Shown here: in pieces, positions 1 to 64,000 of the stretch
How the letters are laid out: each line of letters starts with the position of its first letter
Numbering within the stretch: position 1 is the first letter of the stretch
Assembly: GCF_003471165.1 (NCBI RefSeq)
Contig: NZ_QRIL01000003.1
Span: forward strand, 1-64,000
From: Ruminococcus sp. AM22-13
GTDB taxonomy: Bacteria; Bacillota; Clostridia; Lachnospirales; Lachnospiraceae
Length of the DNA: 64,000 nucleotides
Direction of reading: 5' to 3'
Notes under the pieces: model-generated
The model's input: only the letters and a program-made list of their open reading frames with translations
Database searches by the model: none
Told to the model about the DNA's origin: nothing
Program-made: the position numbers and the translations under genes

Positions 1-54
1 AAGAATGATTTTCAGGGAATGTTGACATGTATGTAGTTTTGAAGATACAGTGAG

Positions 55-85
55 AAAACCAGCTAGTAATTAGCTGGTTTTTTTG
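55..85 (+). terminator. Intrinsic terminator of a gene left of the window
   Basis: An 11-bp perfect stem (55-65 with 71-81, five-base loop) runs straight into a T tract. It probably ends a gene lying before the window, since no coding sequence is visible in the first 50 bases. Confidence 0.8.
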
Positions 86-114
86 TGCGAAAAAAACAGA
101 TATAAAATGATATT

Positions 115-235
115 TAACCGAATCAAGTAAGTCCCCTGCGGAGGTTGCGAAGAGCAATAAGCAGTGGGTGGGACTTGCTTGTATCAGGATGGGTACAAGC
201 AAGTCCTGATAAACTGCGGAGCAGTTATTCGGTTA
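115..235 (+). repeat. Family A palindromic repeat, full-length copy
   Basis: This 121-bp unit is bounded by a perfect 9-bp inverted repeat (TAACCGAAT at 115-123, ATTCGGTTA at 227-235). Inside are a long hairpin pairing AAGTAAGTCCC with GGGACTTGCTT, a second hairpin opened by TATCAGGA and closed by TCCTGATA, and a third short one. Near-identical or degraded copies lie at about 18203, 20299, 35380, 43171, 46174, 47762 and 53744. It carries no open reading frame, so it behaves like a MITE or REP-type element mobilised in trans. Confidence 0.8.
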
Positions 236-236
236 T

Positions 237-515
237 GGTCAGGTAGATGCAGTAGTTTCTCTTGAAAATAGTGATACAGAAAAAGCAGTAGATCTCCTTT
301 TTAATGATGATAGTATTTCCTGGAGAATTTATGGAGAAGGCTGTTCCGAAAAACTGGTATATTATCTTGACAAGGGACTGATACAGGAACTTATAGTTCC
401 AAATGAATATTATATGGGATATTAGAGCATAGCTATGGCGGCACAGAACATCAGATATTATACAGATAAAACAGATCAGATAGAGGTTGAGTTTTTCGAA
501 GTGACGAAAGAATGA
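237..515 (+). pseudogene. C-terminal remnant of a sugar-binding protein
   Basis: Reading frame 3 from 237 gives a recognisable tail of a periplasmic sugar-binding-type protein, with motifs such as GEGCSEKLVYYLDKG and IVPNEYYMGY. It is interrupted by TAG at 423-425, continues with clear family similarity after it, and stops with TGA at 513-515. It has no start codon and begins right at the edge of the family A repeat. In many Lachnospiraceae such a gene sits directly ahead of an mglB-like gene, which fits the next fragment. I read it as dead. Confidence 0.6.
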
Positions 516-1311
516 GCAAGTCAAAAGTCTGATCGAGAAGGGCTGTAATGTGGTATGTGTGAATTTGGTTGACCGTACAGAGCCTACAACAATAACTGAT
601 TTTGCGGAGAATAATAATGTTCCGATTATTTTCTTTAATCGTGAACTGGTAGCTGAGGATCTCGAACGCTGGAAAGATTTGTACTATGTGGGTGCGGATG
701 CTTCGGAATCAGGGACACTGGAAGGAGAACTGGCAGCAGATGCATTTAAAGAGAATGCAGCTATGGATAAAAACAGTGATGGTATCTGTCAGTATGTAGT
801 GCTTGAGGGCGAGGCCGGTCACCAGGATTCTATTGTGCGTACGGAATATTCAGTAAATACGATGGTTGAAAAAGGCGTAGAAACAGAGAAACTGGGATAT
901 GCAATCGCAAATTGGAACAGAGCTCAGGCACAGACGAAAACAGCGGCTATGCTGACTCAGTTTAATGGAAAAATTGAACTTATCATTGCCAATAATGATG
1001 ATATGGCATTGGGAGCAATAGATGCTTTGAAAGCATCTCAGATTCCAAAAGAGGAGTGGCCCGGTGTTGTTGGAATTGATGGTACGGATGCAGGGCTTGA
1101 TGCAGTGAGAAATGAAGAAATGCTTGGAACTGTTTATAATGATAAAGAGGGGCAGGCACAGGAGATGCTAAATCTGGCTTTTGCAATCGCTACAAACGGA
1201 ACAAAGGAGAATATTCCTCTGATAGACGGAAAATATGTGCGTACACCTTATCATAAAGTTACACAGGATAATATTGAAGATTGTGAAAATAAACAAGGGG
1301 CTGTCGATTGA
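505..1311 (+). pseudogene. Truncated galactose/glucose-binding protein (MglB-like)
   Basis: The frame is open from 505 and encodes the middle and C-terminal parts of a type-1 periplasmic sugar-binding protein, beginning around EQVKSLIEKGCNVVCVNLVD. Family landmarks are IIFFNRE, YVGADASESG, AMLTQF and ANNDDMALGAIDAL, plus VVGIDGTDAG. The signal peptide and first lobe (roughly 80-100 residues) are missing and no ribosome binding site precedes the internal ATG at 550. The N-terminus is joined directly to the tail of the previous binding protein, as expected from a deletion between two similar neighbours. No permease or ATPase partners are nearby, so a function is unlikely. Confidence 0.7.
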
Positions 1312-1325
1312 CAGCCCCTTAAATT
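1295..1325 (+). terminator. Intrinsic terminator overlapping the mglB-like stop codon
   Basis: An 11-bp GC-rich stem (AAGGGGCTGTC 1295-1305 with GACAGCCCCTT 1310-1320, loop GATT) overlaps the TGA stop at 1309-1311. The T tract after it is short and interrupted (AAATTTT). Confidence 0.75.
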
Positions 1326-1375
1326 TTCCTGAAATCAATATCATGCATATGATACAGAAAAAATATCTGATTTAA

Positions 1376-1750
1376 TTAAAGTGTCTGGATGTAAGCTAAT
1401 AAATCTTCTTTTTCTGCACCGGTTAATTTATGGCCTTTTGTGAATGCGCATATGAAATTTTTAAGGGATCCTTCGTAGGAGTCGTCAACGATTTCTTTTG
1501 CGTAGTTTTCATAAAACTTTTTTGAGGAGACAGAGGGAATATAAATCGCACGTTTTCCACTTTTGTCTATATTTAAAAAGCCCTTCTGTGACAGACGTGA
1601 AAGGAATGTATTTACAGTCTGTTTCTTCCATGCTTTCTTTTCAACCTCATTAAAATGAACCATAATCTCAGCGAAGGTTGCAGGTGTTTCTCTGGTCCAT
1701 AAATACTGTAAAATATAAAATTCTGTTGCGCTCATTGCATTGCGTACCAT
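1376..1750 (-). CDS. BlaI/MecI/CopY-family transcriptional repressor
   Basis: The 124-residue protein has the compact winged-helix fold of penicillinase-repressor relatives: an N-terminal helix with ILQYLW, a region ending KKQTVNTFLSRLSQKGFL that matches the recognition helix, and a wing rich in basic residues (KSGKRAIYIP). The C-terminal half should form the dimerisation helices. Family members repress beta-lactamase or copper genes and are inactivated by proteolysis or metal. Here there is no BlaR1-type sensor or beta-lactamase neighbour, so the target is unknown. The start has AGGAGGAC upstream, which supports the called ATG. Confidence 0.85.
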   Translation of the reverse strand: MVRNAMSATEFYILQYLWTRETPATFAEIMVHFNEVEKKAWKKQTVNTFLSRLSQKGFLNIDKSGKRAIYIPSVSSKKFYENYAKEIVDDSYEGSLKNFICAFTKGHKLTGAEKEDLLAYIQTL

Positions 1751-2103
1751 TAATTAAGTCCTCCTTATTAGTATTATAGATATGTACCCATGGAATATAA
1801 AAACGGTGCTCCACTCTGATACCAGTTGATTGCAGAGTTGCTATTCACCTCTTTACCGGTAATGGGGGTATGGGATATTGCCGATAAAAAGTATGATGAA
1901 ATAATACCGTTTATTTCGTGAGTAGTAACACTGTCAGGGTACACATGGTACAGGTGTGTGATGAGGGCAAAAACATACAAACCCTAACATCTACATATTA
2001 TTTTAATATAAAAATATAAATATTACTAGGTGTAGAAATAGACAAAATTTTAAGCAGAAAATAGGCTAATTTATCGGATTTCGGAACCTGCTTTCAGGAA
2101 CAC
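1751..2103. other. Gene-free interval with possible degraded coding sequence
   Basis: About 350 bases lie between two minus-strand genes. A plus-strand frame (about 1776-1919) reads like a decayed protein segment with an internal stop, but I could not assign it to a family. Its minus-strand complement gives only a 68-codon frame without a good ribosome binding site. The AT-rich stretch 1985-2060 probably holds the promoter of the BlaI-type gene. Confidence 0.35.
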
Positions 2104-2745
2104 TTATACAGTAGCCTCGCGAATCATGCAGTATTGTTTTAGACCGAAGTGATGTTTTTCTACAATTCCATATGTTTTAAATCCGAAATGCTCATAAATA
2201 GGGACATTTTCCGGATTATGGGTTTCCAGGGAGATTAGCATTTTGTGCTTCTGCGCGTAGTCGATTACTTCTTCCATGAGAAGGTCGGCAAGTCCGTGGT
2301 GCTGGTGTCCGGGATCTACTGCAAGATAGATTACATGAAGGCGGTCTGTCTGGTGGAGCTGGTCTGTCCAGCTGGAATTCAGGTAGTCTTTGCCCTGGAT
2401 AAAATTCCAGAAAGTCTTCAGGCTGGGATCTTCTTTGATCAGCCATCCGTCAGTGGTAAGTAGCGCCTTGGCTTCGGTGAGACAATATTGCAGAACGTTG
2501 TAAGGTTCACTTTCATCTGAAACGACCAGGATACTGTTTAATTCACTGCTGTCAGAGTAGATTTCACAGGTTTGGTAGAATTCTGTAAGGTCGCAGGAAA
2601 AGAGTTCGGGCAGGAGGCGTTCTCTGGTTGCATCATCCGGAATCAGGGTGTGATACAGAGGATCCTGTGCGAAGCAGACGGTTAAGAGTTTCTGTAATCG
2701 TGGTAAATCTTCTTCTTGTACTCGATATAAATTATCGCTTTCCAT
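2104..2745 (-). CDS. GNAT-family N-acetyltransferase
   Basis: This 213-residue protein carries the GNAT acetyl-CoA signature: a beta strand HVIYLAVDPGHQHHG followed by the helix LADLLMEEVIDYAQ, then SLETHNPENVPIYEHFGFKTYG, the typical second half of the fold. It would transfer an acetyl group from acetyl-CoA to an amine; the substrate cannot be read from the sequence. I place the start at 2745 rather than at an upstream ATG (2805) because an AGGAG lies 13 bases before 2745 and nothing comparable precedes 2805. It is monocistronic. Confidence 0.85.
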   Translation of the reverse strand: MESDNLYRVQEEDLPRLQKLLTVCFAQDPLYHTLIPDDATRERLLPELFSCDLTEFYQTCEIYSDSSELNSILVVSDESEPYNVLQYCLTEAKALLTTDGWLIKEDPSLKTFWNFIQGKDYLNSSWTDQLHQTDRLHVIYLAVDPGHQHHGLADLLMEEVIDYAQKHKMLISLETHNPENVPIYEHFGFKTYGIVEKHHFGLKQYCMIREATV

Positions 2746-2886
2746 AGTATGTATGAATCTCCTTATTTTTTTCAATGGATTATAGTAATCTATAAGATAG
2801 TGCAATTAATCTAGCCCATCAGAAAATGAAATTTTAGTTGCATTATTTTCTGGAATTGCTATAGAGTGTGTCTGAAAACTCATTCG

Positions 2887-4998
2887 TTATAGAATTGGCG
2901 AGTTAAAAACGTCATTAAACATGGCTGACAGTTTGCTGACAGAGCTATTCAGGTAGCGGATATCATCTTTGTAATAAGCTCTTTGTCTGCGCAGAGCAGC
3001 TTCCAGACGGCGAATCTCTCCGTCCAGTTCCGGATTCTCTTCTTCCAGGCGCTGTTTTAATTTTTGTACGATTCCGTAAAGATTTTCATGATGCATGATA
3101 CGTCCGGCACCCCACATCAGGCGATCTTTGGGCTGGTGAAGAATGTATTCGGTGAAATGGTAATACACTTCTTCATCAAAAAGGAATGCGTACATGTTGT
3201 TGTCTACACGATAGAGTGCTTTCAGCGCATCTGTGATATTTCCTTCAGATAAAACCTGGCAGGCTTTTTCCAGCTGCCGGATATTTCTGGAAGCGGCTTC
3301 CTGTGGGAAAATTACTTCATCCTGCCAGTTGAGACGCACCAGATAGTCCTGAGCTTTGCGGAAAATCTTCAGCAGTTTCAGCCCGACAGGTTCCCATTTG
3401 GAACGAAAATTTCTGCGGAATGCGGAATCTGAAAGTGCAGCATATTCTTCATTGATCTGGCATATTTTTTTGTAAATATTTCTGGCCGATTCGGTGGCTG
3501 TCCGTAAGTTCTGAAGCAGAGTTTCCTGTTCAGAATTTGCAAATGAAAGGGCATTTTCGTGAATACTGTCTGTGACTGCGTTCATGGTATTACTGAAATT
3601 CATCGGTGGCAGGACAAGTCTGTCAATGGTCATGATCAGCTTCAGATAGCATTCATGATGAAACTGATAGACAGCTTCCTGGTAAACATCCTGATTATCA
3701 TATTGGGAATGATAATAATTCTGCATGAATGGCCCGGCGCTGAAGTCATTGACTGTGGATGGGATACCTGCGATTGCCATGGAGAAATCATCAGACCATG
3801 TCTCGATGGGAGAGAGAACTGTAATCCCGTCAAGATATGCTTCCTTCGGGACAGTCAGGCTGTCTGTAAACTGTCTGATGAAATCTGCATATTCATAGGT
3901 ACAGCGGATGGCATCCTGCGTATTGTGTGCGTGTGCAGGAAGTTCAAAGTTCAGGTCTGCAATCACTTTACCCTGCCAGTCAGGATGTACGCGGAATACC
4001 TGATTGTAGGCTCCTGTTGACCAGTCGTATTTGGAATCAATGATTCCCCATTCCTCGGCAGCCATTGCACAGAAGACGAGAGTGTGGGCAGGTTTATAGC
4101 CGCCCTTTACCAGTGCACGGGCAATGCCGAGCATCATGGCGACTGCTGCATTATCGTCCTGGAATCCATCGAAATAGGAATCATAGTGTGCGGACAGCAG
4201 GATCATAGAGTCTGTCTCAGTCCCCTGTATTTTACCTGTGATATTGCCTGCTGTTGTGTCCGGGATCACTCTGGAACGGGCATCCAGTGATACTTTTAAT
4301 GAGGATCTGCGTAATAAAGCAGCATCCTGTTCTGGAGTGTTACGGATATCTTCTGAATCAGCGGTATTGTCTTCGCAGGCGGAAATTTTATTCCGGAGGG
4401 CACGCTTCAGGATACGTGCATCTGCCTGAGACAGGGAGAATGCAGGTGCGAAATCAGGACCTGCGATATCCTGTGCATTCAGCGCAGTTTCTGCGATTTC
4501 TCCGTAGCCGTTTGCCTGAACTGCGATCAGGGCAGCAGCGCCGCGCAGATAAGCCTGATAAACAGGGAAGCTGATCCACCATTCGTCGCGTTGGTTGATC
4601 TCAACCATAACCAGCTTTCCTTTTACGTTTATGCCTTCATAATCTGCGGCAGTTCCTTTTCCCAGATAAACGAGTTCATAATCTTCAAATCCGTCTGTCT
4701 CGAAATTTGTCTGATATCCGCCCATCTGAAAGGTGTGTTCCTGCCCGTCATCATCTGTAAATTTCAGGACTGCCTTCTCGAATTCCCATCCGTCCAGTGA
4801 GAATGTATCTCTGGTTACATCGGTAAGTCCGATAGCTTTCATTTCCCTGTATAACATATCTCCTGTAGCTGTTTCTGCAGCGGAACCTGCAGTACGATAG
4901 CCCAGAACAGGGTTTGTTTTCTCTTTTTCCATGCGTCTGGCAAGCTGGTAGGACCAGTCTGTGTCAATGCAGGAAATACAGGAATCTTCAATGTTCAA
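2887..4998 (-). CDS. M28-family zinc metallopeptidase with PA insert
   Basis: The 703-residue protein matches M28 (aminopeptidase Y/S type) peptidases. A PA-domain insert lies at about residues 105-200 (YEGINVKGKLVMVE, RGAAALIAV). The catalytic domain supplies the usual di-zinc ligands: H271 and D273 in SAHYDS, D281 in FQDDNAA, E315-E316 in AAEEWG, D348 in IADLNFE and H430 in YYHSQYDN. A long helical C-terminal extension (about 470-703) is unusual for the family. No signal peptide is visible, so it is probably cytoplasmic and works on peptides. The start has GAGGCGAAATAA upstream. A MITE-like element lies 60 bases before it. Confidence 0.88.
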   Translation of the reverse strand: MNIEDSCISCIDTDWSYQLARRMEKEKTNPVLGYRTAGSAAETATGDMLYREMKAIGLTDVTRDTFSLDGWEFEKAVLKFTDDDGQEHTFQMGGYQTNFETDGFEDYELVYLGKGTAADYEGINVKGKLVMVEINQRDEWWISFPVYQAYLRGAAALIAVQANGYGEIAETALNAQDIAGPDFAPAFSLSQADARILKRALRNKISACEDNTADSEDIRNTPEQDAALLRRSSLKVSLDARSRVIPDTTAGNITGKIQGTETDSMILLSAHYDSYFDGFQDDNAAVAMMLGIARALVKGGYKPAHTLVFCAMAAEEWGIIDSKYDWSTGAYNQVFRVHPDWQGKVIADLNFELPAHAHNTQDAIRCTYEYADFIRQFTDSLTVPKEAYLDGITVLSPIETWSDDFSMAIAGIPSTVNDFSAGPFMQNYYHSQYDNQDVYQEAVYQFHHECYLKLIMTIDRLVLPPMNFSNTMNAVTDSIHENALSFANSEQETLLQNLRTATESARNIYKKICQINEEYAALSDSAFRRNFRSKWEPVGLKLLKIFRKAQDYLVRLNWQDEVIFPQEAASRNIRQLEKACQVLSEGNITDALKALYRVDNNMYAFLFDEEVYYHFTEYILHQPKDRLMWGAGRIMHHENLYGIVQKLKQRLEEENPELDGEIRRLEAALRRQRAYYKDDIRYLNSSVSKLSAMFNDVFNSPIL

Positions 4999-5060
4999 TT
5001 TATTTCGCCTCTTTCCTGATTTTGTAAAATGATATACTGTAAGTTTTTATTATATAGTAA

Positions 5061-5204
5061 ACTATAAATGAGCAAATTTGAAAAACTGTACAATTGAATC
5101 CACGGTATGCGGATAGCAAAAAGTATAAAGCAGTTGAATGTTCGCGTAATGTGCACAACCAGCTATGAATTTTGTGCACTTTTAGATATTTGCTCATTTA
5201 TAGT
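5061..5204. mobile_element. MITE-like element with 17-bp inverted ends and 5-bp target duplication
   Basis: A 144-bp unit is bounded by a perfect 17-bp inverted repeat (ACTATAAATGAGCAAAT at 5061-5077 and its complement at 5188-5204). AGTAA occurs directly outside both ends (5056-5060 and 5205-5209), as a target-site duplication would. An internal GTGCACAA/TTGTGCAC hairpin is present and there is no open reading frame. It sits in the promoter region of the M28 peptidase gene. No second copy occurs in this window. Confidence 0.7.
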
Positions 5205-5354
5205 AGTAAAAATATTTTAGCATAAACAAAGAAATGCCACAAGAGAAGGTAGTGCTGCAAAGAGACCCTTATTATGGAATAGATACTGGAATCTGAATAT
5301 TCAAGACCATAGTAAAAGTGAATAAAAAAACATATAAATATTAGATGTAAATTA

Positions 5355-5383
5355 TTGACGTTAACCAAATGGAATTATATAAT
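5355..5383 (+). promoter_or_regulatory. Sigma-A promoter of the first cobalamin-riboswitch gene
   Basis: TTGACG at 5355-5360 and TATAAT at 5378-5383 are separated by 17 bp. The transcript would start near 5390 and run into the cobalamin riboswitch. The second riboswitch unit has the same TTGACG hexamer and spacing. Confidence 0.7.
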
Positions 5384-5469
5384 AAAAATATAATGAAGTT
5401 GGGGAAAAGCCTTAGCGCGGAGTAAAAATAGTTTTTGACTTTTAGCCCCTGATATCATATTATAAAAAT

Positions 5470-5629
5470 AATGCATGTTTCCAGTAATATGGAATTAAAA
5501 GGGAAACCGGTGCAAGTCCGGTACGGTCCCGCCACTGTAAAAGGGAGCTTTTTATCATATATGTCACTGCTTAAGAGGCGGGAAGACGATAAAATGCGAT
5601 GAACTTAAGTCAGGAGACCTGCTTGCATT
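5470..5629 (+). promoter_or_regulatory. Cobalamin riboswitch 1
   Basis: The conserved B12-box elements are present in order: AAAGGGAAACCGGTGCAAGT with its pairing partner TCCGGTACGGTCCCGCCACTG, and AAGTCAGGAGACCTGC near the end. A P1 helix pairs AATGCA (5470-5475) with TGCATT (5624-5629). A hairpin at about 5639-5665 (TTTCTTA/TAAGAAA) followed by T-rich sequence may be the terminator arm of the expression platform. Adenosyl- or methylcobalamin binding is expected to switch off the downstream gene. Confidence 0.93.
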
Positions 5630-5779
5630 AAAAAAGGTTATTTCTTACGGTGTATAAGAAAGGCTTTATTTTTATACCTAAAATACATTTTAAGAAAAGG
5701 ATCTTTTTTATTTCAGGAAAGGATGTGAGAAAAGAAAACTTGAATTTTTATACAAATACGACAGAAAGGTAAAAAAGGA

Positions 5780-6988
5780 ATGAAAAAGATAATAAGTTTT
5801 ATATTGACAATGATTATGCTGCTTACCTGCACCAGTATTTCAGTTATGGCAGCTGACACTCAGAGTGATACAACAAATCAGGACGGAAAAATGACAATAG
5901 GAGTGTCCGTATATAATCTGAATGATGCAGAAGTAAGAGCATTTAGAAATTATTTTGAAAATTATGTCGGCATGGCTTTTGATGTCGAGTTTTTATATTC
6001 TTCCAGTATAAGTACAGCAGAAGAAGAAATCAGCTTTATCAACGAGCTTCATGAAAGAAATGTAAAGGGAATTATTTCTTTCCTTTCCTCAGATCTTGAA
6101 GAAGTTCTTCCGGTATGTGAAGAATATGGTATGTATTATGTACGTGGCTCAGGAACGATCAGTGATGAAATGTATGAGAAAGTAAAGGATAATCCTTATT
6201 TTCTGGGAACAATAGGAACATCTGTTGAAACAGAAATGGATGCGGCTGCCAATATGGCGGAGTATTTTGTTTCAGAGGATCAGAATAACCAGAATCATTA
6301 CATAATAGCATGTGGAGGATCTGCTATCGGTAATGAGATGCATCGTCTGAGAACGATTGGTATTCTGAATAAGCTTCAGGAAGCATATGGCCTGTCATAT
6401 GAGAAGTCTGTAGAAGAACTGGTGAATACGCAGGATACTGAAGAAATTGAAACAGGCAGTGACATTAAGATTACTCTGGTTCCGGGGTATCCAAAAGATC
6501 ACCTGGATGAAAAGCTGGCTGATTCGCTGAATACAGGAGAGTATAATGTTATTCTGAGTGTAGTGAGCGCAAGTGATTTTATCAAGATAATTGATGCTTA
6601 TGAAGAAGAGAACAGTACAGATGTATTGTTGGGTTCCATTGACTGTTTTACAGAAGATACATACGAAATGTTTAATAAAAAGGGATATAACGGCAAGGAA
6701 AGAATCGACTATCTTGTAGGAAAATACGGTGCTATCGTTGCACCATCATTTGTTGCCATGAAAAATGCTCTGGAAGGCTTTGCAGAAGATTACCGTGAAG
6801 ATGGAAGTGCTTTCCGGCTGCAGCAGTCATTCTGGACAGCGGATTCAGTAGATGAGTTTAATAAGCAGTATGCGTTATCTATTGGAATGTATGATAATAC
6901 ATATAGTGTAGAGGACATGATGGAAGTTCTGAAATCCTATACACCGGAAACAAATTTTGAGAAATTCCGGAAATTTACGGAAAAATAG
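5780..6988 (+). CDS. Cobalamin-riboswitch-controlled secreted binding protein
   Basis: The 402-residue protein starts with a signal peptide (about residues 1-24, cleavage after VMA) without a lipobox cysteine. The mature part looks like a LacI/sugar-binding-type periplasmic fold: MTIGVSVYNLND strand, the RNVKGIISFLSSD segment, CGGSAIGNEMHRLRTIGIL, and VILSVVSASDFIKIIDAYE. It is not a BtuF-type cobalamin-binding protein by eye, and no transport genes accompany it inside its own unit. A cobalamin riboswitch and its own promoter lie upstream, and a second riboswitch begins 90 bases after its stop. A role in capturing a corrinoid, cobalt complex or a B12-linked nutrient is inference only. Confidence 0.75.
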   Translation: MKKIISFILTMIMLLTCTSISVMAADTQSDTTNQDGKMTIGVSVYNLNDAEVRAFRNYFENYVGMAFDVEFLYSSSISTAEEEISFINELHERNVKGIISFLSSDLEEVLPVCEEYGMYYVRGSGTISDEMYEKVKDNPYFLGTIGTSVETEMDAAANMAEYFVSEDQNNQNHYIIACGGSAIGNEMHRLRTIGILNKLQEAYGLSYEKSVEELVNTQDTEEIETGSDIKITLVPGYPKDHLDEKLADSLNTGEYNVILSVVSASDFIKIIDAYEEENSTDVLLGSIDCFTEDTYEMFNKKGYNGKERIDYLVGKYGAIVAPSFVAMKNALEGFAEDYREDGSAFRLQQSFWTADSVDEFNKQYALSIGMYDNTYSVEDMMEVLKSYTPETNFEKFRKFTEK

Positions 6989-7012
6989 ATAGAAAATAAG
7001 AGTCTAAAATAA

Positions 7013-7041
7013 TTGACGTATACATGATGGTATGTTATGAT
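7013..7041 (+). promoter_or_regulatory. Sigma-A promoter of the ABC-importer operon
   Basis: TTGACG at 7013-7018 and TATGAT at 7036-7041 are 17 bp apart, just upstream of the second cobalamin riboswitch. The match to the first unit's promoter suggests the two units were duplicated or are co-regulated. Confidence 0.65.
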
Positions 7042-7080
7042 AGATGAGTATTCATACGGTCATTTAATGATTTTAGAGAT

Positions 7081-7250
7081 AAGTTCAGACCAGCAGAAGC
7101 GTCCTGCTGGTCTGATTAAAAGGGAAACCGGTGTAAATCCGGTACGATCCCGTCACTGTGATAGTTGGTTTTCAGCTGAATGCCACTGGAAGATATTTTT
7201 CTGGGAAGGTGTTGAAAATGGGTAAGCTTAAGTCAGGAGACCTGCTTATT
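7081..7250 (+). promoter_or_regulatory. Cobalamin riboswitch 2
   Basis: The B12-box core AAAGGGAAACCGGTGTAAAT, then TCCGGTACGATCCCGTCACTG, and the terminal AAGTCAGGAGACCTGCTT (7230-7247) are all recognisable. Compared with riboswitch 1 the variable arms differ, so this is a diverged aptamer rather than a fresh copy. It precedes the ABC importer operon. Confidence 0.93.
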
Positions 7251-7353
7251 TCTGGTAAAAGAGATTCTTGCGGACGACGAGAAATCCTGATTAAGAGTTA
7301 CAACTTCATGTGTTGCATATATATGTTTGATTCTTTAATGGTAAGATTTCGTG

Positions 7354-7382
7354 ACGGATGTGGGAGCATCTGTCTTTTTTTT
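7354..7382 (+). terminator. Terminator arm of cobalamin riboswitch 2
   Basis: A hairpin pairs ACGGATG (7354-7360) with CATCTGT (7367-7373) and is followed by C and eight T residues. It lies about 100 bases after the aptamer and 80 before the first gene, as expected for transcriptional control by attenuation. Confidence 0.7.
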
Positions 7383-7459
7383 CGTTCAAAATCACAGGAA
7401 TGGACAGTATGAGAAGGAAGAAAAACAACGAAGAAACAAAAAAAGAAAGGAAGTAAAGG

Positions 7460-9022
7460 ATGAAAAAAACAAAAAGAGAATTACTTGTGTTAGCAGCGGC
7501 AACAACAGTTGCATTATTAATGGGAGTTACTGTACAGGCGAAGGGTGATGAGAAGGTTTTAAACTTCGGATGTCAGATGTACACAGATGGATGTGTAAAC
7601 AGTGCAAATGATGAAAACAGTGGATGGAATGCTATGAGATATGGTATTGCTGAAGCATTATTTAAATTCGATGACAATATGGAAGTTATCCCGTGGCTTG
7701 CTGAGAGTTATGAAGTAAATGACGAGCATACAGAATGGACGATCAAGCTGAAAGACGGAATTAAATTCTCTGACGGATGTGATTTAACTCCGACAAAGGT
7801 AAAAGAGTATTTTGATCACATGAAAGAGGTAGGACCTTCCGGATCTGCCAAACCGGAGAAATATCTGGAATTTGAAGCAGAAGTTACTGTAGATGATGAT
7901 GCAAATACTATTAACATCAAAACAAGCAAACCATATGCAAACCTTGTAGGACAGCTCTGCCACCCAACTATGGGAATCACAGATGTAGAACATATTGAAA
8001 ACTACGATAATGGAATTATTGGAACAGGTCCATACAAGATTGAAGAATTCAATGGTGTAGGTGTTGGTTATACATTAGCTGCAAATGAGTATTATCGTGA
8101 AGATGTTCCATACGATAAGATCAATCTGCTGTTCATGGGAGATAACTCCGCAAAAACAATGGCTCTCCAGAGTGGTCAGGTAGACTTGGTTGAGAATATC
8201 ACAAATGTAGCAGATATTCAGGATTTCCAGGACAGTGATGACTTTACTGTTGATATTGCATCCGGTGTACGCTGCGGATTTGCATGGATGAACTTTGATG
8301 GTGTTCTTGGAAACAAAACACTTCGTCAGGCAATCCTGATGGCAATTGACTATGATACAATCTGTAATTCCAGAACAATCGGTGGACTTTATACACCAGG
8401 ATTTTCCGTACTGCCATCTACTCTGAACTATGATTACGACAAACTTGAGAATCCATATACCTATGATCCGGAAAAAGCAAAACAGATTCTGGATGATGCA
8501 GGAATCGTTGACACAGATGGAGATGGAATCCGTGAACTGGATGGCCAGAATATCAACCTTAGATATATTTCTTATGAAAACCGTCTTCTGAATGACTTTG
8601 CAGATGCTCACGCACAGTATCTTGCAGAAATCGGCATCGGTGTTGTTCCTGAATACGGAAGCTCAGATGATCAGTGGAGTAAACTTGCAGCACTGGATTA
8701 TGACTTTAATAACAATAACTGGATCACTGTTGGTACCGGAGATCCTCTGGCATATATGGCTAACTGGGCAACTGATACCAGCTACTGCGCATACTCCAAC
8801 CCGGACTATGATAAGTTATATGAAGAATTAAAAGGTGAAATGGATCCGGAAAAGAGAAAAGATCTGATCTTCCAGATGCAGCAGATCCTGGTAGATGATG
8901 CAGCGGTTCTGATTGATGGATACTACAACTCATCTATGATCTACAGTAAGAAAGTTGGTTCTGCACATATCCATACAGCAGATTACTACTGGCTGTCAAC
9001 AGAAATTACTCCTGCAGAATAA
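7460..9022 (+). CDS. Family 5 solute-binding protein of an Opp/Nik-type ABC importer
   Basis: The 520-residue protein has a signal peptide (about 1-27, VQA then KGDEK) and the SBP family 5 layout: YGIAEALFKFDDNMEVIPWLAES at the mature N-terminus, the WTIKLKDGIKFSDG motif, GTGPYKI at about 195, and KTLRQAILMAIDYD. Family members bind oligopeptides, nickel/cobalt chelates or similar ligands. It lacks a lipobox cysteine, so the anchor is unclear. Being first in a cobalamin-repressed operon, it more likely delivers cobalt, a cobalt chelate or a B12 precursor than a peptide, but that is inference. AGGAAGTAAAGG upstream supports the start. Confidence 0.85.
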   Translation: MKKTKRELLVLAAATTVALLMGVTVQAKGDEKVLNFGCQMYTDGCVNSANDENSGWNAMRYGIAEALFKFDDNMEVIPWLAESYEVNDEHTEWTIKLKDGIKFSDGCDLTPTKVKEYFDHMKEVGPSGSAKPEKYLEFEAEVTVDDDANTINIKTSKPYANLVGQLCHPTMGITDVEHIENYDNGIIGTGPYKIEEFNGVGVGYTLAANEYYREDVPYDKINLLFMGDNSAKTMALQSGQVDLVENITNVADIQDFQDSDDFTVDIASGVRCGFAWMNFDGVLGNKTLRQAILMAIDYDTICNSRTIGGLYTPGFSVLPSTLNYDYDKLENPYTYDPEKAKQILDDAGIVDTDGDGIRELDGQNINLRYISYENRLLNDFADAHAQYLAEIGIGVVPEYGSSDDQWSKLAALDYDFNNNNWITVGTGDPLAYMANWATDTSYCAYSNPDYDKLYEELKGEMDPEKRKDLIFQMQQILVDDAAVLIDGYYNSSMIYSKKVGSAHIHTADYYWLSTEITPAE

Positions 9023-9031
9023 GAAAAGTCT

Positions 9032-9059
9032 GCGAATTGTGAAGTTACTGAATAGTTAC
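9032..9059 (+). repeat. Family C palindrome, degraded copy
   Basis: This resembles the 27-bp palindrome found exactly at 16462-16488 and 51695-51721 but has several mismatches (for example GAATAGTTAC at its right end). It sits between the binding-protein and permease genes. Confidence 0.5.
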
Positions 9060-9086
9060 AAACAGAAATAAAAAGAGGTGTCTTTT

Positions 9087-10025
9087 TTGAGTAAAAAGCA
9101 AATAATCAAGCGTTTATTACAGATTGTGATCGTATTGATCGGTATCAGCTTTATTACATTTGCACTGACCTTTATGTCACCAGGTGACCCTGTACGAAAC
9201 ATGTACACGGCAACCGGTGTAATGCCTACTGAAGAAATGGTTCAGGAGACACGCGAGGAACTTGGTCTGAATGATCCGTTTCTGGTGCAGTATACCAGAT
9301 GGCTTAAGAACTGTCTGAAAGGTGACTTTGGCAAATCATACAGCTTAAATAAACCAGTTACAGAACTTCTTGCAGCCAGATTATGGCCGACTTTGAAACT
9401 TACATTAATGGCCATGATCCTTATGCTGGTTATTTCTGTACCTTTAGGTATGTTGTCTGCCATATATAAAGATAAATGGATCGATTATCTCGTCCGGGGA
9501 ATTACATTCCTCGGATGTGCGATGCCTAACTTCTGGGTTGGACTTCTGTTAATGCTGGCATTCTGTGTTTATATCAATGCATTTCCGGTTATCAGTTCTG
9601 CGGGAGACTTTAAGAGTCTGTTTCTTCCGGCTTTGACACTTGCGATTGCAATGTCTTCCAAATATACCAGACAGGTAAGAACAGCGGTGCTGGATGAACT
9701 GAGTCAGGATTATGTGATCGGTGCACAGGCAAGAGGAGTAAAGAAATCAAAGATTATCTGGGGCAATGTATTTCCAAATTCATTGCTTCCGCTGATCACA
9801 ATGTTTGGTCTTTCCATAGGATCACTTCTTGGAGGAACCAGTGTTGTAGAAGTAATCTTCTCTTATCCGGGTCTTGGAAACCTTGCAGTTTCAGCAATCA
9901 CATCCAGTGATTACAATCTGATCCAGGGATATGTATTATGGCTTGCCCTGATTTATATGGTCATTAACCTGATCGTTGATGCATCTTATGTTTATATTGA
10001 TCCACGTATGCGTTTAAAGGAGTAG
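9087..10025 (+). CDS. ABC importer permease 1 (OppB/NikB-like)
   Basis: This is an integral-membrane subunit with an N-terminal TM segment, a long extracytoplasmic loop containing the family motif TFMSPGDPVR, and five further TM segments. The cytoplasmic EAA-like loop (LSQDYVIGAQARGVKKSKI) couples to the ATPases. A GTG at 9078 opens the longer frame, but AGAGGTG at 9074-9080 would overlap it, so I prefer TTG at 9087, eight bases after that ribosome binding site, giving 312 residues. It lies 64 bases after the binding-protein gene and 4 bases before the second permease. Confidence 0.85.
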   Translation: MSKKQIIKRLLQIVIVLIGISFITFALTFMSPGDPVRNMYTATGVMPTEEMVQETREELGLNDPFLVQYTRWLKNCLKGDFGKSYSLNKPVTELLAARLWPTLKLTLMAMILMLVISVPLGMLSAIYKDKWIDYLVRGITFLGCAMPNFWVGLLLMLAFCVYINAFPVISSAGDFKSLFLPALTLAIAMSSKYTRQVRTAVLDELSQDYVIGAQARGVKKSKIIWGNVFPNSLLPLITMFGLSIGSLLGGTSVVEVIFSYPGLGNLAVSAITSSDYNLIQGYVLWLALIYMVINLIVDASYVYIDPRMRLKE

Positions 10026-10029
10026 AATC

Positions 10030-10857
10030 ATGAAAAAGAAAAACAGATTTTTAGCAAATAAAACTTTTGTCGTGTTTTCTATTCTTGCAGTCTGTATTAT
10101 TCTGACAGCAGTATTTGCACCGGTGGTAACCAGAGGGGTTGACCCGTTAAAAGGTTCTCTGGTAGATGCACTGCTTCCGCCATGCAAGGAACATATTTTT
10201 GGAACCGACAAAATGGGCAGGGATATTTTTTCAAGAGTTATTTATGGAGCACGTGCATCTCTGTCAGCAACCTTTGGTGTTGTTGCCCTGATCTTTCTGG
10301 TGGGAACTGTTACCGGAGTCCTTGCAGGATATTTCGGAGGTGTCATTGATGCTGTTATTATGCGAATTGCAGATATGATGCTTGCTTTCCCAGGACTGGT
10401 ACTTGCTCTTGCTGTTGCAGGTATTATGGGCGCAAGTATCAAAAATGCGATCATCGCTATTGTAGTAGTAAGCTGGACCAAATATGCGCGTCTGGCACGA
10501 AGCCTGGTTATGAAGATCCGTGACAGGGATTATGTATCAGCAGCGATCGTTACCGGTTCCAAAACACCGTATATGCTGTTTCGATATATGCTTCCAAATG
10601 CACTTCCTACACTGATCATTACTGCTGCGACAGATATAGGTTCCATGATGCTGGAACTGGCAGCAATGTCCTTCCTGGGATTTGGCGCGAAGCCGCCGGC
10701 ACCGGAATGGGGTTATATGCTGAATGAAGGAAGAGCGTGTATGCAGTCCGCTCCGTGGCTGATGATCTTCCCGGGTCTTGCTATTTTTGTAGTAGTTGTT
10801 GTATTTAATATGCTTGGGGATTCCATCCGTGATATCCTCGATCCAAGAAATGAGTAG
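10030..10857 (+). CDS. ABC importer permease 2 (OppC/NikC-like)
   Basis: The 275-residue protein matches OppC/DppC/NikC permeases: TM1 at about 12-30, the conserved HIFGTDKMGRDIFSRVIYGA segment, and the EAA loop DRDYVSAAIVTGSKTPYML. Length is typical. It forms the heterodimeric channel with the previous subunit. The start follows GGAGTAGAATC with four bases between the upstream stop and this ATG. Confidence 0.88.
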   Translation: MKKKNRFLANKTFVVFSILAVCIILTAVFAPVVTRGVDPLKGSLVDALLPPCKEHIFGTDKMGRDIFSRVIYGARASLSATFGVVALIFLVGTVTGVLAGYFGGVIDAVIMRIADMMLAFPGLVLALAVAGIMGASIKNAIIAIVVVSWTKYARLARSLVMKIRDRDYVSAAIVTGSKTPYMLFRYMLPNALPTLIITAATDIGSMMLELAAMSFLGFGAKPPAPEWGYMLNEGRACMQSAPWLMIFPGLAIFVVVVVFNMLGDSIRDILDPRNE

Positions 10858-10868
10858 GAGGAATAAAC

Positions 10869-11651
10869 ATGCTGAAATTAGATAATGTGACAATCTCCTA
10901 CAAAAATGTTCCAACTGTTCAGAATTTTAATCTGGATATGAAAGAGGGACAGATCGTTTCTCTGGTAGGAGAATCCGGAAGTGGAAAAACCACTGTTATC
11001 CGTGCTGTTCTGGGACTTCTTGCAGGTGGCGGTAAGGTCACAGAAGGAAGTATTACATTTGAAGGAGAAGACCTCTTATCCTATACACCGGAACAGTGGA
11101 GAAAACTTCGTGGTTCTGATATTTCCATGATTTTTCAGGACAGTGGTGCAATGATGAATCCGACACGTAAAGTCGGAAAAGTATTCACAGAATATATTCT
11201 TACTCATGAGAAAATTTCCAAAAAAGAGGCATGGAGTAAGGGAATCGCAATGCTGGAGCGAATGAGACTTCCGTCTCCGGATAATATTATGGAATCTTAT
11301 CCTTTCCAGTTATCCGGTGGTATGAGACAGCGAGTTGGTATTGCGATGGGAATGACTTATCAGCCGAAGCTTCTTCTTGCAGATGAACCGACTTCTGCAC
11401 TGGATGTAACAACGCAGGCACAGATCGTGCGTCAGATGATGAAGCTCAGAGATGATTATCATACAGGCATTATTGTAGTAACCCATAATCTGGGTGTAGC
11501 TGCCTACATGTCAGATTATATTGTTGTAATGAAGAACGGAAAAATGGAAGACCAGGGAACAAGAGAGTATATTCTGAAAGAATCAAAGAATGAATATACC
11601 AGAAAACTTCTGGAGGCAGTTCCATCCCGGGGAGGTGAACGATATGTCTGA
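10869..11651 (+). CDS. ABC importer ATPase 1 (OppD/NikD-like)
   Basis: The 260-residue nucleotide-binding subunit shows Walker A GESGSGKT (about residue 36), Q-loop MIFQDSG, signature LSGGMRQR, Walker B LLLADEPTSALD and the H-loop VVTHN. It is shorter than typical OppD because it lacks the C-terminal oligopeptide-transporter extension and iron-sulphur cysteines. Its 3' end overlaps the next ATPase gene by eight bases, indicating translational coupling. Confidence 0.9.
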   Translation: MLKLDNVTISYKNVPTVQNFNLDMKEGQIVSLVGESGSGKTTVIRAVLGLLAGGGKVTEGSITFEGEDLLSYTPEQWRKLRGSDISMIFQDSGAMMNPTRKVGKVFTEYILTHEKISKKEAWSKGIAMLERMRLPSPDNIMESYPFQLSGGMRQRVGIAMGMTYQPKLLLADEPTSALDVTTQAQIVRQMMKLRDDYHTGIIVVTHNLGVAAYMSDYIVVMKNGKMEDQGTREYILKESKNEYTRKLLEAVPSRGGERYV

Positions 11652-12615
11652 AAAAAGAGAAGTAATACTGGAAGCGAAACATGTAACCAGAAGATTTGCG
11701 GCATCACATGGACGTACTCTGCTGGCGAACAATGATATTAATCTGAAAATGTATAAAGGTGAAACACTGGGTCTGGTAGGAGAATCCGGATGTGGTAAGA
11801 GTACATTTATGAGATTTCTGGTTTCTCTTGATACACCTTCAGAGGGTGAGATTCTGTACCGCGGTACAGATATCACGAAATTAAAGGGAGAAGAACTGAG
11901 AAATAACCGTCAGAACATTCAGATGGTATTTCAGGACCCGACCTTATCTTTTAATCCGAAAATGAACATTCGTGATATTGTGTGCGAACCTTTGATGAAT
12001 TTCAAAAAGATTAAGAAATCTGAGAAGGATGCTGTCTGCAGAAAACTTCTTGAGATGGTAGAATTACCGGGAGATTTTGCGGATCGTTATCCTCACAATA
12101 TGAGTGGTGGACAGCGTCAGCGTGTTGCAATCGCGAGAGCACTGGCACTGGAACCGGAAATCGTTGTTCTGGATGAAGCAACTTCCGCTCTTGATGTTTC
12201 TGTTCAGAAAACAGTAATTGAACTGATCACGAAGCTTCAGAGAGAAAAGAACATCACATTTGGTTTTATCTGTCATGATATTGCACTGGTTCAGTTAGTG
12301 GCACATCAGGTAGCCGTTATGTATCTTGGAAACCTCGTAGAGGTTCTTCCGGGAAAAGATCTTGATATGAAAGCAATGCATCCATATACAAGAGCACTGA
12401 TGGGTGCAGTATTTGATATTAATATGGACTTTTCCAAACCAATCGAGAGTATTGAAAGTGAGGCTCCGAGCCCACTGGATCTTCCACAGGGATGTCCGTT
12501 CCAGGGAAGATGTGAGCATTGCATGGATATCTGCAAAAAGGAGAATCCGCATCTTGTAGAAGTGGAAAATGGACACAGTGTTGCCTGCCATTTGTTCCAA
12601 AAGGGCAGTAAATAA
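11644..12615 (+). CDS. ABC importer ATPase 2 (OppF/NikE-like)
   Basis: The 323-residue second ATPase has Walker A GESGCGKS, Q-loop MVFQDPT, signature MSGGQRQR, Walker B IVVLDEATSALD and the C-terminal oligopeptide-transporter extension with CPFQGRCEHCMDICKKENP, whose cysteines in relatives bind an iron-sulphur cluster. The open frame reaches back to 11590, but GGAGGTG at 11631-11637 points to ATG 11644. Its stop shares one base with the start of the MATE gene. Confidence 0.9.
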   Translation: MSEKREVILEAKHVTRRFAASHGRTLLANNDINLKMYKGETLGLVGESGCGKSTFMRFLVSLDTPSEGEILYRGTDITKLKGEELRNNRQNIQMVFQDPTLSFNPKMNIRDIVCEPLMNFKKIKKSEKDAVCRKLLEMVELPGDFADRYPHNMSGGQRQRVAIARALALEPEIVVLDEATSALDVSVQKTVIELITKLQREKNITFGFICHDIALVQLVAHQVAVMYLGNLVEVLPGKDLDMKAMHPYTRALMGAVFDINMDFSKPIESIESEAPSPLDLPQGCPFQGRCEHCMDICKKENPHLVEVENGHSVACHLFQKGSK

Positions 12616-13970
12616 TGAAAAAAGATAGTCTGATCTCTGGAAATATAGGAAAAGCATTATTACTTTTTGTACTTCCACTGATTGCGGGAAGCTTGATCCA
12701 GCAGTTGTACACAACGGTTGATGCGGTTATTGTTGGTCAGTTTAGCGGAAAAATCGGACTTGCAGCAATTGACTCTGTGCATACGCTTTTTAAATTTCCG
12801 CTTAATTTTATGAACGGACTTGCAACAGGTGCGACGATTATGATCTCCAGATATTTTGGAGCAAAAGATAAAGAAGGACTGCATTGTGCAGTGCGGACAG
12901 CTCTTTTACTTGCAGGTATTCTGGGAATTATCTGTGCAGCAGCCGGGGCTGTTTTTTCCCCATGGCTGCTTGATATTATGTCTGTTCCGGAAGAAGTCCG
13001 TACAGGATCACTGATCTACTGCCGAATTTATTTTGGCGGAATATGGGCAATGATCCTTTATAACATGATGGCAGGAGTCTTGCGTGCGTTTGGAGATTCT
13101 AAAAAGCCATTATATGTACTGGTCGTATGCAGTGTGGTCAATATTGTTGCAGATCTCATACTGGTAGGACTTCTGCATACTGGTGTTGGAGGAGCGGCAG
13201 CAGCTACTGTACTTTCTCAGATTGTAAGTGTTGTACTTACCGCATATTTTCTTGTGAAATCTGATTTCCTGGAAGAAAAGATAGGAATCAGAACTATGAG
13301 AATCTGCAAAGAGCATATGGGAATGATGATAAACAAAGGTTTCCCGTTAGCTCTTCAGTCCATGCTGTTTCCAATTGCCAATTCTATTGTTCAGGCAAGT
13401 ATTAACACAATGGGAACTGACAGTATTGCAGCATGGGGAATCTGTGATAAACTGGATTTACTGATCTGGCTGATAGCGGATTCCATGGGACCTGTACTGA
13501 CTACATATACCGCGCAAAATCTGGGCGCCGGTAAGGCGAAAAGAGTAAAGAAAGGAGCCCTGATCGGTACGGGCTTATCTGTGATCGCGGTAGGAATTAT
13601 CAGTATTGTCCTTTATTTCGGTTCCGGACTGATCGGACCGTTGTTTATCGATCAGAAAGACGTTCCGACATTGATACCGCTGGTTATAAGATATATGCAG
13701 ATGATGGCACCGTTCTTTGTATTCTATGCTGTTGCAGAAGCTCTTTCAGGAGCATGCAGCGGCCTTGGAGAAACATTGGTGTCAATGGTTACTACATTAC
13801 TTACAATCTGCCTGTTTCGAGTAGTCTGCATTCTGGTTGTTTTACCATCATTTGAAACAATGGAATGTATTGTATGGATTTATATTGGATCATGGATAGT
13901 GTCAGGTGTCACTTTTACTATTTTATATCTGGCAAAGGTCGAAAAATTCTACCATAAGAAAAGTAAATAA
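12615..13970 (+). CDS. MATE-family efflux transporter
   Basis: The 451-residue polytopic protein has the two-fold MatE repeat: NIGKALLLFVLPLIAGSLIQQLYTTVDAVIVGQ at the N-terminus and the related GFPLALQSMLFPIANSIVQ in the second half, about 12 TM segments. MATE proteins export drugs or metabolites by sodium or proton antiport. The start codon overlaps the stop of the upstream ATPase (TAATG), so it is translated with the cobalamin-repressed importer operon. The association of an exporter with an importer is odd; it may expel a metal chelator or unwanted ligand, which is speculation. Confidence 0.88.
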   Translation: MKKDSLISGNIGKALLLFVLPLIAGSLIQQLYTTVDAVIVGQFSGKIGLAAIDSVHTLFKFPLNFMNGLATGATIMISRYFGAKDKEGLHCAVRTALLLAGILGIICAAAGAVFSPWLLDIMSVPEEVRTGSLIYCRIYFGGIWAMILYNMMAGVLRAFGDSKKPLYVLVVCSVVNIVADLILVGLLHTGVGGAAAATVLSQIVSVVLTAYFLVKSDFLEEKIGIRTMRICKEHMGMMINKGFPLALQSMLFPIANSIVQASINTMGTDSIAAWGICDKLDLLIWLIADSMGPVLTTYTAQNLGAGKAKRVKKGALIGTGLSVIAVGIISIVLYFGSGLIGPLFIDQKDVPTLIPLVIRYMQMMAPFFVFYAVAEALSGACSGLGETLVSMVTTLLTICLFRVVCILVVLPSFETMECIVWIYIGSWIVSGVTFTILYLAKVEKFYHKKSK

Positions 13971-14004
13971 AAAGATTATAATCATTTCGCAAATGATAGA
14001 TGAG

Positions 14005-14090
14005 ACAGAGGGTGCAGCAGGAAGAAGAATCAGACGGTATCCTCTGTTTTTATATCATAGGAAATGATTCCGTAATGTTCCTATGATATA
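14005..14090 (+). terminator. Two overlapping hairpins after the ABC/MATE operon
   Basis: ACAGAGG (14005-14011) can pair with CCTCTGT (14041-14047) ahead of TTTTTAT, a plausible but long-looped terminator. Immediately after it a perfect 12-bp stem (14051-14062 with 14079-14090) is present without a T tract. Confidence 0.5.
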
Positions 14091-14127
14091 AGAATTTGAT
14101 ATTTGCAATTTTTTTAACAATAAGTTA

Positions 14128-14182
14128 TTGACAGAGAATAAAAAGCTGTTATAATAAAATTAACAAATGAACAAGTGCTCAT
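14128..14182 (+). promoter_or_regulatory. Promoter and ArsR-type operator of the zinc/cadmium efflux locus
   Basis: TTGACA (14128-14133) and TATAAT (14150-14155), 16 bp apart, form a strong promoter. Just downstream, ATGAACA-AG-TGCTCAT (14167-14182) is an imperfect 7-2-7 dyad of the kind bound by SmtB/CadC/CzrA repressors. Metal would release the ArsR-type protein encoded at 16542-16904. Confidence 0.7.
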
Positions 14183-14228
14183 ATGATTATGTGAAAATCT
14201 ATTCATGAGCCGGAAAGGAAAAAATACA

Positions 14229-14447
14229 ATGAAAAAGACTTACAAAATCGACGTAGACTGCGCAAACTGTGCAAACAAAATGGAGGAAGCTGCTAAGAAT
14301 ACAGCTGGTGTTAAGGATGCAACAGTAAACTTCATGATGCTGAAAATGATCGTTGAATTTGAAGAAGGACAGGATCCGAAAGCAGTTATGAAAGACGTTC
14401 TGGCAAACTGCAAGAAGGTAGAAGACGACTGCGAAATCTATCTTTAA
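14229..14447 (+). CDS. Stand-alone heavy-metal-associated (HMA) domain protein
   Basis: The 72-residue protein is one ferredoxin-like HMA domain with the metal site DCANCANKMEE at about residues 10-20. The aspartate before the first cysteine is typical of zinc/cadmium rather than copper domains. It most likely acts as a metal chaperone or detached N-terminal domain for the ATPase 150 bases downstream, which itself has no HMA domain. An in-frame ATG at 14205 exists, but GGAAAGG before 14229 favours the shorter form. Confidence 0.85.
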   Translation: MKKTYKIDVDCANCANKMEEAAKNTAGVKDATVNFMMLKMIVEFEEGQDPKAVMKDVLANCKKVEDDCEIYL

Positions 14448-14599
14448 TTCAGGAGCGATTCCTGTTGATGATATATTTACGGGAATTGTCGTAAATTAGC
14501 AGAGAGGGACTGCAGCACAGAGATATGTCAGACGGTTATGGTTATCCACTGATATATGTTCTGGCGGCGGTCCTGTTTTATAAGAAGTGAGGTATTAAG

Positions 14600-16465
14600 A
14601 TGAATAAGAAGCAAAAGAAGATGCTGATCAGAATCATCGTAGCGGCGGTATTGATCGTACTTTTTTCTAAATTACCGATAGATGGATATGTCAGATTTGG
14701 ACTGTTTATGATTCCATATCTGGTAATTGGCTATGATATTCTTCAGAAGGCATTTAAAGGTATCAGAAATAAACAGGTATTCGATGAGAATTTCCTGATG
14801 GCAGTAGCTACTGTGGGAGCAATTCTGCTCGGAGATTATTCTGAAGGTGTTGCGGTTATGCTGTTCTACCAGATTGGAGAACTTTTCCAGAGTTATGCAG
14901 TAGGAAAGAGCAGACGTAACATCAGTGAACTGATGGACATTCGTCCGGATTATGCAAATATTGAGGTGGATGGAAAACTTGAACAGATAGACCCGGATGA
15001 AGTTGAAATTGGTACTGTAATTGTTGTACAGCCAGGAGAAAAAGTTCCAATCGACGGTGTGATCATTGATGGTGTTTCTACTTTAAATACCAGTGCACTG
15101 ACCGGAGAAAGCCTTCCAAGAGATGCAAAAGCCGGAGACGAAGTGATCAGCGGATGTATCAATATGACAGGTGTTCTGAAAATCCGTACGATCAGAGAAT
15201 TCGGAGAATCTACCGTATCCAAGATTCTGGAACTTGTGGAGAATTCCAGTTCCAGAAAATCAAAATCAGAGAATTTTATTTCAAAGTTTGCCAAATATTA
15301 TACTCCGGTTGTATGCTACGGAGCACTTGCACTTGCTTTTATTCCTCCGATCGTACTTTTGATCATGGGAAAACCGGCTATGTGGGGTGATTGGATTTAC
15401 CGAGCACTTACTTTCCTGGTAATCAGCTGTCCATGCGCACTGGTGATCAGTATTCCTTTAAGCTTCTTTGCAGGAATCGGTGGAGCAAGTAATCAGGGCG
15501 TTCTGGTTAAAGGTTCCAACTATCTGGAAACACTTGCACAGACCAGCTATGTAGTATTTGATAAAACTGGTACAATGACACAGGGTGTTTTTGAAGTAAG
15601 CGGAGTTCATCATAATGAGATTTCAGATGAAAAACTGCTGGAATATGCAGCTCTTGCAGAATGTTCTTCTTCCCACCCGATCAGTAAGAGTCTTCAGAAA
15701 GCATATGGAAAACCAATTGACAGAAACAGAGTAACGAATATTGAGGAAATCAGTGGTAATGGTGTAACTGCGAAAGTGGATGGTATATCTGTAGCAGCAG
15801 GAAATGCAAAATTAATGAAACGCCTTGGAATTTCCTATCAGGAATGTCATCATGTTGGTACAGTAATTCATATGGCTGTAGATGGAAGATATGAAGGTCA
15901 TATTCTTATTTCTGATATTCTGAAACCTCATGCAAAAGAAGCAATTGCTGAATTGAAGAAAGCTGGTATCAAGAAAACAGTTATGCTTACCGGAGATTCT
16001 AAACGTGTTGCAGATCAGGTAGCAAAAGAACTGGGAATTGAGGAAGTTTACAGTGAACTTCTTCCGGCTGATAAAGTAAGTAAAGTAGAAGAATTACTTC
16101 ATCAGAAATCCGAAAAAGAGAAGCTTGCATTTGTGGGTGACGGTATCAATGATGCGCCGGTACTGTCCAGAGCAGATATTGGTATTGCTATGGGTGCACT
16201 GGGTTCTGATGCAGCGATTGAAGCAGCAGATATCGTACTGATGGATGATGATCCGCTGAAAATTTCCAAAGCGATTAAGATTGCAAGAAAGTGTATTCAT
16301 ATTGTATATGAGAATATTTATTTTGCAATTGGCATTAAGATTTTGTGTCTGATACTTGGTGCGCTGGGAATTGCCAATATGTGGATGGCTATTTTTGCAG
16401 ATGTAGGTGTTATGATCATTGCGGTATTAAACGCAATCCGTACTTTATTTGTAAAAAACCTGTAA
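14600..16465 (+). CDS. P1B-type heavy-metal ATPase (Zn/Cd/Pb export)
   Basis: The 621-residue pump has all P-type landmarks: TGES at 168-171, the intramembrane CPC site at 277-279, phosphorylation site DKTG at 321-324, SSHP ending at 360, and GDGIND at 513-518. The last TM pair has a lysine in GIKILCLILG and an aspartate in IFADVGVM, as in zinc/cadmium/lead (P1B-2) pumps. The usual N-terminal HMA domain is absent and is supplied as a separate gene upstream. The stop codon lies inside a family C palindrome. A cadA or zntA name would be reasonable, but metal preference is inferred. Confidence 0.9.
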   Translation: MNKKQKKMLIRIIVAAVLIVLFSKLPIDGYVRFGLFMIPYLVIGYDILQKAFKGIRNKQVFDENFLMAVATVGAILLGDYSEGVAVMLFYQIGELFQSYAVGKSRRNISELMDIRPDYANIEVDGKLEQIDPDEVEIGTVIVVQPGEKVPIDGVIIDGVSTLNTSALTGESLPRDAKAGDEVISGCINMTGVLKIRTIREFGESTVSKILELVENSSSRKSKSENFISKFAKYYTPVVCYGALALAFIPPIVLLIMGKPAMWGDWIYRALTFLVISCPCALVISIPLSFFAGIGGASNQGVLVKGSNYLETLAQTSYVVFDKTGTMTQGVFEVSGVHHNEISDEKLLEYAALAECSSSHPISKSLQKAYGKPIDRNRVTNIEEISGNGVTAKVDGISVAAGNAKLMKRLGISYQECHHVGTVIHMAVDGRYEGHILISDILKPHAKEAIAELKKAGIKKTVMLTGDSKRVADQVAKELGIEEVYSELLPADKVSKVEELLHQKSEKEKLAFVGDGINDAPVLSRADIGIAMGALGSDAAIEAADIVLMDDDPLKISKAIKIARKCIHIVYENIYFAIGIKILCLILGALGIANMWMAIFADVGVMIIAVLNAIRTLFVKNL

Positions 16466-16488
16466 CTGTGAAGGTACTGAACAGTTAC
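16462..16488 (+). repeat. Family C 27-bp palindrome
   Basis: GTAACTG and CAGTTAC bracket a 13-base centre. The exact reverse complement of this unit occurs at 51695-51721 and a close variant at 27317-27343. It overlaps the ATPase stop codon. Confidence 0.75.
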
Positions 16489-16541
16489 AAAAATTTATAG
16501 AATAACAGACAGTTGCAGACAGGAAGGAAAATGGTGAAAGC

Positions 16542-16904
16542 GTGGAAAAACATAAAGACGAGGCTTGTGACTATTATGAAATTCATGAAGATTCAATGGA
16601 AATTATAAATAAAACAATGCCAGAAGAGACGGAACTTGAGGATTTGGCAGATTTGTTTAAGATTTTCGGAGATTCTACAAGAATCCGTATTCTGTTTGTG
16701 CTTTTCGAAACAGAGGTATGTGTATGCGACCTTGCGAAAGCACTGAATATGACACAGTCTGCAATTTCCCATCAGCTTAGAATCCTGAAGCAAAACAAAC
16801 TGGTGAAGAACCGACGAGAGGGAAAGTCCATTTTTTATTCTCTGGCAGATGATCATGTGCGGACGATTATCAATCAGGGAAGAGAGCATATAGAAGAAAA
16901 TTAA
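16542..16904 (+). CDS. ArsR/SmtB-family metal-responsive repressor
   Basis: The 120-residue winged-helix protein has the ArsR core FKIFGDSTRIRILFVLFETEVCVCDLA, where CVC matches the alpha-3 cadmium/lead site of CadC. It also has the recognition helix TQSAISHQLRILK and a C-terminal DDHVRTIINQGREH helix matching the alpha-5 zinc site. It is third in the efflux locus and should bind the dyad at 14167-14182, releasing it on Zn, Cd or Pb. The start is GTG; the ribosome binding site GGAAGG is 14 bases away, which is long. Confidence 0.88.
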   Translation: MEKHKDEACDYYEIHEDSMEIINKTMPEETELEDLADLFKIFGDSTRIRILFVLFETEVCVCDLAKALNMTQSAISHQLRILKQNKLVKNRREGKSIFYSLADDHVRTIINQGREHIEEN

Positions 16905-16935
16905 TCCGATGTGAACGTATGGTAAAAGTAAAAAG

Positions 16936-16972
16936 CAGGGAGTTGATATTTCAAGTATTGGCTCCCTGTTTG
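16936..16972 (+). terminator. Terminator of the metal efflux locus
   Basis: CAGGGAG (16936-16942) pairs with CTCCCTG (16962-16968) and is followed by TTT. The spacing after the ArsR gene fits operon termination. Confidence 0.65.
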
Positions 16973-17090
16973 AAAATATAAAAGTTTTATAGAACTAACT
17001 ATTGAAAGTGGAATTTACAGAATGAAATAAGAGCCTGCCAGTGGATGATAAGATCTGGCAGAGATGGAATGAGTGGAAGGAGAAGATTTG

Positions 17091-18182
17091 ATGCGAACAT
17101 TACGAGTAGCAGACCTGGAAGCAAAACCGGGTGAGAAAGTATCAGGATTTGTGCACATCATCGGGGCAGAATTCGGAATTCCGGTAACACTGATCTGTGG
17201 AGAAAAAGAGGGGGAGACTGTTCTGATCTCCGGTGGGGTACATAATGCAGAATATGTAGGAATTCAGGCAGCTATGCAGCTTGCAGATGAGCTGGATCCG
17301 AAGAAGATCGCAGGAAATATCATAGTGATCCGTCTGATGAACCGAACGGGATTTGAGCATCGCACCATGAGCCTGACGTATGAAGACGGAAAGAATCTGA
17401 ACAGAGTTTTTCCGGGAAATCCGAATGGTACACTTAGTGACAGGATCGCTTATACTGTTGTGACAGAGTTTTTCCCGAAGGTAGATTATTATATCGATCT
17501 GCATTGCGGGGATGGCTTCGAGGGGTTGGTATCCTATGTATATTGTACAGGGGCAGCTGCTCCGGAAGTTGCGGCAAAGAGCCGTGAGATGGCAGAGATC
17601 GCACATGTGGACTATCTGGTAACATCTATGTATGGAACCGGCGGAGCTTACAATTATGCCGGAAGTATGGGGATTCCAAGTATCCTGCTGGAACGTGGAC
17701 ACAGCTCCCGCTGGTGTGAAGATCTGGTTGCAGAAGATGTTCATGATGTAAAGAATATCTTAAGACACCTTGGTGTTCTTTGCGGCAAGTCCCACACGCA
17801 CGGTGAACCTCCGGTAGAAGTAAGTCCTGTGATTTATGAAGATGCCCCGGTGTCCGGCTGCTGGTATCCTGCAAAACAGCCAGGAGAGACCTTTAAAGAG
17901 GGAGAAGTGCTGGGAAAAATCTGTGATTATTTTGGACGTGAACTGTTTGTCTACAGAGCTAAGATGGGCGGGATTATCCTTTATCAGACAATCAGTCTGT
18001 GTATTATGAAAGACACACCGATGGTATCTTATGGAACCTGGGATGAGGAGAAACAGGGAAAAATTGAACTTGGCTGTGAGGTTTGCGGAAATAAAGAACA
18101 TAAGCATGGACACCACCATCATAAACATGGAAGTGATAAACACAGAAATAGTAAGCATGAAAATGATAAACACCATAAGTAA
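17091..18182 (+). CDS. M14-like succinylglutamate desuccinylase/aspartoacylase-family protein with His-rich tail
   Basis: The 363-residue protein has the zinc-hydrolase core of the AstE/AspA family: H51 and E54 in GGVHNAEYVG, the conserved GKNLNRVFPG loop, and H138 in DLHCGDG. The reaction should be hydrolysis of an amide bond of an N-acylated amino acid or similar small molecule. The last 30 residues are an extreme His-Lys-Gly tail (HHHHKHG and repeated KH), absent from typical members, able to bind zinc or nickel. It follows the zinc/cadmium efflux locus. Start at 17091 is set by GGAAGGAG eight bases upstream; an in-frame GTG at 17073 has no such signal. Confidence 0.82.
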   Translation: MRTLRVADLEAKPGEKVSGFVHIIGAEFGIPVTLICGEKEGETVLISGGVHNAEYVGIQAAMQLADELDPKKIAGNIIVIRLMNRTGFEHRTMSLTYEDGKNLNRVFPGNPNGTLSDRIAYTVVTEFFPKVDYYIDLHCGDGFEGLVSYVYCTGAAAPEVAAKSREMAEIAHVDYLVTSMYGTGGAYNYAGSMGIPSILLERGHSSRWCEDLVAEDVHDVKNILRHLGVLCGKSHTHGEPPVEVSPVIYEDAPVSGCWYPAKQPGETFKEGEVLGKICDYFGRELFVYRAKMGGIILYQTISLCIMKDTPMVSYGTWDEEKQGKIELGCEVCGNKEHKHGHHHHKHGSDKHRNSKHENDKHHK

Positions 18183-18202
18183 TATGAGAATCATATAGCA
18201 AA

Positions 18203-18297
18203 AAAGTCCCCTGCGGAGGTTGCGAAGAGCAATAAGCAGTGGGTGGGGACTTACTTGTATCAGGAGGGGTACAAGCCTCTCCTGATAAACTGCGGTC
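18203..18297 (+). repeat. Family A repeat copy
   Basis: This lacks the outer TAACCGAAT end but keeps the AAGTCCCC...GGGGACTTACTT hairpin and the TATCAGGAGGGG-type hairpin. It begins about 20 bases after the stop of the His-tailed hydrolase. Confidence 0.8.
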
Positions 18298-18361
18298 GTA
18301 TTTTGCATTATTTTTGTGATGAGCTTTTTGGGCAATCATCGGAAATACAAAATCTGCCTGT

Positions 18362-18841
18362 CTATTCATGAAACAGAATCTGAGTAAAGAATCTCACATC
18401 TGAATCGTCTGCCCAGCAGATCATTCCTACGGCATCTGCCATCTTCTGCGCATCTACGCTGTAGGCTGACATGCAGGAACAATTTTTATATGGACCTGCA
18501 CTCATGATTAGAACATCATCTTTTCCGGTTTCCTGCATACGCTTGGCGAGCTGTTCTGTAAGAATATTCTGCGCATGTTTCGCCTGTTTAAAAAGAACTG
18601 GATCCATAAGAGGATCCTTCAAAACAGTCTGAAGAACCAGTGCTTTTTCGTACTTCATTGCTCTTTCGTGCATTTCCTCTACAGTGCCGCAGGCAGGTGG
18701 ACATGCCGGCACCAGATTATAATTTCCACACATATTGTCTTCGCAAAACTGTCGGTATTCCGGTACAAATACCAGGTCTTTTGTATCCATGATCGCTGCA
18801 TTGGCAAAGCCCATGGAAAGTGCTTCTTTTATAAGATCCAT
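18362..18841 (-). CDS. DUF2284-type predicted metal-binding protein
   Basis: The 159-residue protein is cysteine-rich: CEDNMCGNYNLVPACPPACGTVEEM (cysteines at about residues 33-52) and CSCMSAY near the C-terminus, matching DUF2284 proteins, whose function is unknown and which often sit near corrinoid or redox enzymes. The start at 18841 is supported by GGGAG 11 bases upstream; an upstream in-frame ATG (18892) has no ribosome binding site. It stands alone here. Confidence 0.7.
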   Translation of the reverse strand: MDLIKEALSMGFANAAIMDTKDLVFVPEYRQFCEDNMCGNYNLVPACPPACGTVEEMHERAMKYEKALVLQTVLKDPLMDPVLFKQAKHAQNILTEQLAKRMQETGKDDVLIMSAGPYKNCSCMSAYSVDAQKMADAVGMICWADDSDVRFFTQILFHE

Positions 18842-19074
18842 AAGATAAAATCTCCCTTCTGTAAGTGGATGAAATCTTTTGCTATAAAACAATGACTGGG
18901 CGTCAGAACAGAGTAAAATTGATTTACCTTTGATTCCGACATCATAATAGGATTATAGCATAATTCGAGTGTTTATGTCTGGCTGTTTTGCAGAATTCTT
19001 GTTATAATAAGCAGTATACTAATGTTATGGTACATGTAGCAAATGATAGCAAAAAGCTATTGTTCATTTTTGAA

Positions 19075-19281
19075 ATGACTCAGGATGAGTACAGAAAAGC
19101 AGCAATCGAAGCTGTTAAGAAACTTTCCGTTGATGTTGGAATCCCGACAAAACTGGAAGCTATCAAAGAAGAAGACCTTCAGTTTCTGGCTGAATCCGCA
19201 CACGCAGATGTATGCGCACCAGGAAACCCGAAAGATGCAAGCGTAGAAGATCTGAAAGATCTGTTCCGCAAGATTATGTAA
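19075..19281 (+). pseudogene. C-terminal remnant of an iron-containing alcohol dehydrogenase
   Basis: About 65 residues match the extreme C-terminus of FucO/AdhB-type dehydrogenases (KLSVDVGIPTKLEAIKEEDL, then DVCAPGNPKDASVEDL). The catalytic and iron-binding parts are missing and the sequence before ATG 19075 does not resemble the family. It keeps a good terminator. I read it as the stump of a deleted gene. Confidence 0.7.
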
Positions 19282-19288
19282 TTTATGC

Positions 19289-19323
19289 AAAGGGGCTATC
19301 GGGAAATAGATAGCCCCTTTTTT
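19289..19323 (+). terminator. Terminator after the dehydrogenase remnant
   Basis: A 12-bp stem AAAGGGGCTATC (19289-19300) with GATAGCCCCTTT (19309-19320) runs into a T tract. Confidence 0.85.
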
Positions 19324-19396
19324 GACTTTTATGATTTATTTGTAAGGTGTTATATCGACTTTGCCAAGTTCGCTTCCTGCAAGTCCTTTTACTTTG

Positions 19397-20017
19397 TTAT
19401 TTACTCTGGTGTTTCTCCAGCTGATGATCTGTTTCATTATACTGTTCAAATCGTCCTTCGATTTCTACCAGCATATTCGCATATTCTCTTAATTCATCTT
19501 TAAGCTGCTCCTTATCTGCACGTTCTTTCTTATAGGAAATACGATGTTCCATGCTTGCCCAGAAATCCATGGACATTGTTCGAAACTGTATCTCCACCGG
19601 AAAGTATTCCATCCCATCCAGACAATATACCGGCACTCCTACGATCACATGATAACTTCGATAACCATTTGGCTTCGGGCTGCTGATATAATCCCGTTCT
19701 TTTATCACGATCAGGTCACTCTGACTTTTCAGAAGTTCTGTCAGATTATAGATATCATCTACAAAGTAGCAGATCACTCTGACACCTGCAATATCCTGCA
19801 GATAATCTTTGGCGTTGATTACGGTTTCTTCTTTTCCTTTTCGGCGAAGTTTCTCTTCAATACTTCGTTTCTTTTTGATTCTGCACTGGATATTGTGGAT
19901 CGGTCTTGCCGAGGCTTCTCCGTAAAGATTGTGGTTCAGCACATCCAGACGGGTAAGAAGCATCTGCTTGGCATCTTCATATGGTCGTATAAATTCATAA
20001 TATTCTTCATCTGTCAT
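19397..20017 (-). CDS. Small alarmone synthetase (GTP pyrophosphokinase, RelQ/RelP type)
   Basis: The 206-residue single-domain synthetase makes (p)ppGpp from ATP and GTP/GDP. Signature segments are RIKKKRSIEEKL, DIAGVRVICYFVDDIY, SPKPNGYRSYH (GTP-binding loop) and PVEIQFRTMSMDFWASMEH with the catalytic glutamate. There is no hydrolase, TGS or ACT domain, so it is a stress-type synthetase rather than Rel. A C-terminal helical tail fits RelQ-like tetramers. GGAGAAATG upstream supports the start. It is convergent with the dehydrogenase remnant. Confidence 0.9.
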   Translation of the reverse strand: MTDEEYYEFIRPYEDAKQMLLTRLDVLNHNLYGEASARPIHNIQCRIKKKRSIEEKLRRKGKEETVINAKDYLQDIAGVRVICYFVDDIYNLTELLKSQSDLIVIKERDYISSPKPNGYRSYHVIVGVPVYCLDGMEYFPVEIQFRTMSMDFWASMEHRISYKKERADKEQLKDELREYANMLVEIEGRFEQYNETDHQLEKHQSK

Positions 20018-20162
20018 TTTTCATTTCTCCTGTAAAATCCCCTATACAATGTATCAGACTTATTCCCAATTACTCATTTATCATACAGAAAAAATGTGTT
20101 CAATTAATGGTGGATTTCTAACCATTTTATAAAGAATCTCTGTAAATCTTTTTCATTTAATG

Positions 20163-20234
20163 TACAACGCAGATGTGGCACTTTATAAAGCAAAAAAAGA
20201 AACCCCGGGAACTTTCCGGATATTTGAAGAATAA
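20163..20234 (+). pseudogene. C-terminal remnant of a GGDEF (diguanylate cyclase) domain
   Basis: The frame reads YNADVALYKAKKETPGTFRI and ends FEE-stop, the typical last helix and strand of GGDEF domains (ADxALYxAKxxG). Nothing upstream belongs to a cyclase, so only about 23 codons survive. Confidence 0.6.
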
Positions 20235-20243
20235 ACTGACAAA

Positions 20244-20297
20244 AATATAGCCGGAGTTTACGATAATTAATCATAAATCGTAAATTCCGGCTATATT
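20244..20297 (-). terminator. Long hairpin downstream of the phosphoribosyltransferase-like gene
   Basis: AATATAGCCGGA (20244-20255) pairs with TCCGGCTATATT (20286-20297), with TTTACGAT/ATCGTAAA extending the stem inward. It lies 65 bases after the minus-strand gene stop and could terminate either direction. Confidence 0.6.
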
Positions 20298-20298
20298 A

Positions 20299-20367
20299 TG
20301 TTAATCTCTACCCGCTGTTTATTGCTCTTGGCAATTGAAGCAAGGGACTTCTCTGATTTGGTTAAAT
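20299..20367 (-). repeat. Family A repeat, degraded copy
   Basis: On the minus strand the order of the family is kept (TTTAACCAAATCAGAGAAGT, then a TTGC..AAGAGCAATAAAC core). Its outer end overlaps the stop codon of the phosphoribosyltransferase-like gene. Confidence 0.6.
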
Positions 20368-21450
20368 AATATATTTTTTTAAAGCAGTAGTAAATTCCTG
20401 AATTCGCTCTTCAGCAATCTCTTTCAGAGTCACATCCTGCATACTCTGGATATATCCCTGTTCCTGTTTGTATAACCATTTATTCACGGATGGATTGATT
20501 TTCTCATAATGATTTGCCTTTACCCAATCTTCATAAGAGATCGGTGTCACATAACCTAATTTCTCATCAAGCAGTTCTTTGAAATTAATCTGATCTGCGC
20601 GCTGTAACATTTCCTTCCAGAATTCCAGAACTTCCTCTACATGCTCATGAATCTCATAACGTCTTGCACCGCCATCATAAATAATACATTTCTCAAACAG
20701 CGGATTTCTCATGGACAAAGTCTCTCTTCTGAATTCCGGCGCAATAATACCATCTTTCCAGTAGAAGTCTACGTCAGGAAGATTGATTCCGGATACACCC
20801 TTATCCTGATAAGTGCTGAAAATTCCCTCATAATATACTGTGATAAATCCCTCAAATTCCGGCCAGAATTCACGGATTTCTTTTGTCAGACGTTCCAGAA
20901 TCGTAATCCCTGTAGTACCGCCAATTGTAAAAATGATAATATTGCGAAGTCTTGCACCGTGTTCTCTGTAGAAATCTGTTACATAACGCAGACAGTGAAT
21001 TAATGTTTCACCAGTTGCAATGATGTCACCAATCAGCAGAGTACTGTCCGGTACCATTGTCAGTTTGCTGTATTTGATTTCCAGACCTGCGATCTCATCT
21101 TCATTAAATACACGTTCACTAGAAAGGAAGCTGATATCATGAACGCGGATATGTTCTCTGTAGCAGCTCTCCTCAAGCGGATAGTTTAATGCGCCGCGAA
21201 GAATTGAAAGAATATTTGCGGTTGTTACTTTCTTCTGTTCTTTGAAATAGTAGAGCATCTGAGAAGTGGACGGAATCAGACAATGATACACTTCGTATCC
21301 AACTACTTCCGGTGTATTCAGAAGCTTTCTTGTCTCTGCTTCAGAAACCACATAATATTCATTCTCGTAGTTTCCGCCCTCCAGACGGTAGCAGTCTACA
21401 CCCTGCTCTGAAAATTCCGGTACCAGTTTCACATTATTCCAGTTATCCAT
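20362..21450 (-). CDS. Phosphoribosyltransferase-fold protein of unknown function
   Basis: The 362-residue protein has one clear landmark, the type I phosphoribosyltransferase PRPP loop STLLIGDIIATGETL at about residues 136-150, followed by RNIIIFTIGGTTG, the next strand. Usual enzymes of the fold are about 200 residues; here a long N-terminal part (1-130) and a C-terminal half (170-362) rich in aromatic and charged residues are added and not recognised. Substrate is unknown. Start at 21450 follows GGAGG inside an upstream in-frame ATG context (21465). It is transcribed alone from the promoter at 21597-21625. Confidence 0.65.
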   Translation of the reverse strand: MDNWNNVKLVPEFSEQGVDCYRLEGGNYENEYYVVSEAETRKLLNTPEVVGYEVYHCLIPSTSQMLYYFKEQKKVTTANILSILRGALNYPLEESCYREHIRVHDISFLSSERVFNEDEIAGLEIKYSKLTMVPDSTLLIGDIIATGETLIHCLRYVTDFYREHGARLRNIIIFTIGGTTGITILERLTKEIREFWPEFEGFITVYYEGIFSTYQDKGVSGINLPDVDFYWKDGIIAPEFRRETLSMRNPLFEKCIIYDGGARRYEIHEHVEEVLEFWKEMLQRADQINFKELLDEKLGYVTPISYEDWVKANHYEKINPSVNKWLYKQEQGYIQSMQDVTLKEIAEERIQEFTTALKKYII

Positions 21451-21596
21451 TGATTTATCCTCCATCTTCTCATGTACATTATCAGATATTTGTTATATCT
21501 GCATTTATAGTTTTCGTTATCCCTGTCATCAGCATGTGCCAAATCAGCAAAACAGCCAGCTTTTTCCAGTGCAAAAAGCCAGCTCCTATTAAAAAT

Positions 21597-21625
21597 AGAA
21601 TAGGCTAAACAGTTGATATTGTCAA
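21597..21625 (-). promoter_or_regulatory. Promoter of the phosphoribosyltransferase-like gene
   Basis: On the minus strand TTGACA (21620-21625) and TATTCT (21597-21602) are 17 bp apart. The leader of about 140 bases contains repeats of AGCCAGCT around a GCTTTTT/AAAAAGC hairpin, of unknown meaning. Confidence 0.6.
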
Positions 21626-21665
21626 GTCTGTAATTTGGTATTTTAACCGAAGCAGACTCCTTATG

Positions 21666-21776
21666 GTAACTGTTCACACGCTACTATTCCGCGAGGTGTT
21701 TTGGCATGAATATACCAAAATCCAGAGACATACGGCGCGGATTTATGCGATTAGCATAAATTCTGCGCACCCCTTG
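21666..21776 (+). repeat. Family B repeat copy
   Basis: An approximately 110-bp unit starts with GTAACTGTTCA and contains CTACTATTCCG, GGCATGAATAT, ACATACGGC and an ATTTATGC/GCATAAAT hairpin. The reverse complement of 38661-38753 aligns along its length. It sits just before the sstT promoter region. Confidence 0.7.
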
Positions 21777-21850
21777 CATATTCCGTGAGTTTACCTTATA
21801 ATGTAACGTATCAGTGTTTTAACAAAGTAAAGGGAAAAAGGAGTAAAGAG

Positions 21851-23077
21851 ATGAAAAAGTTTTGGGACAAATGGACTGAGATCGCTCTGGTAAAGAGAAT
21901 CCTGGTTGGTCTGATCCTTGGTGCGATTCTTGGAATCGCAGTACCACAGGCCACAGGAATCGCAATACTGGGTGATGTCTTTGTAAGTGCTTTAAAGGCT
22001 ATTGCACCATTACTGGTGTTCTTTCTGGTTATCAGTTCTCTGTGTAACGCAGGAAAATCTCACGGAGGAGTTATTAAGACAGTTATTATTCTTTATATGT
22101 TCAGTACAGTACTGGCAGCAGTAATCGCAGTATTTGCAAGTATGGCATTTCCTGTAAAACTGACACTTGCAAACGCAGCAACTGATACAAGCGCACCACA
22201 GGGCATTGCAGAGGTGTTAAATAACCTTCTGTTAAATGTCGTTGCAAACCCGGTATCTTCTCTGGTAAATGCAAACTATGTAGGAATTCTGATGTGGGCA
22301 GTTCTTCTGGGACTTGCATTCCGTGCGGCAGATAAGATGACAAAGAAAGTTCTGGCTGATGTTGCGGATGGAATTTCCATGGTAGTAACATGGATCATTA
22401 ACCTTGCACCTGTCGGAATCTTTGGTCTGGTATTTAACACAGTATCTACAAATGGTCTGGATATCTTTACTACATATGGAAAACTGCTTGTTCTGCTTGT
22501 AGGATGTATGCTGTTTATCTATTTTGTAACAAACCCGATTCTGGTTTACTGGTGTATCCGTCAGAATCCATATCCGCTGATTTTCCACTGCCTGAAAAGA
22601 AGCGCGCTGACAGCATTCTTTACAAGAAGTTCAGCAGCCAACATTCCGGTAAATATGAAAGTCTGCGAAGAGATGGGACTGGACAGAGATACTTATTCTG
22701 TAACTATTCCGCTTGGTGCTACGATTAACATGGATGGTGCAGCCATCACTATTACAGTTATGACAATGGCTACAGCATTTACACTTGGTATTAACGTAGA
22801 TATCCCGACAGCAATCATCTTAAGTTTACTTGCTGCTCTGTCTGCATGTGGAGCTTCCGGTGTTGCAGGTGGATCCCTTCTGCTGATTCCGCTGGCATGT
22901 TCTCTGTTTGGTATTTCAGATGATATTGCCATGCAGGTTGTTGCAGTTGGATTTATCATCGGCGTTATTCAGGACTCCGTAGAAACAGCCCTGAACTCAT
23001 CCTCAGACCTTCTGCTATCTGCCTCCGCAGAATTCAGACAGTGGAGACTGGAAGGGAAAGAGATTAAATTTAAATAA
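21851..23077 (+). CDS. sstT: Serine/threonine:sodium symporter SstT
   Basis: The 408-residue transporter belongs to the dicarboxylate/amino acid:cation symporter family. Diagnostic parts are VKRILVGLILGAILGIAVP at the N-terminus, the re-entrant loop FFTRSSAANIPVNM, and the transport core IPLGATINMDGAAITITV, which in SstT replaces the NMDGTA of glutamate carriers. It imports serine and threonine with sodium. The open frame begins at 21785, but AAAGGAG before ATG 21851 fixes the start. Confidence 0.92.
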   Translation: MKKFWDKWTEIALVKRILVGLILGAILGIAVPQATGIAILGDVFVSALKAIAPLLVFFLVISSLCNAGKSHGGVIKTVIILYMFSTVLAAVIAVFASMAFPVKLTLANAATDTSAPQGIAEVLNNLLLNVVANPVSSLVNANYVGILMWAVLLGLAFRAADKMTKKVLADVADGISMVVTWIINLAPVGIFGLVFNTVSTNGLDIFTTYGKLLVLLVGCMLFIYFVTNPILVYWCIRQNPYPLIFHCLKRSALTAFFTRSSAANIPVNMKVCEEMGLDRDTYSVTIPLGATINMDGAAITITVMTMATAFTLGINVDIPTAIILSLLAALSACGASGVAGGSLLLIPLACSLFGISDDIAMQVVAVGFIIGVIQDSVETALNSSSDLLLSASAEFRQWRLEGKEIKFK

Positions 23078-23098
23078 GAAATTGGAAATCCCATATAG

Positions 23099-23125
23099 CG
23101 GCCGCCCGAAAGGACGGTCGTTTTT
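23099..23125 (+). terminator. sstT terminator
   Basis: CGGCCGCCC (23099-23107), GAAA tetraloop and GGACGGTCG (23112-23120), then TTTTT. One mismatch and one wobble pair. Confidence 0.8.
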
Positions 23126-23165
23126 ATGTGAGCGAAAACTTCGGACATACGATTTTGCGCTAAAG

Positions 23166-23173
23166 CATACACT
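23166..23173 (+). promoter_or_regulatory. Possible sigma-E minus-10 element of spoIIID
   Basis: CATACACT matches the sigma-E type -10 (CATACANT), 30 bases before the spoIIID start. I could not identify a convincing -35. spoIIID is a known sigma-E target in spore-formers. Confidence 0.35.
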
Positions 23174-23202
23174 GTAAAAACAGCGTCTTCGGAGGCTTAT
23201 CC

Positions 23203-23454
23203 GTGAAAGATTATATCGAAGAGCGGGCAGTGGAAATTGCGAATTATATTATTGAGACAAAGGCGACAGTGCGTCAGGCGGCGAAGAAATTTGGAATTAG
23301 TAAGAGTACAGTACATAAGGATTGTACCGATCGTCTCAAACAGCTAAATCCGGGACTGGCCAGTGAAGTCAGACAGGTTCTGGATGTGAATAAGCAGGAG
23401 CGGCATATCAGAGGTGGTCTTGCAACCAGAGAAAAATATCTGCATCAGCATTAA
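23203..23454 (+). CDS. spoIIID: Sporulation transcriptional regulator SpoIIID
   Basis: The 83-residue DNA-binding protein has the SpoIIID helix-turn-helix ATVRQAAKKFGISKSTVHKD followed by the conserved basic region RHIRGGLATREKY. It acts in the mother cell during sporulation, activating and repressing sigma-E-dependent genes. Size and sequence are those of the family. The start is GTG, eight bases after CGGAGG. It shows that the organism, or a recent ancestor, forms spores. Confidence 0.95.
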   Translation: MKDYIEERAVEIANYIIETKATVRQAAKKFGISKSTVHKDCTDRLKQLNPGLASEVRQVLDVNKQERHIRGGLATREKYLHQH

Positions 23455-23484
23455 ATGTGTTAAAATAAAACTCAGATATATAAA

Positions 23485-23513
23485 AAAGCGCCCGCGGATC
23501 GGCGGGTGCTTTT
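23485..23513 (+). terminator. spoIIID terminator
   Basis: GCGCCCGC (23488-23495) pairs with GCGGGTGC (23502-23509) and is followed by TTTT. Confidence 0.8.
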
Positions 23514-23536
23514 CATAAAGAGGATAACATAGAAAA

Positions 23537-24271
23537 ATGGAAGAAAATCTGAAACGAAATATTGTAAATAAAATATTTGATATGCAGGAAACCGAAATAT
23601 GCCATAATCCATATGACCACGAACAACGGAAATTATTTAGCATTGAATCCGGGGATTTGCGGCAACTAAGGAGATGCCAGAAGGAGAAATACGAGGGAAG
23701 ACTGGGAAGAGTAGCTGATGAGGATCTGCGGAATGATAAAAACATTGCAATTATTGTTATAACACTTGCATCCAGAGCGGCAATTCGCGGAGGGATTAGT
23801 CCGGAACTTGCGTTTACAATGGCAGACAATTATATATGTGACATCGAAAGACAGAAAGACAAGAAGGTTATCGCAAAAAAAGCAGAAGAATATGAAGAAG
23901 AATTTGCAAGACAAGTAATGGAGGCGAAAAAATCACCGGAAACTAATCATTATGTTGAGAAAGCAAAAGATTATATTTATAAACACCTTCACAATGTAGA
24001 TATTCATCGTGTATGGGAAGAAACTGGGATAAACGGTGATTACCTGTGCAGACTATTCCAAAAATATGAAGGATGTTCTGTGGAGAAATATATACGAAAA
24101 GAAAAAATAAAACAGGCAAAGGAATTATTACAATATTCAAATTATCACATACAGGAAATTTCGGAATATTTATCATTTTCGAATCAGAGTTCTTTTACTA
24201 AGTGCTTTAAACTTGAAACTGGAATGACTCCAAAGGAATTTCGGAAAAGCTGTTTTAAGCAAACTAGGTAA
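23537..24271 (+). CDS. AraC-family transcriptional regulator
   Basis: The 244-residue regulator ends in a two-HTH AraC domain (about 140-240: VDIHRVWEETGINGDYLCRLFQKYEG and HIQEISEYLSFSNQSSFTKCFKLETGMTPKEFRK). Its N-terminal part (LRRCQKEKYEGRLGR, RAAIRGGISPELAFTMADNY) is a helical domain seen in many gut Firmicute AraC regulators rather than a cupin. It lies 226 bases before the first GH51 gene in the same direction, so that gene is its likely target, possibly sensing arabino-oligosaccharides. This link is inferred from position. Confidence 0.85.
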   Translation: MEENLKRNIVNKIFDMQETEICHNPYDHEQRKLFSIESGDLRQLRRCQKEKYEGRLGRVADEDLRNDKNIAIIVITLASRAAIRGGISPELAFTMADNYICDIERQKDKKVIAKKAEEYEEEFARQVMEAKKSPETNHYVEKAKDYIYKHLHNVDIHRVWEETGINGDYLCRLFQKYEGCSVEKYIRKEKIKQAKELLQYSNYHIQEISEYLSFSNQSSFTKCFKLETGMTPKEFRKSCFKQTR

Positions 24272-24497
24272 GTACTCTGCTTCAATGGCGAATAACATAA
24301 ATTCTGCGTATCGCAAAGTGTATTACTAAGAGCAGTGAGAGAGGACAGTAACCAGAGGATAAAACAGTGAGAAATACAAACTATAGAAAGTCGCTGCAGG
24401 CAAAAAATGTTCGGTAAAATAGTATATAAATACTTAAACCTCGATTATATTCAAAGATATAAAAGCGCGCTGAGTATTATTTCAGGAGGTAATCGGG

Positions 24498-26009
24498 ATG
24501 AAATACCATGTAAATTCGAAAAGAGTGATAGGAAAACGAAGTCCCATGTTATATGGACATTTTATCGAGCATTTTCACAGACAGATTTATGACGGGATTT
24601 ATGATCCGGGAAATGAATTATCAGATGAGGAAGGATTTCGCAAGGACATCATTGAAGCGATGAAGAAAATCAAAGTCCCTGTTTTGCGTTGGCCGGGAGG
24701 ATGTTTTGTATCTTCTTACCATTGGAAAGATGGGGTGGGAGAGAATAGGCAGCCATTTTTTGATAAAGCATGGCGTGTAGAGGATCCGAACACGTTTGGG
24801 ACAGATGAATATATTCATATGTGCAGAAAAATAGCCTGTGAACCTTATATCTGCACCAATGCAGGAACCGGAACAGCAGAAGAAATGAGTGACTGGGTAG
24901 AATATTGTAATCTTGAAAATGAAGGTAAATATGCAAAATGGAGAATTGCTAATGGAGAGGAACAGCCATACAATGTAAAATATTGGAGCATCGGAAATGA
25001 AAATTATGGAAATTGGGAGATAGGTGCGAAAAGTTCTGAAGAGTGGTGGCGACTTGTAAAGGAATCTGCAAAAATGATAAAGCATGTGTCACCGACAGTA
25101 GAATTATCAGCAGCGGCACTTCCTGATATTGACTGGACAATGAACCTTTTAAAACATTGTGGAGAATATCTGGACTGGATTTCTCTGCATGGATATTGGG
25201 ATATGCTTGCGGAAAAAAATGAACTTGCAGATTATACTCAGTGCATGGCATACACGGAACAGGTAGACCGGGCAGTTACTGACGTAAAAGGTCTGCTTAC
25301 GGCATTACATCTGGAAAAGAAAATAAAAATTGCTTTTGATGAATGGAATTTACGAGGGTGGCATCATCCAAATGTGCATACAATTAAACAGGGAATTGAT
25401 AAAGACAGCTATCTTATACCGAGAGACAAAAATGACGATAATTCCTCTTATACGATGGCAGACGCTGTTTTTACGGCATGTTTTTTAAATGCAATGAATC
25501 GCAATTGCGATATTGTTGGAATGGCTAACTTTGCACCAATTCTGAATACAAGAGGATGTATTTACAGTTATAAGGATGGAGTTGTACTGAGAAGCACTTA
25601 TCATGTATTTGACTTGTATGTGAATCACATGGGGGATACTGTTCTGGACAGTTGGGAAGAAGGTGAGAAAAATACATTTACAGTGCCGGATAAAAATGGC
25701 AGAAAAGTAACTGTGAATACACTTGATATTTTGGCTACACAGCATTCTGAAACAGAAAAAATTTCTATTGCCGTTGTAAACAAAGAACCGGACAAAGAAA
25801 AGAAACTGGAAATCTGCCTGGATGAAAATTCATATGCGAGGTACGAAGTTCAAGAGTATCGGATCGTGGGAAGTTCGGTAGATTCTTATAATGATATTGA
25901 TAGAACGGAAGTATTTATTGAACAGCTTCCGACAAAGGAAACAAGTGGCGTATATCAGGTGAATCTTGCACCACATTCGATAAATGTGATTGACTTTAAG
26001 ATATTATAA
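24498..26009 (+). CDS. GH51 alpha-L-arabinofuranosidase 1
   Basis: The 503-residue enzyme matches intracellular GH51 arabinofuranosidases: GHFIEHFHRQIYDGIYDPGN at 20-39, VLRWPGGCFVSSYHWKDGVG, acid/base E168 in WSIGNEN and nucleophile E282 in AFDEWN. A C-terminal beta-sandwich follows the TIM barrel. It removes terminal arabinofuranose from arabino-oligosaccharides. It is a clear paralogue of the GH51 at 30818 but diverged, for instance FRWPGG/RYPGG and insert lengths. No signal peptide. AGGAGG eight bases before the ATG. Confidence 0.92.
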   Translation: MKYHVNSKRVIGKRSPMLYGHFIEHFHRQIYDGIYDPGNELSDEEGFRKDIIEAMKKIKVPVLRWPGGCFVSSYHWKDGVGENRQPFFDKAWRVEDPNTFGTDEYIHMCRKIACEPYICTNAGTGTAEEMSDWVEYCNLENEGKYAKWRIANGEEQPYNVKYWSIGNENYGNWEIGAKSSEEWWRLVKESAKMIKHVSPTVELSAAALPDIDWTMNLLKHCGEYLDWISLHGYWDMLAEKNELADYTQCMAYTEQVDRAVTDVKGLLTALHLEKKIKIAFDEWNLRGWHHPNVHTIKQGIDKDSYLIPRDKNDDNSSYTMADAVFTACFLNAMNRNCDIVGMANFAPILNTRGCIYSYKDGVVLRSTYHVFDLYVNHMGDTVLDSWEEGEKNTFTVPDKNGRKVTVNTLDILATQHSETEKISIAVVNKEPDKEKKLEICLDENSYARYEVQEYRIVGSSVDSYNDIDRTEVFIEQLPTKETSGVYQVNLAPHSINVIDFKIL

Positions 26010-26106
26010 AATGTAGCGATAGATGCATTCGGGCGCGGATTGCAGAAAATCTTTTTCAAACAGGCTCTGGCATCAGAATTCATCTTTTATATACGCGATA
26101 ATAAAA

Positions 26107-26154
26107 CAGGATGTGAGATCCCGGCATTAATACGGAACCTCACATCCTGCTTTT
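26107..26154. terminator. Bidirectional terminator between GH51 and LacI gene
   Basis: CAGGATGTGAG (26107-26117) pairs with CTCACATCCTG (26139-26149), flanked by TTTTAT on the right and AATAAAA on the left, so it can end transcripts from both sides. Confidence 0.8.
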
Positions 26155-26174
26155 ATAAAATACAGATCAGATTA

Positions 26175-27236
26175 TTAAAAAGAAGTCTCAAAAGCCTTAT
26201 TAACTGGTCCGGTAGTATGTCCGTCATATATGGTTACGGGTAAAACTGCACCGGTAAACTTACTGTCTGAATTTTTAATCTTATCTAAAAGTATTGAAAC
26301 AGCAGTATCCGCAATGCTTTTGTCTGTATTGTCGGCGATACTTGTCAGTGGCGGAAGGTATGTATGTGTTTTTCGCAGATGATCAAAGCTGATTAAAGAT
26401 ATATCTTCGGGAATACGATATCCTCGTTCTTTTAGTATTTCCATTGCAGAATAGCTCTGAAGGTCGTTGAAACCGATCACAGCGGTGTAATCGACAGGGA
26501 AAAACAACTCTTCGTATGATTTATAGGAAGAAGTTGAAGGAACCGGAGAACCAAATACAGTGTGATAATCTATCTGGCGAACGTTAGAAACCGGTACGTT
26601 TGCCTCTGAGAGTGCATCCATAATACCAGCATAACGACGAGTCTGTGAGAGATTATATTTTGGCCCTGGAAGATAGAGAAATCGACGGTGACCCAATTCC
26701 AGAAGATGCTTTCCAGCAAGATATCCTCCCTGATAATCATCGCAGCGTACGAAGTCCGTCTGACATTCTGGTATTTCACGGTCAATCAGTACCAATGGGA
26801 TTTTATTTTGATTGATGAGATTTATAGCATTTTTATTATAATTTCGTGGAAAAAAAACGATTCCACTGACATTATAAGATAATGCGAGGGACAGTGAATA
26901 ATCTGCGTAATTTTTTTCTATGTATGATGCTAAAATTAAAGTATGATATCCATATTTTCGCAATTTGATAGAAATTTGTGAGATAATATCAGAATAATGA
27001 GGGTTCTGAATATCGTCAACAATAACGGCAATCAGGTTTGTGTGACCGGAACGCATGGAAGAGGCAATTATGTTTTTCATGTATCCAAGCTCATCTGCAA
27101 CCTGCTTAATCCGGGATATAGTGGCTTCCGGGAGCCTGGGATCGTCTCTGAGTGCGCGGGAAACTGTATTGACGGAATAACCGCACTGTTCTGATATATC
27201 TTTTAATGTGATTCTTTTATGTTGTTGACTGTTCAT
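26175..27236 (-). CDS. LacI-family repressor, likely of the arabinan operon
   Basis: The 353-residue protein has the LacI N-terminal HTH and hinge (TLKDISEQCGYSVNTVSRAL, then the VADELGY segment) and a periplasmic-binding-type effector domain (GIVFFPRN, PLVLIDRE, AVIGFNDLQS, DISLISFDH). It is divergent from the sugar ABC importer operon, and a perfect 14-bp palindrome GATTAACGTTAATC overlaps that operon's -10, a plausible target. The effector is probably arabinose or an arabino-oligosaccharide. Confidence 0.88.
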   Translation of the reverse strand: MNSQQHKRITLKDISEQCGYSVNTVSRALRDDPRLPEATISRIKQVADELGYMKNIIASSMRSGHTNLIAVIVDDIQNPHYSDIISQISIKLRKYGYHTLILASYIEKNYADYSLSLALSYNVSGIVFFPRNYNKNAINLINQNKIPLVLIDREIPECQTDFVRCDDYQGGYLAGKHLLELGHRRFLYLPGPKYNLSQTRRYAGIMDALSEANVPVSNVRQIDYHTVFGSPVPSTSSYKSYEELFFPVDYTAVIGFNDLQSYSAMEILKERGYRIPEDISLISFDHLRKTHTYLPPLTSIADNTDKSIADTAVSILLDKIKNSDSKFTGAVLPVTIYDGHTTGPVNKAFETSF

Positions 27237-27316
27237 TTAGGTACTCCTTCTGGTAGTTTGCAGAGGGGACATCTTTCTCTGTTTGATTTGCAAAGTCCCA
27301 TTTATATTTTGACTCT

Positions 27317-27343
27317 GTAACTGTGAAAGTGTTGAACAGTTAC
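27317..27343 (+). repeat. Family C palindrome, variant copy
   Basis: GTAACTGTGAA at the left and GAACAGTTAC at the right are shared with 16462-16488; the centre differs at three or four positions. It lies in the divergent LacI/ABC intergenic region. Confidence 0.7.
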
Positions 27344-27493
27344 AAATATGTTCAATTATATTCTATAATACCGCAAAAATCAAATGTCAATAAATGAAAG
27401 TGAAAACAGAATAGGGCATTGTAAGTTATGTACAAAAAACATGATATAAAACATATAATTTATACAAAATAACGGTGGAATTAAAATTTGCTA

Positions 27494-27522
27494 TTGACAT
27501 TTTGTTGGATTAACGTTAATCT
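27494..27522 (+). promoter_or_regulatory. Arabinan operon promoter with overlapping LacI operator
   Basis: TTGACA (27494-27499) and TAATCT (27517-27522) are 17 bp apart. The perfect palindrome GATTAACGTTAATC (27508-27521) covers the end of the spacer and the -10, ideal for repression by the divergent LacI protein. Confidence 0.7.
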
Positions 27523-27583
27523 AAACGTGTAGCAAAGAACGGTACGAAAGGTACACAAAAAACAATTTAGGGAGGGTAACTAT

Positions 27584-28903
27584 ATGAAAAAACGACTTCT
27601 TGCCTGCGCATTGGCAGCAACGATGATTCTTGGTTCCACTGCACCTGTTTTAGCAGCAGATGACGGATCCACACAGGGAACAAACACATTTGTGGATGGA
27701 GGAACAGACCTTAGTTTCTGGACATTCCAGGAATTGCATGTAGGATTCTGGACATCCATGGCTGATGAGTGGAACAAACAGAATCCAGACAGACCGATTA
27801 ACTTAACTGTTACAACAGGTGAGTCATCATCCTTACACAGCAAATTACTTATTGCGTGTCAGTCTGGAGAAGGCGCTCCTGATATGGCAGATATCGAAAT
27901 CGGACATTATGGTGCATTCCTAAAAGATGGTTACTTACTTCCAATCAATGATGCTGTAGAGCCATATAAAGATGACGTTGTTATGTCACGAATCAGCATG
28001 TACGGAGACAACGAAGGAAATTATTACGGTGTAGACTTCCACTTAGGAGCTACAGTTGCTTATTATAACATGGACATCATGAACGAAGCTGGTATTGATC
28101 CGGCAGACATCGTTACATGGGATGATTATGTAGAAGCCGGTAAGACTGTACTGGAGAAGACAGGAACTCCGATGTGTGCAGTAGAAACATCTGACCTTTT
28201 CCTTCCACAGTGTATGATGCTTGAAAAAGGTGCTCAGTATGTAGACGAAGATGGAAATCCAAACCTTGTTACAGACGAGCATGCAGAAGTAATTGATTAT
28301 ATCCGCAGCATGATCAACGATGGTGTATGTGAGATTGCTCCTGGTGGTGGATTCCACACAGAAGAGTGGTACGGACATCTTAACGGTGCAGGCGTTGCAT
28401 CCGTAATTATGCCATTATGGTACATGGGAAGATTTACAGACTATTGCCCGGATCTTGACGGTAAGATGGCAATCTATCCAATTCCTGTATGGAACGAAGG
28501 CGATACACGTGAAGTTCTTCAGGGTGGTACAGGAACATCTGTTATCAAAGGAACAGAAAACGAACAGTTAGCTAAAGACTTCCTTGCTTTTGCTAAATTA
28601 TCAAAAGAAGGTTGTACATATGAGTGGGAAAAACTTGGATTTGACCCGATTCGTACAGAACTTTGGGATGATCCGGCTATCACAGAAAACAAAGATAATA
28701 AGTTCCTTGCATACTTTACTACTAACCCATTTGATATTCTGAAAGAAAACGGAACAGACATTACTGCTCCAAACATCAGCGGCAGTTATTCAGCAACATA
28801 TAGTACACTGGTATCTACAACTTATTCCAATGCATTCGAAATTTCTGTAGACCAGGATGCTAAAGAACTTCTTCAGAGCGAACAGGATTCTATTATCTAC
28901 TAA
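27584..28903 (+). CDS. Sugar ABC transporter binding protein (family 1)
   Basis: The 439-residue protein has a signal peptide (about 1-24, cut after VLA) and the family 1 sugar-binding layout: LSFWTFQELHVGFWTSMADEWNKQNP, GAPDMADIEIGHYGAFL, YYGVDFHLGATVAYYNMDIMNEAG and GTSVIKGTENEQLAKDFLAFA. No lipobox cysteine is seen. It should capture arabinose-containing oligosaccharides for the permeases downstream. A hairpin with T-rich tail after the gene would give it more transcript than the permeases. GGGAGGG upstream sets the start. Confidence 0.88.
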   Translation: MKKRLLACALAATMILGSTAPVLAADDGSTQGTNTFVDGGTDLSFWTFQELHVGFWTSMADEWNKQNPDRPINLTVTTGESSSLHSKLLIACQSGEGAPDMADIEIGHYGAFLKDGYLLPINDAVEPYKDDVVMSRISMYGDNEGNYYGVDFHLGATVAYYNMDIMNEAGIDPADIVTWDDYVEAGKTVLEKTGTPMCAVETSDLFLPQCMMLEKGAQYVDEDGNPNLVTDEHAEVIDYIRSMINDGVCEIAPGGGFHTEEWYGHLNGAGVASVIMPLWYMGRFTDYCPDLDGKMAIYPIPVWNEGDTREVLQGGTGTSVIKGTENEQLAKDFLAFAKLSKEGCTYEWEKLGFDPIRTELWDDPAITENKDNKFLAYFTTNPFDILKENGTDITAPNISGSYSATYSTLVSTTYSNAFEISVDQDAKELLQSEQDSIIY

Positions 28904-28948
28904 AATATATGCTTTGAATTTCAGGCATAGAGATTAAAGATTAATTGG

Positions 28949-28984
28949 AAGGCTGCAGGAGGAGATCCTGTAGCCTTTCTTTTA
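28949..28984 (+). terminator. Partial terminator inside the sugar ABC operon
   Basis: AAGGCTGCAGGA (28949-28960) pairs with TCCTGTAGCCTT (28966-28977), followed by TCTTTT. Such intercistronic terminators after binding-protein genes set unequal subunit levels. Confidence 0.7.
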
Positions 28985-29035
28985 GCAAAATATCGGAAAA
29001 ATATATGTCTGAATGTAACATAGGGAGGGATAGCA

Positions 29036-29944
29036 TTGAAAAAACAAAGTAAATTTAAAAAATTATTATACTCGCAAAAGGTGGCACCCTATGTATTTGT
29101 AATGCCATTTATCATTACATTTGTTGTATTCTTCGCATACTCAATCGTGAGCATGATTATTATGAGTTTTCAGAAGGTTGCCGGACCAAATACAACATTT
29201 GTAGGACTTGAAAATTATAAGATCTTAACAAATGCAGTCTTTATTAAGAGTTTGAAAAACAGTATCTTCTATACGATCGTTACCTGTCTTTTAATGATTC
29301 CGATTCCGATGGTTCTTGCTGCAATGCTTAACAGCAAACATATGAGAGCCAAAGGAACATTTCGAAGCATTCTGTTTATTCCGGCACTGACTTCAGTTGT
29401 AGTTGCAGGCGTTGTTTTCAGACTGATGTTTGGTGAACTGGACGGTTCTTTTATGAATCAGGTAGTTGGACTTTTTGGAATAAAACCAATTGTATGGCTA
29501 AGAACACCGGCTACGGTCTGGTGTACAATGTTTTTCCTGTGTCTGTGGAGATGGACGGGTGTAAATATGATGTACTATTTATCCGGACTTCAGCAGATAC
29601 CAGCGGACCTGTATGAATCTGCATCTATTGATGGAGCAACAAGTATGGAACAGCTCCGTTATATTACAATTCCATTATTAAAACCTACAACAATTTATGT
29701 ACTTACCATTTCCATTTTTGGTGGTATGGCAATGTTCTCAGAGAGCTATATGCTGTTTAATGGAAATAAATCACCGAACAATGTGGCTACCACATTAGTG
29801 GGTATGTTATATCGAATGGGATTTGAGCAGAGTCAGCTTGGTATTGCAAGTGCAATCGGTGTAATATTCCTGCTTATTGTTCTGGCAGTTAATATTGTAC
29901 AGCTCTGGATCAATGGAACTATAGGAAGTAAAAAGGGGGAATAA
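29036..29944 (+). CDS. Sugar ABC permease 1 (MalF/AraP-like)
   Basis: The 302-residue subunit has six TM segments and the EAA loop YESASIDGATSMEQLRYITIPLLKP near residue 200-225. It belongs to the carbohydrate CUT1 permeases. The start is TTG at 29036, preceded by GGGAGGG at proper distance. It lies 132 bases after the binding-protein gene and 3 before the second permease. No dedicated ATPase is encoded here, as usual for CUT1 importers that share an MsmK/MalK-type ATPase. Confidence 0.88.
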   Translation: MKKQSKFKKLLYSQKVAPYVFVMPFIITFVVFFAYSIVSMIIMSFQKVAGPNTTFVGLENYKILTNAVFIKSLKNSIFYTIVTCLLMIPIPMVLAAMLNSKHMRAKGTFRSILFIPALTSVVVAGVVFRLMFGELDGSFMNQVVGLFGIKPIVWLRTPATVWCTMFFLCLWRWTGVNMMYYLSGLQQIPADLYESASIDGATSMEQLRYITIPLLKPTTIYVLTISIFGGMAMFSESYMLFNGNKSPNNVATTLVGMLYRMGFEQSQLGIASAIGVIFLLIVLAVNIVQLWINGTIGSKKGE

Positions 29945-29947
29945 ACA

Positions 29948-30790
29948 ATGTCAATAACTAAAAAATCAAAAATCTATTCAACGTGTTTATTTATCTTCTT
30001 TGTGATTATTGCGATTATCACGTTGCTTCCATTAGCGCTTCTTGCTGTTTCATCACTTCGTCCTGGCTCTGATCTGATGCGTTATGGACTGAACTTCTCT
30101 ATTGACTGGGCAAGTGCGAATTTAAATGAATACAAAATGTTATTCAGCGGTGCGAACTCATATTTCATATGGTATAAAAATAGTTTGATTATTACAATTG
30201 TTCAGGTTGGACTGGCATTGTTTTTAAGTGCATGTGTAGGATATGGATTTGCAATGTACAATTTTAAAGGAAAAAATATTTTATTCCTTTGCGTATTACT
30301 TGTAATGATGATTCCTACAGAAGTAATCTTACTTCCATTGTACAGACTGATCGTAAAAATGGGTCTGATTAATAATATGTGGGGTATTATTCTTCCGTAC
30401 CTGGTTGTACCGATGCTGGTATTCTTTTTCCGGCAATATCTGATGGGAATACCGAAAGATTTCCTGGATGCTGCCAGAGTAGACGGATGTACAGAATATG
30501 GCATTTTCTTTAAGATCATGATTCCTTTGATGAAACCTTCTTTCGCTGCTATGGGTATTTATCAGGGTATGCAGAGCTGGAATAACTTCCTCTGGCCAAT
30601 GATCGTAACAAACTCAATTGATAAAATCACACTTCCGGTTGGTCTGCAGAGTCTTCTCTCACCATACGGAAACAATTATGATATTCTGATTGCAGGTTCC
30701 TGCTTTGCAATCATCCCGATTCTTATATTATTTATTTGTTTCCAGAGATACTTTATCGAAGGTATGACAGCCGGCGGAGTAAAAGGTTAA
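29948..30790 (+). CDS. Sugar ABC permease 2 (MalG/AraQ-like)
   Basis: The 280-residue CUT1 permease shows an N-terminal TM helix, SSLRPGSDLM, and the EAA loop LDAARVDGCTEYGIFFKIMIPLMKPS. It ends EGMTAGGVKG, the typical MalG-type C-terminus. It pairs with the previous subunit. AAAGGGGGAATAAAC gives the ribosome binding site. Confidence 0.9.
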   Translation: MSITKKSKIYSTCLFIFFVIIAIITLLPLALLAVSSLRPGSDLMRYGLNFSIDWASANLNEYKMLFSGANSYFIWYKNSLIITIVQVGLALFLSACVGYGFAMYNFKGKNILFLCVLLVMMIPTEVILLPLYRLIVKMGLINNMWGIILPYLVVPMLVFFFRQYLMGIPKDFLDAARVDGCTEYGIFFKIMIPLMKPSFAAMGIYQGMQSWNNFLWPMIVTNSIDKITLPVGLQSLLSPYGNNYDILIAGSCFAIIPILILFICFQRYFIEGMTAGGVKG

Positions 30791-30799
30791 TAATTTTAA

Positions 30800-32335
<1,536 letters not shown>

Positions 32336-32346
32336 TCAAGTAAAAG

Positions 32347-32444
32347 GTTGACAAAACAAAAATAAGAAGATGTTTTTACTGTTGCTTATCCAGGGCTAGA
32401 GCAGTGAAAACATCTCTTATTTAAGCTGTTTCGTCAACTTTTTT
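32347..32444 (+). terminator. Large nested hairpin terminator after the arabinan operon
   Basis: Outer arms GTTGACAAAACA (32347-32358) and TGTTTCGTCAAC (32427-32438) pair with one mismatch. An inner stem pairs AGATGTTTTTACTG with CAGTGAAAACATCT. A six-T tract follows. The 90-base structure is unusually long for a terminator. Confidence 0.75.
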
Positions 32445-32584
32445 GATATATTTTTTATATAATGAGAATTTCCTTTTGACGGGCCATAAGAAAACGTAGA
32501 GTTACAGGTAGCTTTTCAAAAATATTCTTTGTATAATAAATGCAGATATTTTATAAAAGCACATAACATGGAGGATAAAGAAAG

Positions 32585-33421
32585 ATGGCATTAATGGAAG
32601 TAAATTTTTTTTCAAAAGCACTGATGCGTCCGGTGACAATGAACGTGATCTTGCCAGCAGATAAGGTATTTTTTGAAGAAGAAACAGAAGAGGATAATAA
32701 ACCGTTTAAGACTTTATATTTGCTTCACGGAGTAATGGGAAACTATACAGACTGGGTAACGGGAACATGTATCAAGAGATGGGCGGAGGAGAAAAATCTG
32801 GCAGTTGTGATGCCATCCGGAGCAAATATGTTCTACATGGATCATCCGAATGCAAATGAAAACTACAGCGAATTTATCGGAAAAGAACTTGTAAAGATCA
32901 CACGAAGAATGTTTCCGTTATCCCACAAAAAAGAAGATACATTTATTGCCGGGTTATCTATGGGAGGATACGGTGCAATTCGAAATGGTTTGAAATACCA
33001 TGACACATTTGGATATATCGCAGGTCTTTCTTCTGCTATGATTCTTGAGAAAATGGGGACAGCAGATGACAGTTCACCAATGTTTTTTGAGAAGAAAAGC
33101 TTTCTGGAAAGTGTATTTGGAGATTTGTCCAAAATTCAGGACTGCGAGATTAATCCAGAATGGATCGCTGGAAATATGAAAGAAGATGGAATTCCATTTC
33201 CGCATATGTATCTTGCCTGTGGGCTGGATGATCCTCTTCTTTCTCCGAACCGTAAATTCAGAGACACCATGCGTGAACTTGGTGTAGATGTGACCTATGA
33301 GGAAGGACCGGGAGCTCATGAGTGGGATTTCTGGAACCGCTATATTAAGAAAGTTTTGGAATGGCTTCCTCTTGACAAGGACAGCAAAGAGGGACTGAAC
33401 AGTGGAAATGTAGGTTTATAG
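32585..33421 (+). CDS. Putative carbohydrate esterase (CE1/EstA-like)
   Basis: The 278-residue alpha/beta hydrolase has LYLLHGVMGNYTDW, nucleophile S125 in GLSMGGYG, probable acid D215 or D216 in CGLDDPL and H245 in GPGAHEWDFW. Relatives include tributyrin, acetyl-xylan and feruloyl esterases. Without a signal peptide it works inside the cell, so deacetylation or deferuloylation of imported xylan/arabinan oligomers fits its place between GH51 and GH43 genes. Substrate is inferred. Confidence 0.8.
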   Translation: MALMEVNFFSKALMRPVTMNVILPADKVFFEEETEEDNKPFKTLYLLHGVMGNYTDWVTGTCIKRWAEEKNLAVVMPSGANMFYMDHPNANENYSEFIGKELVKITRRMFPLSHKKEDTFIAGLSMGGYGAIRNGLKYHDTFGYIAGLSSAMILEKMGTADDSSPMFFEKKSFLESVFGDLSKIQDCEINPEWIAGNMKEDGIPFPHMYLACGLDDPLLSPNRKFRDTMRELGVDVTYEEGPGAHEWDFWNRYIKKVLEWLPLDKDSKEGLNSGNVGL

Positions 33422-33490
33422 AAAAAAGAGGGGATTTACTGCAACCGTAGTTGGATAAAGCCCCAGAATGGATAAAGGGGGATATAAGAA

Positions 33491-34450
33491 ATGAGCGAAG
33501 AACTTAGGTACAATGAGCCATGGATTCTACAGAGAGCAGATCCATATGTATATCGGCACACAGACGGAAATTATTATTTCACCGCATCTGTACCGGCATA
33601 TGACCGTATTGTGCTAAGAAAAAGTAAAACTCTGGCGGGACTGAAAGACGCAGAAGAAGTGACGGTCTGGGAAAAGCATAAAGAAGGAATTATGAGTGAA
33701 CATATCTGGGCACCGGAACTTCATTATTTGGATGGAAAATGGTATATCTATTTTGCAGGTGGAGATAAAGATGATATCTGGGCAATTCGCCCATATGTGT
33801 TGGAATGCGCAGATGCAGATCCACTTACAGGAGCCTGGACAGAAAAGGGCAAAATGGGACGCACTGATGAAGACGAATTTTCTTTTGAGGCTTTTTCTCT
33901 GGATGCAACTGTATTTGAAAATAAAGGAAAACATTACTATGTATGGGCTGAGAAAGTAGGTGTAGGAAAACAAATTTCCAATCTTTACATTGGCGAGATG
34001 GAGACACCGTATAAATTGAAAACAGTTCAGGTATTGCTTACTACACCGGATTATGACTGGGAAAGAGTTGGATTCTGGGTAAATGAAGGTCCGGCGGTAA
34101 TTCATCATGATGGAAAAATCTATCTTACCTATTCAGCATCTGAAACAGGCATTGCATACTGTATGGGAATGCTGACAGCTGATGAAAATGCCGATCTCCT
34201 TGATCCGAAATCATGGACTAAAGAACGCTGCCCGGTTCTTTGTACAGATGAATCAAAAGATATCTACGGTCCGGGACATAATTCCTTTACCGTAGATGAA
34301 GAAGGAAATCCTATTATGGTTTACCATGCAAGAACAGAAGCAGAGATAGTAGGTGATCCACTGTATAATCCGAATCGACATGCCATGCTGATGAAAATCC
34401 GTTGGGATGAAAAAACAGGAGCACCGGTTTTTTCTTATGAGGCCCAATAG
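33491..34450 (+). CDS. GH43 arabinofuranosidase/xylosidase
   Basis: The 319-residue five-bladed propeller enzyme has the GH43 triad: base D17 in RADPYVYRH, pKa modulator D138 in FSLDATVF and acid E199 in NEGPAVI. HIWAPELHYLDGKWYIYFA is another family hallmark. The short single-domain form and lack of a signal peptide suggest an intracellular exo-acting enzyme, likely exo-alpha-1,5-arabinofuranosidase, acting on short arabinans. Activity within GH43 cannot be settled by eye. Confidence 0.87.
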   Translation: MSEELRYNEPWILQRADPYVYRHTDGNYYFTASVPAYDRIVLRKSKTLAGLKDAEEVTVWEKHKEGIMSEHIWAPELHYLDGKWYIYFAGGDKDDIWAIRPYVLECADADPLTGAWTEKGKMGRTDEDEFSFEAFSLDATVFENKGKHYYVWAEKVGVGKQISNLYIGEMETPYKLKTVQVLLTTPDYDWERVGFWVNEGPAVIHHDGKIYLTYSASETGIAYCMGMLTADENADLLDPKSWTKERCPVLCTDESKDIYGPGHNSFTVDEEGNPIMVYHARTEAEIVGDPLYNPNRHAMLMKIRWDEKTGAPVFSYEAQ

Positions 34451-34498
34451 AATTAAAAATGAAGGGCTTAAATATTTCTGATAACTAATGAAAATTTA

Positions 34499-35326
34499 TC
34501 ATTTGATCAAATGAGGCTGAAGCGTCTGTATGGTGTATTCATGCAGCGCTTCTTTTTTGCTTCTGTCAATCTGAAGATAGTGTGCATAAAGTACATCCAA
34601 AACCAGCAAAATCGGAAATTGCGGAGAAATAATATTTCCATATTCGAGGTGCTCCATACTGGCGAAGATCAGTGTTTCATCGCAAAATTCCTGATAGGAT
34701 TTGTCCTGTCTGGCGGTCATAAGGAGAGTGTAAGCTCCTCGCTGATGCGCGGCTGTTAAGGAAGAGATAATGTCATCTGTCTGTCCGCTGACACTAATTC
34801 CGATAACCAGACAGTTTTCATCGAGAATAACGGAGTTTACTTTCATAATATGACTGTCTGTAACAGCTTCGATATTCAGTCCGATACGCATGAAACGCAG
34901 CTTCATCTCCTGAGCTGCGAGTCCTGAGCTGCCTCTGCCATAAACATAAACACGTGGTTTAGATACCAGAAGATTAGTGATTCGTGCAATCTGAGCCTTG
35001 TCCAATAAGGCGTTGGATTTGTTAAGAAGCTCCTGATAGGTATTGAATTCCGAGATTTCGAAACTGGGAATGTTTTCTTCGGGGGCAGGAATCAGGCTTT
35101 GCTTGTATTCGTAAATGAATTCTCTGTACCCATGAAATCCGCACTTCTGTGCGAAACGGGAAAGGGATGCTTCTGAAACATAGAGAAGTCTGGAAACATT
35201 TTTGGACGAGAAATCCTGTTCGTCTGTATTATGAATGAAGAAATCCGCGATAGTTCTTTCAAGTGGAGTAAATGTATGATAATAAGACTCAATCAACGGA
35301 ATGATATTGTGCTTGTTGAGTGCCAT
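34499..35326 (-). CDS. MurR/RpiR-family regulator with SIS domain
   Basis: The 275-residue regulator has the RpiR HTH (FTPLERTIADFFIHN, SRLLYVSEASLSRFAQKCGFHGYREF) and a SIS sugar-phosphate-binding domain (VYVYGRGSSGLAAQEMKLRFMRIGL, GISVSGQTDDIISSL). It is divergent from the nagB-nagA genes, so glucosamine-6-P or N-acetylated amino-sugar phosphates are likely effectors. The tie to nagBA is inferred from position. Confidence 0.87.
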   Translation of the reverse strand: MALNKHNIIPLIESYYHTFTPLERTIADFFIHNTDEQDFSSKNVSRLLYVSEASLSRFAQKCGFHGYREFIYEYKQSLIPAPEENIPSFEISEFNTYQELLNKSNALLDKAQIARITNLLVSKPRVYVYGRGSSGLAAQEMKLRFMRIGLNIEAVTDSHIMKVNSVILDENCLVIGISVSGQTDDIISSLTAAHQRGAYTLLMTARQDKSYQEFCDETLIFASMEHLEYGNIISPQFPILLVLDVLYAHYLQIDRSKKEALHEYTIQTLQPHLIK

Positions 35327-35745
35327 AAATAATTAGTTCCCTTCGTAGTAATGGTATATGGATTGACTACCTATTTAACAGAATCAGGTAAGCCTCCTGC
35401 CTCAATTGCGAAAAGTGACAAGCAATAGGGGGAAAATACAGTATGTGTTGTTTGATTAAGATATACTATATCATTTTAGAAAACGGTTCTCAAGATATGA
35501 TGTAAATAATTTCAACATAAAAATAGAACAAGAAAGTATTTTCATAAAAATATCTGAAATGGATATAGAATGCAGGATGATTTGATAGGAATTGAAAGAA
35601 GAATCTAAAACCCTGCCATTCATTGAAAATAAATTCAATGACACTTATAATGGGTTTACCTTAAATGGATAACAGATAAAGTAAATCTGGATGAAACAAA
35701 TGGTAGAGTGGATATTAAAAAAATAACCAGAAGAGGAGAATTGGT
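35327..35745. other. Divergent RpiR/nagB intergenic region
   Basis: This 419-base interval holds a degraded family A repeat (35380-35440) and a CATTGAA/TTCAATG hairpin nested in AAACCC/GGGTTT (about 35609-35660). No clear -35/-10 pair for nagB could be chosen, and no gene is seen. Confidence 0.5.
35380..35440 (+). repeat. Family A repeat, degraded copy
   Basis: The left half resembles the full copy (GAATCAGGTAAGCCTCCTGC, then a TTGCGAAAAGTGACAAGCAA core); the right half is lost. Confidence 0.5.
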
Positions 35746-36489
35746 ATGATTATTTATGCAGGTAAAGACTATTATGATGTAAGCAGAAAGGCAGCGAATA
35801 TTATGTCTGCTCAGATTATTATGAAACCAAGAGCAGTTCTTGGACTGGCAACAGGTTCTACACCAATCGGAATGTATAAACAGCTGATAGAGTGGTACAA
35901 AAAAGGTGATCTTGATTTCTCTCAGGTAACCTCAGTAAATCTTGATGAGTACAAAGGACTTTCAGGGGATAATGACCAGAGTTACCGCTACTTTATGAAT
36001 ACAAATCTGTTTGATCATGTAAATATTGATAAAAGCAGAACCTATGTACCGAATGGTCTGGAAGAGGACAGCGAAAAAGCCTGCGCGGATTATAATGAAA
36101 TTATCCGCAACGTAGGTGGAGTAGATATGCAGCTTCTGGGAATTGGTGGAAACGGACATATTGGATTTAATGAGCCGGGAGAAGCTTTTGAAAAAGAAAC
36201 GCATTGTGTAGATCTTACAGAGAGTACGATTAAAGCAAATGCAAGATTCTTTGCAAGCATGGATGAGGTGCCAAAACAGGCATATACCATGGGAATCAAG
36301 AACATTATGGCGGCAAAGAAGATTTTGCTTGTGGCAACCGGAAGTGCAAAGGCAGATGCTCTTTATAAATCTCTGTATGGACCGATCACTCCGAATGTAC
36401 CGGCATCTATTCTGCAGCTTCATTCAGATGTAACAGTAGTAGCAGATGAAGAGGCTTTGAGCATTATCAGAGAAAAAGGTCTTTTGTAA
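35746..36489 (+). CDS. nagB: Glucosamine-6-phosphate deaminase
   Basis: The 247-residue enzyme converts glucosamine-6-P to fructose-6-P and ammonia. Motifs are GLATGSTPIGMY (phosphate loop), the catalytic D67 in NLDEYKGL, and H138 in GIGGNGHIGFNEPG. Length fits the short Firmicute form without the allosteric tail of E. coli NagB. It is followed by nagA after 138 bases. AAGAGGAG before the ATG supports the start. Confidence 0.95.
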   Translation: MIIYAGKDYYDVSRKAANIMSAQIIMKPRAVLGLATGSTPIGMYKQLIEWYKKGDLDFSQVTSVNLDEYKGLSGDNDQSYRYFMNTNLFDHVNIDKSRTYVPNGLEEDSEKACADYNEIIRNVGGVDMQLLGIGGNGHIGFNEPGEAFEKETHCVDLTESTIKANARFFASMDEVPKQAYTMGIKNIMAAKKILLVATGSAKADALYKSLYGPITPNVPASILQLHSDVTVVADEEALSIIREKGLL

Positions 36490-36627
36490 ATTTGACGCCT
36501 GTGAGATAATAACAATATAGGCTTTGAAGGCAGATAATGAAAGTATTAATTCTTGTTGACTGAGAGCATGTATCTGGTGAAATATTGCAGAGAATGGAGC
36601 GAGCAGGATGGGAAGGGAGTTATAATA

Positions 36628-37731
36628 ATGATTATAAAAAACGGAAAAGTTTTCCAGGAGGATGGAAGTTATAAAGTAACGGATCTGTATATAGAAAATG
36701 GCAGAATTGTATCATCAGCAGAAGAAGTGACAGATAAAACAGAGCTGGATGCATCTGGTCTGAAGGTTTTACCGGGGCTGGTAGATATTCACAGTCATGG
36801 TGCGATCAGACATGATTTTTCAGATGCAGATGTAGAAGGACTGAAGGCAATTCTACAGTATGAAAAATCACAGGGAATCACTTCTTATTGTCCTACATCC
36901 ATGACACTTCCGAAGGAAGAACTTCTTAAAATTTTTCAGACAGCGAAGGATGTAGAACAGGATGAAACCTGTGCGAGAATCGTTGGCATCAATATGGAAG
37001 GACCTTTCCTTGATCCTGTGAAAAAGGGAGCGCATGTAGAAGGTTATATTCGTAAACCAGACGTGGAATTTTTCAGGGAGTGCAATGAATCTGCCGGCGG
37101 AATGATTAAACTGGTGACTCTTGCTCCGAACATGGAGGGTGCGAAAGAGTTTATCCAGGAGTTACATAACGAGGTAGTGATTTCTGTCGGACATACAGCG
37201 GCAGACTATGAGTGTGCCGCAGAGGCTATGGAATTGGGAGCACTTCATGTCACTCATCTTTATAATGCCATGAATCCTATGGGACACAGAGAACCTGGCG
37301 TGATTGGCGCGGCAGCAGATAATGAGAAGTGTATGGTGGAACTGATCGGGGATGGAATTCACATTCATCCTGTGACTGTGCGCAATACTTTCCGTCTCTT
37401 TGGAGACAGCAGAGTGATCCTGATCAGTGATTCTATGATGGCAACAGGTATGGAGAATGGAATTTATGAACTGGGTGGACAGGAAGTAACTATGAAGGAC
37501 AGAAAAGCAACTCTGGCAGATGGAACGATTGCCGGTTCTGCGACATGCCTCTTTGACTGTATGAAGAGTGTTATCTCCATGGGAGTACCGGAAAGAGAAG
37601 CGATTCTTGCCGCGACTGCGAATCCGGCAAGAAGTATTGGAATCTATGATGAGGTGGGTTCTCTCGCACCGGGGAAACGTGCGGATATTGTTCTGACAGA
37701 TGATGAATTAAATGTTGTAAAAGTATTATAA
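36628..37731 (+). CDS. nagA: N-acetylglucosamine-6-phosphate deacetylase
   Basis: The 367-residue amidohydrolase has metal ligands H55 and H57 (DIHSHG), E124 (NMEGPF), H189 (VGHTAADYE) and H210 (HLYNAMNPMGHREPG), with the catalytic aspartate in LISDSMMATG. It deacetylates GlcNAc-6-P, feeding nagB. The frame is open from 36553 but GGAAGGGAG before ATG 36628 fixes the start. Confidence 0.95.
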   Translation: MIIKNGKVFQEDGSYKVTDLYIENGRIVSSAEEVTDKTELDASGLKVLPGLVDIHSHGAIRHDFSDADVEGLKAILQYEKSQGITSYCPTSMTLPKEELLKIFQTAKDVEQDETCARIVGINMEGPFLDPVKKGAHVEGYIRKPDVEFFRECNESAGGMIKLVTLAPNMEGAKEFIQELHNEVVISVGHTAADYECAAEAMELGALHVTHLYNAMNPMGHREPGVIGAAADNEKCMVELIGDGIHIHPVTVRNTFRLFGDSRVILISDSMMATGMENGIYELGGQEVTMKDRKATLADGTIAGSATCLFDCMKSVISMGVPEREAILAATANPARSIGIYDEVGSLAPGKRADIVLTDDELNVVKVL

Positions 37732-37809
37732 TTTTGCAATCTGATATTCTATGAGAAGGCTGAGTAGTTGCAAAATATTGTAAATGATATAATTCAACAG
37801 GTATTAAAT

Positions 37810-37838
37810 GGGGCAAAAAAAATTTTGCCCCTTGATTT
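37810..37838 (+). terminator. Terminator between nagA and nanE
   Basis: GGGGCAAAA (37810-37818) pairs with TTTTGCCCC (37823-37831), followed by TTGATTTCTTT. It is only about 20 bases before the nanE start, so read-through or anti-termination may control nanE. Confidence 0.7.
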
Positions 37839-37853
37839 CTTTAGGAGAAAATG

Positions 37854-38558
37854 ATGACAAAAAAAGAAATTCTGGATGCGATCCATGGACAGATGATCAT
37901 TTCCTGTCAGGCTGTAGAAGGAGAACCTTTATATGTAGAAGAGAAATCTATTATGTATCTGATGGCGCGCGCGGCAAAACAGGCCGGAACACCTGCAATC
38001 CGTACCAGTAGTATCAGAGATGTGATCGCAATTAAAGAAGAAACCGGCCTCCCTGTAATCGGTCTTGTAAAGGTCCAGTATCCCGGATATGAAGGATTTA
38101 TCACACCTACGATGAAGGAAGTAGACGATTTAGTTGCTGCCGGTTCTGACATTGTTGCGCTGGACTGTACGCTTCGAAAACGTGGCGATGGTTCTACAGT
38201 CAATGAATTTATAGCACAGATCAGAGAAAAATATCCGGATATTATTCTGATGGCGGATATTTCCAATTATGAGGAAGGAATCAACGCATGGAAATGTGGG
38301 GTAGATATTGTAGGAACAACTATGAGCGGTTATACAGCTTATACATCTTCAGTAAGTGATGGACCGGATTATGAACTAATGGAAAGATTATCCAGGGATA
38401 TAAACATTCCTGTTATCGGAGAAGGCAGAATTCATTACCCGGATCAGGCGGTAAAGGCGTTACAGACAGGAGCTTGGGCGATAGTTGTAGGAGGAGCGAT
38501 TACGCGCCCTCTGGAGATTGCAATGCGTTTCCAGAATGCGATTAAAGAAAGCAGATAG
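37854..38558 (+). CDS. nanE: N-acetylmannosamine-6-phosphate 2-epimerase
   Basis: The 234-residue TIM-barrel enzyme matches NanE: SCQAVEGEPLY at the N-terminus, TSSIRDVIAIKEETGLPVIGLVK, DIVALDCTLRKRGDG (catalytic region), DISNYEEG, GTTMSGYT and GEGRIHYP. It links sialic acid and ManNAc breakdown to the nag genes. Two adjacent ATGs exist at 37851 and 37854; the second has better spacing from TTAGGAG. Confidence 0.92.
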   Translation: MTKKEILDAIHGQMIISCQAVEGEPLYVEEKSIMYLMARAAKQAGTPAIRTSSIRDVIAIKEETGLPVIGLVKVQYPGYEGFITPTMKEVDDLVAAGSDIVALDCTLRKRGDGSTVNEFIAQIREKYPDIILMADISNYEEGINAWKCGVDIVGTTMSGYTAYTSSVSDGPDYELMERLSRDINIPVIGEGRIHYPDQAVKALQTGAWAIVVGGAITRPLEIAMRFQNAIKESR

Positions 38559-38660
38559 AATACCATACTTTGCCGAAGGAGAACCGGCCATTGAAAATCA
38601 TTGGCAGAGAGCTGTCAGTGGGGCAGATTTTACAGATACAATTTAACGCTGTACAACATT

Positions 38661-38753
38661 TGTACTGATTGCATAAATTCGTGCCGTATGCCTCGGGAAT
38701 TTGGCATATTGATGCAAAAGCACCTTTCGGAATAGTAGCATGTAAACAGTAAC
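38661..38753 (-). repeat. Family B repeat copy
   Basis: On the minus strand it starts GTTACTGTTTACATGCTACT and keeps TATTCCG, CAATATGCCAAA, GGCATACGGCACG and ATTTATGCAATCAG in the same order as 21666-21776. Confidence 0.7.
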
Positions 38754-38795
38754 AATATTAAGATGCATGTGCTTGACACATAAGATAGAATATGT

Positions 38796-38876
38796 AAGAC
38801 TCTTATTATAATGATATATCAGTTATAGATAAAAGATACAATGAAAATTGATATATAATATAATAAGAGTCTTTTT
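38796..38876 (+). terminator. Long-stem terminator or attenuator
   Basis: A 15-bp perfect stem (AAGACTCTTATTATA 38796-38810 with its complement 38859-38873), extended by ATATATC/GATATAT, ends in TTTTT. It lies 20 bases before the phosphatase start, so it may attenuate that gene. Confidence 0.7.
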
Positions 38877-38894
38877 GTAGAAAGGGAAATATAA

Positions 38895-39626
38895 ATGAAA
38901 TTAGTAATCGTACGACATGGAGATCCGGATTATTCGATTGATTCACTTACTGAGAAAGGATGGAAAGAGGTAGAATATCTCTCAGAAAAATTGTCAAAGT
39001 TTGATGTAAAAGAGTTCTATGTTTCTCCACTTGGAAGAGCAAAAGACACCGCTTCTCTGACCTTGAAAAAGATGAATCGCACCGCTGTAGAATGTGACTG
39101 GCTGAGAGAGTTTGACGTTCTGATCGACCGTCCTGATGTTACAGACCGAAAGATTATCTTATGGGACTGGCTTCCGCAGGACTGGACGAAGGACGAGCGA
39201 TTTTATCAGTATGACCACTGGTTTGAAAACGAAAGATTACAGAAAGCGGATGCAAAAGGCTATTATGACTATGTGACGGGAAAGTTTGATGAACTTCTGG
39301 CATCTCATGGATATGTGCGGGAGGGACATTACTATAGAGCTGAGAAGGCAAATAATGATACACTGGTATTTTTCTGCCATTTTGGGTTGGAGTGTGTGTT
39401 ACTTAGCCATCTGTTAAGTGTGTCTCCGATGGTGATGTGGCATGGATTTTGTGCTGCACCAAGTTCTGTTACAACAATAAATACCGAGGAGCGAAGAGAA
39501 GGAATTGCGAGCTTCCGTATCAGTGCATTTGGTGATATTTCACATCTTTATGCACATGATGAACCACCGGCATTTGCTGCCAGATTTTGTGAAACATATG
39601 ATAATAAAGAGGAGCGCCACGACTGA
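38895..39626 (+). CDS. Histidine phosphatase superfamily protein
   Basis: The 243-residue protein starts with the phosphohistidine motif LVIVRHGDPDYS (catalytic H8) and has SPLGRAKDTA and the second histidine in FFCHFGLECV. It belongs to the phosphoglycerate-mutase-like branch 1 enzymes, which dephosphorylate small molecules. An inserted segment at about residues 80-150 (LIDRPDVTDRKIILWDWLPQ) is longer than in cobalamin phosphatase CobC. Substrate unknown. AAAGGGAAAT upstream supports the start. Confidence 0.85.
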   Translation: MKLVIVRHGDPDYSIDSLTEKGWKEVEYLSEKLSKFDVKEFYVSPLGRAKDTASLTLKKMNRTAVECDWLREFDVLIDRPDVTDRKIILWDWLPQDWTKDERFYQYDHWFENERLQKADAKGYYDYVTGKFDELLASHGYVREGHYYRAEKANNDTLVFFCHFGLECVLLSHLLSVSPMVMWHGFCAAPSSVTTINTEERREGIASFRISAFGDISHLYAHDEPPAFAARFCETYDNKEERHD

Positions 39627-39655
39627 ATATATATGGTAGAAAGGAAATAAAAATA

Positions 39656-40606
39656 TTGATATCAAAGACAATGAAAGCAATTTTGCATACACTTTCCTAT
39701 GGAAATATAGAGGTAGAAAATTCCAGAAAAATGGCAGACCTGAAACAGTTGGATGCCACACGTATTTTTTTGAAAAAACTGGATGCCAAAGTTTATAATG
39801 GCGATTATGAAGTACCGATCAGATTGTATTTTCCGACGGAGGAAGCGATGCAGGCAGGGATTGTGGAAGGAAATACCTTTCCAATTCTGCTGTTCTTCCA
39901 TGGCGGAGGCTGGGTAACTGAGAGTGTAGAGAATTATGATCGTGTCTGCTCCAGAATGGCTCAGGCAACTGCACATATCGTGGTTTCCGTAGAATACAGG
40001 CTGGCGCCGGAACATAAATTTCCGATTCCATTGGAGGATTGTTATGCTGCGGCAAAAGCGCTTTATATGAACCAGCTGATTCTGAATACAGACCCCGAGA
40101 AGATTACGATCATCGGTGACAGTGCGGGTGGAAATCTGACTGCGGCAGTGTGTCTGATGGCGAGAGACAGAGGTGAGTTTACACCGCGCCGGCAGATACT
40201 TATCTATCCGGCATTGGGAAACTGTTATACAGAGGAATCACCATACAGATCAGTACATGAAAATGGCAGTGATTATCTGCTGACAGCGGTAAAAATGGAG
40301 GATTACCTTACTCTTTATCAAAGGACAGCAGAGGACAGACAGAACCCATACTTTGCGCCGATTCTTGAAAAAAATCTGAGAAATCTGCCGGAAACATTAA
40401 TTCTTACAGCAGAATATGATCCTCTCAGAGACGAAGGGGAAGTATATGGAAGAAAGCTTCAGGCGGCAGGAAATCATGTGGAAGTTTATAGAATTCACGG
40501 AGCGTTTCATGGATTTTTTGCACTGGGGATTAAGTTTCTGCATGTACAGGAAAGCTTCCAGTATATTAATGGATTTTTGAATAAAAGTTATGAGAAAATC
40601 CTTTAA
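39656..40606 (+). CDS. HSL-type alpha/beta hydrolase (esterase/lipase)
   Basis: The 316-residue enzyme has the hormone-sensitive-lipase oxyanion motif HGGGW (82-86), nucleophile S156 in GDSAGGN, D255 in AEYDPLRDE and H285 in HGAFHGF. It should hydrolyse short-chain esters. The start is TTG at 39656, eight bases after AAAGGAAAT; ATG 39671 is the alternative. The next gene encodes an acyltransferase-like protein 53 bases on, so the two may share a lipid or ester substrate. Confidence 0.85.
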   Translation: MISKTMKAILHTLSYGNIEVENSRKMADLKQLDATRIFLKKLDAKVYNGDYEVPIRLYFPTEEAMQAGIVEGNTFPILLFFHGGGWVTESVENYDRVCSRMAQATAHIVVSVEYRLAPEHKFPIPLEDCYAAAKALYMNQLILNTDPEKITIIGDSAGGNLTAAVCLMARDRGEFTPRRQILIYPALGNCYTEESPYRSVHENGSDYLLTAVKMEDYLTLYQRTAEDRQNPYFAPILEKNLRNLPETLILTAEYDPLRDEGEVYGRKLQAAGNHVEVYRIHGAFHGFFALGIKFLHVQESFQYINGFLNKSYEKIL

Positions 40607-40658
40607 TCGAATTAAGTAAGTGACGAAAGAGGATAATGAGAAAGAAAGCAGGAAAACT

Positions 40659-42479
40659 ATGGATACAGGATATTCAAAATGGAGAAAACTGGATAATGCA
40701 GCACTGGCATTTCCACTGGTAAGCGGAAAAAATGATACCAGAGTATTTCGTTTTTACTGTCAGTTAAAAGAAAAGGTCGACGGAGAAATTCTTCAATCCG
40801 CGCTGGATCAGACAATGGAGAAATATCCATTATTTCAGGCGGTTTTGCGAAAAGGATTGTTCTGGTTTTATCTGGAACACAGAGATATCAGAGCGGTTGT
40901 AAAACAGGAGACAGAACCGCCATGCAGCCGCCTGTATATTCCGGATAAAAAATCTCTTTTATTTCAGGTGACTTATGATAAAGACAGGATTAACTTCGAG
41001 GTGTTTCATGCATTGACAGACGGCACCGGAGCAATGCATTTTTTGCAGGAACTGGTGCAGAATTATCTTATTCTGGCTCATCCGCAGGACGATCTTCCGC
41101 GAATAGAAAATGCAGAAGAAGTCACTCATGGAGATAAAGAAGAGGACAGTTTTTCGCAGTATTATTCTTCCGATATGCCAAAGAATAAAGAGAAGAAAGA
41201 GACAGCAGTGAAGCTGAAAGGCGAGAAGCTGGTTCATTCAGATATGCATATCACAGAGGTGGTTCTTTCGGTGAAGGATATTCATCAGAAGGCGCGTTCT
41301 TATGGTGCTTCTATCACAGTATTGTTAACTGCAATGATGTTATGTTCTATCAGAGAAGAAATTCCGAAAAACCAGCAGAAACGACCGGTAACATTAATGA
41401 TACCGGTGAATCTGAGAAATTATTTTCCGTCTCAGTCCATGACAAACTTCTTTGGCTGGATTGAAGTCGGATATACATTTTCAGAAACAACAACCTTTGA
41501 AGAAGTAGTAGCAGATGTAAAAAGGCAGTTTGAGCAGGAACTTGTGAAAGATAAAATTGCCATGCATATGAATGGCTATGTAAGAATCGAAAAGAATCCT
41601 TTTGTGAGAGCTGTTCCGCTGGAGATTAAGAAATATTTCCTGATGATAGGCGCTAATCTGGGAAGCAGAAGTATTACTGCAGTTTATTCTAATATTGGTA
41701 TTATCCGTCTTCCGGAAGAGTATAAAGAATACATTCAGCATTTTGGGATATTTGCCAGTCCCAATTCACTCCAGATATGTTCCTGTTCTTATGGAGATGA
41801 AATGGTTGTGGGATTTACTTCCAAGATACTGGATGACAGTATTCAGAGAAATTTTCAGAGAATGCTTGGTGAAGAACAAGTTGCTCATCGGGAACTGAAG
41901 AATGAATTTCCAGGATATGGAGAGAAACAGAAACTGGAGAAGAAAGAGAACCAGAGAATTGTTCAGACTTTCAGTTTTCTGTGTCTGGCGATAGCAGTGG
42001 TCTGTGGGATGATTAATTTTATGACCACTGGTATGTTAAACTGGTTCTGGTTTGCAGGGGCGGGATGTGCCTGTGCCTGGCTGGTAGTTATGGTAGCATA
42101 TTTTAAAAGAAGGAACATTCTTAAGAATGAAATGTGGCAGCTGTTGATCATATCTGTGATAGCAATTTTTTGGGATTGGTTTATCGGATGGAGAGGCTGG
42201 TCTGTAGATTTTGTTCTTCCTTTTGGGGCATTGGCGGTACAGTTTTCCATTCCTGTAATTGCAAAAGTGAACCGTCTGGAACGGGAAGAATACCTGTTTT
42301 ATCTTGTTCAGGCAGGTGTTGCGGGACTGATTCCAATAGTTCTTGTATGGACGGGAATTGTGAGATTGGTATATCCTTCGGTTGTCTGTGCGGGGATTAG
42401 TTTTCTCACTGTGGCGGCATTATTTATTTTCTGTCTCAAAGATACTCTGCAGGAGTTTCATAAAAAACTTAGAATGTAG
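40659..42479 (+). CDS. Condensation/alcohol-acetyltransferase-like protein with C-terminal membrane domain
   Basis: The 606-residue protein has an N-terminal acyltransferase fold related to condensation domains, with the catalytic HxxxDG motif at H117-G122 (HALTDG) and a later SNIG segment (VYSNIGIIRLP). Residues from about 425 on form five or six hydrophobic segments. I believe the C-terminal part corresponds to a DUF6320-type membrane domain, but could not check. Ester or amide synthesis at the membrane is the likely role. ATG 40659 has AGGAAAAC upstream; the longer GTG-started frame at 40620 begins in a family A-like repeat end. Confidence 0.65.
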   Translation: MDTGYSKWRKLDNAALAFPLVSGKNDTRVFRFYCQLKEKVDGEILQSALDQTMEKYPLFQAVLRKGLFWFYLEHRDIRAVVKQETEPPCSRLYIPDKKSLLFQVTYDKDRINFEVFHALTDGTGAMHFLQELVQNYLILAHPQDDLPRIENAEEVTHGDKEEDSFSQYYSSDMPKNKEKKETAVKLKGEKLVHSDMHITEVVLSVKDIHQKARSYGASITVLLTAMMLCSIREEIPKNQQKRPVTLMIPVNLRNYFPSQSMTNFFGWIEVGYTFSETTTFEEVVADVKRQFEQELVKDKIAMHMNGYVRIEKNPFVRAVPLEIKKYFLMIGANLGSRSITAVYSNIGIIRLPEEYKEYIQHFGIFASPNSLQICSCSYGDEMVVGFTSKILDDSIQRNFQRMLGEEQVAHRELKNEFPGYGEKQKLEKKENQRIVQTFSFLCLAIAVVCGMINFMTTGMLNWFWFAGAGCACAWLVVMVAYFKRRNILKNEMWQLLIISVIAIFWDWFIGWRGWSVDFVLPFGALAVQFSIPVIAKVNRLEREEYLFYLVQAGVAGLIPIVLVWTGIVRLVYPSVVCAGISFLTVAALFIFCLKDTLQEFHKKLRM

Positions 42480-42524
42480 TTGACATGTGGACTGCAAAAT
42501 ATTATACTTTATTACTGTAAAAGA

Positions 42525-42613
42525 ACAGGGGAGCTTGTGACAGCAGGCTGAGAGGAAGTCATCAACTTCGACCCTTATACCTGATTTGGATAATGCCAAC
42601 GTAGGAACGTATA
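42525..42613 (+). promoter_or_regulatory. TPP riboswitch (thi operon)
   Basis: The THI-box core is present: ACAGGGGAGC, GGCTGAGAGGAAG, CGACCCTTATACCTGATTTG and GATAATGCCAACGTAGGAA. Thiamine pyrophosphate binding should switch off thiSGHE. Confidence 0.95.
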
Positions 42614-42628
42614 TGATAGTGAATTTAC

Positions 42629-42656
42629 GGGAGATACTTTGGTATCTCCTTTTTTA
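42629..42656 (+). terminator. Terminator arm of the TPP riboswitch
   Basis: GGAGATAC (42630-42637) pairs with GTATCTCC (42642-42649), followed by six T residues. Confidence 0.85.
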
Positions 42657-42744
42657 TGTGGCTATATGATATCTATCTGAAACAGGAGTAGTTACCGAAT
42701 ATAAAATGAACAGTAACTACAGCAATTTGCATTATTTTGTGGAA

Positions 42745-42880
42745 TTGCTATAGTGTATCAACAAGAGAAAACAACTTGTTGGTAGACTTGAATTGAATAT
42801 TGGAAAAATGAGAGTGAACAGAGTTCATGAAGGGGTGCACCACCGCGGGTACATTCTTTTGTGGACTCCTTTTTTATACT
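42745..42880 (+). promoter_or_regulatory. T-box-like leader element upstream of thiS
   Basis: A CAACAAG/CTTGTTG hairpin is followed by GAACAGAGTTC (a stem III-like hairpin), then AAGGGGTGCACCACCGCGGG, which resembles the T-box antiterminator sequence, and finally GGACTCCTTTTTT. The exact UGGN needed to pair with the tRNA end is not present as such, and a full stem I is missing. It may be a degraded or unusual T-box. Confidence 0.35.
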
Positions 42881-42970
42881 ATTGGAAATTCTTCCATATT
42901 GTTCCGTTGATATGAAAATATGGAAAAATGTCTGTTTTACTCCCATTTATTTTCGGGAAAGGAGAGGAAC

Positions 42971-43174
42971 ATGTTTACAGTAAACGGAACGAAAAAAGAA
43001 CTGCCGGGTGTATTTTCTGTGAAAGAATATCTGGAACAGAATGGATATGTGATCAGTCAGATCGCAGTAGAGTTAAATGAAGAAATTCTGCCAAAAACAG
43101 AGTATGTGAGCACTGTTTTGAAGGATGGAGACGTAATGGAAATAGTAAGCTTTATGGGTGGCGGAAGCTGCTGA
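42971..43174 (+). CDS. thiS: Sulfur carrier protein ThiS with atypical C-terminus
   Basis: The 67-residue ubiquitin-like protein carries sulfur for thiazole synthesis. Family features are MFTVNGTKKEL, AVELNEEILPKTEY and LKDGDVMEIVSFMGGG. Normally the chain ends at the Gly-Gly whose carboxylate is adenylated by ThiF; here two residues, Ser-Cys, follow the GGG, and the TGA stop lies in the adjoining family A repeat. Either a protease trims the tail or function is impaired. No thiF is in the window. The frame is open from 42920, but GGAAAGGAGAGGAAC before ATG 42971 sets the start. Confidence 0.88.
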   Translation: MFTVNGTKKELPGVFSVKEYLEQNGYVISQIAVELNEEILPKTEYVSTVLKDGDVMEIVSFMGGGSC

Positions 43175-43248
43175 TACAAGTAAGTCCCCACCCACTGCTT
43201 ATTGCTCTTCGCAACCTCCGCAGGGGACTTACTTGATTCGGTTAAACA
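43171..43248 (-). repeat. Family A repeat copy abutting thiS
   Basis: On the minus strand it reads TTTAACCGAATCAAGTAAGT followed by the same core as the copies at 115 and 18203, ending with CTTGTATCAG. The last bases supply the TGA stop of thiS. Confidence 0.85.
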
Positions 43249-43281
43249 ACTATGATATTTCAGGAAAGAAGGACATAAATA

Positions 43282-44085
43282 ATGAGTACAATTGCAAACA
43301 CAAATAATGAAAAGAAATACGAGGACAAATTAGTTTTAGGAGGACATGAATTTATCTCCCGTTTTATTCTGGGATCAGGTAAATTTTCACTGGATCTGGT
43401 GAAAGCATGTATCGAAAAAGCAGATGCACAGATTATTACACTGGCTTTACGTCGTGCAAATGAAGGCGGACTTGCAAATATTCTGGATTATATTCCAAAG
43501 AATGTGACCTTGCTTCCGAACACATCAGGAGCAAGAAATGCACAGGAGGCAGTCCGTATCGCCAGATTATCAAGAGAGATCGGATGCGGAGATTTCGTAA
43601 AGATTGAAGTTATGCATGATTCTAAATATCTTCTTCCGGATAATTATGAGACAATCAAAGCAACAGAGATTCTTGCAAAAGAAGGCTTTGTGGTAATGCC
43701 ATATATGTATCCTGATTTAAATGTTGCAAGAGATCTGGTAAACGCAGGAGCAGCCTGTATCATGCCGCTGGGCTCTCCGATTGGATCAAATAAAGGTCTC
43801 TGCACAAAAGAATTTATACAGATTCTGATTGATGAGATTGACCTTCCAATCATTGTAGATGCAGGAATCGGAAGACCTTCCCAGGCGTGCGAAGCCATGG
43901 AGATGGGAGCTTCAGCAGTAATGGCAAATACTGCGATTGCAACAGCCGGGGATGTACAGGTGATGGCAGAAGCATTTAAGAAAGCTATTGAAGCAGGAAG
44001 AAGTGCTTATCTGTCTGGTCTTGGCCGTACATTAGACAAAGGTGGCAGTGCATCTTCTCCGCTGACGGGATTCCTTCATGATTAA
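43282..44085 (+). CDS. thiG: Thiazole synthase
   Basis: The 267-residue TIM barrel condenses deoxyxylulose-5-P, ThiS thiocarboxylate and dehydroglycine into the thiazole. The Schiff-base lysine is K107 in [10 protein letters not shown]; other marks are [36 protein letters not shown] and [19 protein letters not shown]. It follows thiS with the family A repeat between them. AGGAAAGAAGG gives the ribosome binding site. Confidence 0.95.
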
Positions 44086-44139
44086 GATATTTTTATTTAG
44101 TATATATAACATATTACATAAATTTGGAGGAAATATAAG

Positions 44140-45384
44140 ATGGAAGCAGAAACAAAAACAATTCCAGAACACGGGGAACATTTTAATGAAAGTATTGTAA
44201 ATGAAGTGATTCTGGAGGACATGAAAAAAAACAGAATCGATCATATGAAATATCTTCCTGGAATGGAAGTTCTGGAAGGGTCAGATGTAATGGAGCAGGT
44301 AATCTCCGCAATGCAGGAATATGATTATGATAAATATACGGAAGCAGATGTGCGCAGGGCATTGGCGCATGATAACCGTACTTTGGAAGATTTTCAGGCA
44401 TTGCTTTCTCCGGCAGCATTGCCGTTGCTGGAAGAGATTGCACAGGCAGCACAGATAGAAACAAGAAAACATTTTGGAAACAGTGTATATATGTTTACAC
44501 CGATTTATATCGCTAATTACTGCGAAAATTATTGTATTTATTGTGGATTTAACTGCCATAACAAGATTCGCAGGGCACAGTTAAATGAAGAAGAAATCGA
44601 TAAAGAAATGTCTGCAATCGCAAAGACAGGACTACAGGAAATTCTGATTCTGACAGGAGAAAGCAGAGCGAAATCGGACGTAAAATATATTGGAGAAGCA
44701 TGTAAGATTGCAAGAAAATATTTCAAAGTTATTGGTCTTGAAGTATATCCGATGAACTCTGATGAGTATGCGTATCTGCATGAATGCGGAGCAGATTATG
44801 TAACTGTTTTTCAGGAAACATATAATTCCGATAAGTATGAGACTCTGCATCTGGCAGGACATAAACGTATTTTTCCATATCGTCTGAATGCGCAGGAACG
44901 TGCATTAAAAGGTGGAATGCGAGGCGTAGGATTTGCAGCACTTCTGGGACTTGATGATTTCCGGAAAGATGCCTTTGCAACGGGATATCATGCATGGCTG
45001 CTCCAGCGAAAATACCCTCATGCAGAGATTGCTTTCTCCTGCCCGAGACTTCGCCCGATCATTAATAATGACAGAATCAATCCGATGGATGTACATGAGC
45101 CACAGCTGCTACAGGTAGTATGTGCATATCGATTATTTATGCCATTTGCAAGCATTACTGTTTCTACAAGGGAATGCGAGCGTGTGAGAGATAATCTGGT
45201 AAGTATCGCGGCAACAAAGATATCAGCTGGCGTAAGTACAGGAATCGGAAGCCATGTGGAAGACATAGAAGATAAAGGAGATGACCAGTTTGAGATTTCT
45301 GACGGAAGATCTGTAAATGAGGTTTATCAGGCGCTTCTGGATCATAATCTTCAGCCGGTTATGAATGATTATGTGTACCTCTGA
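44140..45384 (+). CDS. thiH: 2-iminoacetate synthase (tyrosine lyase)
   Basis: The 414-residue radical SAM enzyme has the CX3CX2C cluster motif at C128, C132 and C135 (YCENYCIYCGF) and splits tyrosine to give dehydroglycine for ThiG, the route of anaerobes. Further marks are LTGESRAKSDVKYIGEA, VFQETYNSDKYE, GVGFAALLGLDDFRKDAF and TVSTRECERVRD. Its 3' end overlaps the next gene by 20 bases. AATTTGGAGGAAAT provides a good ribosome binding site. Confidence 0.95.
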   Translation: MEAETKTIPEHGEHFNESIVNEVILEDMKKNRIDHMKYLPGMEVLEGSDVMEQVISAMQEYDYDKYTEADVRRALAHDNRTLEDFQALLSPAALPLLEEIAQAAQIETRKHFGNSVYMFTPIYIANYCENYCIYCGFNCHNKIRRAQLNEEEIDKEMSAIAKTGLQEILILTGESRAKSDVKYIGEACKIARKYFKVIGLEVYPMNSDEYAYLHECGADYVTVFQETYNSDKYETLHLAGHKRIFPYRLNAQERALKGGMRGVGFAALLGLDDFRKDAFATGYHAWLLQRKYPHAEIAFSCPRLRPIINNDRINPMDVHEPQLLQVVCAYRLFMPFASITVSTRECERVRDNLVSIAATKISAGVSTGIGSHVEDIEDKGDDQFEISDGRSVNEVYQALLDHNLQPVMNDYVYL

Positions 45385-45949
45385 TTTTTATAAAAATGTG
45401 ATTGCGGTGACCAACAGATCTCTGTGTGAACGTCCTTTTCCGGAGCAGATAGAAAGAGTATGTAATTGTCATCCTAAAGCAATAATACTGAGAGAAAAAG
45501 ATCTGTCGGAGGAAGAATATCTTCTTCTGGCAGAGAAAATATTGAACATCTGCCGGGAATATGATGTTCCCTGTATGCTTCATACTTATATAAATACAGC
45601 CAGAAAACTGGAACATCCTTTTATCCATCTTCCGTTATTTCTTCTGAAAGAATACCAAGGAAAACTTGAGAATTTCCGGGGAATTGGATGTTCAGTTCAT
45701 TCTGTAGAAGATGCCCTGGAAGCACAGAAATTGGGTGTAACTTACCTTACAGCCGGTCACATTTATACAACTAATTGTAAAAAAGGACTTCCGCCAAGAG
45801 GACTGAAGTTTCTTGGGGATGTTTGTGATTCTGTGACGATTCCGGTGTATGCAATAGGTGGAATCCATCCAGGAACAGAGCAGATATCTGAAGTGATAGC
45901 ACGAGGTGCTGCTGGTGGGTGTATTATGTCTGATATGATGAAAATATAG
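45365..45949 (+). CDS. thiE: Thiamine phosphate synthase family protein (ThiE/TenI)
   Basis: The 194-residue TIM barrel has PKAIILREKDLSEEEY, the phosphate-binding GHIYTTNCKKGLPPRGL and IPVYAIGGIHP motifs of ThiE/TenI. Depending on subgroup it joins HMP-PP with thiazole-P or aromatises the thiazole. The last position in thiSGH-x is common for TenI-like thiazole tautomerases and ThiE alike, so the symbol is tentative. Start is ATG 45365 (or 45371), inside thiH, indicating translational coupling. Confidence 0.8.
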   Translation: MIMCTSDFYKNVIAVTNRSLCERPFPEQIERVCNCHPKAIILREKDLSEEEYLLLAEKILNICREYDVPCMLHTYINTARKLEHPFIHLPLFLLKEYQGKLENFRGIGCSVHSVEDALEAQKLGVTYLTAGHIYTTNCKKGLPPRGLKFLGDVCDSVTIPVYAIGGIHPGTEQISEVIARGAAGGCIMSDMMKI

Positions 45950-46116
45950 TAAAAGAACATATTAAGCTGTATGAATATTTAAAACAAATGGAAGAAATTT
46001 TACCTGATCTGGTTAAATAAGAGAGTGTTAGTTTTGGACTATTTCTGTGATATAAACGGAAATCATATGGATAAAAAATAAGGATTTTTCAGATATAATT
46101 ATGCGTGTATAGAAAT

Positions 46117-46209
46117 ATAAAAGCCACATTTATTCGACGATTACTAATGAATAAAGTAATTCGAAAATGTGGCTTTTATCAGGAGGGGTACAAGCCCCTC
46201 CTGATAAAA
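46117..46209. terminator. Paired hairpins between thiE and thiC, including a family A arm
   Basis: ATAAAAGCCACAT (46117-46129) pairs with ATGTGGCTTTTAT (46167-46179). It overlaps a second perfect stem, TTTTATCAGGAGGGG (46174-46188) with its complement (46195-46209), which is the TATCAGG hairpin of repeat family A standing alone. Both could terminate the convergent thi transcripts. Confidence 0.7.
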
Positions 46210-46216
46210 GAAGGAA

Positions 46217-47527
46217 TCATTCATCAAAAATAGTAACGATTTCTCCATCCAGAATACGATTTGTATTCTTTACAGCACAGAAGTTACCACACATACTGCA
46301 GGTATCTTCTTTTTCCGGCTTTGCTTCTGCACGATAGCGTCTTGCTTTCTCCGGATCCATGCTGAGTTTGAACATTTCTTCCCAGTCAAGGCGTTTTCTG
46401 GCTTCGCTCATCTTGTAATCCCAATCGGCAGCACCAGGAATTCCTTTTGCAATATCAGCTGCATGGGCTGCGATTTTAGCTGCAATAATACCCTCTTTTA
46501 CATCAGCCGCATTTGGCAGACGAAGATGCTCAGCAGGAGTTACATAGCACAGGAATGCAGCTCCTGAATATGCAGCAATAGCTCCTCCGATTGCAGATGT
46601 GATGTGATCATATCCAGGAGCAACATCTGTTACGAGCGGTCCAAGTACATAGAAAGGAGCACCATGGCACAGTGTTTTCTGAATTTCCATATTGGCTGCG
46701 ATCTGGTTCATTGGCATATGTCCAGGACCTTCGATCATAACCTGAACATCCTTATCCCATGCACGTTTTGTGAGTTCGCCAAGAGTGATCAGCTCTTCGA
46801 TCTGGGCAGTATCTGTTGCATCAGCAAGACATCCCGGACGACATGCATCACCGAGACTTAAGGTGATATCGTACTCTCTGCAGATATCAAGGATTTCATC
46901 AAAATGTTCATAGAATGGATTCTCTTTTCCTGTCATTTCCATCCATGCGAACATAATAGAACCGCCTCTGGAAACGATATTCATGAGACGTTTATTCTGC
47001 TTAAAACGTGCTGCAGTTGCACGATTCATACCACAATGGATAGTCATGAAATCAACACCATCTTCTGCATGCATACGAACGATATCGATCCACTCTTCGG
47101 ATGTGATTTTTCCAAGAGCTTTGTGGTAATATACAACTGCATCATAGATTGGAACGGTGCCGATCATTGCCGGACATTCGGAAGTGAGTTTGCGGCGGAA
47201 GCTTCTGGTGTCACCGTAAGAGCTGAGATCCATGATTGCTTCTGCACCCATTTCTACTGCAGAATGTACCTTTTCATATTCCATATCAACGTCTTTCCAG
47301 TCTCTGGAAACACCTAAATTTACATTGATTTTGGTAGTCAATTTTGCACCGACACCGCTTGGACTGATGCATTTATGATTCTTATTGCATGGGATAATGA
47401 CCTGCCCTTTTGCAATCAGTTCTCTTAATTCTTCCACATCAAAATGTTCTTTCTCTGCTACGATTTCCATCTGCGGTGTGATGATTCCGTGACGCGCTGC
47501 GTCCATCTGTGTTGTGTACTGTGTCAT
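46217..47527 (-). CDS. thiC: Phosphomethylpyrimidine synthase
   Basis: The 436-residue enzyme makes the pyrimidine half of thiamine from aminoimidazole ribotide using a [4Fe-4S]/SAM radical. Marks are [60 protein letters not shown] and [14 protein letters not shown]. The C-terminal cluster motif is [10 protein letters not shown]2CX3C, the short-form spacing rather than CX2CX4C. AAGGAGG six bases before ATG 47527 fixes the start. A separate TPP riboswitch controls it. Confidence 0.95.
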
Positions 47528-47548
47528 TTTTTCCTCCTTGCCCTGCAC

Positions 47549-47860
47549 TGTGGGCTTCTAAATGAACTGCGCCTCCTGCATATAGCAGGGACTTGCACCT
47601 GCGCATATTCGTAAGTTTTCGGGTAAACTTTTGCGATGTGACAGAGAGTGGTGCCCCCGGTCTGTCGTAATAATTAAGATGGGGAAGTGATCTATATGAC
47701 AATATATGAACGTAAAAATATCCGAAGAAATATATTTTTTATATATGATTATGAAGAAGATATTTTGATCGAATCAAGTGATTTCTCTGCTTCAATTACA
47801 AATATCTGCTTGACAATTATCAGGGAATATTATGAAATATTTGCCCTGTATTTTTTCGGA
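47549..47860. other. Structured spacer between the thiC riboswitch terminator and thiC
   Basis: On the minus strand three hairpins follow one another: GACAGA/TCTGTC, AAGTTT/AAACTT and a TGCGC/GCGCA helix enclosing CCTGC/GCAGG, then a GCCC/GGGC hairpin next to the ribosome binding site. I do not recognise a riboswitch class. A degraded family A repeat occupies 47762-47835. Confidence 0.45.
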
Positions 47861-47861
47861 T

Positions 47862-47904
47862 AAAAAAGGAAAGACTGCAATACGCCAACAAGCATACTGC
47901 AGTC
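47862..47904 (-). terminator. Terminator arm of the thiC riboswitch
   Basis: GACTGCAGTATGC and GCGTATTGCAGTC (minus strand, 47904 down to 47873) form a stem with G-T pairs, followed by TCCTTTTTTA. Confidence 0.8.
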
Positions 47905-47918
47905 CGGAAGAACTATAA

Positions 47919-48004
47919 CTTTCCCTACGTTGGCATTATCCAAATCAGGTTATGGGTTAAAGCGATACAGCTTACTCTCAGCCTGCTTACACAAGCACCC
48001 CTTG
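47919..48004 (-). promoter_or_regulatory. TPP riboswitch (thiC)
   Basis: On the minus strand: AGGGGTGCTTGTG, AGGCTGAGAGTAAG, TTAACCCATAACCTGATTTG and GATAATGCCAACGTAGGGAA, the complete THI-box core. Confidence 0.95.
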
Positions 48005-48070
48005 TCTTAATTGCTCACATTGTAACACTTTGATATGAGAAAGTCAATAACAATTCATGATCCAAAGTGG

Positions 48071-49078
48071 TCAAACTAAAGACATATTATATACTTTAGC
48101 ATAGGAATGCCATGTTTTGTTCTTGACTTTTTTATTGGCAATTATTTTAATTCCATATTTGAAATTCTTTTTCATTCCTGTAAGAGTGAATGAGTTGGAA
48201 GTAGTTGTATTCACTTTTTTGAAAGAACTGTTTCCCGGGTATTTGATATAAACAGTATAGTTTGTTGCACCGGAAATTCTATTCCATTTTACAGACATTG
48301 AAGTGCTTGTATTACCCGCTTTCTGAAGTGTAACACCAGTAGCAACGTATCTGGTTGTAGCTGAAGAACTTACATAACGTTTATTATTCAGAATGATGTA
48401 CGGATAAATTTTCACCTGATAAAATGCAGTTCCGGACATAGGCAGGGTAAAGGAATATCTGGTATTAAAGTACTTTGTAACAGCTTTTTTAGAAGCGTAG
48501 CTTTGATAGATAACTTTATATCCGCTGATGGAATTTGAAGGATTTACAGTAGCCATATTGAAAGTATATCCATTTCCGGCAGCATAAGATGATTTAATAT
48601 TTACACTGGTATAAAGTGTTGTGCATCCGGCTGTGCGGGAGCTTATTGCTGTTCCGGATGAATTTAAGGCAGTAAGTTTTATGTTGTAGGCAGTACCGGC
48701 TTTTAATTTATTTATCGTGACTTTATTTCGGGTATTACCGACATATCCCAGAAATCGGTAAGATGATGAATTAAAATTGCTGATACTGACAGCGTACTTA
48801 TCAGCATTTGAAACAGAACTCCATTGAACGGTTATGGAATTTACAGAGGCAGCAACCTGTTGGATACCGGATCCAGAAGTAAGATAGGAAGCCGCTGCCG
48901 CTTGCGCATCAGAATCATCAACAGAAGGAGTATCTGTGTCTTCCTGAATCGAATTTGCAGACTGTTCTGCCAGTGAAAGTTGTGCAGTTGCTGCAAAAAC
49001 AGCAGCGGTGGATGAAAATGTAAGAATTGCGCTAAGAGCGATGCTTACGAAAAATTTTTTAAAACTTCTTGCTTTCAT
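48071..49078 (-). CDS. Secreted fibronectin type III-like repeat protein
   Basis: The 335-residue protein has a signal peptide (about 1-29, cut after VFA) and an acidic linker (30-70). Two Fn3-like domains follow: about 72-155 (SVNSITVQWSSVSNADKYAV, TINKLKAGTAYNIKLTALNS) and 247-335 (MSVKWNRISGATNYTVYIK, FTLTGMKKNFKYGIKIIA), with a related less regular segment between them. No enzyme domain, LPXTG or cell-wall-binding motif is visible. Probable role is surface or matrix association; function unknown. Confidence 0.8.
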   Translation of the reverse strand: MKARSFKKFFVSIALSAILTFSSTAAVFAATAQLSLAEQSANSIQEDTDTPSVDDSDAQAAAASYLTSGSGIQQVAASVNSITVQWSSVSNADKYAVSISNFNSSSYRFLGYVGNTRNKVTINKLKAGTAYNIKLTALNSSGTAISSRTAGCTTLYTSVNIKSSYAAGNGYTFNMATVNPSNSISGYKVIYQSYASKKAVTKYFNTRYSFTLPMSGTAFYQVKIYPYIILNNKRYVSSSATTRYVATGVTLQKAGNTSTSMSVKWNRISGATNYTVYIKYPGNSSFKKVNTTTSNSFTLTGMKKNFKYGIKIIANKKVKNKTWHSYAKVYNMSLV

Positions 49079-49109
49079 GATAAAGACCTCCTTTTTAACA
49101 CGATAAAAT

Positions 49110-49157
49110 AATAAAAAAACTCCGTTAATGTTAAAAATATTTTAACATAACGGAGTT
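49110..49157 (-). terminator. Terminator of the HicB-like gene
   Basis: AACTCCGTTA (49118-49127) pairs with TAACGGAGTT (49148-49157) and an inner TGTTAAAA/TTTTAACA extension; on the minus strand a TTTTTTT tract follows. It separates the HicB-like gene from the Fn3 gene. Confidence 0.8.
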
Positions 49158-49221
49158 GGATTTCTGTAATTTCCTGTTATTGCTCAGGATATAATCTGAT
49201 TGATATTGCAAGTTGATAAGA

Positions 49222-49500
49222 CTATTCATCCCAGCCGTCATACATACGGATGTTGACCTGAATATTTCTTACAATATCACCTTCCAGAAGATTAAGGTCG
49301 GATTCATCGGAAATTGCAGGAAGATCCATTTCATCTTCCATTACTTCTGCATAGATCCAGTTATAAGCTGCTTCATTTGCATTGTCAATAGCGTCATCCA
49401 GAGTGTCGCCTTCTGCTTCACAGCATTCCAGATCCGGAAAGAATGCTTTATATTTGCCTTCTTCATTTTTGCGGAAAACCGCAGGATATATAAATTTCAT
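49222..49500 (-). CDS. HicB-family antitoxin-like protein
   Basis: The 92-residue protein has the partial RNase H-like HicB fold: MKFIYPAVFRKNEEGKYKAFFPDLE, CCEAEGDTLDDAIDNANEAAYNWI. HicB antitoxins normally pair with a small HicA mRNA interferase containing a dsRBD-like fold; no hicA is adjacent on either strand. It may be a solitary HicB relative with another role. Start at 49500 follows GAGGAG; an upstream in-frame ATG (49515) lacks one. Confidence 0.75.
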   Translation of the reverse strand: MKFIYPAVFRKNEEGKYKAFFPDLECCEAEGDTLDDAIDNANEAAYNWIYAEVMEDEMDLPAISDESDLNLLEGDIVRNIQVNIRMYDGWDE

Positions 49501-49673
49501 TGAAAAACTCCTCACTTTCTGTCATAACGAAACGTTATATTTTTCTGTATGGTAAACGGAATGATATTTTTGTGATTCTGGTTTACGTTTATACCGAGAA
49601 TAGTATATAATACATTCATATATTCAGCAAGTGATAATGGATAAAAAACGGAAATGTAAGAGGGAGATATGGG

Positions 49674-50489
49674 ATGCTTACAATAGAAATGGACAATTTT
49701 GATTTGGGTCAGATCTGCAGATCTGGGCAGTGTTTCCGAATGGATCAAATTGGTGATGACCGTTACCGGGTTATTGCGGGAGATAAATATCTGGAACTGA
49801 CACAGGAAAGAGGAATTGTCAATTTCTTCTGTCCGGAAGAGGATTTTATTTTCTTCTGGATCCGGTATTTTGATCTGGATCATGATTATAATGAATACAT
49901 ACAGAAAATCAATCCCAGAGATAAATATCTGACTGCTGCAGGTGAGATGGGAAGCGGAATCCGTATTCTGCAGCAGGATTTGTGGGAGATGATTATATCA
50001 TTCCTGATTTCACAGCAGAATAATATTACAAGAATAAAAAAGTGTATTGAAAATATCAGCCGGGAATTTGGAGAGAAAAAAGAAAGCAGTACAGGTGCAG
50101 AATATTATGCATTTCCAACTGCACAGGCCCTGGCATCTGCAACTGAAGAACAATTGCGGGAGTGTAATCTGGGGTACCGGGCAAAATATGTGCTGGATAC
50201 AGCAAGGAAAGTCTTTTTTGGTGACATATCTTTAGAGAGTATCTATGACATGACATATAAAAATGCACGAAAGGAGCTTCTGAACCTATATGGGGTTGGA
50301 GAGAAAGTAGCAGACTGCATCTGCCTTTTTGGACTGCATCAGCTGGATGCTTTTCCTATCGATACTCACATCCGCCAGGCACTGGATGCTCATTATAAAC
50401 GTGGATTTCCAAATCGACGATATAAAGGTTTCCGAGGCGTGATGCAGCAGTATATATTCTATTATGAACTGACAAACAGCAGCAAATAA
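49674..50489 (+). CDS. 8-oxoguanine DNA glycosylase (Ogg-type)
   Basis: The 271-residue protein is an HhH-GPD glycosylase/AP lyase: N-terminal SGQCFRMDQ, the hairpin LYGVGEKVADCICLFG with catalytic K211, and D230 in DAFPIDTHI. It excises 8-oxoguanine paired with cytosine. It is followed by a small hypothetical gene after 15 bases and is convergent with nth, the other base-excision enzyme here. Confidence 0.9.
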   Translation: MLTIEMDNFDLGQICRSGQCFRMDQIGDDRYRVIAGDKYLELTQERGIVNFFCPEEDFIFFWIRYFDLDHDYNEYIQKINPRDKYLTAAGEMGSGIRILQQDLWEMIISFLISQQNNITRIKKCIENISREFGEKKESSTGAEYYAFPTAQALASATEEQLRECNLGYRAKYVLDTARKVFFGDISLESIYDMTYKNARKELLNLYGVGEKVADCICLFGLHQLDAFPIDTHIRQALDAHYKRGFPNRRYKGFRGVMQQYIFYYELTNSSK

Positions 50490-50504
50490 AGGAGAAATGT
50501 TATT

Positions 50505-50795
50505 ATGGAAATCGGAGCAATGTTAGACGAATTAAGGGAAAAAGCACTGAAAGACCGTAACATCTGGCAACAGTTGATGGATACCAGAAAAGAAAAACAG
50601 CCACTGGATGCTTTCTGTGCCAAGTGCCGGGAACTTGGATATGAAATTTATGAAATGGATCTGATCACCGCCGGCGAAGAATTCTATGCTACTATGCGAA
50701 GAAGTACAAACGGTGGAGGAGAGAACTCTCCAAAGTTGGCAGGGGAAGATGACTTCTATGAACTCTTTTTTGCCAGCCTGGAGCAAGATAAGTAA
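50505..50795 (+). CDS. Small conserved hypothetical protein, possibly Nif11-like
   Basis: The 96-residue acidic protein has a helical N-terminus (MEIGAMLDELREKALKD), a CAKCRELGYEIYEMDL segment resembling the Nif11 domain helix pair, and a Gly-rich RRSTNGGGENSP motif. Nif11-type sequences are leader regions of some peptide natural products, but there are no modification genes nearby, so a leader role is unlikely. It lies 15 bases after ogg with GGAG upstream, so the two are probably co-transcribed. Confidence 0.55.
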   Translation: MEIGAMLDELREKALKDRNIWQQLMDTRKEKQPLDAFCAKCRELGYEIYEMDLITAGEEFYATMRRSTNGGGENSPKLAGEDDFYELFFASLEQDK

Positions 50796-50802
50796 TTTTA
50801 AA

Positions 50803-50851
50803 TCCCCGTTCAGTGTTTGAGTTATGAACAAACATTGAATGGGGATTTTTT
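50803..50851 (+). terminator. Terminator of the ogg unit
   Basis: A 17-bp stem, TCCCCGTTCAGTGTTTG (50803-50819) with its partner 50829-50845 and G-T pairs, is followed by six T residues. Confidence 0.85.
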
Positions 50852-50903
50852 ATGGAAAAGTAGTCTATGGAGTATCAAGTCAGATACAAAAGAAAATAAA
50901 TGA

Positions 50904-51551
50904 TTACTTTGAATGTTCCAGACCATTCTTTGCACAGATATCGTTAAGGCAGCATTTATCACAATATGGCTTTGTACGTGCTGTACAGACATCACGTCCA
51001 TGATTAACCAGACGATGGCAGAGCTCATTTCCCTCTTCCGGTGGAATGATCTTCCACAAAGCCATTTCTACCTTCTTAGGATCTTTTATACCATCTACCA
51101 GGCCAATACGGTTAGACAGACGGATACAATGTGTATCCGTAACAATCGCAGGTTTGCCAAACACATCTCCCATAATCAGATTCGCACTCTTTCTTCCCAC
51201 ACCAGGAAGCTTCAGCAGAGCATCAAAATCATCAGGAACATTATCATGATACTGTTCATGTAAAACTTTCATACATGCGCTGATATCTCTGGCTTTACTC
51301 TTTCCCAGTCCGCAAGGACGCACGATTGCTTCGATGTCAGCTACGTCGGCGTTTGCAAGAGCCTCTACTGTAGGATATTTTGCATACAGATCCTGCACAA
51401 CCACATTCACCCTCGCATCTGTACACTGTGCAGCCAGACGCACACTTACCAATAATTTCCACGCATTATCATAATCCAGAGTACAATCCGCATCCGGATA
51501 TTCCTTTTTCAATCGCTCAATAACCTCAAGGGCTAATTCCTGTTTTGTCAT
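50904..51551 (-). CDS. nth: Endonuclease III
   Basis: The 215-residue HhH-GPD enzyme removes oxidised pyrimidines and cleaves AP sites. The hairpin LPGVGRKSANLIM holds catalytic K121, and D139 is in VTDTHCIRL. The iron-sulphur cysteines are C189, C197, C200 and C206, a CX7CX2CX5C pattern, one residue longer in the first loop than the classic CX6C form. Nothing else is abnormal. It is convergent with the ogg unit. Confidence 0.93.
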   Translation of the reverse strand: MTKQELALEVIERLKKEYPDADCTLDYDNAWKLLVSVRLAAQCTDARVNVVVQDLYAKYPTVEALANADVADIEAIVRPCGLGKSKARDISACMKVLHEQYHDNVPDDFDALLKLPGVGRKSANLIMGDVFGKPAIVTDTHCIRLSNRIGLVDGIKDPKKVEMALWKIIPPEEGNELCHRLVNHGRDVCTARTKPYCDKCCLNDICAKNGLEHSK

Positions 51552-51694
51552 ATATATTTTCTAACTCCGTTTCATATTTTATTGTATTTCTATAATATCA
51601 TAAACAAGCTCTGCTTGCATTTCCGATTTTCCTATATTAAAATAAAATCAGTCGTTGTATTTACAACAAAGCATATAAAAAATAATGAAAAGGA

Positions 51695-51721
51695 GTAACT
51701 GTTCAGTACCTTCACAGTTAC
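51695..51721 (-). repeat. Family C 27-bp palindrome between ribosome binding site and crp-like start
   Basis: This is the exact reverse complement of 16462-16488. It begins at the last base of AAAGGAG (51689-51695) and ends 14 bases before the ATG at 51736. Folding it would bring the two signals close together. Confidence 0.75.
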
Positions 51722-51735
51722 GAAAAGAAAACTAT

Positions 51736-52407
51736 ATGATAGATACAGAATTTCTATGCAAATCCCGCCTGTTCAGGGGATTTACAAAAGAAGAAATAAC
51801 AAGTCTGCTGGAGTGCCTGAATGCCGCTGTCAAAACATATCGCAAAGGAGAATACATTTTCCAGGCAGGGGAAGTGACAGAGAATTTTGGAATGATCATA
51901 GAGGGAAAAGTTCAGATCATCAGTGATGACTACTGGGGGGAAAGACAGATTCTTGCCGGTTTTGGAAAAGGACAGCTTTTCGGGGAGGCATATGCATGTA
52001 TGGAGAAAATGCCTCTCCTGGTCAGTGCGATAGCAGTAGAAGAATCTCAGGTTCTGATGCTGAATGCTCACAGAGTTCTTCAGACCTGCACCTCAGCCTG
52101 TGACTTTCACCGCAGACTGGTAGAAAATCTGGTAGGGATCCTGGCAAAGAAAAATCTCACACTTACCAGAAAAATCGACCAGATCAGCAAGAAAACAATC
52201 AGAGGAAAAGTGCTTGCCTATCTATCAAGTGAGGCAGGACAACAGGATAGCAATGATATTACTGTTCCATTTAACAGACAGCAGCTGGCTGAATATCTGG
52301 CAGTTGACAGAAGTGCATTGTCGGCGGAATTGTCAAGGATGCAGAAAGAGGGTATTATCAGTTACAGAAAGAATCATTTTGTTTTAAATAAAGATCATAT
52401 AGAATAG
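51736..52407 (+). CDS. Crp/Fnr-family transcriptional regulator
   Basis: The 223-residue protein has the cyclic-nucleotide-binding-type jelly roll (FRGFTKEEITSLLECL, YRKGEYIFQAGE, FGMIIEGKVQII, GQLFGEAYACMEKMP) and a C-terminal HTH_Crp (NRQQLAEYLAVDRSALSAELSRMQKEGII). It lacks the cysteine set of Fnr and the full cAMP-contact motif, so the effector is unknown. The frame is open from ATG 51685, but those first codons are the family C palindrome; MIDTEFLCK at 51736 is the likely protein start. The MBL-fold gene follows after 85 bases. Confidence 0.85.
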   Translation: MIDTEFLCKSRLFRGFTKEEITSLLECLNAAVKTYRKGEYIFQAGEVTENFGMIIEGKVQIISDDYWGERQILAGFGKGQLFGEAYACMEKMPLLVSAIAVEESQVLMLNAHRVLQTCTSACDFHRRLVENLVGILAKKNLTLTRKIDQISKKTIRGKVLAYLSSEAGQQDSNDITVPFNRQQLAEYLAVDRSALSAELSRMQKEGIISYRKNHFVLNKDHIE

Positions 52408-52492
52408 TCAAAAAACAGAACGTTAATTTATTGGTACACAGGTTGAGTATTTTTGATTAACTGATAGAAATTAACACATAAGAGGGAAAAGA

Positions 52493-53653
52493 ATGAAAGT
52501 ACGAATGTATAATGTAGGTTTCGGAGACTGCTTCTGTCTCCGGGACAGAAAGAAGAGTCTGCTGGTGGACTTTGGAACTAATAACAGCAGAATAGAGGGA
52601 CGCCCGAGAAGAGAGATATTTGATGTGATTATTTCAGACTTATCTACGATTAATCGCAAGAATCTGCTTCTGACTCATTTTCATATGGACCATCTGTCGG
52701 GACTTCTTTATATGATGAAAAACAGAGACAGTTCTCTGGATTTTGGGAAAATTTATCTGCCGGATGTGTTTTCAAAAGAAGAAATGAGCAGGACACTTGT
52801 ATTGTTGCTTCTGGCGGATCTGCTGAAGGAGTCAGGGCTTCCGAGCCGTCAGGTCAGCCTTTTTGCACTGGTGGATGCACTTCTGGAGAACAGACAGAAT
52901 CTGGAACTGCTTTCTCGAGGTAAGATTTTTGAGGATAAATATCAGGCATTATGGCCGGATACGGATGTCATTCAGAGAGAAACAGATGAGGTATATAATG
53001 AGATCTGCAAAAACGAAAATCTTGCAGCGGTTATGGAAGAATTGCTGAATTTTGCAGAAAAACTGCGCAGAATCATCTGGTCTATGACAGAGGAAGGAAA
53101 GGCACAGACAGAGGAAGAACAGGAGAAGATTTCTCTGGCATATGTCTATGACCGGGAGTTTCGGAGGATTAAAGCGATACCTGAATTCAAAGAGCTTCTC
53201 AGTTTTCTGAATACAAATAAAGTTAATCTGAGACAGTTTAAACATAAGATCAGTATTGTTTTTCAGAATGCAAGAGATGGAGAACTGAACCTGTTGTTTA
53301 CCGGAGATGTACAGCCGGGACATTTGAAGATGATCGCAGAAAATTATGATGGGAAGTTGCCGTTATATGAGCATTACTGGTGCATTAAAGTGCCACATCA
53401 TGGAACTCAGGAACATTATTTTGATTTCTCGCAGTACGAACCGGAAAACATGATGATCTCTAATGGAATTCATTTCGCGAACAGTAAAAAAGAATCAAAA
53501 GAGTTGCGTACATCACCGCTTTATGGAGGATTATTTTATATCCCGGATACACATATGTATTGTTCTAACTGTGATTGCTGTGACTGCTATGAAAATGGCT
53601 GTTCCTGCAAAGAGGCAGATGTTATCTCGCCGGCGTACTATAAAGATATTTAA
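52493..53653 (+). CDS. Metallo-beta-lactamase-fold hydrolase with Cys-rich tail
   Basis: The 386-residue protein has the MBL metal motif HFHMDH (H62, H64, D66, H67), a later FTGDVQ aspartate and VPHHGTQEHY histidine, in ComEC/Rec2-like order. A helical insert lies at about 110-240. The C-terminus ends in a cluster of eight cysteines (CSNCDCCDCYENGCSC, about 358-373) that could bind zinc or a cluster and is not part of the usual fold. Substrate unknown; nucleic acid or a phosphodiester is possible. The stop codon lies within a 20-bp tandem repeat. Confidence 0.75.
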   Translation: MKVRMYNVGFGDCFCLRDRKKSLLVDFGTNNSRIEGRPRREIFDVIISDLSTINRKNLLLTHFHMDHLSGLLYMMKNRDSSLDFGKIYLPDVFSKEEMSRTLVLLLLADLLKESGLPSRQVSLFALVDALLENRQNLELLSRGKIFEDKYQALWPDTDVIQRETDEVYNEICKNENLAAVMEELLNFAEKLRRIIWSMTEEGKAQTEEEQEKISLAYVYDREFRRIKAIPEFKELLSFLNTNKVNLRQFKHKISIVFQNARDGELNLLFTGDVQPGHLKMIAENYDGKLPLYEHYWCIKVPHHGTQEHYFDFSQYEPENMMISNGIHFANSKKESKELRTSPLYGGLFYIPDTHMYCSNCDCCDCYENGCSCKEADVISPAYYKDI

Positions 53654-53675
53654 ACTACTATAAAGATACTTAAAC
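53636..53675 (+). repeat. 20-bp tandem duplication across the MBL-fold stop codon
   Basis: Two adjacent 20-base units (53636-53655 and 53656-53675), starting TACTATAAAGATA and differing at one position. The first contains the TAA stop. Confidence 0.8.
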
Positions 53676-53833
53676 TATGAAATTGTCATTCTGCTATAAA
53701 TAAGCAAAGTAAATTGTGGATATTCGTCCATTCATTTGAGAAGAATCAGGTAAGGTTTATTGAAGTAAAATCGAAGTAAGGTATGTTGCCGGGAACAAAA
53801 ATGGATGGTAAGGACTTTACAGAATTTACAAAA

Positions 53834-53888
53834 AACAGCAGGTATCCGTATATTCCATTGAATATACAGTACCTGCTGTTAGTTTTTA
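53834..53888. terminator. Bidirectional terminator between MBL-fold gene and glgP
   Basis: AACAGCAGGTA (53834-53844) pairs with TACCTGCTGTT (53870-53880), extended inward by GTATATTC/GAATATAC; T-rich on the right, A-rich on the left. Confidence 0.8.
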
Positions 53889-53912
53889 TATGATAATAAC
53901 TATGATGTACGA

Positions 53913-56180
53913 TTATTTCGCCGGTGTCAGGTGCCAGATATCGTTGTTGTACTGTTCGATAGTTCTGTCAGAAGAGAAGAATCCGGCTTTTGCAATGTTA
54001 ACCAGCATCTTCTTTGCCCATGTTTTTCTGTCGGCATAATCAGCCAGTGCCTGATCTTTTTTCTCAACATAATCGTTGAAGTCAAGCAGAGTCATGAACC
54101 AGTCTTTGCTTACCAGTTCGTGATGCAGTCTTTCAAGATTTTCTTTATGGCCAAGTGCCAGCATCTTTTCACTTACAATGAAGTCAACACATTCTTTGAT
54201 GCGTTTGTCATTTTCATAGATATCTCTGGAGCAGTAGTCTGCTTTCTCGTAATGCTCGATAACTTTCTCACTGGATTCACCGAAGATATAGATATTATCT
54301 TCACCGACCAGTTCACTGATCTCAACATTAGCGCCATCCATAGTTCCCAGAGTAACAGCACCGTTCAGCATGAACTTCATGTTACCTGTACCGCTTGCTT
54401 CTTTGGAAGCCAGGGAGATCTGTTCAGAAATATCGCATGCAGGGAATAATTTCTCAGCTGCAGATACATTGTAGTTCTGAACCATAACAAGCTTCATGTA
54501 TGGTGCAACTTCTGGATCATCTTTGATAAGATCCTGAAGTGTAAGCAGAAGATGAATGATATCCTTTGCGATTACATAAGCAGGAGCTGCTTTTGCACCG
54601 AAGATAAAGGTTACAGGCTGAGATGGTTTCTTTCCACCCTTGATTTCCAGATATTTGCTGATGATGTACAGAGCGTTTAACTGCTGGCGTTTGTACTCAT
54701 GGAGACGTTTGATCTGGATAACATAGATGCTGTTCTCATCAATTTCAACACCTGTGTTGGACAGGATAAATTCTTTACAGGTTTTCTTAGCTTCTGTTTT
54801 GATCTCAAGAAGCTTGTTCAGAACTGCGTCATCATCCTTATATTTCAGGAGATTTTCCAGTGCAGTTGCATTTGTTTTAAACTCATCACCGATCAGAGAG
54901 GTAATATAGTCTGTCAGCGGATGATTGCAGTGCATTAACCAGCGGCGGAATGTGATACCGTTAGTCTTGTTATTGAATTTCTCCGGATAAATATCATAGA
55001 AAGCTTTCAGCTCGCTTGTTTTCAGGATTTCTGTATGCAGGGCAGCAACACCGTTGATGGAGAATCCATAGTGGATATCCATATGTGCCATGTGAACCAG
55101 ATTGTTCTTGTCGATGATTGCCACATTTTCCTGAGGATATTTCTCTTTTACTTTTTCATCCAGTTTCTCGATAATCGGTACAAGGTGAGGAACTACATCA
55201 AGAAGGTAGTCCATTGGCCATTTTTCCAGAGCTTCTGCAAGGATGGTATGGTTTGTGTAAGCACATACTTTGGATACGATTTCAGCAGCTTCATCAAAGT
55301 CGATTCCACGTTCTGTCAGGAGACGGATCAGTTCCGGAATGACCATACTTGGGTGAGTATCGTTGATCTGGATCACTGCGTAGTCTGCAAGGTCATGAAG
55401 GTCGCAGCCTTTCTTTGTTGCTTCGTCCAGGATGAACTGAGCGGCATTGGATACCATGAAATACTGCTGGAAGATACGGAGTTTACGTCCGTCATCATCA
55501 CTGTCATCCGGATACAGGAACAGTGTCAGGTTGTGAAGGATGTCCTTTTTGTTAAAGGAAATTCCGTCGTGAACCATGGATTCATCTGCCAGATCAATGT
55601 CGAATAAGTGCAGATGAATGGATTTGTTATTGTAGCCTGCAACATCGATATCGTACAGGGAAGATTTCAGTGAGAATCCGCGGAACGGTACAGTATAGGA
55701 AACACCTGCAGGTGTGAGCCAGCTGTGTTCTTCAATCCATGGGTTCGGAGTTTCTTTCTGAAGTCTGTTTTCAAAGAGCTGTTTGAAAAGACCCAGATGA
55801 TAATTCAGACCAATACCTTCGCCCGGAAGACCGAGAGTTGCGATGGAGTCCAGGAAGCATGCTGCCAGACGTCCAAGACCACCGTTTCCAAGAGATGGTT
55901 CCGGTTCCACTTCTTCGATGTCAGCGATGGCTTTTCCATTCTCTTTTAAGAATGCAGCAACATCATCATAGATTCCCAGGTTGATCAGGTTGTTAGATAA
56001 TAATTTACCGATCAGGAATTCTGCGGAAATGTAATAGATTTTCTTCTTTCCATCCTGATAGCCTTTTTCAAAAAGCTGATTTTTTGTATAGATCAATAAT
56101 GCGTTGTAAATTTCTTCATTTGTGCACTGGCGTGCATTTTTCTTATACAGGTCATAGATGAGCTTTTCTAAATTTTCCAT
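53913..56180 (-). CDS. glgP: Glycogen/maltodextrin phosphorylase
   Basis: The 755-residue GT35 enzyme releases glucose-1-P from alpha-1,4-glucans. Marks are [51 protein letters not shown] and the PLP-binding [15 protein letters not shown] with Schiff-base K602. Length is at the short end of the family, lacking the regulatory N-terminus of animal enzymes. It is monocistronic, downstream of an AraC-type gene on the same strand. GGGAGATTACG upstream supports the start. Confidence 0.95.
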
Positions 56181-56350
56181 CGTAATCTCCCTTTCTGAAA
56201 TGAATATGTGTTTTTTATGAGTTAGATTGCTTATTTTTTAGTTTTGAATAGTGTATTGTTTTCTGGTTTATATCAGGAAGAGAAGTTCTCTTGCTGACAT
56301 CTATAACTATATCAGCAGTCAATTTAAAAAAATACAACAAAATTGCGATT

Positions 56351-57235
56351 TTATGACAGGTTTCTGCGAAACTTGTGAGGAGACATTCCGGTTGCCTGCT
56401 GGAATTTCTTAATGAAGTAGCTGGTGTTGTTGAAGCCTACTTCCAGTGCGATCTCTGTGACAGAGGAATCGGAGTGCAGAAGCAGAGGCTTGGCTTTCTC
56501 GATGCGCAGGTCATTGATATAGGCAATCAGAGTCTTGTCCGTATATTGTTTGAACAGTTTCATAAAGTAGTATTCACTGTAATTTGACATGGCAGTAAGG
56601 TCTGCGGCATTGAGGGGCTGGGCGTAGTTCAGGTTAATATAGTCCAGGATCTTTTTAATAGAAGCAAGACTCTTATTTTGTTCTTTATCCGCAGGAATGA
56701 TGTAATTTCCCATGAGCATTTCATAGAAGAAACTGAAAAACAGAGCTTTTAATTTTACAAAATAATAAGGCTTTTTTTCCTTATGGCAGGTGTGGATTGT
56801 ATCAAAAAGCTGGCAGATATTTTCATAGTTGCTGTCTGCTGGAGAAATAATATGCGTAAATTCCGCCTGATTTTCCATCAGCAGGGAAATGACACGTTCC
56901 TGACATAAATCACCTGCAGGACCGGACAGAAAGTTCAGATCAAAGACAATGCTTCTGAAATAAAGGATATTTTTCAGATCTGTTTTTATTCCATGAAGAA
57001 CCCCACGGTTCACGATGATCAGATCTCCGCTTCTTACACGGAGGATTTCTTTATTCAGGCGTACCAGACCACTGCCGGATTCAATATAGATCAGTTCCAT
57101 CTCGTCATGCCAGTGGTTGTAAAGAGAATGGAAGATCTGGCAGTTGTCTGTATAGGTTTCTATGGGAAGCTCAAAGGAGCCGTGAGAGCTTCGTTCTTTG
57201 AGAGTGTCATCTACTTCAATCGGGGGAGTTGGCAT
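56351..57235 (-). CDS. AraC-family regulator with cupin sensor domain
   Basis: The 294-residue regulator has an N-terminal cupin-type sugar-binding arm (NHWHDEMELIYIESGSGLVRLN, GDLIIVNRGVLHGI) and a C-terminal AraC HTH pair (LNAADLTAMSNYSEYYFMKLFKQYTD, SVTEIALEVGFNNTSYFIKKFQQATGMSPHKFRRN). It is 170 bases upstream of glgP on the same strand, a possible target. Its own promoter space is only 55 bases before the defence island begins, suggesting that the island was inserted close to its start. Confidence 0.88.
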   Translation of the reverse strand: MPTPPIEVDDTLKERSSHGSFELPIETYTDNCQIFHSLYNHWHDEMELIYIESGSGLVRLNKEILRVRSGDLIIVNRGVLHGIKTDLKNILYFRSIVFDLNFLSGPAGDLCQERVISLLMENQAEFTHIISPADSNYENICQLFDTIHTCHKEKKPYYFVKLKALFFSFFYEMLMGNYIIPADKEQNKSLASIKKILDYINLNYAQPLNAADLTAMSNYSEYYFMKLFKQYTDKTLIAYINDLRIEKAKPLLLHSDSSVTEIALEVGFNNTSYFIKKFQQATGMSPHKFRRNLS

Positions 57236-57289
57236 GGAAAGAGTCTCCTTTAGTAAAATGTTTAAATAAAAATAGTATTATGATATTAT

Positions 57290-58396
57290 TTAATGAAAAG
57301 GTATAGTGTCACAATAAAATTCGTAATTTTTATCAATATTCAAATCACAATGTTTAGTGAAACCAATTCCAATGTCGACATTATATTCTGATATTTCATC
57401 AATATCTTTCAGATCTTTTTGTAGACTTTCTATTCTTAAAATTTTTTTTGCCTTATCTTTTATGGCGTATAAATAATCATTTTTTTTAAGTAAACTTCCT
57501 TTATTGTTTATACCAATTATATGGTGATCATATACTTCAATGGGCTTTCCGATAAAATATAATTTCCCATGATTATATTTTGTATTGAATAGGGATAAAA
57601 TCAATATTTCTAATATTGATTTTGATAAATAATGTATATACTCAATATATTCATTATCAATGTCAGAAAAACTTATTCTATTTTCGACCCATCCATGAGC
57701 AACATTGTTTCGTTCATCAACAATTTTTTCTAAAATGTTAAATAATTTTTTTGAATTTCTAGCAACTAAATTGGAATAATTTTCCTTGCTATAGTCATTA
57801 TGTTGCATTTGATAATTTTTAAAAATATAACAATTAGCTATAGATTTTTCAAAATCTGGTATTCCTAAATCATTGGCTAATTCTGAAATTTGTTCAATCT
57901 TAAGATTGCCAGAATGAGAAAGAATAAGTTTTTGATTATTGGTAAAACCTGTTTTAGGATTTTCAAAAGCATAAAAGGCATTTTTTATAGCTTGTACATT
58001 TGTTAAATCATAGTTCTTATATCTTTGGGGATTAGTAAGAAAATCCCCTAGTTTTTTAATGTGTTTTTCTTTTAATTTATCAGGTAGATTATCATATGTA
58101 TCGACTATGCTATAAAGTTCATTGCAATAAGTACTAAAAATATTGTCTATATATTGTTCAAAACATCCATATATGCTTATTATGACTGCATTATATTGAA
58201 TAGGAGAAGCAATTACCTTTTTTATTATGCGGCTATAGTCAATAGTTTTAGGAAAGCTATTTAAAGTTGCTTGGTCGGTAATTTGATTTTCTATCTCACT
58301 AATCATATTTTTTTGTAATTCAATACTTTGTATATATGTTTGGATGTATTCTAATTGTTCTTCTAATTTTTGATATTGTAGTTGTAAGTTTATCAT
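57290..58396 (-). CDS. HEPN-type protein (MAE_28990/MAE_18760-like)
   Basis: The 368-residue protein is mainly helical and carries the HEPN ribonuclease motif RX4H at R229-H234 (ERNNVAHGW). The domain order and its pairing with DUF262 match the MAE_28990/MAE_18760-type HEPN proteins, which are candidate RNases in defence loci. Its ATG overlaps the stop of the DUF262 gene by four bases (ATGA), so the two are made together. Base composition is strongly AT-rich. Whether it is a toxin held in check by DUF262 or an effector after restriction is not known. Confidence 0.72.
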   Translation of the reverse strand: MINLQLQYQKLEEQLEYIQTYIQSIELQKNMISEIENQITDQATLNSFPKTIDYSRIIKKVIASPIQYNAVIISIYGCFEQYIDNIFSTYCNELYSIVDTYDNLPDKLKEKHIKKLGDFLTNPQRYKNYDLTNVQAIKNAFYAFENPKTGFTNNQKLILSHSGNLKIEQISELANDLGIPDFEKSIANCYIFKNYQMQHNDYSKENYSNLVARNSKKLFNILEKIVDERNNVAHGWVENRISFSDIDNEYIEYIHYLSKSILEILILSLFNTKYNHGKLYFIGKPIEVYDHHIIGINNKGSLLKKNDYLYAIKDKAKKILRIESLQKDLKDIDEISEYNVDIGIGFTKHCDLNIDKNYEFYCDTIPFH

Positions 58397-59595
58397 GATT
58401 GTTGAAGGATTATTTCTTTTAAAAGTTCATGAAAAAGTTCAGTTCTATTTTTTATATCTGATTTACCTTGTTTTTTTCCATCAAATGCATCAGAATATTT
58501 ACAATAAAATGATTGCAAGTATTCTATATTATTATCAATATTCATTTGTTGTGGACAAGAATCTAATTGGCTTAAAGCTAACATTAGTGGATCATATATC
58601 ATCTTTTGTGGAGATGTCCATGCATATTTTCCGCGAATAATAGTATATTGGCAAAAGGCTTTTTCTGCAAAGAAATTATCAGCCATTTTAATTGCTTTTT
58701 CGAAAGTGTTTGATAATAATTGGAGCTGTTCAGAAGTATACTGGTTTCCTTGTCGTAAACATAAATCCATAAAAAGAGATAGTTTTCCGCTAAAATTATC
58801 TATGTGGCGCATTGAAAAATAACGCAAAACTAATTCTACATCATACATTCTTTTATATAGCTTGTTTTTTGCATATGCCAAAGCATCATCATAACTTTCT
58901 AAAAATTCATCAGAAACAGATTCTATATCCGGAGTTATGAGCCATAATTTTCTAAAAGAACTATTTTTAGAAAGTGCAAAGCATAAATCATTGAATGGTC
59001 CATCATATAATGCATTTCGTATTTCTTGATCTTCTAGTGTAACTCCGCCAGTATTCAATCTCTCGAAAACCATCTTTTTCATGGTTTCCTCTTGGGCGAG
59101 GTTTTTGCTAGATTCTTTTAAGAGTGTAATAACAGATAATTGGCGTCGATCAATTCCTTCTTTTATTTTTTGAGGTAATTGGCTATATTTTCTTCCGTTC
59201 AATTCTGACCATTCAAGCAATCCTTCAAGTTCATATTTGTCATTATAAAAGTCAATAACTGCAGTAATTCGCTGAAGTCCGTCCATAACTTGATATTGAT
59301 TAAATTCAGTTTCATAAACGAATACAGGGGGAACAGGTACATTCATAATAAAAGACTCAATTAATTTAGAGCGTTTTTGTGAATCCCAAGTAATTCGTCT
59401 TTGATATTTGGGTTTCAGCTGATAATTTGCGGAGTTAAAAACGTCTGTTACAAGGGAAAGCTTAATAGCACCCTGTTCTGTGATGATTCTAGCTTCGCCC
59501 TTTTCATATTTCTCATTAATAGCGTCATCAGATAATTTCATAGAGTTTCCTTTTTGAAAGATTAAAATATTTTTTTCAAAATTAAACAATTCCAT
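58393..59595 (-). CDS. DUF262-domain protein
   Basis: The 400-residue protein has the DUF262 (GmrSD N-terminal type) core: KYQRRITWDSQKRSKLIESF at about 63-82, the DGLQR NTP-binding motif at 105-109 (VMDGLQRITAVIDFY), and FERLNTGGVTLEDQEIRNAL. In GmrSD this ParB/Srx-like domain binds nucleotide and drives cleavage of modified DNA. Here the HNH nuclease partner is replaced by a separate HEPN protein. It starts 30 bases after the R-M fusion gene, with GAGGAG nine bases ahead of the ATG. Confidence 0.85.
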   Translation of the reverse strand: MELFNFEKNILIFQKGNSMKLSDDAINEKYEKGEARIITEQGAIKLSLVTDVFNSANYQLKPKYQRRITWDSQKRSKLIESFIMNVPVPPVFVYETEFNQYQVMDGLQRITAVIDFYNDKYELEGLLEWSELNGRKYSQLPQKIKEGIDRRQLSVITLLKESSKNLAQEETMKKMVFERLNTGGVTLEDQEIRNALYDGPFNDLCFALSKNSSFRKLWLITPDIESVSDEFLESYDDALAYAKNKLYKRMYDVELVLRYFSMRHIDNFSGKLSLFMDLCLRQGNQYTSEQLQLLSNTFEKAIKMADNFFAEKAFCQYTIIRGKYAWTSPQKMIYDPLMLALSQLDSCPQQMNIDNNIEYLQSFYCKYSDAFDGKKQGKSDIKNRTELFHELLKEIILQQS

Positions 59596-59625
59596 TGTTT
59601 TTATCTCCTCATATTTGCCAGTATA

Positions 59626-61740
59626 TTAATTATTCCATGGTAAAATTGTACCCATAACTTTTCTTGGTTGAGCCTTTATTTGAACATCAAATTTAAGCGA
59701 TGTTTTACTTATTTTGGAGTCAGCATTATGTAGTCTCATTGATATAATCCACTGATCAAAATAAATTTCAATAGTGGTTTTGCTTTTTGGCTTTATACGT
59801 ACTTCTACGATTTCTTCAGGCATTGTAATGGTTTGGACAGCGCGGGTATTTTTTATACCATTATATGAAGACATGAGTAAACCATGCATATTATATGGAT
59901 AAACTTTTGTAGATCTTGAGTGATCTTCTTTTATTATTTTGTAAAAATCTTGTATACCAAACATATATTCAAAGAAAGCCTGTGTAAATTCTTTGGCATT
60001 TGCTTGTTCTTCTAAAGTTGAATTTTCATCAGCAATACCAAGTCGTTTAATTTCTGCTACAAATAATTTGATGATTGGATAATAGATGGTGTCCATCTTA
60101 TCTTCTACATCTGCCCATCTTTGATATTGTTTTGCATACGTATCTATTTTTTTGAAAATTTCATTTATATTTTTTATAAAGGAGTTACTGCATGAAAACT
60201 GTCCATTTGTCCATACTTTTGCAAAATCAGGATCTTCGGTTATTCTTGGATGTTTTACAGCTTCATGATTATTTTTGCAACTGATGCCTATACTTGTGAT
60301 TGAATCAAGAGATTCCGGTTCACTATAAATTTCTAGATTAATATCTCGTACATCGCCTTTAGTTCCTGCATTATCAGGCATAACTCGCAAAAAACCGTAA
60401 AGATTTTCACTTGATGATAAGATGGGTTCAACATTTCTTAAATAAACGGCAGCAACCCTTGCAGCGCGGTTATAATCATTTGTCATTGTTTCTAAGCGTA
60501 TAGTTTCTAACTGGGCATTATCATCTAAGTCTTCATCTGAACCTCGGATAATTTGGTAGGCATTTTCAACATTTTTATAATTTTTATCTTTTATAATTTT
60601 TAATGAGTCCGTATTCCAGCCATTCAGAGTTAATTCCCTGTATATTTCAATTAAAGTTGCATATTCAAAAGCTTTTCCGCTTAAAACAGTATTAGTTAGT
60701 CGTTTATCTGCTGTTGGTCCATAAATTTCAGCTTCTGGATTTTCGATATTTAAAAAAGGTGTTAAATCATCAGAAGTTAAAATCTTTTTAACTTCATGGG
60801 CGATTGATTCAGCAAGTTTCACAGGAACTGCATTCCCAATTTGGCGATATTTACTATCTAAATCTCCACAGAATTCTAATTCTGGAGGGAAAGTTTGAAT
60901 TGCTGCAGCCTCTTTATAACTTAAACGTCTATATTTTCCGATAAAACGAAACTTATCTACATCTTCAAACTCCATACCATCGGAGTCTGGACTTAAAGGT
61001 ACCTGCTTAGCCATAGCAGGAATAGTAAAGGATACTTCATCAAAATTTCGTTGTCTATTCCTAGACATGTATCGAGATGAAAATGCAGCTTGACATACAT
61101 CGCTCATATCTACAGGTGGTAAATCTTTTAGTGCATCTTTAAGGGTCACGATTTTAGGATCTCCAGATGGGAAAATATATGCGCCGCCATGACAAATTTC
61201 GTTTTTTATGCCTATAAAAATAACTCGCATCCTATCTTGTGGTACACCATAATTTTTTGCATTGACAGTTGGAGCGGACATAGTATATCCTAATTCTGAA
61301 AAATCTTCTATGATTTTATCGAATACTGCACCATTTCCTAAAGTTTTAATTCCGATAACATTCTCAGCAACAATAACTTTTGGTTTTTTTATTCTTACCA
61401 TTTCTACAAAATGTCTGTATAAAACATTTCGAGAGTCATCTACTTGTCGAGGACCAGCGAGAGAGAAGCCTTGACATGGAAATCCACCTAATACTACATC
61501 TGTACTTACACCCGGAAGCACATTTTCTAAATCTAATTTAGAAACATCACCACATTCAATAATTGTGCAATTTTCAGGTGATTTTCTACTCCCATCAGAA
61601 TTAAAATTAGCCCATTTATCATACGTGTCACAGGCATCGTTGGAAAAATCGTTTGCCCAAAGTATTTTGAATCCTTTATTATGGAAGCCCATGTCTAGAC
61701 CACCAGCACCAGAAAACATAGATATAACTGTAAAACTCAT
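59626..61740 (-). CDS. Fused cytosine-5 DNA methyltransferase and HaeIII-like restriction endonuclease
   Basis: One 704-residue chain. Residues 1-322 are a cytosine-5 methyltransferase: motif I FSGAGGLDMGF, catalytic C89 in GGFPCQGFS, ENV at 126-128, QDRMR at 168-172, a short recognition domain (about 185-268), RRLSYKEAAAIQTFP at 271-285 and QIGNAVP at 300-306. Residues 355-704 resemble HaeIII-type nucleases: GKAFEYA at the start, GDVRDINLEI with D463/D466, and IGISCKNNHEAVKHPRI with K489, a PD-(D/E)XK-like site. GGCC specificity is a guess from that family. ATG 61740 is set by GGAAGGTGG; the longer frame from 61776 lacks a signal. Confidence 0.78.
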   Translation of the reverse strand: MSFTVISMFSGAGGLDMGFHNKGFKILWANDFSNDACDTYDKWANFNSDGSRKSPENCTIIECGDVSKLDLENVLPGVSTDVVLGGFPCQGFSLAGPRQVDDSRNVLYRHFVEMVRIKKPKVIVAENVIGIKTLGNGAVFDKIIEDFSELGYTMSAPTVNAKNYGVPQDRMRVIFIGIKNEICHGGAYIFPSGDPKIVTLKDALKDLPPVDMSDVCQAAFSSRYMSRNRQRNFDEVSFTIPAMAKQVPLSPDSDGMEFEDVDKFRFIGKYRRLSYKEAAAIQTFPPELEFCGDLDSKYRQIGNAVPVKLAESIAHEVKKILTSDDLTPFLNIENPEAEIYGPTADKRLTNTVLSGKAFEYATLIEIYRELTLNGWNTDSLKIIKDKNYKNVENAYQIIRGSDEDLDDNAQLETIRLETMTNDYNRAARVAAVYLRNVEPILSSSENLYGFLRVMPDNAGTKGDVRDINLEIYSEPESLDSITSIGISCKNNHEAVKHPRITEDPDFAKVWTNGQFSCSNSFIKNINEIFKKIDTYAKQYQRWADVEDKMDTIYYPIIKLFVAEIKRLGIADENSTLEEQANAKEFTQAFFEYMFGIQDFYKIIKEDHSRSTKVYPYNMHGLLMSSYNGIKNTRAVQTITMPEEIVEVRIKPKSKTTIEIYFDQWIISMRLHNADSKISKTSLKFDVQIKAQPRKVMGTILPWNN

Positions 61741-61791
61741 TTTAGTGTCCACCTTCCTGTGGTTCCCTTGAACCATTCGATAATTTTTTTA

Positions 61792-62202
61792 TTAAATAGC
61801 TTGTTTTCCTACCAATATTTTAATTGAAATATTAGAAAACTTTTTTATGAAGATATCTTTTATTAAATATGCATCGCCGTAGTTTAATTTAGGAAAATAA
61901 TAAAGTTTTTGTTTAGCTAATATTGCAACGATGCCGCAATGCTTATGTTTTTGTTCTAAGAACCAAAGATTATTTAAGAGCATATCAAGATTTTTATGAT
62001 ATATATCAAAGATAATAAGTTTGTTATTTTGCATTAATTTGAGGTTTTTCTCTGTTTCATTTATATTCCAAGTGTATTTCGTTAAATATTTTTTTGAATT
62101 GAATATATGAGTTGTAAAAAAGTTATCATGCATATCATCGTAAGTATACATAAAATTGAGAGAGTTGTTTTGTTGCTTTTGCATAAATAACATATCTACC
62201 AT
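61792..62202 (-). CDS. Unknown 136-residue protein, first gene of the defence operon
   Basis: I do not recognise this protein. It is rich in Asn, Lys, Phe and Tyr, with alternating strand- and helix-like stretches (NKLIIFDIYHKNLDMLLNNL, HCGIVAILAKQKLYYFPKL) that could form a small alpha/beta fold. No HTH, nuclease or membrane signature is visible. AAAGGAGG seven bases before the ATG is the strongest ribosome binding site in the operon, and the SOS-type promoter lies directly upstream, so it is real and expressed first. It may be a regulator or accessory of the R-M fusion, 51 bases on. Confidence 0.6.
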   Translation of the reverse strand: MVDMLFMQKQQNNSLNFMYTYDDMHDNFFTTHIFNSKKYLTKYTWNINETEKNLKLMQNNKLIIFDIYHKNLDMLLNNLWFLEQKHKHCGIVAILAKQKLYYFPKLNYGDAYLIKDIFIKKFSNISIKILVGKQAI

Positions 62203-62515
62203 TATAAAATCCTCCTTTGGTTATACTCTATAATTTATATTATAGAACAAATGTTCTAATAAATCAATAGAACATTTTGGAGAAAATTGTATTATTAAAA
62301 ATTTAAAATGTCTAATCTAGTTTAAACGACAGCATTATAGAAATCAAGAATTATATTGTACAAAAAAACTTTCGAAAAAATTACCAAATATTAAGATAAC
62401 CTTGTTCATCCTGTAAGGTTACAATCTTATGATAGCCTCAGATGAAAAAGTTAAGTCAAAAATAAAGCCAACCTAAAACCTAAAAAAGCACAAAAGAAAT
62501 AAGGAGGACAAGCAA
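62203..62515. other. Divergent region between defence operon and cit genes
   Basis: This 313-base interval holds the SOS-type promoter (62239-62267) and, nearer citD, a TAACCTT/AAGGTTA hairpin (about 62398-62422). The citD promoter could not be picked out with confidence. Confidence 0.6.
62239..62267 (-). promoter_or_regulatory. Promoter with SOS (LexA-type) box in the spacer
   Basis: On the minus strand TTGATT (62262-62267) and TATAAT (62239-62244) are exactly 17 bp apart. The spacer contains GAACATTTGTTC (62245-62256), a perfect palindrome of the GAAC-N4-GTTC form bound by Firmicute LexA. A second half site, TGTTCT, lies just upstream of the -35. Repression by LexA, or by another dimeric repressor with the same site, is expected. 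Confidence 0.72.
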
Positions 62516-62815
62516 ATGGAAATCACAAGACCTGCTGTAGCAGGAACTCTGGAATCCAGTGACTGTTAGGTAATGATCGAAGAAGGAGACGGCAAAGTCG
62601 AATTTTCACTGGAAAGTTCTGTGATTAGTCAGTATGGAAATCAGATCAGAAAGGTAGCACTGGAAACCCTGAACAACCTGGGCGTAAATAATGCGAAAGT
62701 AACAATGATTGACAAAGGTGCGCTGGACTGCACCATCAAAGCAAGAATTGAAGCTGCTGTTTACCGTTCTGTTTTACAGACAGAAGATTTACCATGGGGA
62801 GGTGCTATCCGATGA
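62516..62815 (+). pseudogene. citD: Citrate lyase acyl carrier protein with in-frame amber codon
   Basis: From ATG 62516, behind AAGGAGG, the frame encodes a clear CitD: MEITRPAVAGTLESSDC with the prosthetic-group serine at position 14, then KVEFSLESSVISQYGNQIRK, NNAKVTMIDKGALDCTIKAR. A TAG at codon 18 (62567-62569) splits it three residues after the SS pair. Codons on both sides keep family similarity, so the stop is a recent point change, a sequencing error or is read through. Re-initiation at ATG 62573 would lose the modified serine. It overlaps citE by four bases. Confidence 0.8.
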
Positions 62816-64000
62816 GTAATCCAAACAAAAAAAGATTAAGAAGAACCATGATGTTCCTGAACGCACAGAAACCGGGTCTGATTAAAGATCCTTATATTTA
62901 TAAACCGGATTCTATTATGCTGGATCTGGAAGATGCAGTTGTCGAGAACCAGAAAGATGCAGCAAGATTTTCCTTGTTTCATGTATTAAGAACAATCAAT
63001 TACAGAGGATGCGAACGAGTAGTCAGAATCAATGGTCTGGGTTCCTCTTACTGGAAAGAAGATATCCGCTGTGCAGTTGCAGGTGGCTGTGATTCCATTC
63101 GTATCCTGAAAACAGAGAGCGCTAAAGACGTTTATATTGTAGAGAAAGAAGTAATCCAGGCAGAAAAAGATTTCGGACGTCCGGAAGGAAGTGTCCTGAT
63201 CATGGCTGCTATCGAATCTGCAAGAGGTGTTATGAGGGCTCTGGATATCTGTGAAGCATCTGAGAGACTTTTCGGTATCGCACTTTCCGGTGGTGATTAT
63301 ACAAAAGACCTTCAGACACATATTACAGGTACAGGTCTGGAGCTGATGGGTGCAAGACAGAACCTTGTTATTGCAGCAAGAGCTGCAACATTCCTGATCA
63401 CAGTACCGGAAATGCTCCCTGTTTATAAGAAACTGAAGATCAGACCGACAACATTTCTTCTGATCTGTGTAACATCCATGGGTGTTATAAACCTTCTTCC
63501 ATGGGGTGATCCGACCATGAGAGCTGCAACAGTTCTTGGAATTGAACCAAACCAGCTCTGGCTTCAGATTCTGCCAATGCAGGTTGTAGGCATCATCATT
63601 GCACTGGCAACAGCAGTGTTCTGGGGAATTGTAGAGAAGAAACGTGGAGCAGGAGCTGTAACAGATGTAGAAATCACAGCAGGTGGAAACGTAGAAGAGC
63701 AGACAGAGGCAAGAGAATATGCAAGACCAAAACTATTCTGGTTTAACCTTATTCTTACACTTGCAGTGATCGTATGCCTGATTTTTGTGAAAGTGCCATC
63801 TCACTATGTATTCATGCTTGGATGTGCCATTGCCTTACTGGTGAACTTCCGGGGAGCATCCTTACAGAATAAAATCATCAAATCCCATGCAGGTCCGGCC
63901 ATCATGATGTCCTCAACAATCCTCTGCGCAGGTGTATTCCTCGGAGTAATGGAGAAAACCGGAATCATGAACAATATGGCAACTGTACTTGCCGGATTTG
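62812..64000 (+). pseudogene. citE: CitE (citryl-CoA lyase) N-terminal part fused to a citrate transporter, runs off the window
   Basis: An open frame from ATG 62812 to the window end begins as citrate lyase beta subunit: RRTMMFLNAQKPGLIKDP, DSIMLDLEDAVVENQKDAAR, VRINGLGSSYWKEDI, AAIESARGVMRAL and ALSGGDYTKDL. At about residue 192 (63386) CitE stops after NLVIAARAA and the sequence continues as the second half of a CitMHS-type citrate transporter: TFLITVPEMLPVYKKLKIRP, SMGVINLLPWGDPTMRAA and several TM helices. About 100 residues of CitE and the first half of the transporter are absent. A deletion joining two neighbouring genes in frame is the simplest reading. Confidence 0.75.

Follow-up and report, generated by a model that had tools for sequence, protein, structure and literature searches.

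A fused HaeIII-type restriction–modification enzyme and a DUF262–HEPN pair in one inserted operon with a putative LexA box in Ruminococcus sp. AM22-13

Described systems closest to the operon

HEPN genes beside restriction–modification (R-M) genes have long been suspected of acting as suicide back-ups when restriction fails or under genotoxic stress, a link that came from gene order. In the excerpts of Anantharaman et al. 2013 (PMC3710099) drawn on here, a table has MAE_28990 HEPN genes sharing operons with genes for a ParB nuclease and a DNA methylase, the ParB-fold partner being written 'ParB (DUF262)', and HEPN suicide is proposed as the response to genotoxic stress or to the neutralising of R-M; the related MAE_18760 group is said to carry a fused 'novel beta rich domain'. 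Excerpts of a 2023 review (PMC10952713) place a tested system, PD-T4-2 (Vassallo et al. 2022, PMC9519451, likewise in excerpt), under both DUF262 and the PF18735 HEPN family, and state that GmrSD and BrxU target modified cytosine, that SspE senses phosphorothioate and that the Dazbog DUF262 probably recognises methylated DNA.

The window analysed here is the first 64 kb (64,000 nucleotides) of contig NZ_QRIL01000003.1, in which four co-directional minus-strand genes extend across 62202–57290: ORF1, a fused methyltransferase–nuclease (M-R), a DUF262 protein, and a HEPN protein. Like the MAE_28990 operons, the locus combines a HEPN MAE_28990 gene with a ParB-fold gene and a DNA methylase, and the back-up suicide idea applies to both; like PD-T4-2, it has a DUF262 gene (with DGxQR) and, directly downstream, a HEPN gene (with RxxxxH). 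The DUF262–HEPN pairing and the back-up idea are therefore prior art, and the suggestion in the preliminary description that the set might be undescribed survives only for three features that we did not find in the literature: the LexA-type box in the promoter, the fused HaeIII-type enzyme, and the HEPN barrel modelled as EF-Tu domain II-like. None of these, nor ORF1, is mentioned in the excerpts of PMC3710099, and R-M and ORF1 are joined to the pair here but not in PD-T4-2.

We favour, with a probability of about 0.6, reading the operon as a horizontally acquired, LexA-controlled anti-phage defence of two layers. The first would be a type II R-M enzyme, its methylase and nuclease on one chain, with predicted action at GGCC; the second would be a PD-T4-2-like pair in which DUF262 binds nucleotide, detects a cue of infection and either restrains the HEPN RNase or sets it free, whereupon the RNase would cut RNA and thereby stop the cell. 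DNA damage, whether by phage or by restriction itself, would relieve LexA and raise all four proteins together. Control of HEPN by DUF262, RNA cleavage by HEPN and protection against phage are presumed functions.

The inserted segment and its four proteins

Alignment of the flanks with the nearest genome compared (G001) delimits an inserted segment of 5,102 bp (57284–62385), in place of which G001 has 93 bp, an empty site. In 1-kb windows, GC content is 0.25–0.34 within the operon vs 0.36–0.45 in the flanks, and the intergenic distances are 51, 30, and −4 bases when the M-R start is taken at 61740; the compact layout and AT-richness reported earlier are both borne out. The operon presumably arrived by horizontal transfer.

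ORF1 (61792–62202, minus strand, 136 aa) matches no family in Pfam, PADLOC, NCBIfam or PHROGs. An alpha/beta fold is predicted from residue 28 onwards (mean pLDDT 68.6), and diverged counterparts (22%–23% in alignment) occupy the same position in two other loci, L001 and L003. ORF1 is a fast-evolving leader protein of unknown family and a candidate regulator or inhibitor. Pfam agrees with the earlier labels given to the other three proteins.

The M-R open reading frame spans 61776–59626 (716 aa), with a likely ATG start at 61740 behind an AGGAAGG Shine–Dalgarno sequence, giving a minus-strand gene at 59626–61740 and a protein of 704 aa. This single chain matches both the C5-cytosine methyltransferase family PF00145 (1.2e-63) and the HaeIII-type endonuclease family PF09556 (4e-55). 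The methylase domain is complete, its best solved relative is M.HaeIII (8.5e-43), whose MSRNR stretch is present, and the nuclease retains all residues that are invariant across 10 relatives. Methylase and nuclease are thus both of the HaeIII kind; however, in the HaeIII type II system they are separate, whereas here they form one open reading frame, followed by the DUF262–HEPN pair, which makes the enzyme a fused variant of that system. GGCC is its predicted target.

The DUF262 protein (58393–59595, minus strand, 400 aa; GmrSD_N, ParB-like fold) matches PF03235 (9.5e-26), and its DGLQR nucleotide motif is intact, D105–R109 being invariant in 21 sequences. Proteins matched as relatives of DUF262 number 4,419. 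In PADLOC it matches PD-T4-2_A (1.2e-35), but scores better with NsnA (6e-63, residues 24–396), its top match in a defence database (PADLOC-DB 2.0.0), for which a search of the literature found no published definition. No PADLOC partner model for PD-T4-2 matched any of the HEPN proteins tested, though PADLOC may lack such a model. The DUF262 domain and DGxQR motif are common to the operon and the type IV enzymes GmrSD/BrxU, and could suggest a modification-dependent system in which HEPN stands in place of HNH and DUF262 reads modified phage DNA, in keeping with what is stated of GmrSD/BrxU, of SspE and, as a probability, of Dazbog (PMC10952713, in excerpt). We consider this unlikely: GmrSD/BrxU carry a DUF1524 nuclease, whereas the operon has the HEPN protein instead and none of its four proteins matched DUF1524 HNH in Pfam at E values up to 1, and such a system would need to tolerate the operon's own 5-methylcytosine.

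The HEPN protein (57290–58396, minus strand, 368 aa) matches PF18735 (8.2e-12) and PF18737 (9.1e-10) in Pfam, and had no match in PADLOC. Its model (pLDDT 92.3) comprises a helical HEPN domain with the RxxxxH motif (RNNVAH), of which R and H are invariant in 28 sequences, followed by a C-terminal beta-barrel (residues 278–365; 57302–57565, minus strand) with a fold like that of translation-factor domain II (GTP_EFTU_D2). The barrel sequence has no Pfam match. In hhalign against domain II, using 21 of 24 loci cut (L105, L108, and L118 were dropped owing to contig edge or wrong strand), the barrel reached a probability of 6.5% and a score of 18.8, vs 7.0–17.2 for ten control slices and at most 11.8 for 20 shuffles. 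Against a U32 C-terminal set of four rows, for one of which (L134) the wrong strand was probably taken, two control slices (21.8 and 22.1) outscored the barrel (15.6), and Foldseek with the whole HEPN chain gave TM-scores of only about 0.2; these results tell against homology of the barrel. On the model, the barrel has an EF-Tu domain II-like fold.

The promoter and its LexA-type box

Ahead of all four genes lies a promoter, TTGATT-17-TATAAT (62239–62267, minus strand; 10 of 12 matches), overlapped by a LexA-type (SOS) box, AGAACAAATGTTCT (62244–62257), the 17-bp spacer containing the motif GAACATTTGTTC. On its own, a perfect GAACATTTGTTC is not significant: the 64-kb window holds one copy vs 0.60 expected, and at least one copy arose in 48 of 100 shuffles. 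Nor was the promoter-pattern scan significant (44 found vs 34.3 expected). The box is nevertheless credible by comparison, given that it lies within the promoter, that the identical 14-mer recurs some 250 bp upstream of a gene in G001 that we take, from its N-terminal sequence rather than a family match, to be uvrB, and that three kin genomes have LexA-type boxes at recA (CGAACATAGGTTTG, CGAACATAGGTTCG, and CGAACAAAGGTTCG), and given the geometry of L003, where TTGACA/TATAAT at identical spacing encloses a perfect box, GAACGTGTGTTC, in the same place. The SOS-type promoter proposed earlier thereby gains comparative support, and LexA would be expected to bind the putative box.

Several comparisons tell against SOS control. 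Leaving L003 aside, the best box upstream of the remaining 18 operons scored 5 of 8 positions in ten loci, 6 in seven, and 7 in one, with none reaching 8; L001, in which all four genes are present, scored only 6. In eight kin genomes, AGAACNNNNGTTCT was not enriched (2–6 per genome vs 4–12 for the reversed control), and three kin genomes lacked GAACNNNNGTTC at their lexA loci, the G001 locus being a partial match with stops; the best box in the one lexA upstream region inspected had 8 of 10 matches. In its favour, a further methylase-like gene beside M and R has a promoter with a perfect box in two (L039 and L040) of nine loci with unfused HaeIII-type enzymes, and control by damage may thus be a recurrent trait of this enzyme family.

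A bolder reading, which we hold to be doubtful, is that the HEPN barrel docks on aminoacyl-tRNA or the translation machinery and that the HEPN protein cleaves tRNA upon release by DUF262. Since the restriction enzyme would answer to the SOS response and shares a chain with its methylase, damage would on this reading take the cell out of a state of low restriction and into one in which restriction is combined with arrest of translation. The operon would then be a two-stage defence gated by damage, and not a permanently active R-M system.

Recurrence of the pair and its partners

The preliminary description asked whether the four genes co-occur elsewhere, and the same order was found in L001 and L003, two other Lachnospiraceae loci, with identities of 80%–84% for the methylase, 64%–68% for the nuclease, 68%–69% for DUF262, and 44%–45% for HEPN. 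The neighbourhood survey that it proposed gave a HEPN gene directly downstream of DUF262 in 19/19 loci opened, reached via the HEPN sequence (L001, L003, and L004), the HEPN family (L030–L032) or, for the others, DUF262. This count excludes L002 (a near-copy of L001), L033 (a HEPN-family match in a broken frame, with no DUF262 seen), the phage rows H23, H24, H26, and H28 (near-copies or second records), and the unopened G202 (weak partial match), L048 (25% match), and weaker rows H29–H36 plus two unlisted. In L013, the HEPN frame is split. DUF262 distances are correlated with HEPN distances (Mantel r 0.75, n = 19, 0/2000 permutations), pairs occur on plasmids, phages, and viral contigs, and PF18737 was matched in 5 of 391 genomes, in three of which (G258, G339, and G389) DUF262 adjoins. 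As judged from these comparisons, the DUF262–HEPN pair is a stable core unit.

The upstream methylase is more variable, being missing directly upstream of the pair in 14/19 loci and of three kinds where present: the C5 HaeIII-type fusion, an N4/N6-type (L014 and L045), and a plain C5 enzyme (L032). These fall in separate branches of the DUF262 tree and need three changes, which argues that the restriction enzyme is an addition to the pair and that the layers do not have to form a single machine. Conversely, all 12 loci with unfused HaeIII-type M and R lacked the pair within the stretch examined, and together with the 14 pairs this indicates that the layers can work apart. On such grounds, and with G258 carrying both HaeIII-type M and R and a DUF262–HEPN pair on different contigs, the operon might be two independent modules merely co-transcribed, an ordinary type II R-M system and a stand-alone abortive module. 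We give this rather less than even odds, since all three known fused M-R loci (two of them found via HEPN) carry the pair at the same position, methylases of three kinds have come to lie directly upstream of it, and a single SOS-type promoter precedes all four genes.

The repeated joining of the pair to methylases of unrelated type would also suit a guard, post-segregational or anti-anti-restriction, that would kill the cell once the methylase or nuclease beside it is blocked or disappears, for which PrrC and PrrI are a precedent. Some pairs with no methylase directly upstream have restriction-type genes nearby (HsdR in L043, Mrr in L046, and C5 methylases in L004 and L055), and excerpts of PMC3710099 suggest such a role for HEPN–R-M operons. 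No restriction gene was seen, however, among the neighbours scanned (a part of the total) of the pairs in L012, L029, L044, L047, and L054, and we regard the guard as improbable.

The earlier interpretation stands in its domain calls; the four genes recur together, the motifs tested are intact, and comparison favours the SOS-type promoter. Its novelty has narrowed, and the pair rather than the whole set is the core. Most of the parts, and the pairing, are known; what sets the operon apart as a testable variant is its apparent control switch, its fused restriction enzyme, and the additional domain of the RNase, which resembles that of a translation factor. A type II R-M enzyme under SOS control raises the question of how cutting of self DNA is avoided on induction, and the translation-factor barrel, if true, would point to the substrate of the RNase. 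In this compact, inserted operon, the restriction enzyme, the DUF262 sensor, and the HEPN RNase share a single DNA-damage-type promoter, which makes the back-up idea directly testable.

The operon and its fused enzyme

The operon was called as four ORFs on the minus strand, spanning 62202 down to 57290. ORF1 (136 aa) has no family match in Pfam, PADLOC, NCBIfam or PHROGs. According to Pfam, the second ORF encodes a single chain (M-R) in which a complete C5 methyltransferase (PF00145) is joined to a nearly complete HaeIII nuclease (PF09556, positions 1–296 of 298); its probable start is the ATG at 61740, preceded by AGGAAGG, and from this start the 51-base gap claimed between ORF1 and M-R in the preliminary description is reproduced. 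The third and fourth ORFs, which share a 4-base overlap, match DUF262 (PF03235) and HEPN (PF18735/PF18737). Base composition bears out the further claim that the operon is richer in AT than both flanks.

To judge from sequence, these parts look intact. The methylase part aligns with M.HaeIII over residues 17–332 and keeps the PCQ, ENV and MSRNR stretches, which we take to be functional motifs, and the nuclease part keeps every residue that is invariant in 10 other sequences (leaving out L042, a weak match). In alignments, DGLQR is invariant across 21 DUF262 sequences, as is RxxxxH (RNNVAH) across 28 HEPN sequences (R228 and H233 are numbered from a 367-residue fragment; the full protein adds 1).

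RE_HaeIII matches occur in 11 of 391 genomes of the class, 9 of them above the cut-off. In these nine, separate ORFs encode M and R, and stretches of 5 to 17 kb around them showed neither DUF262 nor HEPN genes; one of the nine (G258) carries a DUF262–HEPN pair on a different contig. Among five viral HaeIII-type loci, three have separate M and R without the pair and two have M only, and the two plasmid records covering both M and R annotate them as separate genes. The fusion is thus known from three loci, all with the pair, which is found in 0 of 12 unfused loci; two of the three (L001 and L003) were found via HEPN, an approach that could have missed fused enzymes lacking the pair. PMC3039593 names HaeIII among head-to-tail R-M systems for which fused derivatives are conceivable, and describes an artificial fusion of a different R-M pair. 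A narrow literature search found no published report of a natural HaeIII-type M-R fusion.

The DUF262–HEPN pair as the core

Across 19 loci drawn from genomes, plasmids, phages and viral contigs, the HEPN gene directly follows DUF262 in every case (gap −50 to +20), with RxxxxH present in 18 of the 19 HEPN neighbours (L013, the exception, has a split frame); two of these neighbours, in L043 and L046, fall short of the Pfam cut-off. DUF262 and HEPN distances are correlated (r 0.75, n=19, 0/2000 permutations). The core of the system is the DUF262–HEPN pair. Its carriers include an 8.2-kb Tabrizicola plasmid, a Klebsiella plasmid and P2-like phages. The Tabrizicola plasmid (L014, whole record, 8,217 bp) is mobilizable, and its main cargo is a methylase–DUF262–HEPN trio, also found in L045, an IMG/VR contig. 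On Shewanella plasmid pS19502 (L012:5491–9274), an integron integrase gene and the start of the pair are about 490 bp apart.

Four loci (L001–L004) came from a scan of genome contigs with the HEPN alignment. L001 (with its near-copy L002) and L003, from Lachnospiraceae MAGs with differing flanks, hold an ORF1-like gene, fused M-R, DUF262 and HEPN in the window's order, the L003 HEPN gene running off the contig end. Identity to the window is 80–84% for the methylase, 44–45% for HEPN and 22–23% for ORF1; in this comparison the methylase diverges far more slowly than either ORF1 or HEPN. The pair is also present in L004 (Clostridium vincentii), where a C5 methylase lies 1.4 kb downstream of it, past an opposite-strand ORF.

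A methylase lies directly upstream of the pair in 5 of the 19 loci (L001, L003, L014, L032 and L045), as in the window. Of the remaining 14, five carry a gene of restriction or methylase type at some other place in the stretch examined; these counts cover the part of the neighbours scanned. The genes in these five are a C5 methylase (L004 and L055), HsdR (L043), Mrr (L046) and, in L030 of genome G389, a YhcG-type PDDEXK nuclease gene (L030:6648–7766; PF06250 and DUF1016_N) 183 bp upstream of the pair; besides its upstream methylase, L032 carries genes for type I R, M and S. The methylases directly upstream fall into three kinds, and on the DUF262 tree, whose long branches leave the deep forks unsure, the label requires three changes (equally low in 6/500 shuffles).

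Insertion beside the citrate genes

The flanks align with G001, the nearest relative compared, up to 57283 on the left and from 62386 on the right, enclosing 5,102 bp in the window vs 93 bp in G001; 22% of the window's sampled words are common to G001. No integrase or transposase was seen among the ORFs of the inserted segment.

Adjoining the operon, a presumably citD-like gene (62516–62815) is interrupted by an in-frame stop at codon 18, whereas the G001 copy is not. A single open frame (62794–63999) joins a citrate lyase beta-subunit domain (HpcH_HpaI, residues 17–200) to the later part of a CitMHS transporter (197–400); since these regions occupy separate ORFs in G001, the window's citrate operon looks eroded or rearranged, or misassembled. 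Elsewhere in the window, two base-excision DNA glycosylase genes lie convergent and near each other (49674–50489, OGG_N/HhH-GPD; 50904–51551, HhH-GPD).

Possible damage-linked control and a probable two-layer defence

The operon's promoter, TTGATT-17-TATAAT, holds GAACATTTGTTC (minus strand) in its spacer, a candidate LexA box; taken by itself, the motif has a chance expectation of 0.6 copies per window. The credibility of the box is raised by an identical 14-mer, AGAACAAATGTTCT, that G001 carries some 250 bp upstream of uvrB, by the recA boxes of three kin genomes (CGAACATAGGTTTG, CGAACATAGGTTCG and CGAACAAAGGTTCG), and by the L003 promoter (TTGACA-17-TATAAT), with GAACGTGTGTTC at the matching position. 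Against the box, no perfect copy was found upstream of the 18 operons other than L003 (L001 among them), no box in three lexA loci, and no enrichment of the motif in eight kin genomes. Two of the nine unfused HaeIII-type loci, from different families, have a perfect box (L039:8930 and L040:8452) just 3′ of a TTGACA-TATCCT promoter. Immediately beyond the box, and next after M and R, comes another gene, C5-methylase-like by its opening sequence. On these sequence matches, control linked to DNA damage may recur in the HaeIII-type enzyme family.

PMC3710099 lists MAE_28990 HEPN genes as 'in operon with a ParB nuclease and DNA methylase genes'. It also puts forward the idea that neutralisation of R-M, or genotoxic stress, releases the HEPN RNases encoded beside R-M. 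PD-T4-2 is entered under both DUF262 and HEPN (PMC10952713), and its deletion raised T4 plaquing in the native strain (PMC9519451). A literature search, mostly of papers open without subscription, found neither the four-gene set, nor its SOS control, nor the barrel (the EF-Tu domain II-like C-terminal domain modelled for the window HEPN) in print.

The operon is most likely a two-layer defence, in which restriction would act first and a DUF262-gated HEPN RNase would then stop the cell, with DNA damage raising both layers. If LexA represses tightly, the methylase would be low too, and on induction the nuclease would meet sites that lack methylation. The fusion would hold methylase and nuclease activities equal, but the cell would need basal methylation.
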